Notes under the pieces: model-generated
Databases searched by the model: none
Told to the model about the DNA's origin: nothing
What the model saw: the letters and a program-made list of their open reading frames with translations, nothing else
DNA from: Natronococcus sp. AD-5
Lineage (GTDB): Archaea; Halobacteriota; Halobacteria; Halobacteriales; Natrialbaceae
Direction of reading: 5' to 3'
Length of the DNA: 64,000 nucleotides
Assembly: GCF_030734285.1 (NCBI RefSeq)
Contig: NZ_CP132294.1
Coordinates: 2,914,001 to 2,978,000 of the forward strand
In this document: positions 1 to 64,000 of the stretch, in pieces
Layout: every line of letters begins with the position of its first letter
Position numbering within the stretch: position 1 is the first letter of the stretch
Translations under genes and position numbers: made by a program

Positions 1-24
1 GATGAGCCAGCCCCAGAGCTCCAT
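1..24 (-). CDS. Possible start of a leftward membrane-protein gene (partial)
   Basis: On the minus strand an ATG is followed by seven codons that read MELWGWLI before the window ends. The Trp-rich hydrophobic start is typical of haloarchaeal membrane proteins. An A/T-rich stretch (gtatat) lies just upstream. Only eight codons are visible, so family and even coding status cannot be settled. A longer in-frame possibility starting near position 80 also exists. Confidence 0.25.
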
Positions 25-98
25 CGGCGTGATATACGTTCTCAACCCACTTGGGTATTCCCTGCCTCATCGAGACGTGACAGTTCGGTCGATTCGAC

Positions 99-998
99 TT
101 ACTCGGGCGATTCGAGATCGCGCTGGAACTCGTCGAAGACCTCGAAATCCTCGGGCAGTTCGTACTCGAGGTGGCGCTGCTCCTGCCGGTTGACGCCGGC
201 TTCCTCGATCGGCGTCGCGACGCCCTCCCAGCCGGGCTTGATCTTGACGCTCTTGGCGGGCATTCCGACGGCGATGTGGTGGGCGGGGATGTCGTGCTGG
301 ACGACGCCGCGCGCGCCGACGATGGCGTTCTCCCCCACTTTGTTCCCGGCGCGAACCATCGAGTCGTAGGTGAGTCGCACGTCGTCCTCGACGATGGTGT
401 GGTAGTTGCGGACCTCCGTCTGGTCGACGACGTCGTGGTCGTGGCTGTAGACGTGGACGCCGTCCGAGACCGAGACGCGGTTGCCGATGGTCAGTTTGCC
501 GCGGTCGTCGAGGTGGACGTCGTCGTGGACGATGGTGTTGTCGCCGATCGAAATGTTGTGGCCGTAGGTGAACGAGATCCCCTTGAAGAAGCGACAGTTG
601 TCCCCGCACTCCTCGAAGAGATGGTTCGCGAGCATCTGCCGGAATCGAAGCGCGAACTCGACGTTGTCCGCGATCGGCAGGCTGTCGAACTGGCGCCAGA
701 GCCACTGGAGGTGTTTCGAGCGGCGGAACTTTTCTTCGTCCTTCTCGGCGTAGTACTCGCTCTCGAGGGTCGTGTTACACGGGTCGTAACTCTGCAGTCG
801 AACGCGCTCGGCCGGCGAGACCGATTCGCCGCTCTGCCAGCGCTCGTAGGCCTCGCGGTCGCCCGAAAGGTCGATCAGCACGTCCTCGACGACCGTACAG
901 GTGTCCTCGGCGCCCGACAGCCGTCGATCGACCTCGTCGATGAACTCGCGCATACCCGCTTCCGCCTCGTCGGGGAGCGAGACGTACCGCTTTGTCAT
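99..998 (-). CDS. Left-handed beta-helix (hexapeptide) acyltransferase
   Basis: A 299-aa protein. The N-terminal ~100 residues are an acidic helical region that includes LSGDREAYERW and YDPCNTTLESEYYAEKDEEK, which resembles the maltose/galactoside O-acetyltransferase lead-in. Residues ~130-250 carry hexapeptide turns (GDNCRFFKG, GHNISIGDNT, GKLTIGNRVSVSDGV, VGENAIVGARGVV, VGMPAKSVK) of an LbH fold. The catalytic His is probably in YSHDHD. The family transfers acetyl or other acyl groups from CoA to sugars or similar acceptors in the cytoplasm; the acceptor cannot be told. I chose the ATG giving MTKRYVSLP over an upstream in-frame start (1031) because homologous proteins begin with this short charged region. 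It is probably monocistronic. Confidence 0.85.
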   Translation of the reverse strand: MTKRYVSLPDEAEAGMREFIDEVDRRLSGAEDTCTVVEDVLIDLSGDREAYERWQSGESVSPAERVRLQSYDPCNTTLESEYYAEKDEEKFRRSKHLQWLWRQFDSLPIADNVEFALRFRQMLANHLFEECGDNCRFFKGISFTYGHNISIGDNTIVHDDVHLDDRGKLTIGNRVSVSDGVHVYSHDHDVVDQTEVRNYHTIVEDDVRLTYDSMVRAGNKVGENAIVGARGVVQHDIPAHHIAVGMPAKSVKIKPGWEGVATPIEEAGVNRQEQRHLEYELPEDFEVFDEFQRDLESPE

Positions 999-1214
999 AC
1001 GCCGATGTACTGCGTCGGAGTTGATAGGCATTCGGTTGTCCGTTTACGCTTGCCTTACCCGGTGGCACGGATGTCAGTAGTCGATTACCGATCGGCGTGC
1101 GCGGATCGGCAGCGCTCGCTCGCACCCTCGACGTCGACCGGGCCGAGCGGTGCCGAATCCAGCGGGCCGGGAACTTCCGTACTCGCTAAGTGCCTCCGCT
1201 CCCAATCCGCGGAC

Positions 1215-2270
1215 ATGCACTACCGGGAACTGGGCGACTCCGGGCTCGAGGTCAGCGAGATCGGCTTCGGCGCGTGGGTCGTCGGCACAGACTGGTGGGG
1301 TGACCGCTCCGAGGACGACGCCGTCGAGATGATCGAGTACGCCGTCGACCGGGGGATCACCTACTTCGACACGGGCGACGTCTACGGACACGGCCGCAGC
1401 GAGGAACTGATCGGTCGGGCGCTGGCCGACGTCCGGGACGAGGTCACCGTCGCGACCAAGGTCGGCTACGACTTCTACAACAACCCGCAGGCCGGCCACG
1501 GCGAACTCCCCAAGGAGATGGATCCGGAGTACCTCCGGGAGGCCGTCGAGAAGAGCCTCGAGCGCCTCGGGATGGACTCGATCGACGTCCTGCAGCTGCA
1601 CAACGCCAACGTCGACGAGATCACGCCCGACGTGCTCGAGTTGCTCGACGAACTCGAGGAAGAGGGGACGATCGAGGCGACGGGCCTCGCGCTCGGCCCG
1701 TCGATCGGCTGGCTCGCCGAGGGCGACCTGGCGATCGAGGAGGAGTTCGACGCCGTGCAACTGGTCTGGAACGTGCTCGAACGGGAGGTCGGCAACCACT
1801 TCCTCGAGACGATCGAGGAGACCGGTTCCTCGACCAGCCTGATCCCCCGCGTCCCCCACTCCTCGGGCGTGCTGAACGAGCAGGTCACGCCCGAGACCGA
1901 ACTCGGCGAGGGCGACCACCGCGGCTTCCGCCCCGACGAGTGGTACGAGACCGGCTGGGAGAAACTCGAGAAGCTGCGCTTTCTCGAACGTGACGGGGAA
2001 CGGACGATGGGACAGGCCTCGATCGCGTGGCTGCTCTCTCACGACTCCGTCGCGACCGTGACGCCGACGTTCCGCACCGCGGCGGACATCGACGAGTGGG
2101 CCGCCGCGAGCGACGTGCCCGAACTCTCCGCCGAGGAGGTCGAACGCGTCGCCGAACTGTACGCGAACGACTTCGACATCGATCGCGACGACGGGATGGA
2201 CTCGCTGCGCTCGTCGGTCAACGGCGAGGACATCGAGTCCGCCGGGCTGGACAAGCTCGCGGCCGACTGA
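1215..2270 (+). CDS. Aldo/keto reductase
   Basis: A 351-aa NADPH-dependent (alpha/beta)8 oxidoreductase. The start MHYRELGDSGLEVSEIGFGAW is the standard AKR opening, so the very long upstream extension in this frame was discarded. The catalytic tetrad is visible as Asp52 and Tyr57 (FDTGDVYGHG), Lys82 (ATKVGYDF) and His129 (DVLQLHN). The C-terminal half has GQASIAWLLSHDSVATVTPTFRTAADIDEWAAA, the usual cofactor-binding end of the family (normally IPG/S...N..). The family reduces aldehydes or sugars, or acts on potassium-channel-like beta folds; the substrate is unknown. It is transcribed away from the acyltransferase and followed by a 387-bp gap that holds the hairpin locus. Confidence 0.9.
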   Translation: MHYRELGDSGLEVSEIGFGAWVVGTDWWGDRSEDDAVEMIEYAVDRGITYFDTGDVYGHGRSEELIGRALADVRDEVTVATKVGYDFYNNPQAGHGELPKEMDPEYLREAVEKSLERLGMDSIDVLQLHNANVDEITPDVLELLDELEEEGTIEATGLALGPSIGWLAEGDLAIEEEFDAVQLVWNVLEREVGNHFLETIEETGSSTSLIPRVPHSSGVLNEQVTPETELGEGDHRGFRPDEWYETGWEKLEKLRFLERDGERTMGQASIAWLLSHDSVATVTPTFRTAADIDEWAAASDVPELSAEEVERVAELYANDFDIDRDDGMDSLRSSVNGEDIESAGLDKLAAD

Positions 2271-2397
2271 GGGACGGATCGACGAATCTGCCGACCAGCC
2301 GACGAGGCTGACCGCTACCTCCCGTAATCCCCGTATCGAGCGCACTTCGCTCACGGAAGACGCGACGGCGGTACGGAGGGGCTAAGGATCACCCGCT

Positions 2398-2520
2398 CAT
2401 ATATACCGGGCCCGATTACCCTCGGGCGCACCGAGAGGTGCCGTGAGGGCGTGTTGCTTTTGGATGCCACCACGCCCTCGTGCGACTGCTTCCAGTTCGG
2501 AAGCGAGTACTCGTTCCCGG
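2398..2520 (+). ncRNA. Candidate structured RNA: promoter plus four tandem hairpins
   Basis: In the gene-free gap 2271-2657 a TATA-like catatatacc (2398-2407) is followed by four adjacent stem-loops: GCCCGA/TCGGGC (2410-2427, loop TTACCC); GCACC/GGTGC closed by a GAGA (GNRA) tetraloop (2428-2441); GAGGGCGTG/CACGCCCTC (2445-2453 with 2471-2479, extendable to 12 pairs with wobble); and GCTTCC/GGAAGC extended by three pairs across one bulge (2485-2508). No ORF fits the haloarchaeal coding pattern. The standard archaeal SRP RNA motifs are absent and RNase P was not recognised. With a start ~25-28 nt after TATA, hairpin 1 may be outside the transcript. The antisense strand could equally be a long 3' region of the FAU-1 gene. 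Function unknown. Confidence 0.35.
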
Positions 2521-2533
2521 CCGAAAAATAAAT
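2521..2533 (-). terminator. T-rich stretch, possible terminator of the FAU-1 operon
   Basis: On the minus strand the sequence reads gatttatttttcgg, about 125 nt beyond the FAU-1 stop. Oligo-T tracts are the usual archaeal termination signal. It lies between that gene and the hairpin locus. The assignment rests only on base composition and position. Confidence 0.35.
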
Positions 2534-2657
2534 CGTACTGCCACCACAGGCAAGGAGGGCGCCTCTGTTCGCGCTGCGGCCCGGTTTCGCCCCGAGAAAT
2601 CGTCTACTCGTAGAAACGTGTCCGCGAAGACGACTTTCGGCGCCGCGGCCGCCTCGG

Positions 2658-4088
2658 CTACTTCGAGAGCGCGCGCTCGACGGCTTCGGCGACCCCGGTA
2701 GCCTTCTCGGCCAGCGACTCCGAGACGAGACCGTCCGCCGCGGCCGCCTCGAGTTCGTCCCGATCGACGACCTCGACCGTCCCGTCGGGGGTGCGAATCA
2801 CGTCGACGTAGAGGTCGACGTACCGGATCTCGTCGGGGAACAACTCGAGCGGCGTACAGACGTTGACGTACGTCCCCTTCGCCGCCCCGTCGGCGTCCTC
2901 GTACGTCGTCGGGTACCACCACCGGCCCTCGCGGAACTTCGTGACGGCGACGTCCCCGTCTTCTTTCGGAACGCCGAGCGCGTCGTACGTGCCGCCGCCG
3001 CGCATCGACCGCTCGAGCGTGATCGTCCCCTCGGGGTCCCAGTCGGTCACGTCGCCGTACCCGAGCGAGATTAGCCTGCCGTCGGGTTTTCCGTGACCGA
3101 TCTCGAGGCGGTCGCCTTCGAGCGGCCCGAACTGCCGGGAGACGGCCTCGAAGGGGAACGAGCCGTCCGGATCGCCGCCGGTCGAGCCGCAGACCGCCTC
3201 CGCGAAGTCGACCGCCGTGCTCGCGGCCCGGTCGGCGGCCTTGGTCCGGTGGTGACCGGGCATCGTCGATTCGACCTCCCGTCGGACGTCGTCCAGCGCG
3301 AACCGCGACTCGCGCCCGAACCAGAGCCAGACGGTCCGCTCGGGCGCCACCAGTCGGCGCGGCTGGCCGAGTTCGTCGGGCGCGCCGGCGAGCGCATCCT
3401 CGAGTTCGCGGACCCGATCGACGGCGTCCTCGAGCGCGGTCTCCATCGCCGCGAGGTCCGCGTCGGCGGCCGCGCGGTGCCAGCGCAGCCCCCAGCCGTC
3501 GGGAACCTCGACCGAGAGGAGGTCGGTCATCCCGACGAGTTCGTCCGCTCGCTCGCCGCGAACGTCCGCCGAGACGCCGCTTCGATCCCGCGAGAGCGTA
3601 CAGAGCCCGCCCGCGGCCTCGAGCGTCGGCGCGACGCGCGGCTCGTCGTCGTCCCACGGCGGCGTCGGCTCCTGCACCTGGACGCGGTAGCGGTTACCGC
3701 TGTCGACGTAATCGTCGACGTCGTCGTAATTGAGGTACCCCCGGCGACCGTCGCCGAGGTCGACGAGCGCGCCGCCCCCGCCGTCAGCCTCGAGCACTTC
3801 GGCGTCGAACACCGCGCCGCGGGAGGCGGCGGGGTCCCAGCGGAAGGTATCGATGGCGAGCGACTCGAGTATAGAGGCGACTTCGTCGACCGCCTCGGGG
3901 TCGCCCGAGACCTCCACCCCCCGTCGGTCGCGGCTCGTCTCGATCGAACCGTCCGCCGGCGCGGTCGCGAACGACGCGTCGAACCGTTCGCGGATCGGCC
4001 CGGAGGCCTGGACGACCTCGAGCCCGTCGTCGTTCAGCAACTCCGTCACCGCCGTCGCGTAGATGCCGCGCACTCGAGCGGTCGTCAT
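2658..4088 (-). CDS. FAU-1 family RNA-binding protein / RNase E/G-like
   Basis: A 476-aa protein with the arrangement of archaeal FAU-1: an N-terminal RNase E/G-like region with an S1-type stretch (GGGGALVDLGDGRRGYLNYDDVDDYV, ~residues 105-130), a central helical segment, and a C-terminal DUF402 domain (KFREGRWWYPTTYEDADGAAKGTYVNVCTPLELFPDEIRYVDLYVDVIRTPDGTVEVVDRDEL, ~385-450). FAU-1 binds AU-rich RNA and has been linked to rRNA processing, acting in the cytoplasm. The ATG giving MTTARVRGIYATAVTELL is a convincing start. Its upstream neighbour ends 52 bp away on the same strand, so the two are probably co-transcribed. Length and domain order are as expected. Confidence 0.85.
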   Translation of the reverse strand: MTTARVRGIYATAVTELLNDDGLEVVQASGPIRERFDASFATAPADGSIETSRDRRGVEVSGDPEAVDEVASILESLAIDTFRWDPAASRGAVFDAEVLEADGGGGALVDLGDGRRGYLNYDDVDDYVDSGNRYRVQVQEPTPPWDDDEPRVAPTLEAAGGLCTLSRDRSGVSADVRGERADELVGMTDLLSVEVPDGWGLRWHRAAADADLAAMETALEDAVDRVRELEDALAGAPDELGQPRRLVAPERTVWLWFGRESRFALDDVRREVESTMPGHHRTKAADRAASTAVDFAEAVCGSTGGDPDGSFPFEAVSRQFGPLEGDRLEIGHGKPDGRLISLGYGDVTDWDPEGTITLERSMRGGGTYDALGVPKEDGDVAVTKFREGRWWYPTTYEDADGAAKGTYVNVCTPLELFPDEIRYVDLYVDVIRTPDGTVEVVDRDELEAAAADGLVSESLAEKATGVAEAVERALSK

Positions 4089-4140
4089 CGCCGCACCTCC
4101 GCCGGACCGAAGCGACCGAAACTGGGTTCGAACACGGCGA

Positions 4141-4518
4141 TCACCGGAAGGTCTCGCGGTCGGGGGCGAACCGTACCCGGTCGTTGATCGTCGGGCCGAG
4201 CGTCAGTTCGACCGAGCCGTCCGAAAGAATTCGCCCGTCCTCGACGTAGACGCCCCAGGTGTCGAACCGGAGCCAGCCGCGCATCTCGTCCGCGTGGGTC
4301 GTCACGTCGAGGTAGTCGACGGCGTGTTCGGGATACTCGTCGCTCGAGTGGGCCATGTCCATGTCCGAGTAGACCGTCTCGTGCTCGTCGAAAAATTGCT
4401 CGAGCGAGGCCGCGTCTTCGGCGACGGCCTCAACGACCGCCTCCGAGGCGGCGCGGAGGTCGTCGATCTCGAGGCCGACCTCGCGGAGCGCTTGCTGCGT
4501 GCGCTGGTCGAAGTGCAT
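4141..4518 (-). CDS. Conserved haloarchaeal hypothetical protein
   Basis: A 125-aa acidic protein beginning MHFDQRTQQALREVGLEIDDL. The N-terminal half is helical with heptad-like spacing. The C-terminal half (RGWLRFDTWGVYVEDGRILSDGSVELTLGPTINDRVRF) looks like a small beta fold. There are no membrane segments and no Cys. I recognise the style of a haloarchaea-only family but no function. It lies 52 bp upstream of the FAU-1 gene and 60 bp downstream of a small acidic ORF, all on one strand, which suggests an operon and possibly an RNA-related role; the role is inference. Confidence 0.75.
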   Translation of the reverse strand: MHFDQRTQQALREVGLEIDDLRAASEAVVEAVAEDAASLEQFFDEHETVYSDMDMAHSSDEYPEHAVDYLDVTTHADEMRGWLRFDTWGVYVEDGRILSDGSVELTLGPTINDRVRFAPDRETFR

Positions 4519-4578
4519 ACCGACGAGTTAGCGCGGAGCCCCTTTGTGAATTCCGAGTCCCGTTCGACGCTTGCCTCG

Positions 4579-4755
4579 TCAGTCGTCGGCGGCGAGACCC
4601 GTCTCGGTCGCCGACGTCGATCGGCGGCGCTCGTCGGCGGACCGATCGGACGCGCTCGCGGATTCGGATTCCCCCTCGTTAGCTCGCTCGTCTTCGCTCT
4701 CGTCTTTCGGACCCGGGGGCGCCGTGTAGTGGATGCCGCGACTTGCGTTGTACAT
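4579..4755 (-). CDS. Small acidic protein, 58 aa
   Basis: An uninterrupted ATG-started frame that begins MYNASRGIHYTAPPGPKDE, continues as a Ser/Glu/Asp/Arg-rich tail and ends GLAADD. The high Asp/Glu/Ser content and G/C-ending codons match haloarchaeal coding sequence. It lies 60 bp upstream of, and in line with, the 125-aa hypothetical gene. No domain is recognisable. The predicted chain is probably largely disordered. The AT-rich divergent spacer 4756-4878, shared with the PrsW gene, would hold its promoter. It is below common gene-calling cut-offs and is likely to be missed. Confidence 0.5.
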   Translation of the reverse strand: MYNASRGIHYTAPPGPKDESEDERANEGESESASASDRSADERRRSTSATETGLAADD

Positions 4756-4878
4756 AGTGAACTCTTCTCACGAGTCAGTACTCATAAGTACATTCCTAAT
4801 ACGAATCACGATACTCAATATCATACTAGGCTGAGAACCTGCCGAACTATTACCGGACGGGCACTCGTACGCACCGCC

Positions 4879-5892
4879 ATGAAGCGAAGGCGGGACCCGG
4901 TCGAGCGAGCCAGCGACGAGTCGACCGACCTCTACGACGTTTCGACGTGGGAGCCGCGCACGGCGGTGGATCGACTTTCGGTCACCACGTACAACGGAAT
5001 CACGAAGGGACTGCGGGCGATCATCATCCTCGTCGCGCTGGCGATCACGCTCACGCTGCTCGTCCAGCCCGGACTGCTCGTGCTCGAGGATCCGTGGCTC
5101 GGCGTCTTCTTCGGACTGTCGGTCGTTCCGGCGGCCCTGTTCGCGGGGTTCATCTGGTACTCCGACATCACGACGAACGAACCGTTGGGGGTACTGGTGG
5201 CGACGTTCGTGCTCGCGATCCTCTTCGCGACGTTCGCGGCCGTCGTCAACTCGATCGCGAGACCCCGGTTCGAGCTGCTCGGCGCGATCGGAACGATCCT
5301 CTACTTCTACCTGATCGTCGCCCCCGTCGAGGAGACGGTGAAGATGCTCGCGGTTCGCGTCTTCGCGTACCGAAGCGACTCCTTCGACGCCGTCATCGAC
5401 GGCGCCGTCTACGGCGCGATCGCCGGCCTCGGGTTCGCCGCTATCGAGAACACCATCTACATCACCGGGACGGTCGCGGAAGCGCAGGTCGGGACGCTCA
5501 CCGCCGCGACGGGCATCGCGACCCAGCGAGCGCTCGTCGGCCCCGGCCACGTCATCTACTCGGCGATCGCGGGCTACTACCTGGGGCTGGCGAAGTTCAA
5601 CCGCCGGCACGCCGGCCCGCTCGTCGTCAAGGGAGTGCTGATCGCCGCGTTCGTCCACGGCACGTACAACGTCACGGTCGGGATCGTCCCCGGCGTCATC
5701 GCGTCGCTGTACCCCGTCGGAATCGGCGTCGCGTTCGTGAGCTACGTGATCGTCTTCGACCTCGCCGCCGGCTACTACCTCTACCGGAAGATCGCCCGCT
5801 ACCGGCGGACCTATCGGAACGTTCGGGACGACGCCGGCGAACCGCCGACGTCGGAGTTGACCGAGTTCGATCCGCCGCGGCGCTCGCGCTGA
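4879..5892 (+). CDS. PrsW-family intramembrane metalloprotease
   Basis: A 337-aa polytopic membrane protein with about eight hydrophobic segments after a 45-residue cytoplasmic N-terminus. The family's motifs are present: APVEETVKM (Glu151-Glu152), GLGFAAIENTIY (Glu190) and HGTYN (His260), plus GPGHVIYSAIAGYYLG (His224). In Bacillus, PrsW is a site-1 protease that cleaves an anti-sigma factor. Archaea lack that pathway, so the substrate here is unknown. The start MKRRRDPVERASDES was chosen because the upstream extension is Arg-rich non-coding frame. The gene is divergent from the 58-aa ORF and convergent with riboflavin synthase, with 9 bp between stops. Confidence 0.85.
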   Translation: MKRRRDPVERASDESTDLYDVSTWEPRTAVDRLSVTTYNGITKGLRAIIILVALAITLTLLVQPGLLVLEDPWLGVFFGLSVVPAALFAGFIWYSDITTNEPLGVLVATFVLAILFATFAAVVNSIARPRFELLGAIGTILYFYLIVAPVEETVKMLAVRVFAYRSDSFDAVIDGAVYGAIAGLGFAAIENTIYITGTVAEAQVGTLTAATGIATQRALVGPGHVIYSAIAGYYLGLAKFNRRHAGPLVVKGVLIAAFVHGTYNVTVGIVPGVIASLYPVGIGVAFVSYVIVFDLAAGYYLYRKIARYRRTYRNVRDDAGEPPTSELTEFDPPRRSR

Positions 5893-5901
5893 CCCGACTC
5901 G

Positions 5902-6504
5902 TCACTCGAAGCGCTCTTCGAGCAGCCGTTCGACGTACTTCGCGAGAACGTCGACCTCGAGGTGGACCGGATCGCCGGGCTCCTTCGCCGAGAGGGTCGT
6001 CAGCTCGTAGGTCGTCGGGATGATCGCGACGGTCACCCGGCCGTCTTCGGCGAGGTCGGCGACAGTGAGGCTGATCCCGTCGAGCGTGATCGACCCCTTC
6101 TCGACGACGTAGCGCTCGTAGCCGGGCGGGAGCTCGAATTCGAAGAACCAGTCTTCTTCTACCGATTCGACGTTCGAAACGGTCGCCACCGCGTCGACGT
6201 GCCCCTGTACGACGTGACCGTCGAACCGACCGTCGGCGGGCATCGCCCGCTCCAGGTTGACCGCGTCGCCCTCTTCGAGGTCGCCGAGGTAGGTTCGCTC
6301 GACCGTCTCCGTCGCGAGAAAGACCTCGAACCACGCACCCTCCTCGTAGCGCTCGACCGTGAGACAGACGCCGCTGACGCTGATACTCTGGCCGTGCTCG
6401 AGTCCCGTCGCGACCTCGTCGGCGCCGATCCGGAGACGAAGTCCGTCCTCGGTTCGCGTTCGAGACTCGATCGCACCCGTCTCCTCGACGATTCCCGTGA
6501 ACAT
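5902..6504 (-). CDS. ribE: Riboflavin synthase, alpha subunit
   Basis: A 200-aa protein with the diagnostic start MFTGIVEETGAIES and the internal duplication of the family: SISVSGVCLTVE in the N-barrel mirrored by SITLDGISLTVA in the C-barrel, and GHVVQGHVDAVATV at the junction. It catalyses dismutation of two 6,7-dimethyl-8-ribityllumazine molecules to riboflavin in the cytoplasm. This is the bacterial-type enzyme, which haloarchaea use instead of the RibC enzyme of methanogens. Length is normal. It is convergent with the PrsW gene. No FMN riboswitch was seen upstream. Confidence 0.93.
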   Translation of the reverse strand: MFTGIVEETGAIESRTRTEDGLRLRIGADEVATGLEHGQSISVSGVCLTVERYEEGAWFEVFLATETVERTYLGDLEEGDAVNLERAMPADGRFDGHVVQGHVDAVATVSNVESVEEDWFFEFELPPGYERYVVEKGSITLDGISLTVADLAEDGRVTVAIIPTTYELTTLSAKEPGDPVHLEVDVLAKYVERLLEERFE

Positions 6505-6626
6505 ACGTGGAGGTGCGAGCCGACGGATAAAACCGTTCCGGGATCCTGAAGCGTTCCACTTCTGTGATGGAGGTTCGGGGTTGTCAGTCGCTGCGCTTTT
6601 GACGTCGCTCGCCGTATTCGAGCGCG

Positions 6627-6878
6627 ATGGCCGGAATCATCGATACGATCAAACTGGCGGGCGTGCTCGTGCTCGCGCTCCCCGCCGCGCTCGCCGGGCT
6701 CGAGTTCCTGCTGGTTCGCGGCGAGACGATGGTCGGCGGGATCCTCGTTCTGCTCGCGATCGGGCTCGTCGTCATCCAGCAGCGGCTCACCCTCCCGACG
6801 GACGTCCCCGCGGTGCTCGCGAAACGGGTCGTCGGAACGGTGGCGAAAGACGGCGACCGAGACTCCGAGGACCGGTAA
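6627..6878 (+). CDS. Small two-helix membrane protein
   Basis: An 83-aa protein starting MAGIIDTIKLAGVLVLALPAAL. Two hydrophobic segments lie at ~8-27 and ~33-51. They are separated by LVRGETMVGG and followed by a basic amphipathic stretch and a short acidic end (DGDRDSEDR). It is a typical conserved haloarchaeal membrane hypothetical with no known function. It is divergent from riboflavin synthase with a 122-bp spacer. Confidence 0.75.
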   Translation: MAGIIDTIKLAGVLVLALPAALAGLEFLLVRGETMVGGILVLLAIGLVVIQQRLTLPTDVPAVLAKRVVGTVAKDGDRDSEDR

Positions 6879-7014
6879 CTGTACTCGAGGCGAGAGCCTA
6901 CCGGTCGACCGGTACGATGTCGGCACTCAGACAACGAACGTACAGTAGAATACTCGGGAGTTAGAGACCTGTTACGTCACGTAGGTGACGAAGCGGCAAC
7001 CGATCTCACTGGTA

Positions 7015-7052
7015 GTCGTCAAGGCCGCCGTGCTGAATACAGAAGGTAGATG
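7015..7052 (+). repeat. Intergenic repeat, copy A (right part)
   Basis: This copy holds the right-hand portion of the family seen at B, C and D: gtcaag...cgtgctgaatac (GCTGAATAC at 7032-7040), followed by a shared atgcag block. It sits about 50 nt beyond the stop of the AhpD-like gene, read on that gene's strand. The rest of the gap 6879-7104 shows nothing else recognisable. Confidence 0.55.
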
Positions 7053-7104
7053 CAGCAGATCGATATCGACGAAGGAAACGCCCCTTTCCTTCGTGTCGGT
7101 CGAT

Positions 7105-7506
7105 TTAGTCGTCTGCTGCCGCCGCTTCTTGTTCTTTGATGTACTCGATGATCTCGTCTGTTTCGTCGACGAAGTCGTCGTGATCAGCCCCGTTTCCGTG
7201 AAGCACCGTCGAGAAGTACTTGGTAACGCCGGCCAGGTTCACCGTCTCTTCGAGTTCTTCCTCCGTCACCTCTGCCAGCCGCGCTTCTTCTTTGTGAAAG
7301 TAGGTACAGTAGGGACACTGTATCGCAGCTGCCGTACCCACCCCGATGAGCGCTTTCTCGCGCGGGGACAGGTGGGTTTCCCCGAGGTTAAGATCCCGAA
7401 AGATCCCCCAACTGTGCTCGCTGGCTGGCTCCGCGAGGAGCTCCATCCAGCTTGGGACCCGTCCGAGAGACTCCTCCATCTCTTGTCGTGTTTGTTCTGT
7501 TGGCAT
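7105..7506 (-). CDS. AhpD-like carboxymuconolactone decarboxylase family protein
   Basis: A 133-aa all-helical protein. The redox signature Cys64-Pro-Tyr-Cys67-x3-His71 (AIQCPYCTYFH), preceded by the helix SPREKALIGVGTAAA, is the AhpD active site. AhpD-like proteins act as thiol-disulfide peroxidase partners and usually assemble as oligomers in the cytoplasm. The general fold is certain, but the physiological substrate is not. I start at MPTEQTRQEMEESLGRVPSWM; one more ATG-in-frame two codons upstream is possible. Codon use is slightly less G/C-rich than the flanks, as in the whole 7-9.7 kb region. Confidence 0.85.
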   Translation of the reverse strand: MPTEQTRQEMEESLGRVPSWMELLAEPASEHSWGIFRDLNLGETHLSPREKALIGVGTAAAIQCPYCTYFHKEEARLAEVTEEELEETVNLAGVTKYFSTVLHGNGADHDDFVDETDEIIEYIKEQEAAAADD

Positions 7507-7710
7507 GATCACTCACCCCCCGTTCTTCGTGGTGAACGGTGATTTGTGCTCGGTACAGCGTCTGCTATTATCGAGCACCGTGCTATCCACCACAATACAT
7601 TACTTATTTCTTTTTGGTGAAAATAATCCATAACTGGACCCGAGTATTCGCCGCTCAATTCAGTTGACCAGCCGGCCACACTGCGAGTTATATTCGTACA
7701 CCGTGCGAGA

Positions 7711-7803
7711 GACGCGCCCTGTATTCAGCGAAACCTGATCGAACTCCCGAGTTCCTGTCAAGAGCGGCGTGCTGAATACGGAGGTTCTATGCAGTACGCA
7801 TCG
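7711..7803 (+). repeat. Intergenic repeat, copy B (most complete)
   Basis: GTATTCAGC (7721-7729) and GCTGAATAC (7771-7779) form a perfect 9-bp inverted pair around a conserved core (tgatcgaact, gccgagtt-like, ctgtcaagag). The left flank cgcgcc and the right flank ggttctatgcag also recur in other copies. It lies in the 399-bp gene-free gap 7507-7905, about 105 nt beyond the stop of the zinc-ribbon gene. The rest of the gap is AT-rich near 7590-7640 (probable promoter of the AhpD-like gene) and shows no gene. Confidence 0.6.
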
Positions 7804-7905
7804 CTAGATTATTCCTGCCTGCTCTATCTCGAATCAGCCGGTCACTACCCTCGCCTATCGAATGGCTGTGCCAGCGGAAATACTGTTTGAGAGGTGGGGT
7901 GCCGT

Positions 7906-8175
7906 TCAGGTAGACGCCGGATCGCAATTCCATCCGGGGTCGTGACCGGTGCGATCGATGAGGTCGGAACGACACGCTGGGCAATAATCGGGGGTGACAG
8001 ATTCGCTTCGAGGGACGTACACCGCGCCGCCGCACACCACGCACGCATCCGCAACGATGGTCGCACAGTCCGCACAGACGTTGAAGTCGTCAACTGTGAG
8101 GTCGCGCAGGGGTTCGAGTTGTTTATCCAAAGTATACGTATCGATAACCGCCTGACAGCTGTGGCACGGTTTCAT
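7906..8175 (-). CDS. Multi-CxxC zinc-ribbon protein
   Basis: An 89-aa protein starting MKPCHSCQAVIDTYTLDKQ. Four CxxC knuckles are visible: Cys4/7, Cys34/37, Cys45/48 and Cys65/68. That is enough for two zinc sites, and a further Cys lies near the C-terminus. Such small zinc-ribbon proteins are abundant in haloarchaea and have been tied to regulation or nucleic-acid binding in a few cases. The role of this one is unknown. The ATG at the MKPC was preferred to the upstream start because Cys4 is then at the usual place. Confidence 0.75.
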   Translation of the reverse strand: MKPCHSCQAVIDTYTLDKQLEPLRDLTVDDFNVCADCATIVADACVVCGGAVYVPRSESVTPDYCPACRSDLIDRTGHDPGWNCDPAST

Positions 8176-8371
8176 GGCGATGCACGTAGCACCATGTGAC
8201 CACACCATAAATACCTGCCTCCGGGAACTGACGGATCACTGTCGCCCGGGTGACTGGTCTCTCCTGTAGTTGTCGCCAGCCCCCTGACCTGAATTCTCGG
8301 TTTCTCCCCAGAAGCCGTACTTTTGAACGACTCTCCTCCGCGGATAGGGTAACTACTACAGCTACGGATCA

Positions 8372-8425
8372 GTTATAACGGGGTGTCTTGGTACCCCGTC
8401 TCTCGGAAGTGTTATCCCAGGTTGG
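8372..8425 (+). promoter_or_regulatory. cspA promoter and leader hairpins
   Basis: A TATA-like ttataa (8373-8378) overlaps the start of a stem ACGGGGT (8378-8384)/ACCCCGT (8393-8399). A smaller TCCCA/TGGGA stem follows at about 8414-8426. With the usual spacing the transcript would start near 8400, leaving a ~40-nt leader. No Shine-Dalgarno is visible. Whether the hairpins matter is unknown. Confidence 0.35.
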
Positions 8426-8442
8426 GACCATGTATGATTGTA

Positions 8443-8649
8443 ATGGCAAACGGCAAGGTTGACTTCTTCAACGACACCGGCGGTTACGGTTTCATTTCGA
8501 CTGACGACGACGACGTAGACGACGACGAGGACGTGTTCTTCCACATGGAAGACGTCGGCGGCCCGGACCTCGAAGAAGGTCAGGAAGTCGAGTTCGACAT
8601 CGAATCATCCCCGAAGGGACCCCGCGCGACGAACCTCGTCCGTAAGTAA
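8443..8649 (+). CDS. cspA: Cold-shock domain protein (CspA family)
   Basis: A 68-aa single cold-shock domain. RNP1 is GYGFIS (residues 14-19) and RNP2 is DVFFH (30-34). The acidic insert DDDDVDDDED between them and the ending RATNLVRK are typical of haloarchaeal CspA. It binds single-stranded nucleic acid and probably acts as an RNA chaperone in the cytoplasm. The ATG giving MANGKVDFF is the family start; the in-frame upstream codons were discarded. It is convergent with the DUF488 gene, with repeat copy C between. Confidence 0.93.
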   Translation: MANGKVDFFNDTGGYGFISTDDDDVDDDEDVFFHMEDVGGPDLEEGQEVEFDIESSPKGPRATNLVRK

Positions 8650-8782
8650 TAGCGAATGTTATCCGTCGCTCACAGCGATGGACGACGACGCTGTTCTTCA
8701 CGCTGTCACGCGCCGTAGCTGGCGCTGTCTGTGCGCTCCGTATCGACCAGTTTGCGTTGTCGCTTTTCGCCCGAAGTTCAGT

Positions 8783-8870
8783 GCTGCACTCGCGCTTCCT
8801 ATTCAGCAGACCGTGATCGAACTGCCGAGTTGCTGTCAAGAGGGGCGTGTTGGATAGAGAGACTGAAGCC
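8783..8870 (+). repeat. Intergenic repeat, copy C
   Basis: The left block cgcgcttcc-TATTCAGC (8791-8807) is followed by the core tgatcgaact-gccgagtt-gctgtcaagag and the degenerate right end tgttggata (8849-8857). It aligns over ~57 nt with copy B. It lies in the convergent spacer 8650-8941 between cspA and the DUF488 gene, about 70 nt beyond the latter's stop. Confidence 0.6.
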
Positions 8871-8941
8871 AGCACTATAGTCGGTTCTGTACAGGTTCCA
8901 TCAACTGAATCAGCCATTCAGTAGGCGTGCAAAGACACCGT

Positions 8942-9469
8942 TCAGTCCTCCGCCGCAGGATACAGCACGGTACCGTTCTCCACTGTCGCGAACCGCGTTA
9001 GTGAATGCTCTTCGGCCCGGTCAGCGTCGAAAATGTGAACGACCTCGTGGCCCCGTGCGAGCAACCAGTCCGAGATGATGCGGCGATGACAGCGCCAGTA
9101 CACTTTCTCCGCACACATGTACGCGACCGTATGCTCACTCCCGAGGGAGAGTAACTCGTTCAGTCCCTGTTTGAAGGCCTCCGATAAGGCGTAGTCGGCG
9201 TAAGCCCGGAACGACTCGTTTTCCCACGCCACGTTCGGTGAGTCGACGATCTCGGTGTCCCGGTACCCGCCCAAGGCATCGATCTGTTCGTACGATATGG
9301 TCTGCTCCGGCAGGCGTTCTCTCAACTGTTCGGCGTTGAACTGGGAATTGGTCCGCGATCGGGGGAAACTTCGAACGTCAGCGAGAAACGTGGTATTGTA
9401 CTGTTTGAGCGATTGTAACAGCTCGTCGAACGTCCGCGTCGAGTGACCGAGGGTATAAAACCGCGACAT
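8942..9469 (-). CDS. DUF488 family protein
   Basis: A 175-aa protein starting MSRFYTLGHSTRTFDELL. The TLGHS opening, DVRSFPRSR (about residues 31-39), the Tyr-rich ALGGYRD and the MCAEKVYWRCHRRIISDWL block are the DUF488 signature. Conserved Cys and Arg residues suggest an enzyme or nucleic-acid-binding role, but the biochemical function is unknown. The upstream extension to 9637 was rejected as non-coding. A TATA-like ggtataaaa sits inside the start region at 9452-9460. It is flanked by repeat copies C and D. Confidence 0.85.
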   Translation of the reverse strand: MSRFYTLGHSTRTFDELLQSLKQYNTTFLADVRSFPRSRTNSQFNAEQLRERLPEQTISYEQIDALGGYRDTEIVDSPNVAWENESFRAYADYALSEAFKQGLNELLSLGSEHTVAYMCAEKVYWRCHRRIISDWLLARGHEVVHIFDADRAEEHSLTRFATVENGTVLYPAAED

Positions 9470-9654
9470 AGAATCGGTACTGCGTTCAGGGTGATAATGA
9501 CGTTGGTGAGAACGTCGAGAATCTTCGGCGCGCTCCGTCAAGCTACGAGCCGACAGCAAATTTGTAAACGATACATCGAATGTAACGTTTGCCTTTACTG
9601 TACTGGACAATAGTGATGCCGCTCCACACCCGGTCAACTGTTCCGAATGCTCCA

Positions 9655-9698
9655 GCGCTGAATACGCGCCTTCTATTCTGCGACTCGATCGAGTACTC
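9655..9698 (+). repeat. Intergenic repeat, copy D (left part)
   Basis: GCTGAATA (9657-9664) and TATTCTGC (9674-9681) form a nearly perfect stem around cgcgccttc. A degraded core (ctcgatcgagtactccg) follows. It lies about 35 nt beyond the stop of the response-regulator gene. It shows that the left end of the family contains its own GCTGAATA/TATTCAGC hairpin, of which copies B and C keep mainly the second arm. Confidence 0.5.
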
Positions 9699-9731
9699 CG
9701 ATAAAAGACGACGACTCCGCCGGAAGAGCTC

Positions 9732-10187
9732 CTACACTGCCGGAACTGGCGGCAACTTCGCCGTCTTGACCCAGAACTCCTCGACGGCTCGAGCGAGCGA
9801 GACGAACTCGTCGTGGCTCTCCGGCTTGGTGAGATAGGCGTTCGCGTACAGGTCGTAGCTCTGGGCGATATCCGTCTTCTCTTTCGAACTCGTGAGTACG
9901 ATCACCGGAAGCGCCGCCAGCGTCGGATCCTTCTGGAGGGTCTCGAGCACCTCGAACCCGTGCACCCGGGGGACGTTCAGGTCGAGCAACAGCAGATCGG
10001 GGAACGCGTCGGTGTCGTCTTCGCGCCGCTCGGACAGAAACTCGAGCGCCTCGGCCCCGTCGAAGACGACGTGGAGCTCGAGGTCGTCGGATACCGTCTC
10101 GAACGCGTCCTCGATGAGACGAACGTCCCCCGGATTGTCTTCGACGAGAAGAACGGTAATAGGCTCGGATGGAGTCGCAGTTCTCAT
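9732..10187 (-). CDS. Single-domain response regulator
   Basis: A 151-aa receiver domain with no output domain. Asp17 with Glu16 (VEDNPGD), the phospho-acceptor Asp69 (LLLLDLNVP), Thr99/Ser100 (VLTSSKEK) and Lys121 (LTKPESHDEF) are all in place. This is the haloarchaeal Rcp1-like group that works with histidine kinases encoded elsewhere. No kinase lies next to it, so its partner is unknown. The ATG giving MRTATPSEPITVLLVEDN was chosen; the long upstream extension has Arg/Ser-rich non-coding composition. The AT-rich segment 10195-10230 would hold the promoter. Confidence 0.9.
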   Translation of the reverse strand: MRTATPSEPITVLLVEDNPGDVRLIEDAFETVSDDLELHVVFDGAEALEFLSERREDDTDAFPDLLLLDLNVPRVHGFEVLETLQKDPTLAALPVIVLTSSKEKTDIAQSYDLYANAYLTKPESHDEFVSLARAVEEFWVKTAKLPPVPAV

Positions 10188-10323
10188 ACGTACACTTCCG
10201 TAGTCGCTATAATAAGAGCGATCACTATACACATTGGGTCTGCATCTGCAATTTCGTCGAACGAGCACTATCTGTTTCGCCCGTATGTGCCCGAAATTAG
10301 TAAAATGTCGACCGGAGCGCCGC

Positions 10324-11379
10324 TTACTCGAGCGCTCTCGTCGGGTCGAGCGATCGGGACGGCGCCTCGAACCAGTCGACGCCCTCTTCGCCGACCTCGA
10401 GAAGATCCGCGACGCGAACGCGGCCGTCGTCGACCCGGACGCTGGCGTCGAGGCGCACCGCAGCCCCGAGGGCGACCTCGTGACTCCCTCGAACTGGCCG
10501 CTCGCGGGATTCGAGACCGACGCCGGTGACGCGCGTCTCGATGCCGTCGTCGTCGCCGAAGCCGAACGCCCGAACTTCGGCCTCGAGGTCGGCTTCGACC
10601 GCGGCGACCGACCGCGCGTCGGCCGTGAGCAGGGCTGCCGCGGAGCGAAACGCGTGGGTGACGCCGACGTGGGCGCGTCGCTCCCGCCCGCCGTCGCCGT
10701 CGACGACGAACGTGCGAACGAGCCCGCCGTGGTACCCGCCGGGTTCCCGAGGTGCGGCCTCGAGAACGATCGCGTCATCGGGGCGAAGCACGTCACCGTC
10801 GCCTGCGACGGAGATCGCGGTGTTGCCGGCCGGGAACCCGCCCGCCGAGACGATCGCCTCGTCGATCGCCGTCCGCAAGCGGGCAGCCGTCAGGGCCTCG
10901 CCGTCGAACGTCAGCCGGTCGTCGACGACCGTCGCGTCCGCGAGCGTCGACGCTGCTCGCCGAACGCCCGCACTCGCGGCCGTCTGCGCGGTCGCGATCC
11001 GCTCGCGCTCGGCGTCCGTCTTCGCCGCACGAGTACGGGCGACGACGTCCGACGAGGCGAGGGTGAATCCGGCGTCTTCGAGGTAGAGCGCGGCGTCGTG
11101 GGGAATTCGCGCCGGCGTCAGCACCGTTCCCGCGAGGCCGGCGTCGGCCAGTCGGGTGGTCAGCGCGTCGGCCGGATGCGTCGAGACGGCGTCCGCCGAG
11201 CGGACGTGCCACTCGCGGCCGTCGAACGCGATCGCGTGACGGCCGGCCGCGAGGGACGGACGGCAGTAGCGGATCGTCGGGTCGCGAGTGCTGCCGGCGT
11301 GGACGAACGCCGCCGCGTCGCGAGCGTCGAGGGCGTCGGCCAGCGCGTCCTCGAGGCGGTGCTCGCCGTCGTCGGTCAC
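10324..11379 (-). CDS. M24-family (Xaa-Pro peptidase-like) protein lacking metal ligands
   Basis: A 351-aa protein read from a GTG (VTDDGEHRLEDALADALDARDAAAFVHAG) that overlaps the helicase stop as GTGA. It has the creatinase-like N-domain and a pita-bread C-domain recognisable from FPAGNTAIS, YHGGLVRTFVVDG and the spacing. The metal ligands of active M24 enzymes are not seen: the first Asp position reads VLEAAP, the second reads GGLVRT instead of sDltRT, and the GHGIGL segment reads GVGLESRERP. It is probably a catalytically dead paralogue with a binding role, unless it uses other residues. The overlap with the helicase implies coupled translation. Confidence 0.75.
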   Translation of the reverse strand: MTDDGEHRLEDALADALDARDAAAFVHAGSTRDPTIRYCRPSLAAGRHAIAFDGREWHVRSADAVSTHPADALTTRLADAGLAGTVLTPARIPHDAALYLEDAGFTLASSDVVARTRAAKTDAERERIATAQTAASAGVRRAASTLADATVVDDRLTFDGEALTAARLRTAIDEAIVSAGGFPAGNTAISVAGDGDVLRPDDAIVLEAAPREPGGYHGGLVRTFVVDGDGGRERRAHVGVTHAFRSAAALLTADARSVAAVEADLEAEVRAFGFGDDDGIETRVTGVGLESRERPVRGSHEVALGAAVRLDASVRVDDGRVRVADLLEVGEEGVDWFEAPSRSLDPTRALE

Positions 11380-13241
11380 GGCGCTTCGGCTTCGATCTCG
11401 TCGGTTTCGGACTCCGGCGCCTGGGCCTGCTCGAGCAGTTCCTCGAGGCTCATGTCGGTCAGCCGGTTGTTGAGCAGGACGTCGATCGGCAGCGTCGGCG
11501 CGCCGTCGACGAGGTTCTCGAGGACGACGAGCTGTTCGCGGGCCCGGGACATGCCGACGTAGAAGACGCGGCGTTCGTTGTCCGTGAGGACGGGGACGGG
11601 CGATGTCGTCTTGGTGAACTCCTCGCAGCCGGGAATGTCCTTGGGGTCGTCGACGGTCGCGACCATCTGCTCGACGACCTTCTCGGTGAGGTCGGTGGCG
11701 ATGAAAACGTGGTCGGCCTCGCGACCCTTCGCGGAGTGGATGGTGCCGACGCGGACCCGGTCGGTGGCCATTCCCTGGTACTCGCCGATGGCGAAGTACG
11801 AGCGGATGCTCTTCTTCTGGAAGTTGGTAACCTTGCGAACCATGTCGGCGGCCGAGGCGGGGCCGGGCATGAAGGGGGCGTGATCCTCGATGACGTCGCC
11901 GGAAATCGTGAGGTCCTCGAGATCTTCGACGCCGGCCTCCTCCTGTTGCTCGTCGATGTGGTCGAAGAGGTCGTCGCGCTCGTTGGTGCCGAACGCCGAC
12001 TCCTGGAGCATGTCCGCGAGCCGGCGAGCCTGGAGTCCGTCGACGTCGTCGCCGCGATCGATCGCCTCGACGGCGCGGACGTACTGCGTGAGCCGGTCGG
12101 TCCACATCCGCTGGTCGGTCAGCGACCGGAAGGGGACGCCCTCGGTGATGAACTCGTCGATGAACTGGAACATCTGGTAGCGCGCCCGGAACAGCACCAT
12201 GATCGTCCCGTCGCCCTCGACGAGCGTGCGCCGGACCATCCGGACGACGTCGAGCATCGAGGCGTTCGCGCGGGCGTCGACCGAGCCGCCCTCCTTGCGC
12301 GGTTTGAGGTCCTTGTCCTGGCGCTGGTCGATGTGGCGGATCTCCTTGTTGACCGCGTTGAGCACGTTCGAGGGGAGCCGGTAGGAGTTCGGGAGGATGA
12401 CGTCCTCGTCGACCTCCTCCTCGAGCAGGAGCGCGGGGTCGGCGCCCTGCCAGGAGTAGACGACCTGGTCGTCGTCGCCGGCGATCAGCACCCGCTCCAT
12501 GTGCGGTTTCCACTCCTCGTAGACGTCGTACTGCAGCGTGGTGATGTCCTGGAACTCGTCGATCACCAGGTAGTCGACGTTGGGGAGCAGCGAGCGCTGT
12601 TTGACGCGCTCGAGCATGTCGGCGAAGCCGATCTTCCCCTGTTCGCCTTTGTAGCTGCGCCAGGCGCGGATCGCCTCGGGGACGTCGATCCGGTCGTCGT
12701 CGGAGGGCCAGGTCGGGGTGTACTTGTTACCCTCCTGGGCGTTCGGATCGATCTCGGGAGGGAGTCGCACCTCTTCCTGGTCCCACTGGAAGGGGACGTC
12801 GTACCAGTCCGCGACCTCGCGTCGGGTCCGCTGGAGCCACTGGCTGGTGGCGATGATCTTGTTCCCGATCGTCGTCGAGCGGGCGGTACGCCGGCCGGCG
12901 CCGCTGTACTCGTCTTCGTACTCGATGCCGTAGTCCTCGCAGAACTCCTCCTTGTCGGACTCGCCGATGACGTCGCTTCGAGAGAGATCGAGCAGCTCGT
13001 AGGCCTTGGCGTGCATCGTACAGACGTTACCCTGTAGTGCGCGCGGACTTTCGTCGAGTCGCTCGGCCAGTCGTTCGCGAACCTCCTGTGCAGCCGCCCG
13101 TGTGTACGAGACGACGAGAATGTCCCGGAAGGTGACCCCCTCTTGCTCGAGGATCTCTTCGACGTGATCGAGAAGCGCGGTCGTCTTCCCGCTTCCCGGA
13201 CCACCGAACAACCGGGTGACCTTCGTCTCCGTGGTAGCCAT
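11376..13241 (-). CDS. UvrD/Rep-type superfamily 1 DNA helicase
   Basis: A 621-aa SF1A helicase. Motif I is GGPGSGKT (residues 13-20), motif Ia includes VVSYTRAAAQEVRERL, motif II is DEFQD (about 229), motif III is GDDDQVVYSWQGA, motif V is GTIHSAKGREADHV and motif VI is VGMSRAREQL. It unwinds DNA with 3'-5' polarity by family rule and probably serves repair or replication restart. The C-terminal 40 residues form an acidic tail (ESETDEIEAEAP). The start MATTETKVTRLFGG is supported by the motif I position. It is the first gene of a two-gene unit with the M24-like protein. Confidence 0.92.
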   Translation of the reverse strand: MATTETKVTRLFGGPGSGKTTALLDHVEEILEQEGVTFRDILVVSYTRAAAQEVRERLAERLDESPRALQGNVCTMHAKAYELLDLSRSDVIGESDKEEFCEDYGIEYEDEYSGAGRRTARSTTIGNKIIATSQWLQRTRREVADWYDVPFQWDQEEVRLPPEIDPNAQEGNKYTPTWPSDDDRIDVPEAIRAWRSYKGEQGKIGFADMLERVKQRSLLPNVDYLVIDEFQDITTLQYDVYEEWKPHMERVLIAGDDDQVVYSWQGADPALLLEEEVDEDVILPNSYRLPSNVLNAVNKEIRHIDQRQDKDLKPRKEGGSVDARANASMLDVVRMVRRTLVEGDGTIMVLFRARYQMFQFIDEFITEGVPFRSLTDQRMWTDRLTQYVRAVEAIDRGDDVDGLQARRLADMLQESAFGTNERDDLFDHIDEQQEEAGVEDLEDLTISGDVIEDHAPFMPGPASAADMVRKVTNFQKKSIRSYFAIGEYQGMATDRVRVGTIHSAKGREADHVFIATDLTEKVVEQMVATVDDPKDIPGCEEFTKTTSPVPVLTDNERRVFYVGMSRAREQLVVLENLVDGAPTLPIDVLLNNRLTDMSLEELLEQAQAPESETDEIEAEAP

Positions 13242-13380
13242 TGTAGCTGTTCAAGAGCGCAATACCCATAAGTGACGTGGGTTAGGCTGGAAAATTGCGC
13301 GCCGAACCGGCGACCGGCGCGAACCGAACGGGACGGCTCGAGTGCGATTCGTCTCGACGCGTCAGTAGCGGTTCGGGCGG

Positions 13381-13566
13381 TTACTTCGTCGGCTCCCACC
13401 CGCAAACGGTACAGGAGCTGGCGGATTGCTCGTGGAGCCCGCCGCAGTCGGGGCACTGCTTCTTGTTATACTCCTGTTCCCACCCCACTCGTTCTACCGT
13501 GTGACCGCGGTCCGCGAGGAATTCGTCGAAGACATCGTCACCGGCATCGTTGGGTGAGGTTGCCAT
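13381..13566 (-). CDS. Small zinc-finger protein, HVO_0416-like
   Basis: A 61-aa protein starting MATSPNDAGDDVFDEFLADRGH. Residues ~37-58 hold CPDCGGLHEQSASSCTVCGWEP, two CxxC knuckles that form one zinc site. It resembles a conserved haloarchaeal small zinc-finger family that I recall under the name HVO_0416; that match is from memory. Function unknown. The spacer up to the UbaA gene (13567-13725) holds divergent promoters. Confidence 0.75.
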   Translation of the reverse strand: MATSPNDAGDDVFDEFLADRGHTVERVGWEQEYNKKQCPDCGGLHEQSASSCTVCGWEPTK

Positions 13567-13725
13567 AGGTGTGTCAATGCACACCACGCTATTAAAATCC
13601 CCGGTTCGCACAGTAATCTGCCGGATCCCTCGAAGACGTTCGGTCTCGAGCCGTCACCGTTGGTCATTCTGCGAGGCGACGGCCGACCCCGCGGACTTTT
13701 CTCGCTCTCGCCCCAACGACTCTGT

Positions 13726-14577
13726 ATGAGCGACCTGCGTCTGGACGCGACTCAGCTGGATCGCTACTCGAGACACGTGATCATGGACGAGATCGGCCCG
13801 GAGGGACAGCAGCGCCTGCTCGAGGGAAGCGTCCTCGTCGTCGGCGCGGGCGGACTGGGTTCGCCGGCGATCCAGTACCTCGCGGCCGCGGGCATCGGAC
13901 GACTGGGAATCGTCGACGACGACGTCGTCGAGCGCTCGAACCTGCAGCGCCAGATCGTCCACGGCGACGACGACGTCGGCCGACCGAAGGTCGACAGCGC
14001 GGCCGACTACGTCGAAGCCCTGAACCCCGACGTCGACGTCGAGACCCACGAGACGCGGCTCACGGCGGACAACGTCGCGGATCTCGTCGACGGCTACGAC
14101 GTCGTCCTCGACGCCAGCGACAACTTCGGGACCCGGTACCTGCTCAACGACCACTGCGTCCTGACCGGGACGCCGCTGTCCCACGGCGCGATCTACCGCT
14201 TCGAGGGGCAGGTCACGACGTTCACGAACGAACGCGGAGGGGACGAGACCGACTCGGACGACTCGCCGCCGTGTTACCGTTGCATCTTCCCCGAAGCGCC
14301 CGAGCCGGGCACCGTCCCCGACTGCGCCACGACCGGCGTGTTGGGCGTCCTCCCCGGCACCGTCGGCTGCGTTCAGGCCACCGAGGTCGTCAAGTACCTG
14401 CTTGGAAAAGGCGACCTGCTCGAGGGGCGCCTGTTGATGTACGACGCGATGGGGATGAGCTTCGAGACGGTCGACGTGCTCGCGAACCCGTCGTGTCCGG
14501 TCTGCGGCGACGATCCCCAGATCGAGTCGGTCGAGGACGTCGCCTACGAGGGCAGTTGCGAAATTTCGGCCGACTAG
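13726..14577 (+). CDS. ubaA: E1-like ubiquitin/SAMP-activating enzyme UbaA
   Basis: A 283-aa ThiF/MoeB/HesA-family adenylyltransferase. Features are GAGGLGS (41-46) for ATP, NLQRQ (73-77), the adenylation Asp in DASDNF (~129-134), the candidate thioester Cys200 in VPDCATTGVLG, and zinc ligands CYRC (183/186) and CPVC near residue 265. In Haloferax, UbaA adenylates the small archaeal modifiers SAMP1-3 for protein conjugation and for sulfur transfer to molybdopterin and tRNA. The acidic insert GGDETDSDDSPP is haloarchaeal. Its TAG overlaps the convergent dehydrogenase stop in a CTAG palindrome. Confidence 0.88.
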   Translation: MSDLRLDATQLDRYSRHVIMDEIGPEGQQRLLEGSVLVVGAGGLGSPAIQYLAAAGIGRLGIVDDDVVERSNLQRQIVHGDDDVGRPKVDSAADYVEALNPDVDVETHETRLTADNVADLVDGYDVVLDASDNFGTRYLLNDHCVLTGTPLSHGAIYRFEGQVTTFTNERGGDETDSDDSPPCYRCIFPEAPEPGTVPDCATTGVLGVLPGTVGCVQATEVVKYLLGKGDLLEGRLLMYDAMGMSFETVDVLANPSCPVCGDDPQIESVEDVAYEGSCEISAD

Positions 14578-15359
14578 CTCCGCAGCAGCCCGCCGTCGAT
14601 CGGCACCTCGACGCCGTTGACGAAACTCGCCCGCGGACTCGAGAGGAAGGCGACGACCTCGCCGAGCTCCCGGGGTTCGCCGATGCGGTTCATCGGGATC
14701 TCGGTCGCGAGGTCAGCCAGTCCCTCCTCGTAGTCGTCGTACGTGCCGCGGTCGACCCGGACCTCGACGAGTTCCTCGATGCGCGGCGTCTCGATCGTCC
14801 CCGGTAGCACCGCGTTGGCCCGGATTTCGGGGGCGAATTCCCGAGAGATCGTCTTGACGAGTCCGATGACCCCCCGCCGCACGGCGTTCGACAGCAGGAG
14901 GCCGTCGGCGACCTCCCTGACCGTCCGGGAGGTGATGCAGGCGATCGTGCCGTACTCGGAGTCGAGCAGGTGGGGGTGGGCCTCCTCGATCGTCCAGACG
15001 ACGCTCATTACCAGCAGGTCGTAGGCCTGGTACCAGTCCTGCTCGCTGGTCTCGAGGAACGTCGTACTCGGCGGGCCGCCGGCGGAGGTGACGAGGTGGT
15101 CGAGCCCGCCGAACTCCTCGACCGTCTCGCCGACGAGCCGCGAGACGTCGTCGGGATCCGTGATGTCGGTCTCGACGGCGAGCACCCCGCCCGCCGCCGT
15201 CTCGGCGATCTCCTCGCGTGCCGCCGCGAGTCGCTCTTCGTCGCGGCCGCAGATCGTTACGTTCGCGCCCTCCTCGGCGAGCGCCTGAGCGCTCGCAAAT
15301 CCGAGCCCGCTCGAGGAGGCGGTCACCAGTGCGACGTTGCCGTCGAGATCGAGGTTCAT
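14574..15359 (-). CDS. Short-chain dehydrogenase/reductase without the usual Tyr-x3-Lys
   Basis: A 261-aa SDR-fold protein starting MNLDLDGNVALVTASSSGLG. The Rossmann glycine motif is ASSSGLG (residues 14-20), followed by NAG-equivalent TSAGGPPS and the ending FVNGVEVPIDGG. At the catalytic site it reads SRTVREVADGLLLSNAVRRGVIGLVKTISRE, so the Tyr and Lys of the classical YxxxK are replaced by Leu/Ser-Asn-Ala and Arg. A divergent SDR group with this SN..R pattern exists, related to FabG-like proteins. Its activity cannot be assumed. It is convergent with ubaA. Confidence 0.85.
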   Translation of the reverse strand: MNLDLDGNVALVTASSSGLGFASAQALAEEGANVTICGRDEERLAAAREEIAETAAGGVLAVETDITDPDDVSRLVGETVEEFGGLDHLVTSAGGPPSTTFLETSEQDWYQAYDLLVMSVVWTIEEAHPHLLDSEYGTIACITSRTVREVADGLLLSNAVRRGVIGLVKTISREFAPEIRANAVLPGTIETPRIEELVEVRVDRGTYDDYEEGLADLATEIPMNRIGEPRELGEVVAFLSSPRASFVNGVEVPIDGGLLRS

Positions 15360-15447
15360 ACCGTGACGGACGGGCGCCGGATACAAAGCCCTCCGGACTC
15401 TGGCAATCGACGGCGGCCGGCGACGGCGGCTCGGGGTCGCCCGGACG

Positions 15448-15906
15448 TCACTCCTGGTGGCGAACCTGCACCGTCCCCTCGGAGGTGACGCTCACGCTCA
15501 GCGGCGCCGCGACCCGTCGCCCGGAGACGGCGCTTCCGGCGGCGTCGCTGACGACCTTCATCAGGTCCGGCGCGGTGTGATCGACCTTGACGCCGGCCTC
15601 GTCGCAGGCCTCGTAAACGAGCTGCGGGACGTCGTAGAGGTCCGTCTCCTCGGGGACGCGAACGCGAACCGGGGCTCGAAGCGCTTCCGCGAACGCGACC
15701 GTCTCGCGCGCCTTCGCGACGTTCTCCCGAGCGCTCGCCTCGATCGACGAGACGTTCGCGCGGGAGGTCCCGAGCGCGTCGGCGATGTCCGCCTGGGAGA
15801 CGTCGCGTTCGCGCAGCGCGAGCACCTGCGCCTGCCGGTAGGTCAACACGCTGGTCTCGGGTTCGAATCCGATCTCCTCGAGCAGTTCCTCGACGTCATC
15901 GATCAC
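15448..15906 (-). CDS. Tfx-family DNA-binding transcriptional regulator
   Basis: A 152-aa protein. Residues ~20-60 (LTYRQAQVLALRERDVSQADIADALGTSRANVSSIEASARENVAKARET) form a sigma-4/LuxR-like helix-turn-helix typical of Tfx. The C-terminal domain (VRVRVPEETDLYDVPQLVYEACDEAGVKVDHTAPDLMKVVSDAAG) is the Tfx effector region. Tfx was described as a DNA-binding protein of the formylmethanofuran dehydrogenase operon in methanogens; haloarchaeal targets are unknown. The start MIDDVEELLEEIGFEPE is preferred. Confidence 0.85.
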   Translation of the reverse strand: MIDDVEELLEEIGFEPETSVLTYRQAQVLALRERDVSQADIADALGTSRANVSSIEASARENVAKARETVAFAEALRAPVRVRVPEETDLYDVPQLVYEACDEAGVKVDHTAPDLMKVVSDAAGSAVSGRRVAAPLSVSVTSEGTVQVRHQE

Positions 15907-16068
15907 GGCGATCGCCCCCGCCGGAACCCGGTCGAGCTCGCGTACACATATCAGTCTCTAGCTGTCGGTAGTATCAAAGCTTCCACGGTCGCGGGCGATA
16001 CTCGCGATTCGGAGAGAAAAAGAGCGCTCCGCGTTCCGGATCGGACGTGTCCACTCGAGGGCGGTCGA

Positions 16069-16539
16069 TCAGGATCCCCAGAAGTTCTCGCGACTGCCGA
16101 GCCGTTCGCGGGAGTAGGGGCTGTCGCTCTCGTCGCCGGCCTCGTCGTTGCTCTCCGTTTCGTCGGGACCGTCGTCCGCCTCGTCCTCGCCGTCTTCGTC
16201 CGACTCCATCGGCAGTAGTTCAAGTTTCTCTGCGCGTGCGTGATTGCTGTGGACCTGTGTGATTTCCACGCGAGCGCGCGCTTCGGGTAAGACGCCATCG
16301 ACCATGACGATGAACCCGTCCTCGGTGCGGCCGACGCCGGCGCCGCTTTCGTGCATGTCGACGACGTCGATGGCGACCTCCTCGCCCGCCTTGACGGGCT
16401 GGGTCTTCAGGTCCTCGATCGGCTGGTTGTAGTGGTTACACCACTCTTTGCCCCCCCGGTCGCCGTAGTGCTGACACCCCATTCCCGAAATGCGTTCGGA
16501 AAAGCTCGGACAGTCGTCAGCGAGTGGACAGTCTGCCAT
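16069..16539 (-). CDS. TRAM-domain RNA-binding protein with N-terminal Cys cluster
   Basis: A 156-aa protein. The N-terminus MADCPLADDCPSFSERISGMGCQHYGDRGGKEWCNHY has four Cys (4, 10, 22, 34) able to bind zinc. Residues ~48-112 (VKAGEEVAIDVVDMHESGAGVGRTEDGFIVMVDGVLPEARARVEITQVHSNHARAEKLEL) are a TRAM beta-barrel, as found on tRNA- and rRNA-modifying enzymes and as RNA-chaperone proteins in archaea. An acidic disordered tail (DEDGEDEADDGPDETESNDEAGD) follows. It probably binds RNA. The ATG at MADCPL is chosen over an upstream basic extension. Confidence 0.88.
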   Translation of the reverse strand: MADCPLADDCPSFSERISGMGCQHYGDRGGKEWCNHYNQPIEDLKTQPVKAGEEVAIDVVDMHESGAGVGRTEDGFIVMVDGVLPEARARVEITQVHSNHARAEKLELLPMESDEDGEDEADDGPDETESNDEAGDESDSPYSRERLGSRENFWGS

Positions 16540-16746
16540 AAGACGTACTACCGGTGGCGTCGTTAAACCGTTTCCGTCTTGAGAGCGCCGACTGGGACCG
16601 CTCGGCATCGAATCCGGACCGACGGCGTCACGAAACCGAACGAGTACGGACCGCGGGTGGAGCGGTCGGGCGTAATCGTCGAATCAACTGGCACTGCGTG
16701 ACAGGGTGTTTCGAAAACGTTTACGGGAGGGGCGTGCGAGCAATAG

Positions 16747-17541
16747 ATGATGAAGATCCTCGTTACGGTCAAAGAGGTCTCGACCGTCGAAGACGAGTTC
16801 GAGATCGAGGGTACCAGCATCGCCGAGCAGTACCTCGGCGCTGATCTCAACGAATGGGACGACTACGCGGTCGAAGAGGCCGTCCAGCTCCAGGAGGCCG
16901 GGATCGCCGACGAGGTCGTCACGGTGACGATCGGCCCCGAAGACTGCGAACAGACGATCAGACAGGCGCTCGCGAAAGGCGCCGATCGGGCGGTCCGCGT
17001 CTGGGACGACTCCCTCGAGGGCGTCGACCTGCTCGACGTCGGCGCGAAGACGGAGATTCTCCGGGCGGTCGTCGAGGCCGAGGATCCCGACCTCGTGCTG
17101 ACCGGCGTCCAGTCCGGCGACGACAGCTGGGGGGCGACGGGCGTCTCGCTCGCCGAGGAGCTCGGCTTCGAGTGGGCCGCCGTCGTCAACCACCTCGAGC
17201 ACGACTTCGAGGACGACCGCGCCGCCGTGCGCCGCGAACTCGAGGGCGGCGTCGAGGAGCTCACCGAGATCGAGCTCCCCGCCGCGCTCACGATCCAGAC
17301 CGGGATCAACGAACCGCGCTACGCCAGCCTGCGCGGCATCCGCCAGGCCCAGCGCAAGGAACTCGACGTCCAGACGCTCGCCGACCTCGGCGTCGACGAG
17401 AGCGCGATCGAAGGCGACGTCACGCTGACGGACATGTACGAGCCGGAAAGCGAGAGCGACGTCACCGTCTGGGAAGGCAGCGCCGAGGAGACCGCCGCGG
17501 AGCTGGGTGAGCTGCTCCGCGAGAAGGGGGTGGCGCCATGA
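16747..17541 (+). CDS. etfB: Electron transfer flavoprotein, beta subunit (FixA-like)
   Basis: A 264-aa protein beginning MMKILVTVKEVSTVEDEFEIEG; the second ATG (16750) is an equally good start. The AMP/FAD-binding fold shows NEWDDYAVEEAVQLQEAG, VLTGVQSGDDSWGATGVSLAEELG and the ETF-beta signature around AALTIQTGINEPRYASLRGIRQAQRKEL. With EtfA it forms a soluble heterodimer that accepts electrons from acyl-CoA and other dehydrogenases and passes them to the quinone pool. ATGA overlap with etfA implies coupling. No FixC/FixX or ETF-quinone oxidoreductase gene is adjacent. Confidence 0.93.
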   Translation: MMKILVTVKEVSTVEDEFEIEGTSIAEQYLGADLNEWDDYAVEEAVQLQEAGIADEVVTVTIGPEDCEQTIRQALAKGADRAVRVWDDSLEGVDLLDVGAKTEILRAVVEAEDPDLVLTGVQSGDDSWGATGVSLAEELGFEWAAVVNHLEHDFEDDRAAVRRELEGGVEELTEIELPAALTIQTGINEPRYASLRGIRQAQRKELDVQTLADLGVDESAIEGDVTLTDMYEPESESDVTVWEGSAEETAAELGELLREKGVAP

Positions 17542-18491
17542 CGAACGTCCTCGCGGTCGCGGACCACCGCCGCGGCGAGCTGCGCGACGTCAGCTACGAG
17601 CTCATCACCGCCGGCCGCCAGCTGGCCGACGAGACCGGCGGCGAGCTCCACGTCGCGGTCATCAGCGGCACCGTCGACGAGTTCGCCGACAAGCTCAATC
17701 GGGAGGGCGTCGACGCCGTTCACACCGTCGACTACGGCGAGGAGTTCAACCACGACGTCTACGCGCAGGTGCTCACCCAGCTCTACGACGAGCACGCCCC
17801 GCAGTACGTCGTCGCGCCGAACAGCGTCAACGGGCTCGACTACGCGCCCGCCGTCGCGAACGCGCTCAACTTGCCGATCGTCACCGACACGGTCGATCTC
17901 GAGAGCGACGGCGACACCCTGGTCGCGACCCGCGAGATGTACGGCGGCAAGGTCGAGACGACCACCGAACTCGAGGGCACGGTCGTCGCGACGATCCGCG
18001 GCGGCGAGTGGCCCGCCGCCGAGGGAACCGGCGACGCCGCGATCGAGGCTTTCGACGCGGAGATCGACGAAGACGCCGTCGGCTCCACCGTCACCGGCTT
18101 CGAGGAGGTCGGCGGCGGCGACGTCGACATCAGCGAGGCCGACGTGCTCGTCTCGGTCGGCCGCGGCATCGAGGAGGAGGAGAACCTCGAAATCATCCGC
18201 GACCTCGCCGACGCGCTCGACGCGACGGTCTCCTCGTCGCGCCCGATCGTCGACAGCGGCTGGCTGCCGAAGAATCGGCAGGTCGGCCAGTCCGGGAAGG
18301 TCGTCACGCCCGACGTCTACATCGCGATCGGCATCTCGGGCGCCGTCCAGCACGTCGCCGGGATGAAGGGCTCGGATACGATCGTCGCGATCAACACGGA
18401 CCCCAACGCGCCGATCATGGACATCGCCGACTACGCGATCCACGACGACCTCTTCGACGTCGTCCCCGCACTCACGGAAGAGTTCCAGTAA
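17538..18491 (+). CDS. etfA: Electron transfer flavoprotein, alpha subunit (FixB-like)
   Basis: A 317-aa protein. The C-terminal FAD domain has [88 protein letters not shown], the classic ETF-alpha signature that binds the FAD. The N-terminal domain pairs with EtfB. It starts inside the last codons of etfB. A T-rich stretch (ataattttc, ~18530-18540) downstream may end transcription. Confidence 0.94.
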
Positions 18492-18639
18492 GCCGACCGC
18501 GTAAAGCCGTCACCCGAAAGCGGCTTCGGTATAATTTTCATTCCCGCCACATGTTTGTAGCGTAAGTTTCGGATAGAAGGAGAATCGTGCGATATGTGTG
18601 TTTAGAATTACATATATTTCGATGAGTGTCCAGTATACC

Positions 18640-18647
18640 TATATACT
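18640..18647 (+). promoter_or_regulatory. TATA box of the binding-protein/chemoreceptor pair
   Basis: The sequence ctatatac lies 21-28 nt upstream of the ATG at 18668, in an AT-rich stretch that interrupts the G/C-rich background. This spacing predicts a leaderless transcript, which is common in haloarchaea. A second TATA-like run lies at 18611-18618. Confidence 0.55.
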
Positions 18648-18667
18648 AGTGATTAGATACAATTCCT

Positions 18668-19933
18668 ATGTCAGTCCGACCGAAGCGCCGGGAACTCCTG
18701 TCGGCCGTCGGCGTCGCCGGGTTCGGCGGCCTCGCCGGCTGTCTCAGTAGCGTCTCCGGGCTCGACGTCCGTGACGACGACGGAGGCGGTGGGAGCACCG
18801 ATCGAACGCTCAAACTCGGGATAATGCAACCGATCAGCGGCGATCTCGGTTCCGTGGGAGAACCCATCCGAGACGCCGCGTTACTTCCGATCGAGCAGGT
18901 CGAAGACGAGATCGATCTCGATCTCGAGTACGATGTCGTGGATACGGAGACGTCCCCGTTGACGGGCGTTCAGGGAGCCGCTAGCCTCGTCAGGAAGGGC
19001 TATCCGATGATCAACGGCCCGGCAGCCTCGGACGTGACGCTGCAGGCGACGCAACAGGTGCTCATCCCGCACCGGGTCGTCAGCTGTTCGCCGTCGGCGA
19101 CGACGCCGACGATCACGGCGCTGAACGACGCCGGCCTCGTCTTCCGGACGGCGCTGTCGGACTCGTTGCAGGCCGTCGTCCTCGCGGAGCAGGCGATGAC
19201 GGATCTCGGTCACGAGACGGCGGCCACGATGTACGTGAACAACGACTACGGCTGGCAGTTGAGCCAGGCGTTTACGCAAGCGTTTCAGGCGACTCACGAC
19301 GGAACGGTCACGACGCAGGTCCCGGTGAACGAGGAGAGCGACTCCTACGCCGCGGAACTCGACGAAGCCAGGGCGGACGATCCGGACCTACTGGTCGTGA
19401 TCGGCTACCCCGAGACGGGCGCGCAGTTATTTACCGACCTGGGAGACGGCGTAGACGAGGTCGACGTGCTCGTCACCGACGGGCTACGGGACGGGGAGCT
19501 TCACGAAGAAGTCGACCACTCGATCGACGGAATTCGCGGAACGGCACCGCTGGTCGGCGGTCCCGGCGAGGAGTTCTTCACCGAACTGTACGAGGACGCG
19601 TACGACGCCGAACCGGGGATCTTCACGGCTCACGCCTACGATTCGACGGCCGTCCTCTTGCTCGCCAACGCCTACGCCGGCGAGAACGACGGGACGGCGA
19701 TCAGAAACGCCATGCAGTCGGTCACGAACGGATCCGGTGAGGAGATCGAACCGGAGACGCTCGCCGAGGGCCTCGAACTCGCGGCACAGGGTGAAAACGT
19801 CAAGTATCAGGGCGCCTCGAGTTCGCTCTCGTTCGACGAGAACGGTGACGCGACGGACGCGACCTTCGAGTACTGGGAATTCGATCGGAACGCGGACGGC
19901 GGAATCGCCGAGATCGACAGGGTGAATACGTGA
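18668..19933 (+). CDS. Tat-exported binding lipoprotein, branched-chain amino acid/amide type
   Basis: A 421-aa protein. The N-terminus MSVRPKRRELLSAVGVAGFGGLAGC has a twin-arginine motif and a lipobox with Cys25. The mature part is a type I periplasmic-binding fold of the LivK/UrtA group (KLGIMQPISGDLGSVGEPIRDAALLPIEQV, AASDVTLQATQQVLIPHRVVSCSPSATTPTIT, ATMYVNNDYGWQLSQAF). It would sit outside the membrane, lipid-anchored. No permease or ATPase gene is nearby; instead it overlaps a chemoreceptor gene by ATGA. The layout matches BasB/CosB proteins of Halobacterium, which present ligand to a transducer. The likely ligand is an amino acid or amide, by inference. Confidence 0.88.
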   Translation: MSVRPKRRELLSAVGVAGFGGLAGCLSSVSGLDVRDDDGGGGSTDRTLKLGIMQPISGDLGSVGEPIRDAALLPIEQVEDEIDLDLEYDVVDTETSPLTGVQGAASLVRKGYPMINGPAASDVTLQATQQVLIPHRVVSCSPSATTPTITALNDAGLVFRTALSDSLQAVVLAEQAMTDLGHETAATMYVNNDYGWQLSQAFTQAFQATHDGTVTTQVPVNEESDSYAAELDEARADDPDLLVVIGYPETGAQLFTDLGDGVDEVDVLVTDGLRDGELHEEVDHSIDGIRGTAPLVGGPGEEFFTELYEDAYDAEPGIFTAHAYDSTAVLLLANAYAGENDGTAIRNAMQSVTNGSGEEIEPETLAEGLELAAQGENVKYQGASSSLSFDENGDATDATFEYWEFDRNADGGIAEIDRVNT

Positions 19934-22413
19934 TGTCCATACTCGCAAAACTAGTGCCGTCGTTCGTCAGACGGCGGTACCTCGCGAAGTTCGTGATATC
20001 GATTCTGGCAGTCGTCCTGGTTATCGGCTCGGTCGGCGCCGTCAGTTACGTCGCGATCGACGAGACGGTCAGAGCCGATTCGAACGAGCAGATCGAGTCC
20101 ACCGCCGAGTTGCAGGCGGACGGGATCGGTGACTGGGTCGAGTCCATGCGGGTCCAGACGCGGACTGCGTCGGCCTCTCCGGTGTTACAGGAGGGCGATC
20201 CGCAGGAAGTTCAGGGAGAGATCGTCGAGGCGCAAGCGAGGATGTCCGTCGACGTGCGGGCGATCCACTACGTCGACACCGAGAACGACGAGGTCGTCAC
20301 GAGCACGGACGCGAGGCTCCGCGGCGAATCGCTCGACGGCGTCGAGGATCCGTGGACGACGACAGACTTCGACCGCGAACTCGCGTTCGACGGCGCGGTC
20401 TGGAACTCCGACGCGGCCTACGAGTCGCCGTCGCTCGACGACCAGGTGATGGCCTTCGCCAGTCCGGTGTCCGAACGCGACGATCGGGTCGTCGTCGTCA
20501 TCGGCACGCTCGAGTACCGCGTCCAGCAGCTCCAGCAGGAAGGGGCGTCGTCGTCGACGGCCATCGTCGACGCCGACGGAACGCCGGTCCTGCAGGCCGC
20601 GGACGCGTCGGTCGACGAAGCGTCGGTCGACGAGGAGGCGCTCGAGGCCGCCCTCGGCGGCCGGCCGACGCGCGTCGAGGACGGGGAGTTCGTTCGAGCG
20701 TACACGCCGGTCGGCGACACGCAGTGGGTCGCCGTCACGAGCGTTCCGACCGACCAGGCCTACGGCGTCGCGGCCGACGTCGGCACCAACGTCATCGCGA
20801 TGGTGCTCGTGAGCCTGGTTACGCTCGGACTCGTCGGGATCGTTCTCGGTCGACAGACCGTCGTCCCGCTGGCCGAGTTGCGCGATCGGACGAAAGAGAT
20901 GGAGGAAGGGAACCTCGACGTCGATCTCGAGACGTCCCGGGCCGACGAGATCGGCCGGTTGTACGACGGCTTCGACAGCATGCGCACCTCGCTGCGAAAT
21001 CAGATTCGGGAGGCCGAATCGGCGCGCCAGGACGCCGAGCAAGCGCGCACCGAGACCGAGACGATGAACCGCCACCTCGAGGCGAAGGCGGACGAGTACC
21101 GCGACGTGATGGAGCGGTGTGCCGCCGGCGATCTGACCCGGCGGCTCGATCCCGAAAGCGAGAGCGAAGCGATGGCCGACATCGCCCACTCGTTCAACTC
21201 GATGGTCGACGAACTCGAGGAGACGACCGCACACGTCAAGACGTTCGCCACCGAGGTCGCGACGGCGAGCGAAGAGGTGACGACGAGCGCCGAGGAGGTC
21301 CGATCGGCGTCCGAGCAGGTGACGGGATCCGTCCAGGAGATCTCCGACGGCGCGGATCAGCAAAACCAGCACTTGCAGGCGGTTTCGAGCGAGATGGGCG
21401 GGCTCTCGACGACGACCGAACAGATCGCGGCGTCGTCGAACGAAGTCGCCGACATCGCCGAGCGGACGGCCGAAACGGGCCGACTCGGCCGCGAAGCGGC
21501 GCAGGAGGCGATCGACGGAATGCACGAGATCGAGGCGGAATCGACCGAGGCCGTCGAGGCGATCGAGGCGCTCGAGGCGGAGATGGAACAGATCGACGAA
21601 CTGGTCGAGTTCATCTCCGACATCGCTCGCGAAACGAACATGCTCGCGCTGAACGCCAACATCGAGGCCTCGCGCGGTAACGCCGGTGGCGACGACGGGA
21701 GCGGGTTCGCCGTCGTCGCGTCCCAGGTGAAAGAGCTCGCGGAAGATACGAGAGAGACCGCCGAAGACATCGAGAAGCGACTGGATCGAATCAACGAGCG
21801 GACCGACCGCACGGCGACGGAAGTCCAGAAAACCGCCGATCGCATCGCGACGCACGTCGACTCCGTCGAGAACGCGGCGGCGGCGCTCGACGAGATCGCG
21901 GACTACGCGAGTCAGACCAACGACGGCGTCCAGGAGATCTCCGCGGCGTCCGAAGAGCAGGCCGCCTCGACCCAGGAAGTCGTCGCGATGGCGTCGGCGG
22001 CGACCGACATCTCCGAGACGACGGCACAGGAGGCCCAACACGTGGCGGCCGCCGCGGAGGAGCAGACGTCGGCCCTCACCGAAGTGTCGGAGAACGCGAA
22101 CTCCCTGGCCGGACAGGCGGCGCACCTGAGCGAGGCGCTCGACCGCTTCGAAACCGATCGAAAGGCGCAGTCCTGGACACCCGACGGGGACGTCGACGTC
22201 GAACTGGCCTACGAAGAGGAGGCGTCGACGCCCGACGCAACTCTCGAGGGGCCCGAGACTGGGGATCGAGCGGCCGACGACGAGTCCGACGGCGAAAACG
22301 CCGACCCGGCCGGCGCAGACGGCGCGGATCCCGGCGCGGAGACGGAAGCTGATACGTCGGCGTCCGCGCGAACCGAGCAGTCGTTCTCGTTCGATCGGGT
22401 CGACGAGACGTAG
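19930..22413 (+). CDS. Methyl-accepting chemotaxis transducer (BasT/CosT-like)
   Basis: An 827-aa transducer. TM1 is at ~21-43, an extracellular Cache-like sensor at ~45-283, TM2 at ~284-305, then HAMP domains (~306-360 and ~385-435). A long signalling coiled coil (~450-760) has the conserved hairpin tip around residues 557-600 (LVEFISDIARETNMLALNANIEASR) and an acidic C-terminal tail. Gln/Glu-rich heptads provide methylation sites. It controls CheA/CheY and archaellum switching. Coupling to the binding lipoprotein suggests that it senses that protein's ligand. The large extracellular domain could also bind ligand directly. Confidence 0.92.
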   Translation: MMSILAKLVPSFVRRRYLAKFVISILAVVLVIGSVGAVSYVAIDETVRADSNEQIESTAELQADGIGDWVESMRVQTRTASASPVLQEGDPQEVQGEIVEAQARMSVDVRAIHYVDTENDEVVTSTDARLRGESLDGVEDPWTTTDFDRELAFDGAVWNSDAAYESPSLDDQVMAFASPVSERDDRVVVVIGTLEYRVQQLQQEGASSSTAIVDADGTPVLQAADASVDEASVDEEALEAALGGRPTRVEDGEFVRAYTPVGDTQWVAVTSVPTDQAYGVAADVGTNVIAMVLVSLVTLGLVGIVLGRQTVVPLAELRDRTKEMEEGNLDVDLETSRADEIGRLYDGFDSMRTSLRNQIREAESARQDAEQARTETETMNRHLEAKADEYRDVMERCAAGDLTRRLDPESESEAMADIAHSFNSMVDELEETTAHVKTFATEVATASEEVTTSAEEVRSASEQVTGSVQEISDGADQQNQHLQAVSSEMGGLSTTTEQIAASSNEVADIAERTAETGRLGREAAQEAIDGMHEIEAESTEAVEAIEALEAEMEQIDELVEFISDIARETNMLALNANIEASRGNAGGDDGSGFAVVASQVKELAEDTRETAEDIEKRLDRINERTDRTATEVQKTADRIATHVDSVENAAAALDEIADYASQTNDGVQEISAASEEQAASTQEVVAMASAATDISETTAQEAQHVAAAAEEQTSALTEVSENANSLAGQAAHLSEALDRFETDRKAQSWTPDGDVDVELAYEEEASTPDATLEGPETGDRAADDESDGENADPAGADGADPGAETEADTSASARTEQSFSFDRVDET

Positions 22414-22462
22414 GTTCGGCGGAACCGTCACCTACTTTGTAACCCTGTCCTAAGCGCTGGCA

Positions 22463-23305
22463 ATGGAACGGCTGGAGCGTCGCCGGGCGCTGATCGAGGA
22501 GCGTCTCGTCGAAGTAATCGACGGCGTCGAACCGGACGCGCTCAGAGAGGAAGTTCGGCACACGGCGCTTTCGGGCGGCAAACGCGTCCGTCCGATGGTC
22601 ACGCTGCTCGCCTGCGAAACCGTCGGCGGACGGCCGGAAGACGCTGTCGACTTCGGCGTCGGCGTCGAACTCGTCCACAACGCCTCGCTGGTCGTCGACG
22701 ACATCATCGATCGCTCGGACCTCCGTCGCGGAGCGACGAGCGCGTGGGCCAAGTTCGGCCACGGGTCGGCGATCATCACGAGCGACGGCTTGCTCGGCGA
22801 GGCCTTCGCACTGTTTTCCGCGGATCCGAACGCCACCCAGGTCGTCGCCGAGGCGATGGTCGAACTCGGGATCGGCGAGGCGACCGAACTCTCCGCCCAG
22901 CCGACCAACGAGGAGGAGTACATGACGCTCGCCAGACGAAAGACCGGCGCGCTGTTCCGGGCGGCCGCCGAACTCGGCGCCATCGCTGCCGACTCCGATC
23001 CGTTCACGGTCGAGGCGGTCGGCGAGTACGCCGAGCGGGTCGGCGTCGCCTTCCAGATCAGAGACGACGTCCTCGACGCGGTCGCCACCCCGGGAGACCT
23101 CGGCAAGCCGACCGGACACGACGCCGCCCTCGAGCGGCCCTCGGTCATGCAGGTGACCGATCTCGGTCCCGAGGAGGCGAACGGCCGCGCCCGGGCGGAG
23201 GCCGATCGGGCGATCGACGCCCTCGAGCGCGTCGACGTCGTCGACCGCGAGGCGCGAGACTACCTGCTCGAGCTCGCGGAGTTCGTCGTCGAGCGCGAGC
23301 AGTAG
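22463..23305 (+). CDS. Polyprenyl diphosphate synthase family protein
   Basis: A 280-aa trans-isoprenyl synthase. GGKRVRPM (38-45), the first aspartate motif DDIID (79-83) and the second, RDDVLD near residue 200, are all present, so it is probably active. It is shorter than the ~350-aa GGPP/FGPP synthase IdsA of haloarchaea, and it may make a different chain length, for example for quinones or lipids; that is inference. It has its own short spacer after the transducer (49 bp). It is convergent with the DUF373 gene. Confidence 0.88.
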   Translation: MERLERRRALIEERLVEVIDGVEPDALREEVRHTALSGGKRVRPMVTLLACETVGGRPEDAVDFGVGVELVHNASLVVDDIIDRSDLRRGATSAWAKFGHGSAIITSDGLLGEAFALFSADPNATQVVAEAMVELGIGEATELSAQPTNEEEYMTLARRKTGALFRAAAELGAIAADSDPFTVEAVGEYAERVGVAFQIRDDVLDAVATPGDLGKPTGHDAALERPSVMQVTDLGPEEANGRARAEADRAIDALERVDVVDREARDYLLELAEFVVEREQ

Positions 23306-23314
23306 GACGCGCCG

Positions 23315-24418
23315 TCAGGCGCTGTCGGTTCGACGCGCCTCTTCCTCCGAGAAGTGTGATTCCGCTACCGCGAAGGTGAGCGTGCTCACGATCCCGAGCA
23401 GCGTGCCCGCGGTGAGCGCCGTCGCGAGGACGGTGATCCCGACCGCGTCGAGGAAGAACGCGCTCACCGCGTAGAGGACGATCGCGATCGAGATGACGTA
23501 AAACGGCGCGTTGAGGTAGCGCCACTCGAGTCTGCCCGCGATGTACTCGTCGGTGATCTGCCCGAGACTCGTGGTGACGCCGGCGGCGGCGAACCACTGG
23601 ATCGAACCGTACAGCAGCGCGGAGAGCATGACGGGAACGCCGACGTCGCCGGCCGTCTGGGCCTGGATCCGCTCGAGTTCGCTCACCCCGCTAACGCCGC
23701 CGAGGACGAGCAACGCGGCGGCGACGACGTAGGCGAGCAGCGTCGTCCGGCCGGCGTACAGCGACTGTCTGGCGTGCTCGAACGCGTCGTCGAGCCGCTC
23801 GCCGAGGCCGAGTCCCCGCGAGATGAGATAGAGGCCGAGGAGCGTCGAGGTCGTGCCGAGGACGACGGCCGGCATCTCGAGCACCGTCCCGGCCAGCGCG
23901 AGCGGGTAGATGAGCAGGAGGATTCCGAGCGGAATGAGGACGGTGCCCCGGGTTTCGGGGTCGTTCAGCACCTGTTTGAAGGTGTAGTACATCGATTCCA
24001 GGTTCTGGGCCTGTCTGACGACCACCCGTCGAACGCCGTCGATGGGGACCCGCGAGCGGATCACCGGGATGACGGACTCGTCCTGCGCGCCGTCGGTGAC
24101 CACGAGCGCGGTGACGTCCTCGGCCGTCGAGAGGCTCGCCAGGACGGTGTCGACCTCCTCGCCGACCTCGCGGTTGGCGTTGACGTCGCCGTCCTCGTTG
24201 CCGGTGACGATGGCGACCTCGACGCTCTCGTCGCGACTCGCCAGATCGTCGTAGATGTGCACTCCCTGGAACGCGACGTTGACGTCCGAGTCTTCGGGGT
24301 CCGCCGTCGCGAGCGCGACGGCTGCCTCCTCGACGGCCTCGCGGCCGATCACCGGCGTCGTGAAGTCGGTCTTTCGACCGAGGTCGTCGTCGAGGTCGAC
24401 GCACAGGACCAGCAGCAT
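23315..24418 (-). CDS. DUF373 family membrane protein
   Basis: A 367-aa protein starting MLLVLCVDLDDDLGRKTDFTTPVIGREAV, the DUF373 opening. The first ~150 residues form a soluble alpha/beta domain (VTALVVTDGAQDESVIPVIRSRVPIDGVRRVVVRQAQNLESMYYTFKQVL). The rest has six to seven hydrophobic segments. DUF373 proteins are confined mainly to archaea and have no established function. The upstream extension to 24610 is Arg/Pro-rich and was rejected. It is divergent from the radical SAM gene with a 151-bp spacer. Confidence 0.85.
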   Translation of the reverse strand: MLLVLCVDLDDDLGRKTDFTTPVIGREAVEEAAVALATADPEDSDVNVAFQGVHIYDDLASRDESVEVAIVTGNEDGDVNANREVGEEVDTVLASLSTAEDVTALVVTDGAQDESVIPVIRSRVPIDGVRRVVVRQAQNLESMYYTFKQVLNDPETRGTVLIPLGILLLIYPLALAGTVLEMPAVVLGTTSTLLGLYLISRGLGLGERLDDAFEHARQSLYAGRTTLLAYVVAAALLVLGGVSGVSELERIQAQTAGDVGVPVMLSALLYGSIQWFAAAGVTTSLGQITDEYIAGRLEWRYLNAPFYVISIAIVLYAVSAFFLDAVGITVLATALTAGTLLGIVSTLTFAVAESHFSEEEARRTDSA

Positions 24419-24569
24419 CGGTTCGTGGTTGCACGCCGCGGTATTTCCCTCTTCTGGGACCGAGGAATCCGGCGGGCGCCGCCGGGGTCGCTCCGTGCGA
24501 ACGACAGCAGAGAGGCGACGCCGTCGTTTCGCACAGCTTTTGAGGCTCGGCCGGCTACGTCGTTCACGA

Positions 24570-25565
24570 ATGATCTCGAAGGGCTGTGAGCAGTGCGCGA
24601 AAGGCGGCAAGATGGTGCTGTTCGTCTACGGGTACTGCGACCAGCGCGACTGCTTCTACTGCCCGCTCGGCGAGAACCGGAAGAACGTCACCGACGTCTA
24701 CGCCAACGAGCGCCGCGTCGAGGGCGACGGGGACGTCCTCGAGGAGGCCCGCCGGATGGACGCGCTCGGGACCTCGATCACGGGCGGCGAACCCCAGGAA
24801 GCGCTCGAGCGGACCTGCCACTACCTTTCCTTGCTCAAGGAGGAGTTCGGCGAGGATCACCACACCCACCTCTACACGGGGATCACGGGCGGTCGCGAGA
24901 ACATGCGCCGGCTCTCGGAAGCCGGGCTCGACGAGATCAGGTTCCACCCGCCGTACGAGCAGTGGGGCGACCTCCACGGCACCGAGTGGGAGGAGATCCT
25001 CCACGTCGCCCGCGAGGAAGGGCTGACGCCCGCATTTGAGATTCCGGGTATCCGCGCCGAGGAGGAGTTCCTCGAGTTCTTAGACGAGGGCGCAGCGGAG
25101 TTCTGCAACGTCAACGAGTTCGAGATGTCCCAGGGGAACTACCGCCGAATGCAAGAGCAAGGCTTCGAGCTCAAGGAGGGTCACATGAGCGCCGTCGAGG
25201 GCTCCCGCGAGGACATCCTCGAGGTGATGGGCGACCACGAGCGCGTCTACTTCTGTACGTCCGTCTTCAAGGACGCCGCCCAGCACCGTCGTCGCCTGAA
25301 ACGGATCGCTCGAAACGTGCGTCGCGAGTTCGACGACATCACCGACGACGGGACGCTCGTCTACGGGAAGACCTACGTCGACCCCGAGCGGTTCGTCGAC
25401 CTCGGCGTCCCGGAGGAGTTCTACACCGTCAAGTCGAACCACGTCGAGGTCGCCTGGTGGCTCTTAGAGGAGATGATCGACGAGGGCGACCTCGAGGAGG
25501 GAGAAATCGTCGAGCAGTATCCGACCTCCGACGGGCAAGTGGTCGAGCGGACTCCCCTAGCGTAA
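24570..25565 (+). CDS. Archaeal radical SAM protein (COG2108-like)
   Basis: A 331-aa protein starting MISKGCEQCAKGGKMVLFVYGYCDQRDCFYCPLGENRKN. The cluster-binding motif is Cys23-x4-Cys28-x2-Cys31, not the usual Cx3Cx2C. SITGGEP (69-74) is the SAM-binding GGE motif. Cys6/Cys9 add another CxxC. The family was noted as related to pyruvate formate-lyase activating enzymes, but its reaction is unknown. The barrel continues through HLYTGITGG, FHPPYEQW and AEFCNVNEFEMSQGNY. The 3' 59 bp recur downstream (25672-25730) with synonymous changes only. T-runs follow the gene. Confidence 0.88.
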   Translation: MISKGCEQCAKGGKMVLFVYGYCDQRDCFYCPLGENRKNVTDVYANERRVEGDGDVLEEARRMDALGTSITGGEPQEALERTCHYLSLLKEEFGEDHHTHLYTGITGGRENMRRLSEAGLDEIRFHPPYEQWGDLHGTEWEEILHVAREEGLTPAFEIPGIRAEEEFLEFLDEGAAEFCNVNEFEMSQGNYRRMQEQGFELKEGHMSAVEGSREDILEVMGDHERVYFCTSVFKDAAQHRRRLKRIARNVRREFDDITDDGTLVYGKTYVDPERFVDLGVPEEFYTVKSNHVEVAWWLLEEMIDEGDLEEGEIVEQYPTSDGQVVERTPLA

Positions 25566-25593
25566 GTACCGCGAACGACTGAAAGGAGCGAGC

Positions 25594-25615
25594 GGCTTTT
25601 TTGGTGCAGATTTTT
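25594..25615 (+). terminator. Double oligo-T terminator
   Basis: Six T (25597-25602) and five T (25611-25615) occur about 30-50 nt beyond the radical SAM stop. This is a typical haloarchaeal termination signal. Confidence 0.55.
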
Positions 25616-25671
25616 CGAGGAGAGGTGAGCAAGCAAAGCGAGCGAACCCGACGAGAAAAAGGTGCGCGTAG

Positions 25672-25730
25672 ATCGTCGAGCAGTATCCGACCTCCGACGG
25701 ACAGGTCGTCGAGCGGACGCCGTTAGCGTA
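25672..25730 (+). pseudogene. Orphan 3' end of a radical SAM gene allele
   Basis: These 59 nt encode IVEQYPTSDGQVVERTPLA and a stop, the same last 19 residues as the intact gene at 25506-25565. Seven or so nucleotide differences all leave the protein unchanged (for example ccc-cta against ccg-tta, and taa against tag). The downstream gag-aagcgaagcg-cgacgagaaa motif also occurs after both copies (25625-25662 and 25754-25783). It looks like the tail of a diverged, once-functional allele. The rest of the 386-bp gap 25566-25951 holds only an AT-rich promoter-like stretch (25905-25925). Confidence 0.7.
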
Positions 25731-25951
25731 GCATAGCGTAGATCGGTGACCGGGAGTAAGCGAAGCGAATCCGACGAGAAAGGAGATCGCGACGCGGCGC
25801 CCGGGCCGATTGTGTACCGCTTAAGATCGTTCGCTGCACCGAAACCCTCGTGAGCGGCCGTATCGGGGCGTACTAAACGGATCGTTTTCGAGCCGGAGAT
25901 CGGCGCTTATTGAGATTGTAATAATGAGACGCGTCCCGGTAACCGGCTACG

Positions 25952-26701
25952 ATGCAATTCCGAACACTCGCTGTAGTGGCCGTTGCGCTGCTCGTAGCCC
26001 TGTCGGGGTGTGCTGCCCTCGACGGAGTGATGACCGACGATCAGTCGAACGGGACGGACGACGGGACGGAACTCAAGGGCGCAGACGACGAGACGAACGA
26101 GAGTAGCGACGATGAAGCGAACGAGAATAACGACGACGAATCGGAAGCGGAAGACGACACCGACGAGGAGACGACGGAATCCGACGACGAAGACGGGACG
26201 GCGGAGGCGGAGTGGGAGCCGCCGAAAGAACCGAATCGACCGATGGAAGACGAGCGCGAAGACCGGATCGAATCCGTCGAGTTCGTCGACAAAGAGCCCG
26301 CCGAGGACGGCGAGGGGTACTCGAACTTCAACCTCGAGGTCGTCGCCAACACCAGCATGGAGAACATCGACCCGCCGGAGCACGGTGACGTGGTCGGCGA
26401 GCCGTACTTCTTCGTCAAGATCAACGAGGGGGCCGACAACCAGAAGATCGTCGAACGAACGGACCAGGTCGACATGGACGAAAACGGGACGTTCCACATC
26501 GACGTGCGACCGGCCGGCATCGAAGAGTTCGGCGAACGTTTGCTGACCGTCGAGGTCTTCCTGATGGACGAGGACAAGGACTGGGACGACATCTACGACG
26601 CCGTCGCGACGCAGATCCACTTCAATCCCGGGACCGAGGCGGACGGCGACGCCGGTGACGACACGAACGGCACCGACGACGAGTCGGAGTCGAACGAGTA
26701 A
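25952..26701 (+). CDS. Acidic secreted lipoprotein
   Basis: A 249-aa protein with signal MQFRTLAVVAVALLVALSGC and lipobox Cys20. Residues ~27-85 are an Asp/Glu/Asn/Ser-rich linker (about 60 residues, likely disordered). Residues ~90-225 form a beta-rich domain (YSNFNLEVVANTSMENIDPPEHGDVVGEPYFFVKINEG, FHIDVRPAGIEEFGERLLTVEVFLMDEDKDW). An acidic tail ends the chain. It would be anchored outside the cell. No family was recognised. It is convergent with the membrane-anchored winged-helix gene. Confidence 0.75.
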   Translation: MQFRTLAVVAVALLVALSGCAALDGVMTDDQSNGTDDGTELKGADDETNESSDDEANENNDDESEAEDDTDEETTESDDEDGTAEAEWEPPKEPNRPMEDEREDRIESVEFVDKEPAEDGEGYSNFNLEVVANTSMENIDPPEHGDVVGEPYFFVKINEGADNQKIVERTDQVDMDENGTFHIDVRPAGIEEFGERLLTVEVFLMDEDKDWDDIYDAVATQIHFNPGTEADGDAGDDTNGTDDESESNE

Positions 26702-26737
26702 CTGATCGCGCCCGGACGGTCGACTCCGACGACGACG

Positions 26738-28057
26738 TCAATCGAGTTCGGTCGGATCGATCTCGGGCAGCGTGATGAGGTTCTCGCGACCGATCCGGAG
26801 TTTCTCGATCTCCTCGTCGTCGTCCATTTTCGAGAGGAGCTGTGACACTTTGGCGTTCGACCAGCCCGTCTCCGTGACGATCGAAGCCTGTTTCATCCGG
26901 CCGCCGTTTCGCCTGAGCAGTCGAAGGACGCGCTCTTCGTCGCTCAACAGTTCGGGATCGACCTCCTCGTCGTCCGCCTCGTCGTACGCGAACTCCTGGC
27001 TCGATTCGTCGAGCCGATCCGCGGTCGCGGGGGTGAGCTCTGGCGGCGAGCGCGCTTCCGACGCAGCACCGGCACCACCCCGCGGGTCGGTCTCTCCGGT
27101 CGTCTCGTCGTCCTCCGCGTTCGACCACGGTACCCGCACCCGCTCGAGCGGGAGTTCGATCGGCCGCTCGTGGTCGGTCGACTGACGTGCGAGGACGTAG
27201 CTCGTGGTGCCGACCGCCAGGACGAGGAAGAAGAGCCCGCCGACGAGCCAGCCCACGCTGGGGAGCAAGAAGCCGTTGATGGGTCCGGAGCCGTCGTCGA
27301 CGCCGGCCCCGCGGAGGAAGACGACCTCGAGTTCGTCGTCGCTGAACTGGTACGGTCCGTCGATGATCAGCGCGCCGTCCTGTGGACTGACCGGAAGGTT
27401 GTAATCGTGGAAGCCGTAGTTCGGTGGCGACTGGACGACGAGGCGCTGGTCGTCGTCGAGCATCGAGAGCCAGGGACCGTCGGCGGTCTGGAACGCGTCG
27501 CCGAAGTAGATCCGGCCATCGTCCACCGTCGCGAAGTTGGTCCAGGTAAACGAGTAGGAGAGAACGCCGATCTTGGCGTCGTTCTCGACGTCCTCGTCGT
27601 CGGGGGATTCAATACGCGGCTCCTCCCAGCCGTCGTCTTCGATCGACATCTCGCGGTCGGTCGTCTCCTCGGCAGTTCCGACGTGCGGCTCGAACAGGTC
27701 GCGATCGTAGGCGGCGTCGCGGTCGCCGGACCTGACCGCGTCGGCGTACTCGGAGAACGCCTCGACGTCCTCGTCGTCGGTCAGGAGAAACCGACTTTCG
27801 ATCGTCCACTCGGCGTCGCCGTCCGCGGTCACGTTGATCCGGATCACCTGCGCCGGATCGGCGTCAGTGGGTGACGACTGCCCGCCGACTGCAGGCTGGT
27901 TTACGTCCGCCGTCGCGGGCGTCGACGCGTGTGCTTCCGCCGGAGCGTGAGCCGTCGATGCTGGTGCGGATACCAACGACGCGGCGGCCACCGTTCCCGG
28001 GAGGGAAGCGGCGAGGAGGACCACCAGAGCGAGCGTTACGGCGGCGGATAACCGCAT
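26738..28057 (-). CDS. Membrane-anchored winged-helix protein
   Basis: A 439-aa protein. An N-terminal signal peptide (MRLSAAVTLALVVLLAASLPGTVAA) is followed by an extracellular beta domain (~55-255, QVIRINVTADGDAEWTIESRFLLTDDEDVEAF ... PNYGFHDYNLPVSPQDGALIIDGPYQF). One transmembrane helix lies at ~262-288 (LLPSVGWLVGGLFFLVLAVGTTSYVLA), then an acidic linker. The C-terminal HTH (~383-436) reads LLSDEERVLRLLRRNGGRMKQASIVTETGWSNAKVSQLLSKMDDDEEIEKLRIGRENLITL. The layout suggests an outside sensor tied to a DNA-binding or processing-released regulator. The domain family names are not certain. Confidence 0.82.
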   Translation of the reverse strand: MRLSAAVTLALVVLLAASLPGTVAAASLVSAPASTAHAPAEAHASTPATADVNQPAVGGQSSPTDADPAQVIRINVTADGDAEWTIESRFLLTDDEDVEAFSEYADAVRSGDRDAAYDRDLFEPHVGTAEETTDREMSIEDDGWEEPRIESPDDEDVENDAKIGVLSYSFTWTNFATVDDGRIYFGDAFQTADGPWLSMLDDDQRLVVQSPPNYGFHDYNLPVSPQDGALIIDGPYQFSDDELEVVFLRGAGVDDGSGPINGFLLPSVGWLVGGLFFLVLAVGTTSYVLARQSTDHERPIELPLERVRVPWSNAEDDETTGETDPRGGAGAASEARSPPELTPATADRLDESSQEFAYDEADDEEVDPELLSDEERVLRLLRRNGGRMKQASIVTETGWSNAKVSQLLSKMDDDEEIEKLRIGRENLITLPEIDPTELD

Positions 28058-28213
28058 GTGTATCACCCGGTGGTCTCTCAGAGGAAAAAACACTTTCCAT
28101 ACGAAAATAAAACGTTTTAGCTAACACTGAACGGTCTTCGACCCGCTGTGCCGTTCGTTCATCCTCGTGACTGGTCGACCGGCTTTTATATCAGGAGTGT
28201 GTACGGTGGAGCG

Positions 28214-29461
28214 ATGAACAGCGCGACAGCCGTCCTCCTCGCGTTGCTACTCGTCGTCTCGCTTCCCGCGATGGCCGTCACTGCGACCGAGTCCGGGGCG
28301 GGAAGCGAGGAGGACGATCCGGCCAGCGTCGACGAATCTCCGCGACAGAACGAATCCCAGTACGCTGCTCCGGTCGAAGCCAATAATACGACGAACCGCC
28401 TTCCGCTCGACGGCGAAATCAGAAGCGAGCACACCGATCACAGCAACGATCTCGGAACGGCACTCGCAAGTCGCGACGACGAACTCCGGGTCGATCACGA
28501 ACAGTACACCCTGGTCGACAGCGGGTTCGACGACGCCTCGACCGAAGAACGGGCGGAGATGGTCCAGACGGCCTACGACCGGCTCAGAGAACGCGCCGAC
28601 GAACTCGAGTCCCGCGAGCGCGAGGCCGTACGGGAACACGCCGAAGGCGACCGCTCGACCACCGAGCTGGTGCAGACGTTGATTCGAAATTACAACGAAG
28701 CGTCGATGCTCTCGGCCGTTCTTAGTGATCTGCAGGATCGGACCGATCGGATTCCCGGCTATTCGATTCCGACACAACAGGTACGCGGAGTCGAGAGGGT
28801 GTTCGACTTCCACCAGACCCCGATCCGCAGCGACCTCGAGTCGACGACGCAAACCAACCAGCACACGGAGCTGCTGGTCCAGACGTCAGAGAACGGGTAC
28901 AGCATCTCGACGATCGACCGGGGAAGCTACACCGTCGAAACGACGCGGTTCGATCACCGGGACACCGACAAGCCAGACCAGTTCGCGGATATCGAAGTAT
29001 CGGAGGCGCTCGACCGGACGATGGAATTCTATCCGTGGGCAGAAGAAGACGGCTCGCCCCGTTTCTGGGCCCTCAGGTCCAATAATCTATACTGGGCCGA
29101 CGTCAGCCACAGCCAGGGTGTGCTCGAGGTATACGTCGACGGTGGGACCGCAAGCGTCCACCGTGAGATCCAGCAACTGTTCGTCACAGCGCTACCCGAC
29201 GCAGACGAAACGAGCTGGACCGACGGCGATCTCGAGCTCTCGGTCGCCGAGACGCCCGCAAACGGACCGGCGAAGGTGACGGTGACCGGCGCGGACGACG
29301 ACGAGCCGCGAGACGCGACGATCACGGTCGACGGAACCGAAGTGGGTGAAACCGGAGTCGACGGCGTACTGTGGATCTTGCCACCTGCAGACGAGTACGA
29401 TATCGGAGTAGAGACGGGCGACGAGAGCGTCGAAGTGACGGTGTCGGACGACGAGGACTGA
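28214..29461 (+). CDS. Secreted haloarchaeal protein of unknown function
   Basis: A 415-aa protein. Signal peptide MNSATAVLLALLLVVSLPAMAVTA is followed by a Ser/Asn-rich stretch and a helical, probably coiled-coil segment (AEMVQTAYDRLRERADELESREREAVREHAEGDRSTTELVQTLIRNYNEA, ~115-170). A middle domain of mixed fold follows, with a C-terminal immunoglobulin-like domain (GPAKVTVTGADDDEPRDATITVDGTEVGETGVDGVLWILPP). No C-terminal anchor is seen. It is divergent from the membrane-anchored regulator and shares its 156-bp promoter region, so the two may be functionally linked (inference). Confidence 0.78.
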   Translation: MNSATAVLLALLLVVSLPAMAVTATESGAGSEEDDPASVDESPRQNESQYAAPVEANNTTNRLPLDGEIRSEHTDHSNDLGTALASRDDELRVDHEQYTLVDSGFDDASTEERAEMVQTAYDRLRERADELESREREAVREHAEGDRSTTELVQTLIRNYNEASMLSAVLSDLQDRTDRIPGYSIPTQQVRGVERVFDFHQTPIRSDLESTTQTNQHTELLVQTSENGYSISTIDRGSYTVETTRFDHRDTDKPDQFADIEVSEALDRTMEFYPWAEEDGSPRFWALRSNNLYWADVSHSQGVLEVYVDGGTASVHREIQQLFVTALPDADETSWTDGDLELSVAETPANGPAKVTVTGADDDEPRDATITVDGTEVGETGVDGVLWILPPADEYDIGVETGDESVEVTVSDDED

Positions 29462-29538
29462 GCGACGGCGAGTCCTGACGAAGTACGGATCGCGGGGTTC
29501 GACGAGGGTTTATTTACGAAGGCACGGCCAGACGGGTC

Positions 29539-30048
29539 GTGCCCACGACGTCGATCGATCGAGCCGAGCGAGCGGACGGAATCGGCGGGCGCGGGATCGC
29601 TCCACTGGTCGGTATCGTTCTGCTCGTCGGCGTCACCGTCGCGCTGGCGGCGACCGTCGTCGCGATCGGGGCTAACACGTGGACCGTCGAGCCGACGCAC
29701 ACGACTGCGGACTTCGAACTCGCAGCCGACGGCGAACGGGGGACGATCACGATCGAATACGTTCACGGCGACGCGATCGCCGTCGACGATCTCTCGGTCA
29801 CTGTGGCGGTGAACGGCGACTCGCTGTCGAAACAGCCGCCCGTCCCCTTCGTCGAAGCAGACGGGTTCGCCGGGGCACCACGCGGGCCGTTCAACGCGGC
29901 GAGCGACCGGACGTGGACGCCGGGAGAGCGAGCCGAGATCACGATCGCCGGAACGAACGAGCCGCAAATCGAGTCGAACGACTCGATCACGGTCACGCTC
30001 GCCGCCGACGATCGGCGCGTAGCGTCCCTCGAGACGACGGCGACCTGA
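29539..30048 (+). CDS. Type IV pilin-like protein
   Basis: A 169-aa protein read from a GTG (MPTTSIDRAERADGIGGRGIAPLVGIVLLVGVTVALAATVVAIG). The short basic leader ending in GGRG, followed by a single N-terminal hydrophobic helix (~19-42), is the archaeal class III signal cleaved by PibD. The rest is a beta-rich extracellular domain. Proteins of this DUF1628-like kind form adhesion pili or membrane-attached surface proteins. It ends 3 bp before the convergent methyltransferase stop. Confidence 0.82.
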   Translation: MPTTSIDRAERADGIGGRGIAPLVGIVLLVGVTVALAATVVAIGANTWTVEPTHTTADFELAADGERGTITIEYVHGDAIAVDDLSVTVAVNGDSLSKQPPVPFVEADGFAGAPRGPFNAASDRTWTPGERAEITIAGTNEPQIESNDSITVTLAADDRRVASLETTAT

Positions 30049-30051
30049 AAC

Positions 30052-30675
30052 CTACTCCGGAGCGCGGCCGATCGTCGTGATCGCGACTTCCGGTTCGTAC
30101 GGCGGTCCCATAAATGCGTGTTTGACGTCATCGAAGCCGGCCGTCTTGAACATTCGGTCGGCCTCGTACTCGTCGTAAAAGAGCATTATCGCGTTCGCCA
30201 GTTTCTGCGTCACGGGGTTGTCGGGATAGTTCGGCCCGACGACCAGCACCTGGCCGCCGGGTTTCAGCACGCGGCGGAACTCGCGCAGGGCGAGAATCGG
30301 GTTCGGCCAGTACTCGATCGAACCGGACGACCAGACGACGTCGAAGGTATTCGTCGCGAACGGCAACCGCTCGGCGTCGCCGCGGTGGAAGTGTACCGGC
30401 GGCGCCCGCTTGCCGAACTTGGCGTAAGCCTGCTCGAGTTGGTGTTCGCTCTGGTCGACCGCGTACACCTCGTCGACGTGTTCGACCAACCCCTCGGTCG
30501 CGAAACCGGTGCCGCAGCCGACGTCGAGGACCGTCGTCTCCGCGTCGAGATCGAGCAGCTCGAGGGCGTCGTTTCGCATTTCCTCGGTCCAGATGAAGGG
30601 GTTCACCCGGTCGTAGACCTTCGAGAGGTACTTGTAGAACAGCCGGGCGCGAGCCTTGTTCTCGAGAACTCCCAT
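30052..30675 (-). CDS. SAM-dependent methyltransferase (UbiE/MPBQ-like)
   Basis: A 207-aa class I methyltransferase starting MGVLENKARARLFYKYLSKVYDRVNPFIWT. Motif I is VLDVGCGTG (49-57), the acidic end of strand 2 is YAVDQSEHQL, and motifs II/III are FDVVWSSGSIEYWPNPILALREFRRVLKPGGQVLVVGP. The KYLSKVYDRVNPF lead-in and the C-terminal LANAIMLFYDEYEADRMFKTAGF resemble the methyltransferases of menaquinone and plastoquinone-type ring methylation. A role in menaquinone modification is plausible but unproven. The ATG at 30675 was preferred over the extended frame. Confidence 0.85.
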   Translation of the reverse strand: MGVLENKARARLFYKYLSKVYDRVNPFIWTEEMRNDALELLDLDAETTVLDVGCGTGFATEGLVEHVDEVYAVDQSEHQLEQAYAKFGKRAPPVHFHRGDAERLPFATNTFDVVWSSGSIEYWPNPILALREFRRVLKPGGQVLVVGPNYPDNPVTQKLANAIMLFYDEYEADRMFKTAGFDDVKHAFMGPPYEPEVAITTIGRAPE

Positions 30676-30912
30676 TGGGGGTGGCTTTCGATCCGACTGG
30701 CATATGTCTGCTGTTCCCGGCCGGTGCCCGGTTCGGGCGATCTCCTCCGGCGGTAAGCCGCGAGACTCCACGAAGGCGAGGGGGGGTGCGTCGGAACCGG
30801 TACGGCTTACAATCGCGCGGTGCGTTCTACGCACGTAGCATGTTACGTCGAGTATTCGGCATCCGGCCCTCAGCGTCAGGAGTACGCGTATCCCGCGGTG
30901 TTCGTTCGTGAC

Positions 30913-31168
30913 ATGACCAGATCGAACCGATAAGGACGTAAAGGCGATCGTGCAACGGTACTGGAACGGGCGCGCCGAATCGCACGACGACGTCGGCATC
31001 TCCGGCGTACACACCGACGATCAGCGCGAAGCGTGGCTGTCCGTTCTACGGACGTGGACCGGAGACGGATCGAATCGCGTCCTCGACCTCGGGTGCGGAA
31101 CGGAGACGATCTCGCTGCTACTGGCGGAGTTCGGACGCGACGTCACGGGCGTCGACATCCCCGGGTGA
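30913..31168 (+). pseudogene. Truncated methyltransferase copy
   Basis: From TDKDVK...YWNGRAESHDD through QREAWLSVLRTWTGDGSNRVLDLGCGTETISLLLAEFGRDVTGVDIPG this matches the first ~85 residues of the intact methyltransferase at 37631-38311. The ATG at 30913 is out of frame with the rest (about 5 nt shorter than the intact copy near the start), and the frame stops right after motif I. About two thirds of the gene is missing. The 30676-30912 spacer holds a GTGCGT-TCT-ACGCAC palindrome (30820-30834) and the promoter of the leftward methyltransferase. Genes of an ABC operon lie between the two copies. Confidence 0.8.
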
Positions 31169-31201
31169 AGCGTCGCCGTCGAAATCCGGCGACCGGTTCC
31201 C

Positions 31202-32746
31202 TCAATCGCCGTTCAGTGTTATCGACTCGAGCCCGTACCGCGCTTCTGTCGGATGGGGTTCGTAGCCGCTTACCTCGGCCGTGGTCGCGACGACGTTCGT
31301 GTAGTTGGTCAAGACCGCGATCGGAGCTTCCTCATAGACGATCGACTGAACCTCGTGATAGCGTTCCAGACGCGCGTCGCGCTCGTCGAGTTCGCGTGCC
31401 GCTTCCAGTAGCGTATCGACGCGGTCGTTTTCGTAGCCGTGATGTAACGATGCGGCCGTCGAATGGTACATCTCCGTGAGCCGGTCGGGATCGGGATACC
31501 ACAACGTCCCCCACGACGTGAGATACGTGTCGAATGTCTCCTGTTCGACCCAGTCGACCATCGTGGCGTAGTCCATCGTCGTCACGTCGACGTCGATCCC
31601 GACCGTGGCGAGGTGGTCCTGAATCACTTCAGCGACGAGGGGGAGATCCCTCGCATCAAACGTAAGACACTCGATAGCGAGTTCCGAGCCGTCGCGAGTG
31701 CGGACCTCGTCGCCGTGCGTCCAGCCGGCATCCGAAAGCAGCGCGCGAGCGCGATCGGGGTCGTACGGATCGGTCTCGAGATCAGGATTCGCCCACTCCG
31801 TAAGCTCCGGCGAGAGCGGTCCGACGGCGGGATCGTCGATTCCGGCGAGAATCGATTCGGTGATCGCCTCGCGGTCGATCGCGTGGGAGACCGCCTGCCG
31901 AACTCGTTTATCGGCGAACGGTTCCGATCGGGTATCGAACGTGAGGAATCGGATTCGGGGAATTTCAGGCGTGTAAACGTCGATACCGTCGGCCGATTCG
32001 AGCGGTTCGACCGTCTCATTCGGGAGCATTCGCGCCATCTCGATTTCTCCGTTTTCGAGCTTCATTCGCCGGGTCTGGTCATCGTCGACGACTTCGTAAC
32101 GAACGGTTTCGAAGCCGGGCAGGTTTCCGTGGTAGTCGTCGTGACGAACGAGGTGCAGTTCGGACTCCGGATGGAACTCATCGACAGCGAACGGACCGGT
32201 ACCGATCGGCTCGTCGATCACCCCGTCCGAACCGATGTTGTCGGGACTGAGAATTGCCGCCTCGTTGCGCGAGAGGTGCGCTGGAAGCGGCGAGAACGGC
32301 GTCTCCGTCTCGATGGCGACGGTAGTCGTATCGACCGCATCGACGGTCTCGATCGGGACGTCTTCGAACGCGGCCGACTCGGTAGTGCGCCGGAGCGACG
32401 TTACGGTTGCCGCCGCGTCGAGCAATTCGCCGTCGTGAAAGCTGACGTCCTCTCGAAGGACGAACTCCCAGCGATGGTCGTCGAGCCGATTCCACTCGGT
32501 CGCGAGGCCGGCGACCGGATTCGCGTCGTAGTCGACGTCCACCAGCGCCTCGGTGATCCCGAGTCGACGAGTCTGGTCACCACTGTCGAGGGGATCCCGA
32601 TTCGGTGCCCATCTACCGCCGATGCGGAAGTCGGTTCCGTCGTCGGGATCGTTCGAGAAGCAGCCGGCGACGGCGAACGCCGCCGTTCCGAGCGTCGCTT
32701 GCAGTGCGGTTCGTCGGTCCATCGTAACGTAGTCGTGTTCCGTCAT
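31202..32746 (-). CDS. ABC transporter binding lipoprotein, peptide/nickel (SBP family 5)
   Basis: A 514-aa protein. The start MTEHDYVTMDRRTALQATLGTAAFAVAGC has a twin-arginine motif and a lipobox. Features of the DppA/NikA/OppA fold are EALVDVDYDANPVAGLATEWNRLDDHRWEFVLREDVSFHDGELLDAAATVTSLRR, RQAVSHAIDREAI and DPYDPDRARALLSDAGW. It binds a peptide, nickel chelate or similar ligand outside the cell and delivers it to the permease pair. The ATG at 32746 overlaps the ATPase stop (ATGA), supporting this start over 32722. It is the last gene of the four-gene operon, which is unusual because binding-protein genes are often first. Confidence 0.9.
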   Translation of the reverse strand: MTEHDYVTMDRRTALQATLGTAAFAVAGCFSNDPDDGTDFRIGGRWAPNRDPLDSGDQTRRLGITEALVDVDYDANPVAGLATEWNRLDDHRWEFVLREDVSFHDGELLDAAATVTSLRRTTESAAFEDVPIETVDAVDTTTVAIETETPFSPLPAHLSRNEAAILSPDNIGSDGVIDEPIGTGPFAVDEFHPESELHLVRHDDYHGNLPGFETVRYEVVDDDQTRRMKLENGEIEMARMLPNETVEPLESADGIDVYTPEIPRIRFLTFDTRSEPFADKRVRQAVSHAIDREAITESILAGIDDPAVGPLSPELTEWANPDLETDPYDPDRARALLSDAGWTHGDEVRTRDGSELAIECLTFDARDLPLVAEVIQDHLATVGIDVDVTTMDYATMVDWVEQETFDTYLTSWGTLWYPDPDRLTEMYHSTAASLHHGYENDRVDTLLEAARELDERDARLERYHEVQSIVYEEAPIAVLTNYTNVVATTAEVSGYEPHPTEARYGLESITLNGD

Positions 32747-35028
32747 TCGGATTCGAGGTGGTCGGTGGTCTCAGTCGGCAATTCGTCGGCCGCGTCGGCG
32801 TGACGTTCGTCCGCGCTACCGCCGGGATCGATCCCGGCGGAGTCGTGATTCCCGTCGCCCGGCTTCGAACCGCCCGGATCGTCGGACCGCTCGTCGGCGT
32901 ACAAACACCGCGAACGAGCGTCTCCGACGGCTTCGAGGGCGGGATCGATCCTCGAACAGTCGTCTTCGGCGATCGGACAGCGAGGGTGGAACGCGCAGCC
33001 CGACGGCGGATCGGCGGGATCCGGCGGATCCGCCGCGAGCGCCGCCTCGAGTCGGTCCGCGCCGTCGAGGCCGGGAGCCGCATTCAACAACGTCCGCGTG
33101 TACGGATGCGTTGGACTCGAGAGCGTCGCGTGGGCCGGACCGGTTTCGACGAGCCGGCCGCAGTACATCACCGCGACACGGTCGGCGACGTGGCGAACGG
33201 CGTCGAGATCGTGCGAGACGTACAGGTACGCGAGTCCGAGTTCCTCCTGGAGCTCCGCGAGGAGGTTGAGCACCGTCGCCTGGATCGAGACGTCGAGTGC
33301 GGCCGTCGGTTCGTCCAACACGAGCACCGACGGCTCCAGCGCGAGCGCCCGGCCGATCGCGACCCGCTGGCGCTGGCCGCCCGAGAGCTGCCGCGGGTAA
33401 CGGTCGCCCGCGTCGGCGGGGAGTCCGACCTGCGAGAGTAGCTCAGCGACGCGGTCGGCGCGTCGCGACGCCAACCAGCCCGCCTCGACGAGCGGCTCCT
33501 CGATCGATTCGGCGACGGTCCGCTTCGGGTTCAGGCTCGCGCCCGGGTGCTGAAAGACGACGCCGATTTCGGCCAGCTGCTCGGCCGTCCGCGCATCGAC
33601 GCTCCCGACCCGCCGGCCGCGGAGGCGAACGGTTCCGTCGTCGGGGGCTTCGAGTCCCGCGATCAGTTCCGCGAGCGTCGATTTGCCGCAGCCGCTCTCG
33701 CCGACCAAGCCGACGGTCTCGCCGGGCCGAAGTTCGAGCGAGACGCCCCTGACGGCCGGGACCCGATCGTCAGCGCCGAGGAGGCGATCGAGCAGCGCGT
33801 CGGACGCCCGAAACGACTTCGTGACGTCCTCGAGTTCGACGATCGGCGGCTCTGCCGCGTCCGAATCCGCCGTCGCGTTCTCCGGGAGCGTCTCAGCTGC
33901 GGACGCGAGCGCGAACGCGTCCGTCCCGCCGTCGACGGCGAGCGCGGACGGCGTGGTCGGCCGCTCGCTCCGCCCGCCGGTTCGCTCGTCGCGCATCGTC
34001 TCGATCGACGCCTCGCGGGCCTCCCGCACGCTACACCGCACCGCGCGGTCCGCGCCGACCGAGACGGCCGGCGGATCACTCTTCCGGCAGTCGTCGGCCG
34101 CGAACGGGCACCGATCGGCGAACGCACACCCCGCCGGCGGCGCGGAGCCGTCCGGAGGCGTCCCCGGGACGGTCGGGAGCCTCGACTGTGGATCGGCGCG
34201 TCGCGGGAGACAGCCGAGCAGGGCTTTCGTGTAGGGGTGGGCGGGATCCGAGCGAAGTTTCGCCGTCGGCCCCCGCTCGACGACGACGCCGTCGTACATG
34301 ACGACGATTCGATCGCACAGCGACGAGACGACGCCGAAATCGTGACTGATCACCAGCATCCCCATCCCGCGCTTCTCGTTGAGATCGGCCAATCGCTCGA
34401 GGATCGCCGTCCGGGTGGTCGCATCGAGGGCCGTCGTCGGCTCGTCGGCGATCAACAGCGACGGCCGGCGGGCGAGCGCGATCGCGAGCATCGCCCGCTG
34501 GCGCATGCCGCCGCTGAACTGGTGCGGATAGGCGTCGATCCGCTCGGCCGGACGGGGAATGCCGACGTCGTCCATGAGGTCCAGCACGTCCGACCGGCGC
34601 TTCGACGACCGGACCCGCGAACTCGCGCCGAGCGCGAGCTCCCTGAAAAACGGTTGCTTATCCGGGTCGCGGTGGATCCGCAGCGCCTCGGCGATCTGCT
34701 CGCCGATCGGATACACCGGGTTCAGCGACGTCGACGGATCCTGAAAGACCACCGCGAGCTCCCGGCCCCGGAGCCGCCGGAGCGTCCGGTCGTCGGCCGC
34801 CGTCAGGTCCCGATCGCCGTACCGGATGCTGCCCTCGACGATCTCGCCCGGCGGCTCGAGGCGGACGATCGATCGCGCGGTGACGGACTTCCCGCAGCCG
34901 CTCTCGCCGACCAGGCCGACGACTTCGCCGGGCGCGATCTCGAAGGACGCCCCGTTGACCGCGTGGATCGTCTCAGATCCGGCGTCGAATCGGACGTGAA
35001 GATCGTCGATTTCGAGCGCGTCGCTCAT
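32743..35028 (-). CDS. Fused peptide/nickel ABC transporter ATPase (DppD-DppF type)
   Basis: A 761-aa protein with two complete ATPase units. Unit 1: Walker A GESGCGKS (41-48), Q-loop FQDPSTSLNP, signature FSGGMRQR, Walker B LLIADEPTTALDA, and C-terminal CAFADRCPFAADDC. Unit 2: Walker A near 442-449, QHPGASLNP, signature LSGGQRQR, LVLDEPTAALDV, and CAFHPRCPIAEDDC. A low-complexity linker (~325-385) joins them. The Cys clusters at each oligopeptide C-terminal domain could bind an iron-sulfur cluster, as described for a bacterial DppD. It energises the permease pair from the cytoplasm. ATGA overlaps join it to both neighbours. Confidence 0.92.
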   Translation of the reverse strand: MSDALEIDDLHVRFDAGSETIHAVNGASFEIAPGEVVGLVGESGCGKSVTARSIVRLEPPGEIVEGSIRYGDRDLTAADDRTLRRLRGRELAVVFQDPSTSLNPVYPIGEQIAEALRIHRDPDKQPFFRELALGASSRVRSSKRRSDVLDLMDDVGIPRPAERIDAYPHQFSGGMRQRAMLAIALARRPSLLIADEPTTALDATTRTAILERLADLNEKRGMGMLVISHDFGVVSSLCDRIVVMYDGVVVERGPTAKLRSDPAHPYTKALLGCLPRRADPQSRLPTVPGTPPDGSAPPAGCAFADRCPFAADDCRKSDPPAVSVGADRAVRCSVREAREASIETMRDERTGGRSERPTTPSALAVDGGTDAFALASAAETLPENATADSDAAEPPIVELEDVTKSFRASDALLDRLLGADDRVPAVRGVSLELRPGETVGLVGESGCGKSTLAELIAGLEAPDDGTVRLRGRRVGSVDARTAEQLAEIGVVFQHPGASLNPKRTVAESIEEPLVEAGWLASRRADRVAELLSQVGLPADAGDRYPRQLSGGQRQRVAIGRALALEPSVLVLDEPTAALDVSIQATVLNLLAELQEELGLAYLYVSHDLDAVRHVADRVAVMYCGRLVETGPAHATLSSPTHPYTRTLLNAAPGLDGADRLEAALAADPPDPADPPSGCAFHPRCPIAEDDCSRIDPALEAVGDARSRCLYADERSDDPGGSKPGDGNHDSAGIDPGGSADERHADAADELPTETTDHLESE

Positions 35029-35948
35029 ATTCGCCTCCGCGATCGGTCGTCGAAGTGCTCGGAATCGAGGGCGTCCCGTAACCCGTCGCCGAGCAGGTTG
35101 AAGCTGACGACGGTCAGCATGATCGCGACGCCGGGTGCGGTGACGATCCACGGCGCCGAGCGCAGGTAGTTCCGACCGTCGGCGATCATCGTCCCCCACT
35201 CCGGCGTCGGCGGTTGCGCGCCCAGCCCGAGGTAGGAGAGCCCCGCGGCCGCGAGCACGACGGTTCCGACGTTGAGCGTCGCGAGAACCAGCACCGGGCT
35301 CGCCACGTGCGGCAGCAGGTGTCGGCGGACGAGCCGGTGCCACGGCGTCCCGTAGAGCTTCGCCGACCGGACGAACGGACGCTCCCTGACGGCGAGGACG
35401 CTCCCCCTGACCACCCGAGCGTACGACGCCCAGCCGACGAGCGAGAGGGCGATCACGACGTTTCGCACGCTCGGCCCGAGGACGCCGGCGACCACGAGCG
35501 CGAGTACGAGCGCGGGAAACGCGAGCTGGATGTCGACGAGGCGCATCAAGACGGTGTCGACGAGTCGTCCGCCCGTCGCCGCGAGCAGGCCGACCGTCGT
35601 TCCGATCACGAGGCGAACGGTCGTGGCCGCGACCGCCAGCGCGAGCGAGACCCGAGCGCCGTACGCGAGCCGGGTTGCGACGTCGCGTCCGAGCGCGTCG
35701 GTACCCAGCGGATGGGCGAACGACGGGCCCTGGAGGCGCGCCTCGAGCGCCTGCGCGGTCGGATCGTACGGCGACGCCGTCGGGCCGACGAGCGCGGCGA
35801 GGACGAGCAGCCCGGCGATTCCGCCTCCGATCCGGATCGCAGCGTTCGTTCGGAGAGCGAACCGCCGGCGGACGAATCGCCGACCGCGCTCGAAGAGTGC
35901 GGTCGGAGGCGGCGTCGCGGGAGCCGATCGAGGGCCGGAGTCGCTCAC
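35025..35948 (-). CDS. ABC permease, DppC/NikC type
   Basis: A 307-aa inner-membrane permease. After a basic cytoplasmic start it has an N-terminal TM (RIGGGIAGLLVLAALVGPTASPYDPT), the DppC marker HPLGTDALGRDVATRLAYGARVSL, and five more TM segments. The EAA-like loop is VRERPFVRSAKLYGTPWHRLVRRHLLPHVASPVLV. It forms the heteromeric channel with the next permease. Overlaps of 4 bp on both sides show a tight operon. Confidence 0.92.
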   Translation of the reverse strand: MSDSGPRSAPATPPPTALFERGRRFVRRRFALRTNAAIRIGGGIAGLLVLAALVGPTASPYDPTAQALEARLQGPSFAHPLGTDALGRDVATRLAYGARVSLALAVAATTVRLVIGTTVGLLAATGGRLVDTVLMRLVDIQLAFPALVLALVVAGVLGPSVRNVVIALSLVGWASYARVVRGSVLAVRERPFVRSAKLYGTPWHRLVRRHLLPHVASPVLVLATLNVGTVVLAAAGLSYLGLGAQPPTPEWGTMIADGRNYLRSAPWIVTAPGVAIMLTVVSFNLLGDGLRDALDSEHFDDRSRRRI

Positions 35949-36886
35949 GCTCGATCACCTCGTTCGACGCGGGGATCGAGTGCGACGTACGCGAGATCGA
36001 CCAGCTGGTTGGTCGCGACGAACGCGACGGCCGTCACCAAAACGACGCCCTGAACGACCGGGTAGTCGCGGGCGAACACGGCGTCGACGAGCAGCGTGCC
36101 GAGCCCCGGCCGCTGGAAGACGGCCTCGACGACGACGGCTCCGTTTAGGACGAATCCGAACTGGAGACCGACGATCGTCACGACCGGGATAAGGGCGTTT
36201 CGGAGGGCATGCTTGTACACGACGAGCCGTTCGCGGACCCCTTTCGATCGCGCGGTTTCGACGTACTCCGCTCCGAGGACCTCGAGCATCGACGCTCGGA
36301 CGAGACGAGTGACGACCGCGGCCATCCCGGTTCCGAGCGTGATCGCGGGTAACACGAGCTGGTCGAGGGTTCCAGCTCCGCCGACGGGCGTCAGTCCGAG
36401 CCGCAGCGAACAGACGAGGATCAGCAGGTACCCGAGCCAGAAGTTCGGCATCGAGACGCCGAACAGGGCGACGAGCTGGCTGGTCCGGTCGATCCAAGTA
36501 CCGCGGTGGACGGCGCTTATCACGCCCGTCGGAACCGCGAGCAGCAGCGAGACCGCGGTCGCCGCCAGCGCCAGTTCGATCGTGTTCGGCAGGTGTGCGA
36601 GCACCAGCGAGGTCACGGGTTCGGACTGGTAGTACGAGGTTCCGAGGTCCCCCCGAATCGCGTCGGCGAGCCACGAAACGTACTGGACGACGAAGGGATC
36701 GTCGAGCCCGTGCTTGGCTCGAAACGCCGCGACCTCCGACGCCGACGGCGGACTCTGCCGTTGCTCTCTGAGGATCGTGTACGCCGGATCGCCGGGCGTG
36801 AGAAAGACGAACCCGTACGTGATCAGCGAGACGCCGACCAGCACAGCGGACAGCGATCCGAGTCGTGCGGTGAGGGCGCGCAGCAT
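35945..36886 (-). CDS. ABC permease, DppB/NikB type
   Basis: A 313-aa permease starting MLRALTARLGSLSAVLVGVSLITYGFVFLTPGDPAY, the DppB/NikB opening. Six TM segments are visible. GDLGTSYYQSEPVTSLVLAHLPNTIELAL and the EAA loop ETARSKGVRERLVVYKHALRNALIPVVTIVGLQFGFVLNGAVVVEAVF are diagnostic. It is the first gene of the operon (permease, permease, ATPase, binding protein). A ~370-nt gap separates it from the operator-like palindrome at 37255. Confidence 0.92.
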   Translation of the reverse strand: MLRALTARLGSLSAVLVGVSLITYGFVFLTPGDPAYTILREQRQSPPSASEVAAFRAKHGLDDPFVVQYVSWLADAIRGDLGTSYYQSEPVTSLVLAHLPNTIELALAATAVSLLLAVPTGVISAVHRGTWIDRTSQLVALFGVSMPNFWLGYLLILVCSLRLGLTPVGGAGTLDQLVLPAITLGTGMAAVVTRLVRASMLEVLGAEYVETARSKGVRERLVVYKHALRNALIPVVTIVGLQFGFVLNGAVVVEAVFQRPGLGTLLVDAVFARDYPVVQGVVLVTAVAFVATNQLVDLAYVALDPRVERGDRA

Positions 36887-37254
36887 CTCGGTATCAGGAG
36901 CGGGCAGACGGTCGCGCTCGGACGGCTCCGTCCGAGCGACGCTTTCGAGCGGTGCGCCGGAGTTCGCGCGGCGCCCGGCCGTCGCGGTAGTCGACGCGAC
37001 GTCGGATCGGCCGCTGACGCGTCCCGCCGACGTCGGACACCTCGCGGGAGGGACCGTCGATCATCGTTCGTCCGCCATCACGTTGTTCAGGCATGCAAGT
37101 ATGGTTGATGTAGTGAAATCCTGATTGTTAAGATTAGGTTCGTGGCAGTCGACCACCCGATACGAGATCCGGACTGCGCCGCTGTCGTCGCCCGTCGCTT
37201 TCACCTCGCCGACGGCACCGGGGAACTCGAGCGCAGCGTCGTTCTCCGATCGCA

Positions 37255-37300
37255 GTGTTAGTAACACTATAGACTAGATCAATAACACTAAATAAAATTT
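37255..37300 (-). promoter_or_regulatory. Operator-like palindrome at the ABC-operon promoter
   Basis: GTGTTAGTAACAC (37255-37267) is a perfect 13-bp palindrome, and a further TAACAC half-site lies at 37283-37288. The A/T-rich run 37290-37300 reads tttatttt on the minus strand and could be the TATA element, placing the palindrome at the start point of leftward transcription. That is a classic repressor position. A metal-responsive regulator such as NikR or a DtxR-type protein is a guess from the transporter type. The interval 36887-37254 shows no convincing gene and would be a long leader. Confidence 0.45.
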
Positions 37301-37445
37301 CTATCGATTTTAATATTGCTCGTGCCGAGTGCAGCTCCTGCCGTCGTAGATTGCGCGTTCCCGGCGCGGGGTCGCGACCGCGTCGTCCGCAAGGTGAGTC
37401 GGTGGTGACGGAACGGACGCCCCGATATTAATTGTAATAAAAACC

Positions 37446-37460
37446 CATATGCATATATTA
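37446..37460 (+). promoter_or_regulatory. TATA element of the rightward methyltransferase
   Basis: catatgcatatatta is a strongly A/T-rich element about 70 nt upstream of the small ORF at 37518. It lies within the divergent control region 37268-37500 shared with the ABC operon. Confidence 0.45.
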
Positions 37461-37517
37461 CCGATTCGCGAAACTGCTTATCTGCGTCGCGGAAAGGGAG
37501 CACTACTCGACAAGACC

Positions 37518-37634
37518 ATGCGATCTGAACGCCGAAAATCGACGAGCGAACGGGACGAGTCCACGCGTCCGAGTGCGGCGCTCGCTCGGCACCGCGCGCG
37601 GCACGCGGAGCGGGCTCGAGGTGACCTGGCGTGA
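37518..37634 (+). CDS. Possible small basic upstream protein, 38 aa
   Basis: An ATG-started frame (MRSERRKSTSERDESTRPSA...) that ends in a GTGA overlap with the methyltransferase GTG start. The overlap suggests translational coupling. However, the Arg-rich content is unlike most haloarchaeal proteins and like non-coding frames here, so this is uncertain. Confidence 0.3.
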   Translation: MRSERRKSTSERDESTRPSAALARHRARHAERARGDLA

Positions 37635-38311
37635 CACGACCCGAACAAACCGACGAGGACGTCAAAGAACACGTCCGGGCGTACTGGGACGAGCGCGCCG
37701 AGACGTTCGACGACGATAGCCAGCACGGTATTCGGAGCGAGGAGCAACGAGAGGCGTGGCTGTCGGTGCTTCGAACGTGGACGGGCGAACCCCCACGGCG
37801 GGCTCTCGACCTCGGCTGCGGGACGGGGGTCGTCTCGCTGCTGCTGGCGGAGACCGGTCACGACGTTACGGGGGTCGACTTCTCGGCCGAAATGCTCGAA
37901 CGGGCGCGGGAGAAAATTCGACGGACGGAGCATTCGATCGACTTCCACGCCGGGGATGCGGAGGCGTTAGCGCGGCCCGATAACGCGTACGACCTGGTGA
38001 CGGCGCGCCACCTCATCTGGACGCTGCCGACCCCGTCGAAAGCGATTCGAGAGTGGCAACGGATCGTCCGTCCCGGCGGTCGCATCGTTCTCATCGAGGG
38101 ACGCTGGGATTTCCCGGAGCCGTTCGACGGATACGAGGAGATTCACGACGATCTGCCGCTCTACGACGGCCGACCGCCCGAGGAACTGGCGGAGTTCCTC
38201 GCGGAACGAGGACTCGAAGACGTCGAGTACGAACCCCTGATGGATTCCGCGCTCTGGGGGCAGCGGCCGAACTACGAGCAGTACATCATGAGCGGCAACG
38301 TGACGCGGTGA
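37631..38311 (+). CDS. SAM-dependent methyltransferase beside the peptide/nickel ABC operon
   Basis: A 226-aa class I methyltransferase starting at GTG (MTRPEQTDEDVKEHVRAYWDERAETFDDDSQHGIRSEEQREAWLSVLRTW). Motif I is ALDLGCGTGVVSLLL (~57-71), the strand-2 acid is GVDFSAEML, and the post-motif is LIWTLPTPSKAIREWQRIVRPGGRIVLIEGRWDF. UbiE-like methyltransferases are often found with nickel/peptide ABC genes, and a role in making or modifying the transported chelate has been suggested from such context; here it is inference. It is divergent from that operon. A truncated second copy lies at the other end of the operon. Confidence 0.85.
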   Translation: MTRPEQTDEDVKEHVRAYWDERAETFDDDSQHGIRSEEQREAWLSVLRTWTGEPPRRALDLGCGTGVVSLLLAETGHDVTGVDFSAEMLERAREKIRRTEHSIDFHAGDAEALARPDNAYDLVTARHLIWTLPTPSKAIREWQRIVRPGGRIVLIEGRWDFPEPFDGYEEIHDDLPLYDGRPPEELAEFLAERGLEDVEYEPLMDSALWGQRPNYEQYIMSGNVTR

Positions 38312-38703
38312 TCCCGGTACGGAAACTCGGGTCGCCCGTGCGGTCGTGCGCTAGCCACTACCGGCGTTCTCGAGCGGAAACGAGGGCCGTAGTAACCGGC
38401 TGAACGGGTAGCGAAACCGCAGCACGTGACCGTTCGGCGGACGGATGGACTCACCCGCGGTAGAAGGGCGACGTCGATACCGTCTCGGGGTGAGGGGACG
38501 AACCGCCTCGGTGAGCGCCCGGCGGGCGGTAATATCACGTAAACCCCAGCGTCCGTGCTGCTCCCCCGTGCCGAAGCCGGCAGGCTTCAGCGCCCGGTTT
38601 TCTCGTGATAATTCCGGACTACCGGCGTCCGACGTCGCGATCGACTGGGATACTTTCGCAACTACCATATACGCGTTGCTGCAAACGTTCGCCTGCTTAG
38701 AGT
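38312..38703 (+). promoter_or_regulatory. Gene-free spacer with the atp operon promoter
   Basis: This 392-bp spacer has no convincing gene. GAAGCC-GGCA-GGCTTC (38573-38588) is a perfect 6-bp stem, followed a few bases on by cggttttct, and could be a terminator or an IS remnant. The TATA-like catatac at 38666-38672 lies 32-38 nt before the atpH ATG, predicting a very short leader for the atp operon. Confidence 0.5.
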
Positions 38704-39036
38704 ATGCCGAGGCCACAGGTTCTCGAACGAATACAGTCGGCCGAGGAAGAGGCCGACGAGATCGTCGCACTGGCAGAGAACGACCGCGACGAGCGAATAG
38801 CCGAGGCCCGGGAGCGTGCCGAGGAGATTCGCACGGAAGCGGAACAAGAGGCGCGAGACCTCGAGGAGCGCCGCCTCGAGGAGGCGCGCGAGGAGATCGA
38901 CGAGGAGTGTGAGCGCGTCCTTCGCGAGGGCGAACAGGAGCGCGAGGCGCTCGCCGCGCGTGCCCAAGACCGGGTCGACGAAGTGACCGACTACGTCGTC
39001 GAACTGTTCCAGGAGGACGTCCATGCTCAGACCTGA
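38704..39036 (+). CDS. atpH: A-type ATP synthase subunit H
   Basis: A 110-aa, nearly all-helical protein (MPRPQVLERIQSAEEEADEIVALAENDRDERIAEARERAEEI...). Its Glu/Arg/Ala heptads form the right-handed coiled coil of the peripheral stalk, where H pairs with subunit E to hold the A1 head against the membrane part. It is the first gene of atpHIKECFAB and overlaps atpI by 14 bp. Confidence 0.9.
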   Translation: MPRPQVLERIQSAEEEADEIVALAENDRDERIAEARERAEEIRTEAEQEARDLEERRLEEAREEIDEECERVLREGEQEREALAARAQDRVDEVTDYVVELFQEDVHAQT

Positions 39037-41221
39037 GCGGATGAGCAAGGTTTCGGTGACCGGCTCCAAGGGCGTGATGCCCGCGGTCATCGAAACGATC
39101 CACGAACTGAACCTGGTCCACCTCTCGGACTACGACGGCTCCTGGCAGGGATTCGACAACGGAAACCCGATCGAGGGGGCCGAAAACGCCTCCGAGAAGC
39201 TGGTGACCGTCCGAGCGCTCGAGAGCGCCCTGGAGCTGTCCGAGGAGGACACCGCTCCGGGGACGATCGACGACGACTGGGAGCAGCGACTCGAGCGGAT
39301 TCGGACGCGGATCAACGAGCTCGACGACCGACGCAGCGAGGTCCGCGACGACCTGCGCCGGGTCGACGAGCGCATCGACCGGGTCGCCCCCTTCGCGGAG
39401 CTGGGGATCGACCTCGACCTGCTGTCGGGCTACGAGTCGGTCGACGTGCTCGTCGGCGAAGGCTCCGTCGAGGACGTCGAAGCGGCGCTCGAGGCCGACG
39501 ACGACGTCCGGGCCTTCGAGACGTTTACCGGCGGTGACGTCGTCGCCGTCGTCGCCGCGCCGACCGAAGACGCGGGCGAAGAAAACGTCGTTGACGACGC
39601 GCTCGTCGGCGTCGAGTTCGCTCGTCATCCGGTCCCCGAGACCGAACAGGGTCCCGACGCCTACGTCGCCGAACTCGAGGAGCGGAAACGCGAACTCGAA
39701 TCGGAACTCGACGAGATCGACGCGGAACTCGAGGGGATCAGGGACAACGAGGGCTCGTTCCTGCTGCGCGTCGAGGAGGAGCTGAGCATCGAGGTCCAGC
39801 GCGCGGAAGCACCGCTGCAGTTCGCGACCAGCGGTCGGGCCTTCATCGCCGAGGGCTGGATTCCGGCGGGCGAGTACGAGCGCTTGGTCGACGGACTGCG
39901 CGGTGCCGTCGGTGACAGCGTCGAAATCGAGCAACTCGAGGTCGCCGACTACGAGGAGCACGAACACGGCGCGGAAGCGCACACCGGCAGCGGCGGGAAC
40001 GGCGACGGCGACGAGCCCGGCGCCGAGACCGACGAGGCCGAACAGCCGGCACAGCCGAAAGCAACGGACGGCGGACACACCACCGGACGCGGCAGCGGCG
40101 CCGTGACGATGGACGACCAGCCGCCGGTCATCCTCAACAACATCACGCCGGCGAAGCCGTTCGAGCTGCTGGTCAAGATGGTGGGCCAGCCCAAGTACAG
40201 CGAGCTCGATCCGACGGTTCTGGTCTTCCTGACATACCCGTTCGCGTTCGGGTACATGATCGGGGACATCGGCTACGGGCTCATCTACATGCTGATGGGG
40301 TTCGGTGCCTGGAAGGTGTTCGACTCGGACGCCGGCAAGGCCCTCGGTACGATCGGGATCTGGGCCGGCGCGTTCACGATGATCTTCGGCTGGCTGTACG
40401 ACGAGATGTTCGGCATCCACATGGAGTACTTCGTGCCTGAAGGGATCCACCACGTGATGTCCACGTTCCTCTTTGCGAACACGCTCGATAAGGGTCTCCA
40501 GGCCACCGACTGGGCGCTACTGTGGATCGTCTTTAGCCTCGTCTTCGGGTTGATCCACCTCAACATAGGGCTGATCCTGGGCTTCGTCAACGAGCTCAGC
40601 CACGGGGTCGAGGCCGCCGTCACCGAGCGGCTGTCGTGGATCTTCGCGATGAACGGTCTGTTCGTCTGGATCTTCAGCGACCATCTGGTCACCCAGAAGC
40701 CGGAGTTCGTCGCCAATTACGCCGTCTTCCCCGAAGCCGCCGGCCTCGCCGCGCTCGCGATCCTGGGCGTCGGCGTCGTGCTCGTCGGCATCGGTGAGGG
40801 AATCGCCGGCGTCTTCGAGGTGCCGGCCTGGGCGTTCGGCCACGTCCTCTCGTACCTGCGGATGGTCGCCGTCCTGCTCGCGAAGGCCGGCATGGCGTTC
40901 GCGGTGAATCTGCTGGTGTTCGGCGGCTACAGCGACCACGGTTACACCGCGTTCAACCTTCCGACGTACGACGTCTCCGGCTACGAACAGGAGTTCGTCG
41001 GGCTCCTCTGGATGGACCCCGCCTGGATCGGGATTCCGCTCGCGATCCTGGTGTTCGTCTTCGGGCACATCCTGGTGCTCCTGCTCGGCATCACCGCCGC
41101 GGGCATCCAGATGCTCCGCCTCGAGTACGTGGAGTTCTTCCAGAAGTTCTACGAGGGCGGCGGCGAGGAGTACGAGCCGTTCGGTCACGAAGAGCGGTCG
41201 GCACAGCCGCAGGCTGACTGA
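39023..41221 (+). CDS. atpI: A-type ATP synthase subunit I (a-type membrane subunit)
   Basis: A 732-aa protein. The soluble N-terminal half (~1-380) contains coiled coils and contacts the peripheral stalks, with a haloarchaeal low-complexity insert (GSGGNGDGDEPGAETDEAEQPAQPKATDGG). The C-terminal half has about seven to eight TM helices beginning at LVFLTYPFAFGYMIGDIGYGLIYML. It carries the ion half-channels and the conserved Arg of the stator (likely in AFGHVLSYLRMVAVLL). The C-terminus RLEYVEFFQKFYEGGGEEYEPFGHE is the family ending, of which a decayed copy follows the gene. Confidence 0.95.
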   Translation: MLRPERMSKVSVTGSKGVMPAVIETIHELNLVHLSDYDGSWQGFDNGNPIEGAENASEKLVTVRALESALELSEEDTAPGTIDDDWEQRLERIRTRINELDDRRSEVRDDLRRVDERIDRVAPFAELGIDLDLLSGYESVDVLVGEGSVEDVEAALEADDDVRAFETFTGGDVVAVVAAPTEDAGEENVVDDALVGVEFARHPVPETEQGPDAYVAELEERKRELESELDEIDAELEGIRDNEGSFLLRVEEELSIEVQRAEAPLQFATSGRAFIAEGWIPAGEYERLVDGLRGAVGDSVEIEQLEVADYEEHEHGAEAHTGSGGNGDGDEPGAETDEAEQPAQPKATDGGHTTGRGSGAVTMDDQPPVILNNITPAKPFELLVKMVGQPKYSELDPTVLVFLTYPFAFGYMIGDIGYGLIYMLMGFGAWKVFDSDAGKALGTIGIWAGAFTMIFGWLYDEMFGIHMEYFVPEGIHHVMSTFLFANTLDKGLQATDWALLWIVFSLVFGLIHLNIGLILGFVNELSHGVEAAVTERLSWIFAMNGLFVWIFSDHLVTQKPEFVANYAVFPEAAGLAALAILGVGVVLVGIGEGIAGVFEVPAWAFGHVLSYLRMVAVLLAKAGMAFAVNLLVFGGYSDHGYTAFNLPTYDVSGYEQEFVGLLWMDPAWIGIPLAILVFVFGHILVLLLGITAAGIQMLRLEYVEFFQKFYEGGGEEYEPFGHEERSAQPQAD

Positions 41222-41392
41222 GGAGCGACGGTCTCCGATTCGCGTTCTCTTCTCGGGCCGGTCGTCGTGCGACCGATCGCTCGCTGCCGAGACGTTCCCA
41301 GCGCGGGCTGGATCACTAACGGCGTTGCGAGGCGGTACGGAAACGGTGAGTTACCACCTGTCACAGCGTACCAAACTCCACGAAAACCGTTG

Positions 41393-41482
41393 ATCCAGTT
41401 TAGCTATGTCGGATTTTTTCGAGAGTTTTATGAGGAGGGCAGAGCCAGATACGGCTGTTCGGAGCAATCGAACTCACAGTGA
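41393..41482 (+). pseudogene. Degenerate copy of the atpI 3' end
   Basis: In the 269-bp gap between atpI and atpK the frame reads IQFSYVGFFREFYEEGRARYGCSE..., close to the atpI C-terminus YVEFFQKFYEGGGEEYEPFG. Its DNA is clearly A/T-richer (ggattttttcgagagttttatgagg-like) than the genes around it, so it has lost or never had the local codon bias. It stops 8 bp before atpK. A chance match is unlikely given the FF-x2-FYE spacing, but the alignment is short. Confidence 0.5.
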
Positions 41483-41490
41483 GTATTACC

Positions 41491-41742
41491 ATGAACGGAC
41501 TTGAACTCGCCACCATCATCGCACAGGAAGCGCAAGAAGCCCCCATGCTCGAGCCGTCCGCCGCCGCCGCGATCGCGGTCGGCCTCTCCGCACTCGCCGC
41601 GGGATACGCCGAGCGGGGTATCGGTGCCGCTGCTGTCGGCGCAATCGCCGAAGACGACGAAATGTTCGTTCCGGGCATCGTCATGACGGTCCTGCCGGAA
41701 ACGCTCGTCATTTTCGCGATCGTCGCCATTTTCCTGGTCTAA
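41491..41742 (+). CDS. atpK: A-type ATP synthase subunit K (c-ring proteolipid)
   Basis: An 83-aa proteolipid with two TM helices (~20-42 and ~60-82) joined by a polar loop (AERGIGAAAVGAIAEDDEM). Glu70 in TVLPETLVIF is the ion-binding carboxylate. It oligomerises to form the rotor ring. It has a single hairpin, not the duplicated or triplicated form of some archaea. The start MNGLELATII is chosen over an in-frame upstream codon. Confidence 0.93.
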   Translation: MNGLELATIIAQEAQEAPMLEPSAAAAIAVGLSALAAGYAERGIGAAAVGAIAEDDEMFVPGIVMTVLPETLVIFAIVAIFLV

Positions 41743-41761
41743 CGACCACTCCCCCTTTACA

Positions 41762-42343
41762 ATGAGTTTGGACACAGTCGTAGAAGACATTCGGGAAGAA
41801 GCCCGCGCGCGTGCGGAGAACATCCGCGACGAGGGCGAGGCTCGCGCCGAGGAGATCGAATCGGCGGCCGAGGAGGACGCCGACGAGATCCTCGAGAACG
41901 CGGAGCGGGAGGCCGAGCGCGAGACCGAGCAACTACGCGAACAGCGACTCTCCAGCGCGAAGCTGGAGGCGAAACAGAAGCGCCTGGAGGCCCGCCGCGA
42001 CGTCCTCGGCGACGTCCGGGAACAGGTCGAAGACGAGCTCGCCGCCCTCGAGGGCGACACCCGCGAGGAGCTCACCCGCGAGCTGCTCGAGGCAGCGAGC
42101 ACGGAGTTCGACGAGGACGACGACGTCAGCGTCTACGGTCGTGCTGACGATCGGGAGCTGATCGAGTCGATCCTCGACGACTACGACGGCTACGAGTACG
42201 CCGGCGAGCACGACTGTCTCGGCGGCGTCGTCGTCGAGAGCGACCAGTCCCGGGTCCGAGTCAACAACACGTTCGACTCGGTGCTCGAGGACGTGTGGGA
42301 AGACAATCTCCGGGAGATCAGCAACCGACTCTTCGAGCAATGA
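41762..42343 (+). CDS. atpE: A-type ATP synthase subunit E
   Basis: A 193-aa protein. The N-terminal ~100 residues are a long charged helix (ARAENIRDEGEARAEEIESAAEEDADEILENAEREAERETEQLREQRLSSAKLEAKQKRLEARRDVL) that pairs with subunit H. The C-terminal globular domain (GGVVVESDQSRVRVNNTFDSVLEDVWEDNLREISNRLFE) binds the A1 head. It overlaps atpC by ATGA. Confidence 0.94.
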   Translation: MSLDTVVEDIREEARARAENIRDEGEARAEEIESAAEEDADEILENAEREAERETEQLREQRLSSAKLEAKQKRLEARRDVLGDVREQVEDELAALEGDTREELTRELLEAASTEFDEDDDVSVYGRADDRELIESILDDYDGYEYAGEHDCLGGVVVESDQSRVRVNNTFDSVLEDVWEDNLREISNRLFEQ

Positions 42344-43407
42344 GCGTAGGTGCCTCGAATCCGGAATACGTGAACGCTCGCGTTCGGTCGCGCCGAGCCT
42401 CGTTGTTCGCGGACGAAGACTACCGTAAGCTGATCCGGATGGGGCCGAGCGAGATCGCACGGTTCATGGAGGAGACGGAGTACGAACGCGAGATCAACGC
42501 GCTCGGGGCACGCTTTTCGGGAGTCGACCTGATCGAGTACGCGCTGAACCGCAACCTCGCGAAGCACTTCGACGACCTGCTGGATTGGTCGGAGGGACGA
42601 CTCTACGACCTCATCGCCCGGTACCTCCGGAAATTCGACGTCTGGAACCTCAAGACGATCATCCGCGGCATCTACACCGACTCGACGGCCGAGGAGATCC
42701 AGACGGACCTCATCCGCGCCGGCGACCTCGACGACCGGACGATCGATCGGCTGCTCGAGGTCGACGAGATCGAGGACGCGATCGACGTGCTGTACGGCAC
42801 GATCTACTACGAACCGCTGAGCGAGGCGTACGAGGAGTTCGAGGAGACGGGCGCGCTCGTCCCGCTCGAGAACGCGCTGGACCGCGAGTTCTTCGAGCAC
42901 CTGCTCGAGGGCGTCAGCCGGCCGAACGTTCACGAACCACAGGAAGGGCCGGAAGCCATGTACATCGAGTTCCTCCAGGCCGAGATCGACTTCCGGAACG
43001 CGCGGAACGCGCTGCGGCTGGCGCGAAGCGGCGCCGACCTCGATCCCGCAGCCTACTACATCGAGGGCGGCGTCCTGTTCGACCGGGCGGAGCTGAGTCG
43101 ACTCGTCACGAACTACGACGAACTCGTCGACCACATCGCGGAGAACAAACGCTACGGCGACCGTCTTTCGGCTGCGTTAGATCGACTCCGCGATGCTGAC
43201 AGCCTTATCCAGTTCGAGCACGCACTAGACGCTGCGTTGCTCGAGTACGCGGATACGCTCTCGAGCATCTACCCGACCTCGGTCTCGGCGGTGCTGTCGT
43301 ACATCCTCGCGAAGGAACGCGAGGTCGAGAACATCCGTGCGATCGCACGCGGCCGAGAAGTCGGTCTCACCGAAAGCGAGATCGAAGAGGAGCTGGTGAT
43401 CCTATGA
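42340..43407 (+). CDS. atpC: A-type ATP synthase subunit C (d-type)
   Basis: A 355-aa all-helical protein starting MSVGASNPEYVNARVRSRRASLFADEDYRKLIRMGPSEIARFMEETEYEREI. It is the funnel-shaped subunit that links the central stalk to the c-ring (V-type d family). Three similar helical repeats are visible. Overlaps of 4 bp with atpE and atpF. Confidence 0.94.
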   Translation: MSVGASNPEYVNARVRSRRASLFADEDYRKLIRMGPSEIARFMEETEYEREINALGARFSGVDLIEYALNRNLAKHFDDLLDWSEGRLYDLIARYLRKFDVWNLKTIIRGIYTDSTAEEIQTDLIRAGDLDDRTIDRLLEVDEIEDAIDVLYGTIYYEPLSEAYEEFEETGALVPLENALDREFFEHLLEGVSRPNVHEPQEGPEAMYIEFLQAEIDFRNARNALRLARSGADLDPAAYYIEGGVLFDRAELSRLVTNYDELVDHIAENKRYGDRLSAALDRLRDADSLIQFEHALDAALLEYADTLSSIYPTSVSAVLSYILAKEREVENIRAIARGREVGLTESEIEEELVIL

Positions 43408-43739
43408 GTCAGGAGATCGCAGTCGTCGGCAGTCCGGAGTTCACGACCGGGTTCCGTCTCGCGGGCGTTCGCCGCTTCGAGAACGTCCCGGACGGGGAGA
43501 AAGACGAGTCGCTCGACGACGCCGTGACGACCGCCCTCGAGGACGAGGAGATCGGCATCGTCGTCATGCACAACGACGACCTCGAGCACCTCTCGCGGAA
43601 CGTCCGCCAGGAGGCCGAGACGAGCGTCGAACCGGTCGTCATCACCATCGGAAGCGGAACGAGCGGCGGCGGGCTGCGCGAGCAGATCAAGCGCGCGATC
43701 GGTATCGACCTAATGGAAGAGGACGAAGACAGCGACTAA
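43404..43739 (+). CDS. atpF: A-type ATP synthase subunit F
   Basis: A 111-aa CheY-like small protein of the central stalk (EIAVVGSPEFTTGFRLAGVRRFENVPDGEKDESLDDAVTTALEDEEIGIVVMHNDDLEHL ... IGSGTSGGGLREQIKRAIGIDLMEED). It binds subunit D and may regulate activity. The GFRLAGV motif is characteristic. Confidence 0.94.
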   Translation: MSQEIAVVGSPEFTTGFRLAGVRRFENVPDGEKDESLDDAVTTALEDEEIGIVVMHNDDLEHLSRNVRQEAETSVEPVVITIGSGTSGGGLREQIKRAIGIDLMEEDEDSD

Positions 43740-43742
43740 ACT

Positions 43743-45506
43743 ATGAGCCAGGCAGAAGACATCGAAACCGTCGACGAAGACGGTGTAATCGAAAGCGTGA
43801 GCGGTCCGGTCGTGGCCGCCACGGACCTCGATGCCCGGATGAACGACGTCGTCTACGTCGGCGACGAAGGACTGATGGGCGAGGTCATCGAGATCGAAGG
43901 GAACCTGACCACGATTCAGGTGTACGAGGAAACGTCGGGCGTCAGTCCGGGCGAACCCGTCGAGAACACGGGCGAACCCCTGAGCGTCGACCTCGGTCCG
44001 GGCATGCTGGACTCCATCTACGACGGCGTTCAGCGTCCGCTCGACGAGCTCGAAGAGAAGATGAACTCGGCGTTCTTAGACCGCGGGGTCGACGCGCCGG
44101 GTATCGACCTCGAGACGGAGTGGGAGTTCACCCCGTCCGTCGCGGAGGGTGACACCGTCGAACCCGGAGACGTCATCGGCGAAGTCCCCGAGACCGCCAG
44201 CATCACCCACCGCGTGATGGTCCCGCCGGACTACGAGGGCGGGGAGGTCACGTCGATCGAGGAAGGCGAGTTCACGGTCGAAGAGATCATCGCCGAACTC
44301 GATTCGGGCGAAGAGATCACGATGCACCAGGAGTGGCCCGTCCGCGAGGCCCGGCCCGCAGCCGAGAAGGAGACGCCGACGATCCCGCTCGTTTCGGGAC
44401 AGCGGATCTTAGACGGGCTCTTCCCGATCGCCAAGGGCGGGACCGCGGCGATTCCCGGCCCCTTCGGATCCGGGAAGACCGTCACGCAGCACCAGCTCGC
44501 CAAGTGGGCCGACGCGGACATCGTCGTCTACGTCGGTTGCGGCGAGCGCGGCAACGAGATGACCGAGGTCATCGAGGACTTCCCCGAACTCGAGGACCCG
44601 AAGACGGGCAAGCCGCTCATGTCCCGGACGTGCCTCATCGCGAACACGTCCAACATGCCCGTCGCCGCCCGCGAATCCTGCATTTACACCGGGATCACGA
44701 TCGCGGAGTACTACCGCGACATGGGCTACGACGTCGCGCTGATGGCCGATTCCACCTCCCGGTGGGCCGAGGCCATGCGCGAGATCTCGAGCCGACTCGA
44801 GGAGATGCCCGGCGAAGAGGGGTACCCGGCGTACCTGGCCGCGTCGCTCTCCGAGTTCTACGAGCGCGCCGGCCTGTTCCAGCTGATCAACGGCGACCAG
44901 GGATCGATCTCGGTCATCGGCGCCGTCTCGCCGCCCGGCGGCGACTTCTCCGAGCCGGTCACCCAGAACACGCTGCGTATCGTCAAGACGTTCTGGGCGC
45001 TGGACGCGGACCTCGCCGAACGGCGTCACTTCCCGTCGATCAACTGGAACGAGTCGTACTCGCTGTATCGCCAGCAGCTCGACCCGTGGTTCCGCGAGAA
45101 CGTCGCGGAAGACTGGCCCGAGGTGCGCCAGTGGGCGGTCGACGTGCTCGACGAGGAGGACGAACTCCAGGAGATCGTCCAGCTCGTCGGCAAGGACGCG
45201 CTGCCGGAAGACCAGCAGCTGACCCTCGAGATCGCGCGCTACCTGCGCGAGGCGTGGCTCCAGCAGAACGCGTTCCACGACGTCGACACCTACTGCGATC
45301 CGAAGAAGACCTACCGGATGCTCCAGGCGATCAAGACGTTCAACGACGAGGCCTTCGAGGCGCTCGAGGCCGGCGTCCCCGTCGAGGAGATCCAGGACGT
45401 CGACGCCGCACCGCGTCTCAACCGGATGGGCGTCGCCGAGGAGTGGAACGAGTTCATCGACGAACTCGAATCGGATCTCGAAGAGCAGATCAGAGCACTG
45501 TACTAA
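43743..45506 (+). CDS. atpA: A-type ATP synthase catalytic subunit A
   Basis: A 587-aa catalytic subunit. Walker A is GPFGSGKT (about 239-246). The non-homologous insert typical of V/A-type A subunits lies at ~100-200. [69 protein letters not shown] and [12 protein letters not shown] are family signatures. It binds and makes or hydrolyses ATP at interfaces with subunit B. Only 3 bp separate it from atpF. Confidence 0.97.
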
Positions 45507-45508
45507 CG

Positions 45509-46918
45509 ATGAAAGAGTACCAGACAATCACGGAAGTCAGCGGCCCGCTGGTGTTCGCCGAGGTCGACGAACCCGTCGGATACGACGAGATGGTCGAGAT
45601 CGAGACGCCGGCCGGCGAAACCCTGCGCGGGCAGGTGCTGGAATCGAGCGAGGGTCTCGTCTCGATCCAGGTCTTCGAGGGGACGGGCGGCATCGACCGC
45701 AACGCGTCCGTTCGCTTCCTGGGCGAGACGATGAAGATGCCCGTCACCGAGGACCTCCTCGGACGGGTCCTCGACGGCTCCGGGAACCCGATCGACGGCG
45801 GTCCCGAGATCGTTCCCGACGACCGCGTCGACATCGTCGGCGAAGCGATCAACCCCTTCTCCCGGGAGTACCCCGAGGAGTTCATCCAGACCGGCGTCTC
45901 CGCCATCGACGGCATGAACACGCTGGTTCGGGGCCAGAAGCTCCCGATCTTCTCCGGATCGGGGCTTCCCCACAACGAACTCGCACTGCAGATCGCCCGA
46001 CAGGCGACCGTCCCCGAGGAAGAAGAGGGCGGCGACGAGGGCTCGGAGTTCGCGGTCATCTTCGGCGCGATGGGAATCACCCAGGAAGAGGCGAACGAGT
46101 TCATGCAGGACTTCGAGCGCACGGGCGCGCTTGAGCGCTCGGTCGTCTTCATGAACCTCGCGGACGACCCCGCGGTCGAGCGGACGGTCACGCCGCGACT
46201 CGCCCTGACGACGGCCGAGTACCTGGCCTTCGAGAAGGGATACCACGTGCTGGTCATCCTGACCGACATCACCAACTACTGCGAGGCGCTGCGCGAGATC
46301 GGCGCCGCACGCGAAGAGGTTCCGGGTCGCCGCGGCTACCCCGGATACATGTACACCGACCTGGCGCAGCTCTACGAGCGCGCGGGCCGTATCGAGGGCC
46401 GCGAGGGATCGGTCACGCAGATTCCGATCCTCTCGATGCCTGGCGACGACGACACCCACCCGATCCCGGACCTCACCGGCTACATTACCGAGGGCCAGAT
46501 CGTGATGGACCGCTCCCTGAACAGCCAGGGTATCGAGCCGCCGATCAACGTCTCGCCCAGCCTCTCGCGGCTGATGGACGACGGGATCGGCGAGGGGCTC
46601 ACCCGCGCCGACCACGGCGACGTCGCCGACCAGCTGTTCGCCGCCTACGCGGAGGGGAAAGACCTGCGCGACCTCGTGAACATCGTCGGCCGCGAAGCGC
46701 TGTCCGAGCGGGACAACAAGTTCCTCGACTTCGCCGACCGCTTCGAGAAGGAGTTCGTCCAGCAGGGGTACGACACCAACCGGACGATCGACGAAACCCT
46801 CGAAATCGGCTGGGACCTGCTCTCGATGCTCCCGGAGGAGGAACTCAACCGGATCGACGAGGACCTCATCGAGGAGCACTACCGCGACGAGGAAGTCGAG
46901 GCCGTCCAGGCCGACTGA
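45509..46918 (+). CDS. atpB: A-type ATP synthase regulatory subunit B
   Basis: A 469-aa non-catalytic subunit starting [27 protein letters not shown]. It has the fold of AtpA but a degenerate P-loop region ([12 protein letters not shown] in place of GxGKT). [80 protein letters not shown] are diagnostic. It begins 2 bp after the atpA stop. It ends the contiguous run; atpD follows only after three other genes. Confidence 0.97.
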
Positions 46919-46996
46919 TCGGTTCTCGATTCGCGCCGTTCTCCGGTTTTTTCGACCCCGTAGCGCGGGCTCCGTTCCGGGAAGGCGCTTCGAGGA

Positions 46997-47284
46997 TTAC
47001 CGGTCGTCCCAGCCGAACCCGGACTCGTCTTCGTCCGACGAGGGTTCCTCGTCCCATTCCGTGCTCGAGCGATCGACGGTCCCGTCACGCGTCACCCCGC
47101 TATCGCCGCGCGAACCGTCGTCGCCGTGGTGCGGCAGGCCGCCTCGTTCTTTCGCCTCGCGTTCGGCCGTCGCTCGGTCGGTGACGGTTGGGTTCGACGT
47201 CTCGCCCTCGGTGAGCGGGTAGAGCCCGACGGTGAGCGCGATTCCGAACAGCAAGAACGGAACGACGGGTGCGCCTTCGACCAT
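46997..47284 (-). CDS. Small single-TM protein between atpB and atpD
   Basis: A 95-aa protein. One hydrophobic segment lies at ~5-25 (APVVPFLLFGIALTVGLYPLTEG) and an acidic, Asp/Ser-rich cytoplasmic tail ends ESGFGWDDR. Similar small membrane proteins occur widely in haloarchaea; function unknown. It is on the opposite strand to the atp genes, so it must break the transcript between atpB and atpD. Confidence 0.7.
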   Translation of the reverse strand: MVEGAPVVPFLLFGIALTVGLYPLTEGETSNPTVTDRATAEREAKERGGLPHHGDDGSRGDSGVTRDGTVDRSSTEWDEEPSSDEDESGFGWDDR

Positions 47285-47354
47285 AGATCCCCCTTCTGTC
47301 CGTTATAGAGTGGTAAATCAAAAAACACTTGCGCTCCGGGCGTAATCGTCGCGC

Positions 47355-47576
47355 ATGAACGACTACGGCCGAGCGGAGGCGGAAGAGGCCGGGTGTCCGA
47401 AGTGCGGACACACCGAGACGGAAGTGGACGACATCTCGACGACTGGGACCGGTCTCTCGAGGTTTTTCGACGTCCAGAACCGTCGGTTCCGGGTCGTTTC
47501 CTGCGTCAATTGCGGCTACGCGGAGCTCTACAAGGGCGGCCGCACGAACGATATGGTCGACCTCTTTCTCGGCTAG
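47355..47576 (+). CDS. Zinc-ribbon nucleic-acid-binding protein
   Basis: A 73-aa protein with CPKCGHTETEVDDIST (Cys14/17) and CVNCGYAELYK (Cys50/53), one zinc ribbon of the kind named zinc-ribbon nucleic-acid-binding (PF09855-like). The sequence between (GLSRFFDVQNRRFRVVS) is well conserved in the family. Function unknown. It is divergent from the small membrane gene and is followed 110 bp later by the endonuclease/phosphatase gene. Confidence 0.8.
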   Translation: MNDYGRAEAEEAGCPKCGHTETEVDDISTTGTGLSRFFDVQNRRFRVVSCVNCGYAELYKGGRTNDMVDLFLG

Positions 47577-47686
47577 GAGGGCCCTGGACCCTCGCGCGTA
47601 CCGACTAAGTTCAGTCGCCCATCGAGCCGCCCGTCGGCGAACCGGAATCCACAATCGTTACACGAACGATCGTCGGTTACGGACGT

Positions 47687-48481
47687 ATGGCATCGCGTGC
47701 TGTCCGGGCGTGTACGTTCAACGTCCGGTACGACGACCCCGACGACGAGCACTCGTGGGACGAGCGCGAACCGCGGGTGCTCGAGGAACTCGAGCGAATC
47801 GACCCGGACCTCGTCGGCTGCCAGGAAGCGCTCCCGCACCAGTACGACGACCTGCGAGCGGGACTCGAGGCGTACGACTGGCACGGCGTCGGTCGCCGGG
47901 ACGGCGAGCGCACCGGCGAGTTCGTCCCGGTCGGGTGGCGAGCCGATCGGTTCGAGCGCCTCGAGTCGGGCGCGTTCTGGCTCTCGGAGACGCCGACCGA
48001 GCCGAGCGTCGGCTGGGACGCGGCCCTGCGGCGCGTCGCCACGCGGGTTCGCCTGCGGGATCGGCGGTCGGACGACACCCTCTGGTTCTGCAACGCGCAC
48101 TTCGATCACCGCGGCGAGCGGGCGCGACTCGAGTCCGCGCGACTCCTCCGTCGGCGCGCGCACGAGCGCCTCGAGGACGGCGAGGCGACGGTGCTGACGG
48201 GGGATGCGAACTGTACGGCCGGCTTCCCGCCCCACCGGACGCTGACCGCGGGTCCGCTCGAGGACGCCCGTCGCGCGGCGAGCGAGGTAACGGGCCCCGC
48301 CGGGACGTTTCACGGCTTCGACGGGAGCGTCGGCGACCGGATCGACTACGTGTTCGTCCCGTCCGCGGTCGCGGTGACGAGCTATCGGGCGGTGCCGCCG
48401 GCCGAAGACGCGCCTCGATCGGACCACCTTCCGGCGTACGCCGAGTTCGAGATCGACGAGAGAGACGGCGGTGGGCGGTAG
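47687..48481 (+). CDS. Endonuclease/exonuclease/phosphatase family protein
   Basis: A 264-aa EEP-fold protein. FNVRYDDPDDEHSWDEREPRVLEELERIDPDLVGCQEALPHQYDDL gives the metal-binding Asn and Glu. WFCNAHFDHRGERARLESARLL gives the catalytic His. LTGDANCTAG and DYVFVPSAVAV ... PRSDHLPAYAEFE give the Asp-Asn and His pair. It would cleave a phosphodiester or phosphomonoester using Mg2+; the substrate is unknown. There is no signal peptide, so it is probably cytoplasmic. Confidence 0.9.
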   Translation: MASRAVRACTFNVRYDDPDDEHSWDEREPRVLEELERIDPDLVGCQEALPHQYDDLRAGLEAYDWHGVGRRDGERTGEFVPVGWRADRFERLESGAFWLSETPTEPSVGWDAALRRVATRVRLRDRRSDDTLWFCNAHFDHRGERARLESARLLRRRAHERLEDGEATVLTGDANCTAGFPPHRTLTAGPLEDARRAASEVTGPAGTFHGFDGSVGDRIDYVFVPSAVAVTSYRAVPPAEDAPRSDHLPAYAEFEIDERDGGGR

Positions 48482-48534
48482 GGGCGACGACGCGACGAGC
48501 GCGAGACCGAGACGGCGTCTATCGGGCCGAACAA

Positions 48535-48548
48535 AACTGTAAACAGTT
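48535..48548 (+). promoter_or_regulatory. Palindrome at the atpD promoter
   Basis: AACTGT-AA-ACAGTT is a perfect palindrome 31-44 nt before the atpD ATG and overlaps a TATA-like gttat. Because atpD is separated from atpB by an opposite-strand gene, it needs its own promoter, and this is the best candidate. Confidence 0.4.
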
Positions 48549-48578
48549 ATCCGACTGGGAGCGCAACCACCCCACAAG

Positions 48579-49334
48579 ATGGCCAAGGACGTCAAACCCA
48601 CCCGCAAGAATCTGATGGAGATCGAGGATCGGATCGAACTCTCCGAGCGCGGGCACGGCACCCTGGAGAAGAAACGGGACGGGCTGATCATGGAGTTCAT
48701 GGACATCCTGGACAAGGCCCAGGACGTCCGCGGGGAGCTCTCCGACGACTACGAGGCGGCCCAGAAGAAGATCAACATGGCCCGCGCCATGGAGGGCGAC
48801 GTCGCGGTTCGCGGGGCCGCCGCCGCGCTGCAGGAACACCCCGAGATCACGACCGAGTCCAAGAACATCATGGGCGTCGTCGTCCCGCAGATCGAGTCCT
48901 CGCGCGTCTCGAAGAGCTTAGATCAGCGCGGCTACGGGATTATGGGAACCTCCGCCCGCATCGACGAGGCCGCCGAAGCCTACGAGGACCTCTTAGAGAG
49001 CATCATCCTCGCCGCCGAGGTCGAGACGGCGATGAAGAAGATGCTCCGCGAGATCGAGACCACCAAGCGCCGCGTCAACGCCCTCGAGTTCAAACTCCTG
49101 CCCGACCTCTACGAGAGCCAGGAGTACATCGAGCAGAAACTCGAGGAACAGGAGCGCGAGGAGACCTTCCGTCTCAAGAAGATCAAGGACAAGAAAGAGC
49201 AGGAGGAGAAAGAAGCGCGCGAGGCCGAAGACGACGTCGAGGAGACCGAAGAAGCCGCGACGGGCGACACCGCGGGCACCGAATCCGACGAGATGGAACA
49301 GTCGACCGCGGGCGGCGTCCCCGGCGGCGACTGA
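48579..49334 (+). CDS. atpD: A-type ATP synthase subunit D (central stalk)
   Basis: A 251-aa protein starting [36 protein letters not shown], the V/A-type D opening. Long N- and C-terminal helices form the coiled coil rotor shaft (functional analogue of gamma). The haloarchaeal tail (~205-251, [31 protein letters not shown]) is acidic and disordered. It is followed after 6 bp by the DUF6276-like gene. Confidence 0.95.
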
Positions 49335-49340
49335 ACGTCC

Positions 49341-49760
49341 ATGGCCTGTTCGGCGTGTGGTTCCGACACGACGATCGCTCTCTTCCTTTCCGAGGAGTAT
49401 CGCGACTACGCGCCGGCGAACGCTGCGGTAGTCAGCGTCTGCACGCGCTGTCTCACCGTCGATCCCGTCGAAAACGACGCTACGGGCGAAGATATCGGAC
49501 GCAACGACGAACCCGACTTTTCCCGGATCAGCGACGCCTTCCCGACGCGTCCGGAGCGAGCCATTCCGCTCGCGCTCGCCGTCGACCTGTGTTCCTCGAT
49601 CGCGACCAACCGGTCCGCGATCGAGTCGCTCCTCGAGAACGTCGAACGAGCGGGCGCGGATCCGCTGCTGGTGATCGACCGGCTGGTCGCGGACCCGGAC
49701 GTCGAGCCGGCGGTCGACCTCGAGCGGCGGCGCCACCAGCTCGAGCAGTTGCTGTACTGA
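49341..49760 (+). CDS. DUF6276-like zinc-binding protein
   Basis: A 139-aa protein starting MACSACGSDTTIALF. Cys3/6 and Cys34/37 (VSVCTRCLTV) form a zinc ribbon. The rest is helical (IPLALAVDLCSSIATNRSAIESLLENVERAG, DLERRRHQLEQLLY). The name DUF6276 is recalled from haloarchaeal annotations and not verified. It lies 6 bp after atpD and is probably co-transcribed, so a link to ATP synthase is possible but unproven. Confidence 0.78.
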   Translation: MACSACGSDTTIALFLSEEYRDYAPANAAVVSVCTRCLTVDPVENDATGEDIGRNDEPDFSRISDAFPTRPERAIPLALAVDLCSSIATNRSAIESLLENVERAGADPLLVIDRLVADPDVEPAVDLERRRHQLEQLLY

Positions 49761-49802
49761 GCAGCCGCGGCGGACGAACCGCGAATGCGCGGTGCGAAAG
49801 GC

Positions 49803-50546
49803 CTACTCCCTGTCGGTCGATCGCAACTCCCTGAACAGCCCTACTCCGCCGATGCCAGCCCCCGAGGTGCCGAGAACGCCGAGTCCGAACTGCACTAGCC
49901 GGCTGCTCAACCGGGCTCGGTCGGCGCGGTCACAAAAGTCGTCGCCGCTCGAGCTACAGAACGATCCCGAGGCCAGCGGTCCGCGATACGCTTTGAATCC
50001 GGTTTGCTGGATCGTGTAGTACCGCCCCTCGTATTCGACGAGCCGGTTGGCGTGGACGACGGGTCCGGTCGTGACGGTTTCGCCGTCCTCGAGCACCGCT
50101 CGTTCCGTGCCGGTCAGCCGACCGCTATCGGCCGCGAGCCGGTTGAACACGGTTTCAGGCTCCGTCCGTTCGTACTCGTGCTCGAATTCGGCGCTCGAAT
50201 TGGAACTGATCCGATAGAACTCGCCGTCGAAATACGCATAGCTGAACGCGGACTGTATCCCGGAGGCGTTGATCTCGCCCTGGTACTCCTGTCTGGCGAG
50301 GCTACAGTCTCGGGAAAAACTCGGTAAGCAGGCGATACTCCCGTCGACGTTCACGGTCGTCGCTCGGCGTTCCTCGCCGGTCACCGCGTTCGTCAGAACG
50401 AGTTCGTCGTCGTAGCTCACTTCGACGGCCGTGTACTGCCGGACCGTGTTCGTTTCGGGGCCGGCGGTCCCGACGGCAGTCCACAGCGCGGTGATTCCGA
50501 GGATCAACAGGAGGAGAAACAGTACTCGAGGTCGCTGGAGGGGCAT
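49803..50546 (-). CDS. Membrane-anchored haloarchaeal hypothetical protein
   Basis: A 247-aa protein. An N-terminal TM or signal anchor (RVLFLLLLILGITALWTAVGTAG, ~7-29), a beta-rich outside domain with two Cys pairs (CLPSFSRDC; FCSSSGDDFC), and a C-terminal hydrophobic segment (LVQFGLGVLGTSGAGIGGVGLF, ~218-239). The Cys pairs could form disulfides outside the cell. No family recognised. Confidence 0.75.
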   Translation of the reverse strand: MPLQRPRVLFLLLLILGITALWTAVGTAGPETNTVRQYTAVEVSYDDELVLTNAVTGEERRATTVNVDGSIACLPSFSRDCSLARQEYQGEINASGIQSAFSYAYFDGEFYRISSNSSAEFEHEYERTEPETVFNRLAADSGRLTGTERAVLEDGETVTTGPVVHANRLVEYEGRYYTIQQTGFKAYRGPLASGSFCSSSGDDFCDRADRARLSSRLVQFGLGVLGTSGAGIGGVGLFRELRSTDRE

Positions 50547-50680
50547 ATCCCGGATAGCGTACGCGGAATAATAATTTCTTTGACCTGTTCCGGTATCGAA
50601 ACGGATCGGTGATCCCGGGAGAGAATCTCGGACGGACGAGAAACGGTCCGCGACCCGGTTCGGCGGCGATCGACCGCGAA

Positions 50681-51073
50681 CTACTTCGCGGTCGGCGTGA
50701 CGTTGTTGCTAATCGCCTGTTTGACCTGGAGCGCCGCACTCGCGGCCAGTCCGCGCGCGACCTCGTCGCGCTCGTCGGCGGTGATGAGTTCCTCGGCCGC
50801 CTCCTCGAAGTCGGGCGTGAAGCCGGCGCTGACGGTGTGGCCGACCGGCGGCTGGACGGCGACGGTCACCTGCGGGCCGGTGTGGCCGCTGGAGATGTCG
50901 GCGTCGACGATGTACTCGCTCGGGAGGAACTCGCGCGTGCGGGCAGCGATCCGCGAGACGTCGCGGCTGAGCCGCCGTTTCTGGGTGCTCGAGAGATCCT
51001 GGAGATCCGCCGCTGCGCGCTGACCAGCGCCCGTTTCGCCCGGCAACCCCGCGTACGGCGTATTTCCGTTCAT
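50681..51073 (-). CDS. DUF5811-like haloarchaeal protein
   Basis: A 130-aa cytoplasmic protein starting MNGNTPYAGLPGETGAGQRAAADLQDLSSTQKRRLSRDVSRIAARTREFLP. A mixed fold follows (YIVDADISSGHTGPQVTVAVQPPVGHTVSAGFTPDFE) and a helical end. The name DUF5811 is from memory of haloarchaeal annotation. Function unknown. It lies 58 bp after the arginine decarboxylase gene on the same strand. Confidence 0.78.
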   Translation of the reverse strand: MNGNTPYAGLPGETGAGQRAAADLQDLSSTQKRRLSRDVSRIAARTREFLPSEYIVDADISSGHTGPQVTVAVQPPVGHTVSAGFTPDFEEAAEELITADERDEVARGLAASAALQVKQAISNNVTPTAK

Positions 51074-51131
51074 GAGAAGTCGTAGCGGTGGTTTCGGGCC
51101 GACCGGTGAAAAGGATTCCCCTTCGGACAAC

Positions 51132-51611
51132 TCAGAGGATCGGCTCGCTCTCGCCGTACACCGCGAGCGCGAGCGCCGTCGTGTACGTTCCCGACTCCGC
51201 CTGGCTGCTCTCGACGACGACGTTCGGATCGTCGAACGTCCAGTCCCGGAGCTCCTGGCCCGCGTCCAGCCCCTCGCGAACGCGTCGGTCGACGTCCTCG
51301 CGGTCCATCTCGCCGGCCGTCTCGTAGAACAGGCCGGGACCGTCGTCGGTCGACTGCGACCACGCGAGCGCCGCGCTCGCTCGACCTGGCCCGGCGGTGG
51401 TGGCTCGAGCCTCGACGACCGTCAGGCGCTCGCCCGCGGGTCCGAGGTCGGGTGCGGTACCGACGGCCTCGACGTCGACGCCGGCCGGGATGACGGACGA
51501 GACGGAGACGAGATTGTAGTTCTCGACTCCGGCGGCGGCGAGCGCGGCGTCGTACGACGCCATCGCCGTCGGCGCGGAGCCGGTTCCCCAGACGACGCGG
51601 ATCATGCTCAT
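51132..51611 (-). CDS. pdaD: Pyruvoyl-dependent arginine decarboxylase
   Basis: A 159-aa proenzyme starting MSMIRVVWGTGSAPTAMASYDAALAAAGVENYNLVSVSSVIPAG. By family, self-cleavage between Ser38 and Ser39 (VSS-VIP) leaves a pyruvoyl group on the beta/alpha chain. It converts arginine to agmatine, which archaea need for the agmatidine base of tRNA-Ile2 and for polyamines. A second ATG (51605) is two codons in. The gene is preceded by the palindrome array 51711-51956 and shares its strand with the PAN gene beyond. Confidence 0.92.
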   Translation of the reverse strand: MSMIRVVWGTGSAPTAMASYDAALAAAGVENYNLVSVSSVIPAGVDVEAVGTAPDLGPAGERLTVVEARATTAGPGRASAALAWSQSTDDGPGLFYETAGEMDREDVDRRVREGLDAGQELRDWTFDDPNVVVESSQAESGTYTTALALAVYGESEPIL

Positions 51612-51710
51612 ACCCGAGTTCGGGGACGAACGGCGTAAGGAGTTGCGATCCGAGGCCGAAATCGTTCCGAGCCGATCGTCGGACGACCGGACGCGATTCC
51701 GCGGCCGTGA

Positions 51711-51956
51711 GCGACGCCCGAAGACTTGAGGGCGTCGCGAGCCGGGGAGGGCAGGCGATTCACCGACAGTTACCGCGAGTGAACGAAGCGAACGGAGGGA
51801 GGAGTGCTTTTCATCGAAGCTGAGCGGGATCGAAGATCCCGCGAGGTCGTCGGCGCGAAGCGCCGACTGCAAGCGATTCCGAAGGAATCGCTCAGTCCAA
51901 AAGAGTGCTCCGCACTCTTTTGAAGATTTTGCCGAGGGCGCGGCGGAGCCGCGCCC
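51711..51956. repeat. Array of six palindromic hairpins with GNA triloops
   Basis: In the 361-bp spacer between the PAN gene (stop at 51973) and pdaD (start 51611) lie six perfect stems: 51711-51738 (9 bp, 10-nt loop); 51824-51842 (8 bp, loop GAA); 51849-51867 (8 bp, GAA); 51872-51892 (9 bp, GAA); 51898-51922 (11 bp, loop TCC, which is GGA on the other strand); 51936-51956 (9 bp, GGA). The five 3-nt loops are all of the form G-N-A on one strand and closed by C-G. Stem sequences are unrelated, so this is a shape repeat, not a sequence repeat. No gene is present. Confidence 0.85.
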
Positions 51957-51972
51957 GCAGAGCAAAAGTTCG

Positions 51973-53202
<1,230 letters not shown>

Positions 53203-53423
53203 CTGCTGTACGCCGATTAGTTTTCGACGATAAATGTGCCTTTGGGTCGCGGATGGATTTCGACCCACCCGCCGTTCCGGATCGCGTTCCGGCTTCGCGT
53301 CGGCCGTCGAGCGTCGAGAGAACGAATACCGGCGGGCCTCGAGACCGACGCTCGCGACGGATCGCGTTCGCGCTCGTCGGTCTCGAAGCCCGTTCGCTTC
53401 CGGTCCGGAGCGCTGATTCCGAG

Positions 53424-55217
53424 CTACGCGACGAGGTCTTCCATCTCCTCGAGGCGCTCGCCGTAGGTCGCGAGCGCGCGGTCGATCGGCTCCGAACTGC
53501 TCATGTCGACGCCGGCGATCCGCAGTAGCTCGAGCGGATACTCCCGGGAGCCGCGGCGGAGGAACGAGAGGTAGTCCTCGGCCGCGGAGTCGCCCTCCTC
53601 GACGATGTTGTCGACGATCGCCAGCGCGGCGGAGATCCCCGTCGAGTACTGGTAGACGTAGAACGCCCGGTAGAAGTGCGGAATGCGCATCCACTCGCGG
53701 GCGATTCGGTCGTCGACGACGGCCGGGTTGTAGTAGTCGGCTTTGAGTCCGTGATAGAGTTCGTCCAGGCGATCGGCGGTGAGCGGTTCGCCCTCCTCCT
53801 CGAGTCGGTGGGCTTCGTGTTCGAACTCCGCGAACAGCGTCTGGCGGTACAGCGTCGAGCGGACGCGTTCGAGGAACTCGTTCAGGACGTGCTTGCGGAA
53901 CTCGGGATCCTCGACCGTCTCGAGCAGGTGGTTCGTCAGCAGGGCCTCGTTGACCGTGCTGGCGACCTCGGCCACGAAGATCTCGTAGTCCGAGTAGACG
54001 AAGGGCTGCTCCTCCTTCGTGAGTTCGGAGTGCATCGAGTGGCCGAGTTCGTGGGCCAGGGTGTACATCGAGGAGATGTCGTCCTGGTAGTTCATCAGGA
54101 TGAACGGCTGGGTGTCGTAGGTCCCGCCGGAGTAGGCGCCGGACTGCTTGCCCTCGTTCTCGTAGACGTCGACCCAGCGCGACTCGAGCCCCTCGGCGAC
54201 GCGTGACTGGTACTCCTCGCCGAGCGGTTCGAGCGCGTCGACGACGTACTCGGCGGCCCGATCGTACTCGACGTCCGGCCCCTCGTCCGCCGTCAGGGGC
54301 ATGTACAGATCCCACATCTGGAGGTCGTCCACCTCGAGCGCCTCGCGCTTGAGTTCGGCGTGGCGGTGGAGCTTGTCGAGGTTGTCGTTGACGCTGTCGA
54401 CGAGGGTGTCGTAGACCTCGGCGGGGACGTTCGGGCCGTCGAGCGCGGCCTCGCGCGCGGTGTCGTAGTCGCGAGCTCGGGCCATCTTGACGTCGGCCTT
54501 GACGCTGTTTTTGTAGGAGGCGGCGACCGTGTTGCGGACGTCGCTCCACTCGTCGAAGTAGGCCTCATAGACCACCCGGCGGAACTCCCGTTCGGGTCGC
54601 TTGAGCAGGTTCGTGAAGTTGCTCTGCGAGATCTCGACGGGGTCCCCGTCGGGGTCCTCGACCGTCGGGAACGACATGTCCGCGTTCGAGAGCATGTTGT
54701 ACACTTCGCCCGTCGCACCCGTTACTTCGCTCAGATCGGCGAGCAGGGCCTCGACCTCCGCCGAACGCGTGTGCGGCTTCATCCGCAGGACGTCGTCGAC
54801 GTAGTGGTCGTAGGTCTCGAGGCCGGGCTCTTCGTCGACCATCTCCTCGAACTCCCCGCGGGTGAGCTCCTGGAGTTCGGGCTCGATGAACGAGGCTGCG
54901 GACTGCGCGTCCGCCGCGAGCGACTGGGCGCGGGCCGACATCGCTTGATACTCCTGATCGGTCGTGTCCTCGTCGCTTCGCATCCGGGCGTAGGAGAAGA
55001 CCGTCGACACTTCGCGCATGATCTCGTCGCGGAGTTCGAGCACGGCGTGTAGCGTCTCGGCGTCGTCGGTCGCCTGTCCCTCGTAAGCCTCGAGTTCGCC
55101 GACGCGCTCGGCGACCGCCTCGTAGGCGGCCTCCCAGTCGTCGTCGGTCGCGTAGATGCTCTCGAGATCCCACGTGTATTCCTCGTCGATCTCGGAGCGC
55201 TCTGGTACGGAGCTCAT
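53424..55217 (-). CDS. pepF: Oligoendopeptidase F (M3B family)
   Basis: A 597-aa cytoplasmic metallopeptidase starting MSSVPERSEIDEEYTWDLESIYATDDDWEAAYEAV, the PepF opening. The zinc site is HELGH (~389-393, TLAHELGHSMHS) with the third ligand Glu downstream (EIFVAEVASTVNEALL). RIPHFYRAFYVYQYSTGISAALAI is the conserved C-terminal block. It degrades oligopeptides of about 7-17 residues, fitting a place next to PAN, whose proteasome releases such peptides. A 221-bp spacer separates it from the PAN gene. Confidence 0.95.
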   Translation of the reverse strand: MSSVPERSEIDEEYTWDLESIYATDDDWEAAYEAVAERVGELEAYEGQATDDAETLHAVLELRDEIMREVSTVFSYARMRSDEDTTDQEYQAMSARAQSLAADAQSAASFIEPELQELTRGEFEEMVDEEPGLETYDHYVDDVLRMKPHTRSAEVEALLADLSEVTGATGEVYNMLSNADMSFPTVEDPDGDPVEISQSNFTNLLKRPEREFRRVVYEAYFDEWSDVRNTVAASYKNSVKADVKMARARDYDTAREAALDGPNVPAEVYDTLVDSVNDNLDKLHRHAELKREALEVDDLQMWDLYMPLTADEGPDVEYDRAAEYVVDALEPLGEEYQSRVAEGLESRWVDVYENEGKQSGAYSGGTYDTQPFILMNYQDDISSMYTLAHELGHSMHSELTKEEQPFVYSDYEIFVAEVASTVNEALLTNHLLETVEDPEFRKHVLNEFLERVRSTLYRQTLFAEFEHEAHRLEEEGEPLTADRLDELYHGLKADYYNPAVVDDRIAREWMRIPHFYRAFYVYQYSTGISAALAIVDNIVEEGDSAAEDYLSFLRRGSREYPLELLRIAGVDMSSSEPIDRALATYGERLEEMEDLVA

Positions 55218-55389
55218 AGTCTGTACGAGTCGAGCCCCGGAAGTAAGGTTTGTCGTTATAATTCGTCCGGAGGCGACGCGAATACGCCGATCTCGAGCCG
55301 CCCGCGGTCCGTAAGGATTTATCATCGGTATCTCGAGACCCGCACACGACCGCTCGCCGCTTTTAGGGCCGGGCGGGCTACCACTTCCG

Positions 55390-56493
55390 ATGCCAGAATC
55401 TGACGAGACCCTATTCGAGCCGTTCGAACTCGGCGACGAAACGCTCGCGAACCGCGTCGGCCTCGCGCCGATGACTCGCACCAGCGCCGCGGCGGACGGT
55501 CGCGCGACGCCCGAGATGGCGCGATACTACGCGAAGTTCGCCCGAGGCGGATTCTCTTTTCTGATCACCGAGGGCACCTACCCCGACGAGGCGTACAGCC
55601 AGGGCTACGACGATCAGCCCGGTCTCGCGACCGACGACCACGTCGAAGCGTGGCGGCGCGTCACCGACGCCGTCCACGAGGAGGGTGCGCCGATCTTCGC
55701 CCAGTTGATGCACGCCGGCGCGCTCTCGCAGGGAAATCGCCACGCCGACGAGACGGTCGCACCGTCGGCCGTCCAGCCGAGGGGCGAACAACTCGAGATG
55801 TACGGCGGCAGCGGTGACTTCCCCGAACCGCGCGAACTGACGGGCGAGGATATCGACGACGTAATCGAGGGGTTCGTCGACGCCGCCGAGCGCTCCGTAG
55901 AGGCGGACTTCGACGGCGTCGAGATCCACGGAGCGAACGGTTACCTCCTCGACCAGTTCCTCACGCGGTACACGAACCGGCGCGACGACGAGTACGGCGG
56001 CGACGTCGAGAACCGGATCCGCCTGACCGCGGAGGTCGTCGAGGCCGTCCAGGCCGCGACCCCCGAGGAGTTCACCGTCGGCGTCCGCGTCTCCCAGAGC
56101 AAGGTCAACGATCCCGACTACCGCTGGCCCGGCGGCGAGGACGACGCCGAGGTGATCTTCACCGCCCTCTCCGACGCCGGGGCCGACTACCTCCACGTCA
56201 CCGAGGAGGACGTCACGACCCCCGCCTTCGAGGGCGGCCCGACGCTCTCGGACCTGGCGGACCGGTACGGCGACGCGCCCGTGATCGCGAACGGCGCGCT
56301 CGAAGAGCCGGCGGCGGCCCGCGCGACCGTCGAGTCGAGCGCCGATCTGATCACCCTCGCGAAGGGCGCGCTCGCCAACCCCGACTGGCCGGCGCGCGTG
56401 GCCGAGGGGCGCTCGCTCGAGACGTTCGACTTCCAGCGCATCCTTCAGCCGGACGCCACCATCGACGAGTCCGAAGTGCCGGCGAGCGACTGA
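55390..56493 (+). CDS. NADH:flavin oxidoreductase (Old Yellow Enzyme family)
   Basis: A 367-aa FMN-dependent TIM barrel. LANRVGLAPMTRTSA gives the FMN-phosphate side. GFSFLITEGTYP, APIFAQLMHAGALS, the His/Asn substrate pair in GVEIHGANGYLLDQFLTRYTNRRDDEYGG, and GVRVSQSKVND are family signatures. It would reduce enoate-type double bonds or similar in the cytoplasm; the physiological substrate is unknown. Length is normal for single-domain OYEs. It is divergent from pepF. Confidence 0.92.
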   Translation: MPESDETLFEPFELGDETLANRVGLAPMTRTSAAADGRATPEMARYYAKFARGGFSFLITEGTYPDEAYSQGYDDQPGLATDDHVEAWRRVTDAVHEEGAPIFAQLMHAGALSQGNRHADETVAPSAVQPRGEQLEMYGGSGDFPEPRELTGEDIDDVIEGFVDAAERSVEADFDGVEIHGANGYLLDQFLTRYTNRRDDEYGGDVENRIRLTAEVVEAVQAATPEEFTVGVRVSQSKVNDPDYRWPGGEDDAEVIFTALSDAGADYLHVTEEDVTTPAFEGGPTLSDLADRYGDAPVIANGALEEPAAARATVESSADLITLAKGALANPDWPARVAEGRSLETFDFQRILQPDATIDESEVPASD

Positions 56494-56568
56494 ACCGGCG
56501 CGCGAGATCGCGTTCCCGTACCGTAGATCTTCCCGACGGCTTTTCTCGCTCGCCGCTGAAGGGGGTGC

Positions 56569-57996
56569 ATGGACGACGGTAACCCGGACCTCGAGCGCGC
56601 GCTCGGCCGCGCGTGGACCGACGACCGGCCGTGGGATCTGCTGACGCGACTGACCGAGCTTCCCGATCGGATGGGGGGCTCGCCGGGCGAACGGAAAGCA
56701 ACCGAGATCACCCGCGAGGCGCTGTCGGAGGCGGGGATCGCGGACGTCCGTATCGACGAGTTCCCGATGCAGCACTGGCGGCGCGGGACGACCGAGTTCG
56801 CCGTCCTCGGAAGCGAGACGGCGTCCGACGACGGCGACGGGGCGACCGGAATCGATCGATCGTTCGACGCGATCGCGCTCCCCTACTCGCCGGCGGGCGA
56901 CGTCGAAGGGCCGCTGGTCGACGTCGGCTACGGAACCCCCGAGGAGATCGACGAGGTCGACCTGCAGGGCGCGATCGCGGTCGCGAGTACGACGACACCC
57001 CGAGGCCAGCGGTTCGTCCACCGGATGGAGAAGTTCGGCCACGCGGTCGCCGCGGGCGCGGAAGCCTTCGTCTTCGCCAACCACGTCCCCGGACAGTTGC
57101 CGCCGACGGGCGCGCTGAAGTTCGACGCCGAGGCCGCGGTGCCGGGCGTCGGCGTGAGCAGGGAGACCCACGACTGGCTCACCGAGTACGCCGAGCGCGG
57201 CGCTCGAGCCCGTCTTCGCGTCGACGCCTCGACGGAGGACGGCTCGAGCCAGAACGTACACGGTACGGTCGGTGGCGAGGCGTCACACGCCTCGGAGAAC
57301 TCGAGCGGGCAGCGCCCGCGAGATCCGGAAACCGACGAAGAAGTGATCCTCCTCGCCCACTACGACGCCCACGATATCGCCGAGGGCGCGCTCGACAACG
57401 GCTGTGGCATCGCGACCGCGGCGGGCGCGGCGTCGATCCTCGCGGCGCTCGAGGACGACCTCGCCTGTCGAGTGCGGATCGCCGGCGTCGGCTGCGAGGA
57501 GATCGGACTGCTCGGGGCCGAGGCGCTGGCCGAGGAGACGGACCTCGAGTCGGTCCGCGCGGTCGTCAACGTCGACGGCGCCGGCCGCTTTCGCAACCTG
57601 AAGGCGCTCTCGCACGCCTCGGAGACGCTCGCGGAACTGGCCGACGACGTCGCGGACGCGTTCGGACAGCCGATCGTCCACGACCCAGACCCGCACCCGT
57701 TCAGCGACCACTGGCCGTTCCTGCGCGCCGGCGTGCCGTCGATCCAGCTCCACAGCGAGCCGCCGACGGGCGGCGAGCGAGGGCGCGGCTGGGGACACAC
57801 CGCGGCGGACACCCGCGACAAGGTCGACCCGCGAAACCTGCGCGAGCACGCCATGCTGACGGCGGTGCTGGTCCGCGAGCTGACGCGGACGTCCCCGCCG
57901 CGCGTCTCGGCGGACGAACTCCGCGAGCGGTTCGAGGAGCAGGAGTACGTGCCGGGGATGCGCGCGGCCGACGTCTGGCCGACGGCGTGGGGGTGA
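56569..57996 (+). CDS. M28-family zinc aminopeptidase
   Basis: A 475-aa protein. A PA-like insert (~100-190, with GAIAVASTTTPRGQRFVHRMEKFGHAVAAGAEAFVFANHVPGQLPP) precedes the peptidase core. Zinc ligands are visible in LAHYDAHDI (His), LDNGCGIA (bridging Asp), GCEEIGLLGA (catalytic and ligand Glu), VVNVDGAGRF (Asp) and PFSDHWPF (His). No signal peptide is seen, so it is probably cytoplasmic. It trims N-terminal residues from peptides. The AT-poor short spacer suggests it follows the OYE gene closely (75 bp). Confidence 0.9.
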   Translation: MDDGNPDLERALGRAWTDDRPWDLLTRLTELPDRMGGSPGERKATEITREALSEAGIADVRIDEFPMQHWRRGTTEFAVLGSETASDDGDGATGIDRSFDAIALPYSPAGDVEGPLVDVGYGTPEEIDEVDLQGAIAVASTTTPRGQRFVHRMEKFGHAVAAGAEAFVFANHVPGQLPPTGALKFDAEAAVPGVGVSRETHDWLTEYAERGARARLRVDASTEDGSSQNVHGTVGGEASHASENSSGQRPRDPETDEEVILLAHYDAHDIAEGALDNGCGIATAAGAASILAALEDDLACRVRIAGVGCEEIGLLGAEALAEETDLESVRAVVNVDGAGRFRNLKALSHASETLAELADDVADAFGQPIVHDPDPHPFSDHWPFLRAGVPSIQLHSEPPTGGERGRGWGHTAADTRDKVDPRNLREHAMLTAVLVRELTRTSPPRVSADELRERFEEQEYVPGMRAADVWPTAWG

Positions 57997-58075
57997 GTCC
58001 TCGACGATACCGCGCGACCGAGCATATGCAGGGTGTAGGGGTTTGCCTTCGGTGAGCGAACCTTGCGGCCATACC

Positions 58076-58237
58076 ATGACATTCGATCCGCCAGTCACGT
58101 GTCCGGTCTGCCGGGAGACCCTGGAGCTGGACCGGGGACTCGAGGATCACCTCGTCGGAAAACACACGCAGCGAGAACTGGTCCGGTACATCATCTCGCG
58201 CCACGAGCGAGCAGGGATCGGATCGCTCGCCGACTGA
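58076..58237 (+). CDS. Very small C2H2-like zinc-finger protein
   Basis: A 53-aa protein starting MTFDPPVTCPVCRETLELDRGLEDHLVGKHTQRELVRYIISRHE. Cys9, Cys12, His25 and His30 have near C2H2 spacing. It may bind nucleic acid, as shown for related haloarchaeal small zinc-finger proteins. The start is chosen at the ATG 80 bp after the peptidase stop. Confidence 0.65.
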   Translation: MTFDPPVTCPVCRETLELDRGLEDHLVGKHTQRELVRYIISRHERAGIGSLAD

Positions 58238-58274
58238 ACCGTTTTTCGAACGCTCGACTTCGAACGCTCGATTT

Positions 58275-58520
58275 TCAACCGCGCATCTCGGCGTCGACTG
58301 CGGTTCGAACGACGCGGGCGACGCCGAGCATCGCGAGAAACGCTCCGGCGAAAGTGAGCGCGGCGAACAGGAAGAGTCCGATCGCGATCGGGCCGGCTTC
58401 GGCCAGCGAGAACAGCGGCGAGACGACGAACCGGTAGCTCAGGAAGACGAGAATCACCCCCGCGGCGACGCGAATCGACGCGCGCCAGTAGGCGCCGTAC
58501 TCTTCGGGCGAGAACTCCAT
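58275..58520 (-). CDS. Small membrane protein with two helices
   Basis: An 81-aa protein starting MEFSPEEYGAYWRASIRVAAGVILVFLSYRFV. Hydrophobic segments are at ~16-36 and ~42-70. It has a short basic C-terminal end. It is a conserved-looking haloarchaeal hypothetical. It lies downstream of truA on the same strand (65 bp) and may share its transcript. Confidence 0.7.
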   Translation of the reverse strand: MEFSPEEYGAYWRASIRVAAGVILVFLSYRFVVSPLFSLAEAGPIAIGLFLFAALTFAGAFLAMLGVARVVRTAVDAEMRG

Positions 58521-58585
58521 GCTCCGTCCGTCGAACGCGGGGGTCAAAAACGCTCCCCCACGCGCCGGAGGACGGGCCGACCGAC

Positions 58586-59431
58586 TCAGATCATCCCGTC
58601 TCGCAACTGCCCGGCCACCCGCGCGCCGGTTCGACGGTCGACACGGCGCTCGTCGAACGCCGACCGCGCGCTCGCAGCGGCTCGCTCGTCGATCTCGAAC
58701 GCGAGGTCGGGATACTCGACGCCGGTCAGGACGAGCGGCTCGGGCGGGGCCGGCGCGATCCCCTCGTGGCCGGGCAGCGGCTCGGGGTCCAGCGCGCGCT
58801 CGAGTTTGTCGGACGACTCCTCGCCGGCGCCGACCGCCCGTGCGAGCGAGACGAGCCTCCGGACGAGTTCGCGGGCGAAGCCGCCCGCCGCGACGGTGAC
58901 GACGAGGTAGTCGCCCTCGCGCGTCGCGTCGAGCGTCGGCGACCGCTCGGTGTTGCGGTCGTCGGGGGTGAAGTTGTAGAAGTCGTGCGCGCCGGAGAGG
59001 GCGTCGCAGGCGGCGCGGAACCGGTCGTCGTCGACGGCCGCGCAAGCCGGTGAAGCGCCGCGGGATTCGGCGGCGGGCGCGTAGAGGTGATAAGTGTATT
59101 CGCGGCGGGTCGCGTGATAGGTCGCGTGAAACCCGTCGGGTGCGTCGGCGGCCGCCCAGGCCCGGATTCCGGCGGGGAGTTCGCCGTTAAACGCGCGCGG
59201 CGTGAGCCAGTCGGGAGCCTCGAAGGCGACCGTCTGGGCGAGCGCGGAGACGCCGGCGTCCGTTCGACCGGCCGCGGCGTAGCCGGCGGGTTTGTCCGCG
59301 TCGGGAGCGAGGACCTCGAGCGCCCGGAGCGCGTCGAACATCGCGTCCTCGACGGTCGGGACGTCGGGCTGGCGCTGGAAGCCGTGGTAGTCGGTCCCGT
59401 CGTAGGCGATCCGGAACGCGCGCATCGGCAT
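58586..59431 (-). CDS. truA: tRNA pseudouridine(38-40) synthase TruA
   Basis: A 281-aa pseudouridine synthase starting MPMRAFRIAYDGTDYHGFQRQPDVPTVEDAMFDAL. The catalytic Asp58 is in AAAGRTDAGVSAL. DGFHATYHATRREYTYHLY, DFYNFTPDD and RELVRRLVSL are the other family motifs. It isomerises uridines at positions 38-40 in the tRNA anticodon stem. A second ATG two codons in (59425) is possible. Length is as expected. Confidence 0.93.
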   Translation of the reverse strand: MPMRAFRIAYDGTDYHGFQRQPDVPTVEDAMFDALRALEVLAPDADKPAGYAAAGRTDAGVSALAQTVAFEAPDWLTPRAFNGELPAGIRAWAAADAPDGFHATYHATRREYTYHLYAPAAESRGASPACAAVDDDRFRAACDALSGAHDFYNFTPDDRNTERSPTLDATREGDYLVVTVAAGGFARELVRRLVSLARAVGAGEESSDKLERALDPEPLPGHEGIAPAPPEPLVLTGVEYPDLAFEIDERAAASARSAFDERRVDRRTGARVAGQLRDGMI

Positions 59432-59569
59432 ACGAGTAGAGTGAACGGGCTCGCGTGTTAGACCCGTCGACCGACGCGGAGCCGCCCCCCGATTCGCGTC
59501 GATCGCCACTCTCGGCCTCCATGCTCCGGCTCAACGCTTACCGCGGTCGGTTTCGAACCCGCTCGTACG

Positions 59570-59833
59570 ATGCTCGAACTGTACCAGGCCGAAAGCTGCC
59601 CGCACAGCACCGAGGTCCGCGAGAAGCTCACCGAACTCGGCTGTTCGTACGTCGTCCACAACCCTCGACTTCCGGGACACGAGGGCGGCGACGTGCTCAA
59701 CGAGCAGACCCACCGGGCGCTGACGGAGTTCGGCGGCGAGGACGCGATTCCGTTCCTCGTCGACACCGACCGGAAGGAAGCCCGCTACGAGAGCAAGGAC
59801 ATCGTCGACCACCTCGAGGAACACTACGGCTAA
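59570..59833 (+). CDS. Glutaredoxin/GST-N-terminal-like protein
   Basis: An 87-aa thioredoxin-fold protein starting MLELYQAESCPHSTEVREKLTELGCSYVVHNPR. The motif is Cys10-Pro-His-Ser13, a monothiol-type active site. DAIPFLVDTDRKEARYESKDIVDHLEEHYG holds the cis-Pro and the glutathione-type binding strand. Haloarchaea use gamma-glutamylcysteine, not glutathione, so it probably acts on that thiol or on protein thiols (inference). It is divergent from truA. Confidence 0.88.
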   Translation: MLELYQAESCPHSTEVREKLTELGCSYVVHNPRLPGHEGGDVLNEQTHRALTEFGGEDAIPFLVDTDRKEARYESKDIVDHLEEHYG

Positions 59834-59861
59834 AGCCCCTCGAGCGGCGGTCGCGACGCCG

Positions 59862-60671
59862 TCAGTCCGCGTCCTCGAGCGCGTCGACGAGGTCGCAGAG
59901 CTTCGAAACGGCGGCGGCGACGAGCGCCTCGCCTTTTTCCGCGGTGGCGACGGTGGGATCGCCGATGTTCCCGGCGCGGGTGAGCTCGTCCATGTCGTCG
60001 GCGGTGAGCGCCCAGCCGACTTCGTTGGTCCCCAGCGCGTCGTAGTCCGTGAGCGGCAGCGACTCCTCGGGCGGGTCCACGCGCTCGGCCCGGTCCACGT
60101 GGACGAGCTCCGGCAGGAGTTCGAGCATGATGCTGGTCTCGAACTCCGAGGCGTGGAAGGAGACGTCGCCGGTGCGGATCTCCGCGGCGACCTCCGCGAA
60201 GAGGTTCACGAGCGGGGCGTGGAACGCCTCGAGGCCGTGTTCCGTCCGCAGTTCGCGGACGACGATCTCGAGTTCGGGATCCTGCGCGAGGTAGTGACCG
60301 TTGAGCAGGACGATATTCTCGATCCCCCACCGTCCGGCGGACGCGCAGACGTCCGCGACGTACCGCCGGAACGTCTCCGAGGAGAGCGTGAACGTCCCCG
60401 GTTTGAACGCGTGGTGCGGGCTGACGCCGTACCAGATCGGCGGCGCGAGCAACGCGGGGCTGCGTTCGGCGACGCGCTCGCCGATCGCCTCCGGCATGTA
60501 GACGTCGACCCCGAGCGGGAGGTGGTGGCCGTGCTGCTCGGTGGCGCCGACCGGGACGAGCAGCGTCGACGTCCGCTCGAGGGCCGCCTCGATCTCCCGC
60601 CAGGTCAGCTCCGCGACGCGGTACGGCTCGCCGGTTCTCGCACCGTCGGGATCGTCTGGTTCGTCGGTCAC
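59862..60671 (-). CDS. Creatininase-family amidohydrolase
   Basis: A 269-aa protein. Metal ligands are visible in LVPVGATEQHGHHLPLGVDVYM (Glu, His, Asp). LLNGHYLAQDPELEIV has NGHY in place of the common NGHGGN, and FHASEFETSIML holds HAxEFETS. The family hydrolyses cyclic or linear amides (creatinine, FAPy, mycofactocin precursor MftE); the substrate is unknown. A 28-bp gap separates its stop from that of the thioredoxin-fold gene. Confidence 0.88.
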   Translation of the reverse strand: MTDEPDDPDGARTGEPYRVAELTWREIEAALERTSTLLVPVGATEQHGHHLPLGVDVYMPEAIGERVAERSPALLAPPIWYGVSPHHAFKPGTFTLSSETFRRYVADVCASAGRWGIENIVLLNGHYLAQDPELEIVVRELRTEHGLEAFHAPLVNLFAEVAAEIRTGDVSFHASEFETSIMLELLPELVHVDRAERVDPPEESLPLTDYDALGTNEVGWALTADDMDELTRAGNIGDPTVATAEKGEALVAAAVSKLCDLVDALEDAD

Positions 60672-60764
60672 GGTCGCGTTTCGCTTCCCGGCGACTAAAC
60701 CGGTTCGACGAGAGCGCGATCGTGCGTTCGCCGACGGCGGATTCCGGACCGTACGCGACGCGAC

Positions 60765-62119
60765 CTACTCGAGATCGACGTCCGTACCCGGGTGTATCTC
60801 CTCCCAGTCGGCGGGCAGGACGGGCCCTTCGAGCAGCGGGTCGTCGGTTGCCTCCATCCACTCGAGTAACTCCTCGCGGAGCCGGTCGCGAACGTCGGCG
60901 TACTCGGGATCGTCCGCGAGGTTCGCCCGCTCGAGCGGGTCGTTCTCGAGATCGTACAGTTCGACGTACGATCGTTGCTCGCAGTAGTACTCCTCGCGAA
61001 CTTCGCGCCCGGCGGCGCTCTCGTAGATGTCCCGCGTCAGATAGACCTCGGGCAGGTGCCAGAAGTTTCGGACGTACTTCCAGCGGTCGGTCCGGATCGC
61101 CCGGATCGGGTTGTACCGGTCGTGCCAGGTCATGCCGGCGAAGATGCGGTCGCGAGGGGTGTACTCGTCGCGGCCCCCGTCGCCGGTCAGCAGCGGTTCG
61201 AAACTCCGGCCGGCGATGTCGTCCGGGACCGGCGCATCGGCGAACTCGAGGAGCGTCGGAAAGACGTCGACGTTGCTCACCAGGTCGTCGACGACGCGGC
61301 CCTCCTCGAGGACGCCCGGATACCGCATCAGCAGGGCGGCCTCGATGCCGGGGTCGAAGCAGCAGCCCTTCGCCCGGGGGAACGATAGCCCGTGTTCGGT
61401 CGTGAAGACGACGAGGGTGTCGTCGGCGAGGCCGGCGCTCTCGAGGGCGTCCAGGATCGTGCCGACCCCGTCGTCGAGCGCGCCGAGCATCCCCCGAACC
61501 CCGGCGATGTCGGACCGAATGCCCGGCCGATCGGGGAGGAACGCGAGGGGTTCGACCTCGTCCGGGAGCGACGCGTCGTATCGTTCGCCCGCGAAGTCGA
61601 AGCCGTTCTCGCCTCGACCCGGTGGAGTTCGAAGAACCCGACCGAAGCGAAGAAGGGATCGCCGTGGTCCGCCGTCGAGAGCATCGCGGCGACCTCCTCG
61701 GCCACGTCTCGAGCGCGGGCCGTCTCGTGGACCGACGGCGGCGCGTCAGCCGTCAGGGGCGTCTCGGCGTGGATCCGGTCGTATCCCAGTCGATCGGGGT
61801 GCTTCGTGACGTGCTGGAGGCCGAAGAGGTGCGTTTCGTAGCCGGCCTCGGACAGATCCACCGGAAGGAGCCGTTCGTCGGGATCGATCTCCCAGTTCGC
61901 GTGAGCGAGCCCGAGCATCCCGTTCTGGTGAGGATGGCGACCGGTCACGAGACTTGAGCGGCTCGGCGAACACTGGGGTGCCGTGGCGAAGTGGTGATCG
62001 AAGCGAACGCCGTCGGCGGCGAGTTCGTCGACTCGAGGCGTCTCGACGGCCGCGCCGTAACAGCCCAGGTACTTCCCCAGATCGTGGCAGTGGATCAAGA
62101 CGATATTCGGAGACCCCAT
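60765..62119 (-). pseudogene. Sulfatase with a frameshift near 61611
   Basis: The 1,355-nt region encodes a whole sulfatase in two frames. Frame 1 from the ATG at 62119 (MGSPNIVLIHCHDLGKYLGCYG...) reads through CSPSR (the formylglycine-type CxPxR site, in APQCSPSRSSLVTGRHPHQNG) to FFELHRVE. Frame 2 resumes with ENGFDFAGERYDASLPDEV and runs to the stop at 60765 (including FTTEHGLSFPRAKG and WKYVRNFW). One base appears to be missing at 61609-61614. It is either a recent pseudogene or a sequencing error. An intact protein would be ~451 aa and would cleave sulfate esters. Confidence 0.85.
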
Positions 62120-62283
62120 GATCGCGACCTACGAGAACGGGGGGAGTAAGCGTTAGCCAGGAACCCGCGGAGACGTTCGATACGTAGTGCAGTTTGGCGA
62201 TGCCCGACAGTAATAGATCCCGTGAGCACCCTGCATTCTCCGGGCTTGTGACCTTGCCCACGAGAAGCGGAAGTGAGGTAACC

Positions 62284-63771
62284 ATGGACGAACCCAACGG
62301 GAGTGATGATGAGTCACACACCAATGTACGGAACGTCGTCTTTGTCGTCCTCGATACGGCTCGAGCGAACAGCGTTAGTGACGAAACGGCGCCGGCATTG
62401 ACGGCGCTCGCGAACGAGGGAACGGTCTTCGAGAACGCGTTCGCGACCGCGCCGTGGACGTTGCCCTCCCACGCGTCGATATTCACCGGCCTGTATCCTT
62501 CCGAACACGGCGCCCACGGCGGGCACACCTACCTCGACGAGGAACTCCGAACGCTCCCCGAGGCCTTCGCCGACGCGGGCTACGAGACGATCGGCGTCTC
62601 GAACAACACCTGGATCACCGAGGAGTTCGGCTTCGATCGCGGCTTCGACGACCTCCGAAAGGGGTGGCAGTACATCCAGTCCGACGCCGACATGGGCGCG
62701 GTCGTCCGGGGCGAGGACCTGAACGAAAAGCTCCAGGCCACCCGCAACCGACTCTTCGACGGCAATCCGATCGTCAACGCCGCAAACATCCTCTACAGCG
62801 AGGTGTTCCAGCCGGCCGGCGACGACGGGGCCGACCGCTCGACCAGCTGGATCGGCAACTGGCTCGAGAGCCGGACCGACAACCGTCCGTTCTTCCTGTT
62901 CTGTAACTTCATCGAACCCCACGTCGAGTACGATCCGCCGCGAGAGTACGCGGAGCGGTTCCTCCCGGACTGGGCGAGCTACGAGGACGCCACCGCGATC
63001 AGACAGGATCCGCGGGCCTACGACTGCGAGGACTACGACATCACCGAGCGGGAGTTCCGACTCCTCCGCGGCCTCTATCGGGCCGAACTCGCGTACGTCG
63101 ACGACCAGCTCGCGCGGCTCCGGGAGGCGCTCGTGGCGGCCGGCGAGTGGGAGGACACCCTGCTGGTCGTCTGCGGCGATCACGGCGAGAACATCGGCGA
63201 GCACGGCTTTTTCGGCCACCAGTACAACCTCTACGACACGTTGCTCAACGTTCCGCTGGTGCTCCACGGCGGTTCCTTTACCGGCGGCGGGCGACGCCGG
63301 GACCTCGTTCAACTGCTCGACCTCCCCGCGACGCTGCTCGAGACGGTCGGCGTCGACGATCACGACCTGCTCGAGCAGGGCCACAGCCGGTCGTTCCACC
63401 CCGACAGCGCCGTCGGCGGACGTGACGCCGTCTTCGCCGAATACGTCTCGCCGCAGCCCTCGATCGAACGGCTCGAGGCCCGCTTCGGCGAGATTCCGGA
63501 CCGGGTCCGCGCGTTCGATCGTCGCCTCCGGGCCGTCCGCACGACCGAGTACAAGTACGTCCGCGGCGACGACGGGTTCGAGCGACTGCACGACATCGAG
63601 CGCGATCCGGCCGAGCGAAACGACGTTGCGGCCGAGAAACCCGACCGGGTTCGAGCGCTTCGCGGGCAGCTCGAGTCGCAGTTCGAACCGCTCGCGGAGA
63701 GTGACGCGGGCGAGGAGGTCGCCATGCGAGAGGGAACGAAAGAGCGGCTGGCGGACCTCGGCTACCTTTGA
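62284..63771 (+). CDS. Sulfatase-fold phosphohydrolase/transferase-like protein
   Basis: A 495-aa alkaline-phosphatase-superfamily protein starting MDEPNGSDDESHTNVRNVVFVVLDTARANS. The nucleophile region reads TAPWTLPSHASIFTG, with Thr in place of the Cys/Ser of sulfatases. Metal ligands fit VVLDTAR (Asp) and VVCGDHGENIGEHGFFGH (Asp, His). HDIERDPAERND is the usual sulfatase C-terminal block. The Thr nucleophile is typical of phosphoglycerol or phosphoethanolamine transferases and some phosphodiesterases, so sulfatase activity should not be assumed. There is no signal peptide. It is divergent from the frameshifted sulfatase. Confidence 0.88.
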   Translation: MDEPNGSDDESHTNVRNVVFVVLDTARANSVSDETAPALTALANEGTVFENAFATAPWTLPSHASIFTGLYPSEHGAHGGHTYLDEELRTLPEAFADAGYETIGVSNNTWITEEFGFDRGFDDLRKGWQYIQSDADMGAVVRGEDLNEKLQATRNRLFDGNPIVNAANILYSEVFQPAGDDGADRSTSWIGNWLESRTDNRPFFLFCNFIEPHVEYDPPREYAERFLPDWASYEDATAIRQDPRAYDCEDYDITEREFRLLRGLYRAELAYVDDQLARLREALVAAGEWEDTLLVVCGDHGENIGEHGFFGHQYNLYDTLLNVPLVLHGGSFTGGGRRRDLVQLLDLPATLLETVGVDDHDLLEQGHSRSFHPDSAVGGRDAVFAEYVSPQPSIERLEARFGEIPDRVRAFDRRLRAVRTTEYKYVRGDDGFERLHDIERDPAERNDVAAEKPDRVRALRGQLESQFEPLAESDAGEEVAMREGTKERLADLGYL

Positions 63772-63882
63772 GGGGAGGACGCGGCCGATCGCGAGCGATC
63801 GCCGGAGCGCGGTCGCTTCCGGTTGGACCCGCTCCTCCCGGGACGGAGACCGTTATTGTGCTCGATCGTGTAGACGAGAAAC

Positions 63883-64000
63883 GTGACCGTGTCTCGCACA
63901 GAGGACGACCGGTGTCGGCTCTGCGAGTCGGTCCTCTCCGAGACCGCCGTCGGCGCGTCCGGGGACGCGTTCTGCTCGAGCGGCTGTCGAGACGTGTACG
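63883..64000 (+). CDS. Start of a probable metal P-type ATPase (partial)
   Basis: From a GTG the frame reads MTVSRTEDDRCRLCESVLSETAVGASGDAFCSSGCRDVY to the window end. A CRLC pair and a C-x3-C pair (FCSSGC) resemble the N-terminal metal-binding region of haloarchaeal heavy-metal P-type ATPases. A second GTG (63889) is possible. Only 39 codons are visible, so the assignment is tentative. The gap 63772-63882 carries its promoter region (gttattgtg). Confidence 0.5.
   Translation, partial: MTVSRTEDDRCRLCESVLSETAVGASGDAFCSSGCRDVY

Follow-up and report, generated by a model that had tools for sequence, protein, structure and literature searches.

The window analysed here is a stretch of 64,000 nucleotides from Natronococcus sp. 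AD-5 (contig NZ_CP132294.1, positions 2,914,001 to 2,978,000). On its minus strand, the gene for the proteasome-activating nucleotidase Pan2 (PAN2) is followed by a pdaD-like gene, and the DNA between them carries a group of inverted repeats (Table 1). An earlier note, made from the sequence alone, had reported six perfect inverted repeats here, and all six are found, perfect and where it had placed them. Direct inspection of the window sequence also bears out that five of them have 3-nt loops, each closed by a C-G pair; these five triloop palindromes are packed into 133 bp (51824-51956), and the one at 51849-51867 contains the GCGAAGC core attributed to one of the stems. The repeats do extend over 51711-51956, but the spacer is not of 246 bp, as had been claimed: from the pdaD start (51611) to the PAN2 stop (51973-51975) it measures 361 bp. 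The feature is also wider than the set of palindromes and is taken as 51711-51972, because the leader (~51742-51819) and an outer stem are conserved parts of the same element. Counted from 51711, the leader takes in the distal inverted repeat and ends with the GGAGGAGTGCTTTTCATCGAAG block. The four cassette hairpins (51824-51922) interrupt the left arm of the outer stem, separating its two halves, and at the other end the TAA of PAN2 abuts the element with zero gap.

Table 1. Features of the element copy in the window and of the genes on either side of it
Feature	Position	Strand	Basis
Whole hairpin element; begins at 51972 directly after the PAN2 stop and ends at 51711 on the minus strand	51711..51972	-	Homologous copies and their boundaries
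Distal leader hairpin, perfect, 9-bp stem, 10-nt loop	51711..51738	.	Similar-shaped hairpins before the CCGGGGAAGGGCAGGC motif in other copies; sequence comparison by eye
Conserved leader motif CCGGGGAGGGCAGGC	51742..51756	+	Recurrence in other copies
Conserved block GGAGGAGTGCTTTTCATCGAAG, immediately before the cassette	51798..51819	+	Comparison of copies
Outer stem part 1, CGAA; partner TTCG 51969-51972	51815..51818	+	Covariation in minimal copies
Cassette hairpin 1, perfect 8-bp stem, GCGGGATC-GAA-GATCCCGC	51824..51842	.	Sequence, comparison of copies
Cassette hairpin 2, perfect 8-bp stem, GTCGGCGC-GAA-GCGCCGAC	51849..51867	.	Sequence, comparison of copies
Cassette hairpin 3, perfect 9-bp stem, AGCGATTCC-GAA-GGAATCGCT	51872..51892	.	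Sequence, comparison of copies
Cassette hairpin 4, perfect 11-bp stem, CAAAAGAGTGC-TCC-GCACTCTTTTG	51898..51922	.	Sequence, comparison of copies
Outer stem part 2, TTTTGC; partner GCAAAA 51962-51967	51927..51932	+	Covariation in minimal copies
Core hairpin, perfect 9-bp stem, GGGCGCGGC-GGA-GCCGCGCCC	51936..51956	.	Found in every minimal copy
Closing half of outer stem, GCAAAA-G-TTCG, one G.G mismatch	51962..51972	+	Covariation in minimal copies
PAN2 (proteasome-activating nucleotidase Pan2)	51973..53199	-	NF047747, 751 bits vs cut-off 700
pdaD-like gene (pyruvoyl-dependent arginine decarboxylase), next downstream of PAN2	51132..51611	-	TIGR00286, 60 bits, under cut-off 107

An order-2 Markov model predicts about 3.8 triloop stems of at least 8 bp per 64 kb. 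None of 200 windows simulated in this way had more than two such stems within 250 nt, whereas the real window has five, which rules out chance clustering of palindromes. A CRISPR-like or tandem array is also ruled out, the hairpins being distinct modules with conserved linkers and no single repeated unit. That the five stems are unlike each other, as had been noticed, is correct, but each belongs to a recurrent module type common to copies in other genera, so that within a module the sequence is conserved and it is the loop that is the variable part.

A search of the same genome returned a 95% identical copy of 202 nt at a second locus and several partial copies, the homology stopping at the stop codon (window position 51973). 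Blocks of the element recur in relatives across many genera, where the middle hairpins are absent or different. Copies were detected by a covariance model built from minimal copies, and the counts, which derive from model searches and fetched stretches, are lower bounds, since the model comes from minimal copies and its filters lose weak matches. By this measure, there are 13 copies in this genome (a 14th row repeats one of these on the opposite strand). Among the Natrialbaceae, 57 of 61 genomes have copies, with 1 to 32 detected per genome, and in the class Halobacteria as a whole 74 of 145 do. A scan of the collection found them in Natrinema, Haloterrigena, Natronococcus, Natronorubrum, Natrialba, Halostagnicola, and Halovivax, and outside the Natrialbaceae in Halobacterium, Haloferax, Halegenticoccus, Halobellus, Halonotius, and Halomarina. 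The palindromes of the window thus belong to a modular hairpin element that is dispersed and widespread in haloarchaea and seemingly undescribed: no description was found in the literature searched, which consisted of open-licence papers, and an earlier report elsewhere is possible.

The core of the element was defined by aligning 15 minimal copies. Common to them are GGAGTGCTTTTNATCGAAGTTTTGCCGAG, a hairpin with a 9-bp stem and a loop of mostly 3 nt, and GCAGAGCAAAAGTTCG. The core consists of an outer stem, CGAA-x-TTTTGC / GCAAAA-y-TTCG, enclosing a 9-bp triloop hairpin, and both the outer stem and the inner hairpin covary. In the 15 copies, 7 pairs are changed on both sides (2.8 after shuffling), and the covariation score of 0.218, against 0.082 in shuffles, was not reached in any of 500 shuffles. 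Extra hairpins are optional cassettes: they enter the outer stem at a single point, and copies at the same gene may have or lack them. In some copies (L019, L046, L064, and L086), a second cassette type, GTGGTT-hairpin-TCATCA-hairpin-GAACGAC, is inserted on the opposite side of the core hairpin. The unpaired residues CGA / GCAGA around the core hairpin are conserved and resemble a kink-turn, in which a three-nt bulge and tandem G.A and A.G pairs separate two stems, but nearly all copies have one C more, and their second position is A or C. Together with the covariation of the core and the strong predicted folding of the window element on both strands (z of -5.8 and -7.0), these residues would fit a structured non-coding RNA or a protein-binding RNA motif, such as an L7Ae-binding kink-turn, that either strand could give rise to, the array being an expanded RNA fold. 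We consider this quite improbable. The best match of the element in an Rfam search scored 15 bits against a gathering score of 40, and no family reaches threshold. Most copies exceed the standard kink-turn by one residue, the kink-turn-like motif would be antisense to the adjacent gene, and G-U versus A-C mismatches, discussed below, show no strand bias.

Most copies also have a fixed position relative to genes. With flanking genes called by codon-position G+C and without annotation, and with distances from -8 to +12 nt searched, 135 of the 235 distinct copies have a coding frame that ends -1 to +6 nt from the element, 0 and 3 nt being the commonest distances. The side abutting the stop is where the element starts when the strand without the leader sense is read. 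The 3' UTR position that had been proposed for the window array, which comes directly after the PAN2 TAA, is supported by the copies elsewhere. The genes upstream of the stop-abutting copies fall into 40 clusters, the most frequent being those for the EngB GTPase (13), GyrB (12), uL16 (11), and PAN2 (8), followed by a relative of digeranylgeranylglycerophospholipid reductase (7), the large subunit of DNA polymerase II (PolD; 7), and PurF (6). The same core genes carry the element in several genera. Convergent downstream neighbours are not enriched among the copies; the element therefore goes with its upstream gene, and a bidirectional terminator is rejected for the same reason. About 35 copies are flanked not by a gene end but by conserved, mostly non-genic sequence, and many of these have complementary ends. 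The outer ends of such free-standing copies (GGTAASTACAG-like and CTGTASTTACC-like) look complementary copy by copy (L026, L028, L151, L152, L229, L240, and others), which suggests either terminal inverted repeats or one more covarying helix on the outside. At L151, a diverged form of the left gene's 3' end (GTAATCAAGATCGT...AACTGA) seems to be repeated across the free-standing element.

Orthologous sites differ in whether they carry the element. Behind PAN2 within the genus, there is a minimal element in genome G001, an array in G000 and G005, a diverged variant with a compensated stem in G004, what appear to be decayed remnants in G002 and G006, and none in G003, G007, and G008. The expectation that related species would keep the shape while the sequence changed is supported, through compensatory changes. 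Of the gyrB-gyrA junctions, 15 are occupied and 38 empty, with spacers of 128-319 nt in the former and mostly 1-27 nt (up to 89) in the latter. On a gyrB tree, occupancy is scattered, with 14 changes in 53 rows and clustering no greater than that of shuffled labels, and at least six of the changes are forced by well-supported branches. Such patchiness in close relatives indicates that the element moves or is exchanged. Because all occupied gyrB-gyrA copies have a common gyrA-proximal tail, exchange of the whole junction between species is as likely as repeated insertion. The short spacers with a Shine-Dalgarno sequence, common to unrelated empty junctions, look ancestral. Cassettes of at least two extra hairpins are present in only some of the orthologous gyrB-gyrA copies and always enter the stem at one place. 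Upstream of gyrA, a Shine-Dalgarno 4-mer is absent from 14 of 14 occupied junctions and present in 26 of 37 empty ones, although with a common tail and ancestry these do not amount to 14 independent cases. Some empty junctions that have no Shine-Dalgarno sequence (L368, L373, and L375) have a TATA-like run, tatagaatatatagctac, after the stop codon of gyrB, a hint that gyrA may have a separate promoter there too.

The earlier note had named two findings that would count against it, loop triplets with no excess of GNA and related strains lacking the array with a clean IS-like boundary. The outcome is mixed, as the excess is present (see below) and relatives with empty sites exist, which comes near the second finding, and the idea of a local array gives way to that of a dispersed modular element. 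Empty sites bring up the possibility of a selfish, non-autonomous mobile element (MITE or REP-like) with no host function, whose hairpins a mobilising enzyme would recognise and whose placement behind stops would result from the insertion machinery or from selection against damage. The dispersal of copies, the free-standing ones with complementary outer ends, and the nearly identical pair that this genome carries at unrelated genes are all consistent with such an element, which we hold possible but doubtful. Recurrence at the same housekeeping genes across genera would be unusual for a purely selfish element, and no consistent target-site duplication was seen when the flanks, including those of free-standing copies, were inspected by eye. 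Among transposases, the Y1 type was examined, and copy number does not go with it: genomes G077, G067, G163, and G106 have about 19-24 copies and no Y1 match, while the low-copy genomes G021, G028, and G083 have one. Mobilisation by Y1/RAYT is accordingly rejected.

GNA or TNC loops account for 142 of 248 distinct stem-loop combinations in elements (57%), compared to 118 of 422 in flanking DNA (28%) and 12.5% for uniform triplets, so that GNA-type loops do exceed expectation, as had been predicted; the fetched copies are biased to good matches and their sequences are related, and neither these loop statistics nor those of the Shine-Dalgarno sequence represent independent events. The 5' side of the closing pair is C in 93% of the combinations in elements, and the loop is 3 nt long in 324 of 414 stems of at least 8 bp. 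However, the loops are not conserved, as had been thought. A single stem carries up to 11 different loops, and in 58 cases a loop and its reverse complement are found on one stem, where shuffling gives 22 (maximum 42 in 2000 shuffles). With GNA on either strand (85 GNA and 57 TNC) and loops inverting in place, a fixed one-strand GNA motif of ssDNA is not the conserved feature either. For a nuclease target, also proposed, the analysis gave no supporting result. The arms, in contrast to the loops, stay identical, and do so without a clear preference for RNA pairs, since G-T (11) and A-C (6) are not significantly different among one-mismatch stems (P = 0.33). Selection on an RNA strand, sought through G-U versus A-C asymmetry, left no significant signal either way; with few mismatches, this only lowers the standing of a purely RNA-level account of the perfect arms.

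Perfect arms with such mismatch counts, the excess of GNA/TNC loops and C-G closing pairs, and the strict loop length would also be features of a device working in DNA, with RNA uninvolved, in which the palindromes would extrude at gene ends as ssDNA hairpins or cruciforms, taking up supercoiling or serving as binding sites for a structure-specific protein. This we regard as unlikely, because the same marks are expected from functionless template-switch mutation, and because tight placement behind stops on one strand and the conserved unpaired residues of the core suggest reading in one direction. Hairpins of the d(GCGAAGC) type are exceptionally stable. That the loops flip while the arms remain identical without G-U bias points to template switching during replication. 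In yeast, template switching between short inverted repeats homogenises the arms and inverts the spacer, including gaa to ttc (PMC8604942), and template switching has been proposed to create and maintain hairpins (PMC8794818). The element resembles those cases in its perfect arms and inverted short spacers, gaa/ttc among them, but the reports concern yeast protein genes and RNA genes, whereas here a repeated family with many stem types is involved.

Several known systems invite comparison. Like the bacterial REP/BIME sequences of the GTAG and CGTC families, the copies are dispersed extragenic palindromes with short loops (often 2-3 nt in REP), sometimes clustered, and near or overlapping gene ends; REP even supply stop codons, and roles in termination and mRNA stabilisation have been proposed for them (PMC3733652). 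The copies are many here too, at 1 to 32 detected per genome. Unlike REP units, which are 20-40 bp, the element is 200-300 nt long and modular, and it is archaeal, with a covarying outer stem and a start that abuts a stop. No GTAG or CGTC tag is present at a constant place in the element copies inspected, and copy number does not follow the Y1 (RAYT) transposase; we therefore describe the element as working like REP without classing it as one. With REPINs and MITEs (PMC3116915), it shares short non-autonomous repeats with hairpins, many copies, and sites both occupied and empty, the last at orthologous gyrB-gyrA junctions. It differs from them in that neither a consistent target duplication nor a mover was found and most copies are tied to one side of a stop; complementary outer ends, which may or may not be terminal inverted repeats such as those of MITEs, were seen in free-standing copies only. 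For Haloferax, 503 termination sites have been reported with hairpins upstream of them, and one hairpin that was tested terminated 59% of transcripts (PMC7237163). Those hairpins, too, are intergenic, and they lie near transcript 3' ends, as the element would, but they are individual sites led by T stretches and not one homologous repeat family with cassettes.

We favor, with a probability of about one half, a REP/BIME-like 3'-end element, which would provide the structured mRNA 3' end of the upstream gene and separate the next gene from it. Such a role is plausible given that the Haloferax hairpins lie upstream of termination sites and that the tested one did terminate, and a stable hairpin is predicted a short way past the stop codon. 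In its favor are also the covarying core, the abutment of stops, the recurrence at the same core genes, the tie to the upstream gene, the patchy occupancy of one junction, the missing Shine-Dalgarno sequences at occupied gyrB-gyrA junctions, and the flipping loops. Against it stand the element inside gyrB-gyrA, where a full terminator requires a separate promoter for gyrA, and the roughly 35 copies with conserved non-genic flanks in place of a gene end. Many genomes of the class are without a detected copy and the same genes manage without the element, so it is not essential. In this 3'-end element, copies would spread by recombination or some form of transposition, and template switching in DNA replication would keep the palindromes perfect and flip the loops, with a very stable C-GNA-G foldback, on either strand, perhaps nucleating the switch. 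The RNA hairpin behind the stop codon would then end, protect, or insulate the transcript. A bolder proposal, which we offer tentatively, is that of a mobile 3'-end element present throughout the Halobacteria, its new perfect hairpins born and kept by GNA-nucleated foldback template switching, which, by landing behind stops, would repeatedly break up operons at junctions such as gyrB-gyrA, each side becoming its own transcription unit. If our favored reading is right, a large group of archaea has an uncharted 3'-end element at core genes (those for gyrase, a ribosomal protein, the proteasome ATPase, and the replicative polymerase), which differs between sister species and could rewire operons. 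The family would in addition preserve, in many natural copies, the traces of hairpins gained, arms repaired, and loops inverted, so that how perfect nucleic-acid stems arise could be tested in organisms that are easy to work with, as Haloferax and Natrinema are genetically usable.

Some copies occur in pairs. In genome G000, two elements in opposite orientation, C1:4103765-4103841 (+) and 4105121-4105223 (-), lie about 1.3 kb apart (L002, L112, and L113), one of the array type and the other with a long inner hairpin, and each follows a short Lrp/AsnC-like gene, the two genes having nearly the same C-terminal sequence. A second inverted pair in that genome, C1:2477849-2477952 (-) and 2478714-2478817 (+), is less than 1 kb apart and has a near-same long inner hairpin (L114 and L116). 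At L235:3251-3384, two almost identical cores stand in tandem 90 bp apart, possibly through a recent tandem duplication.
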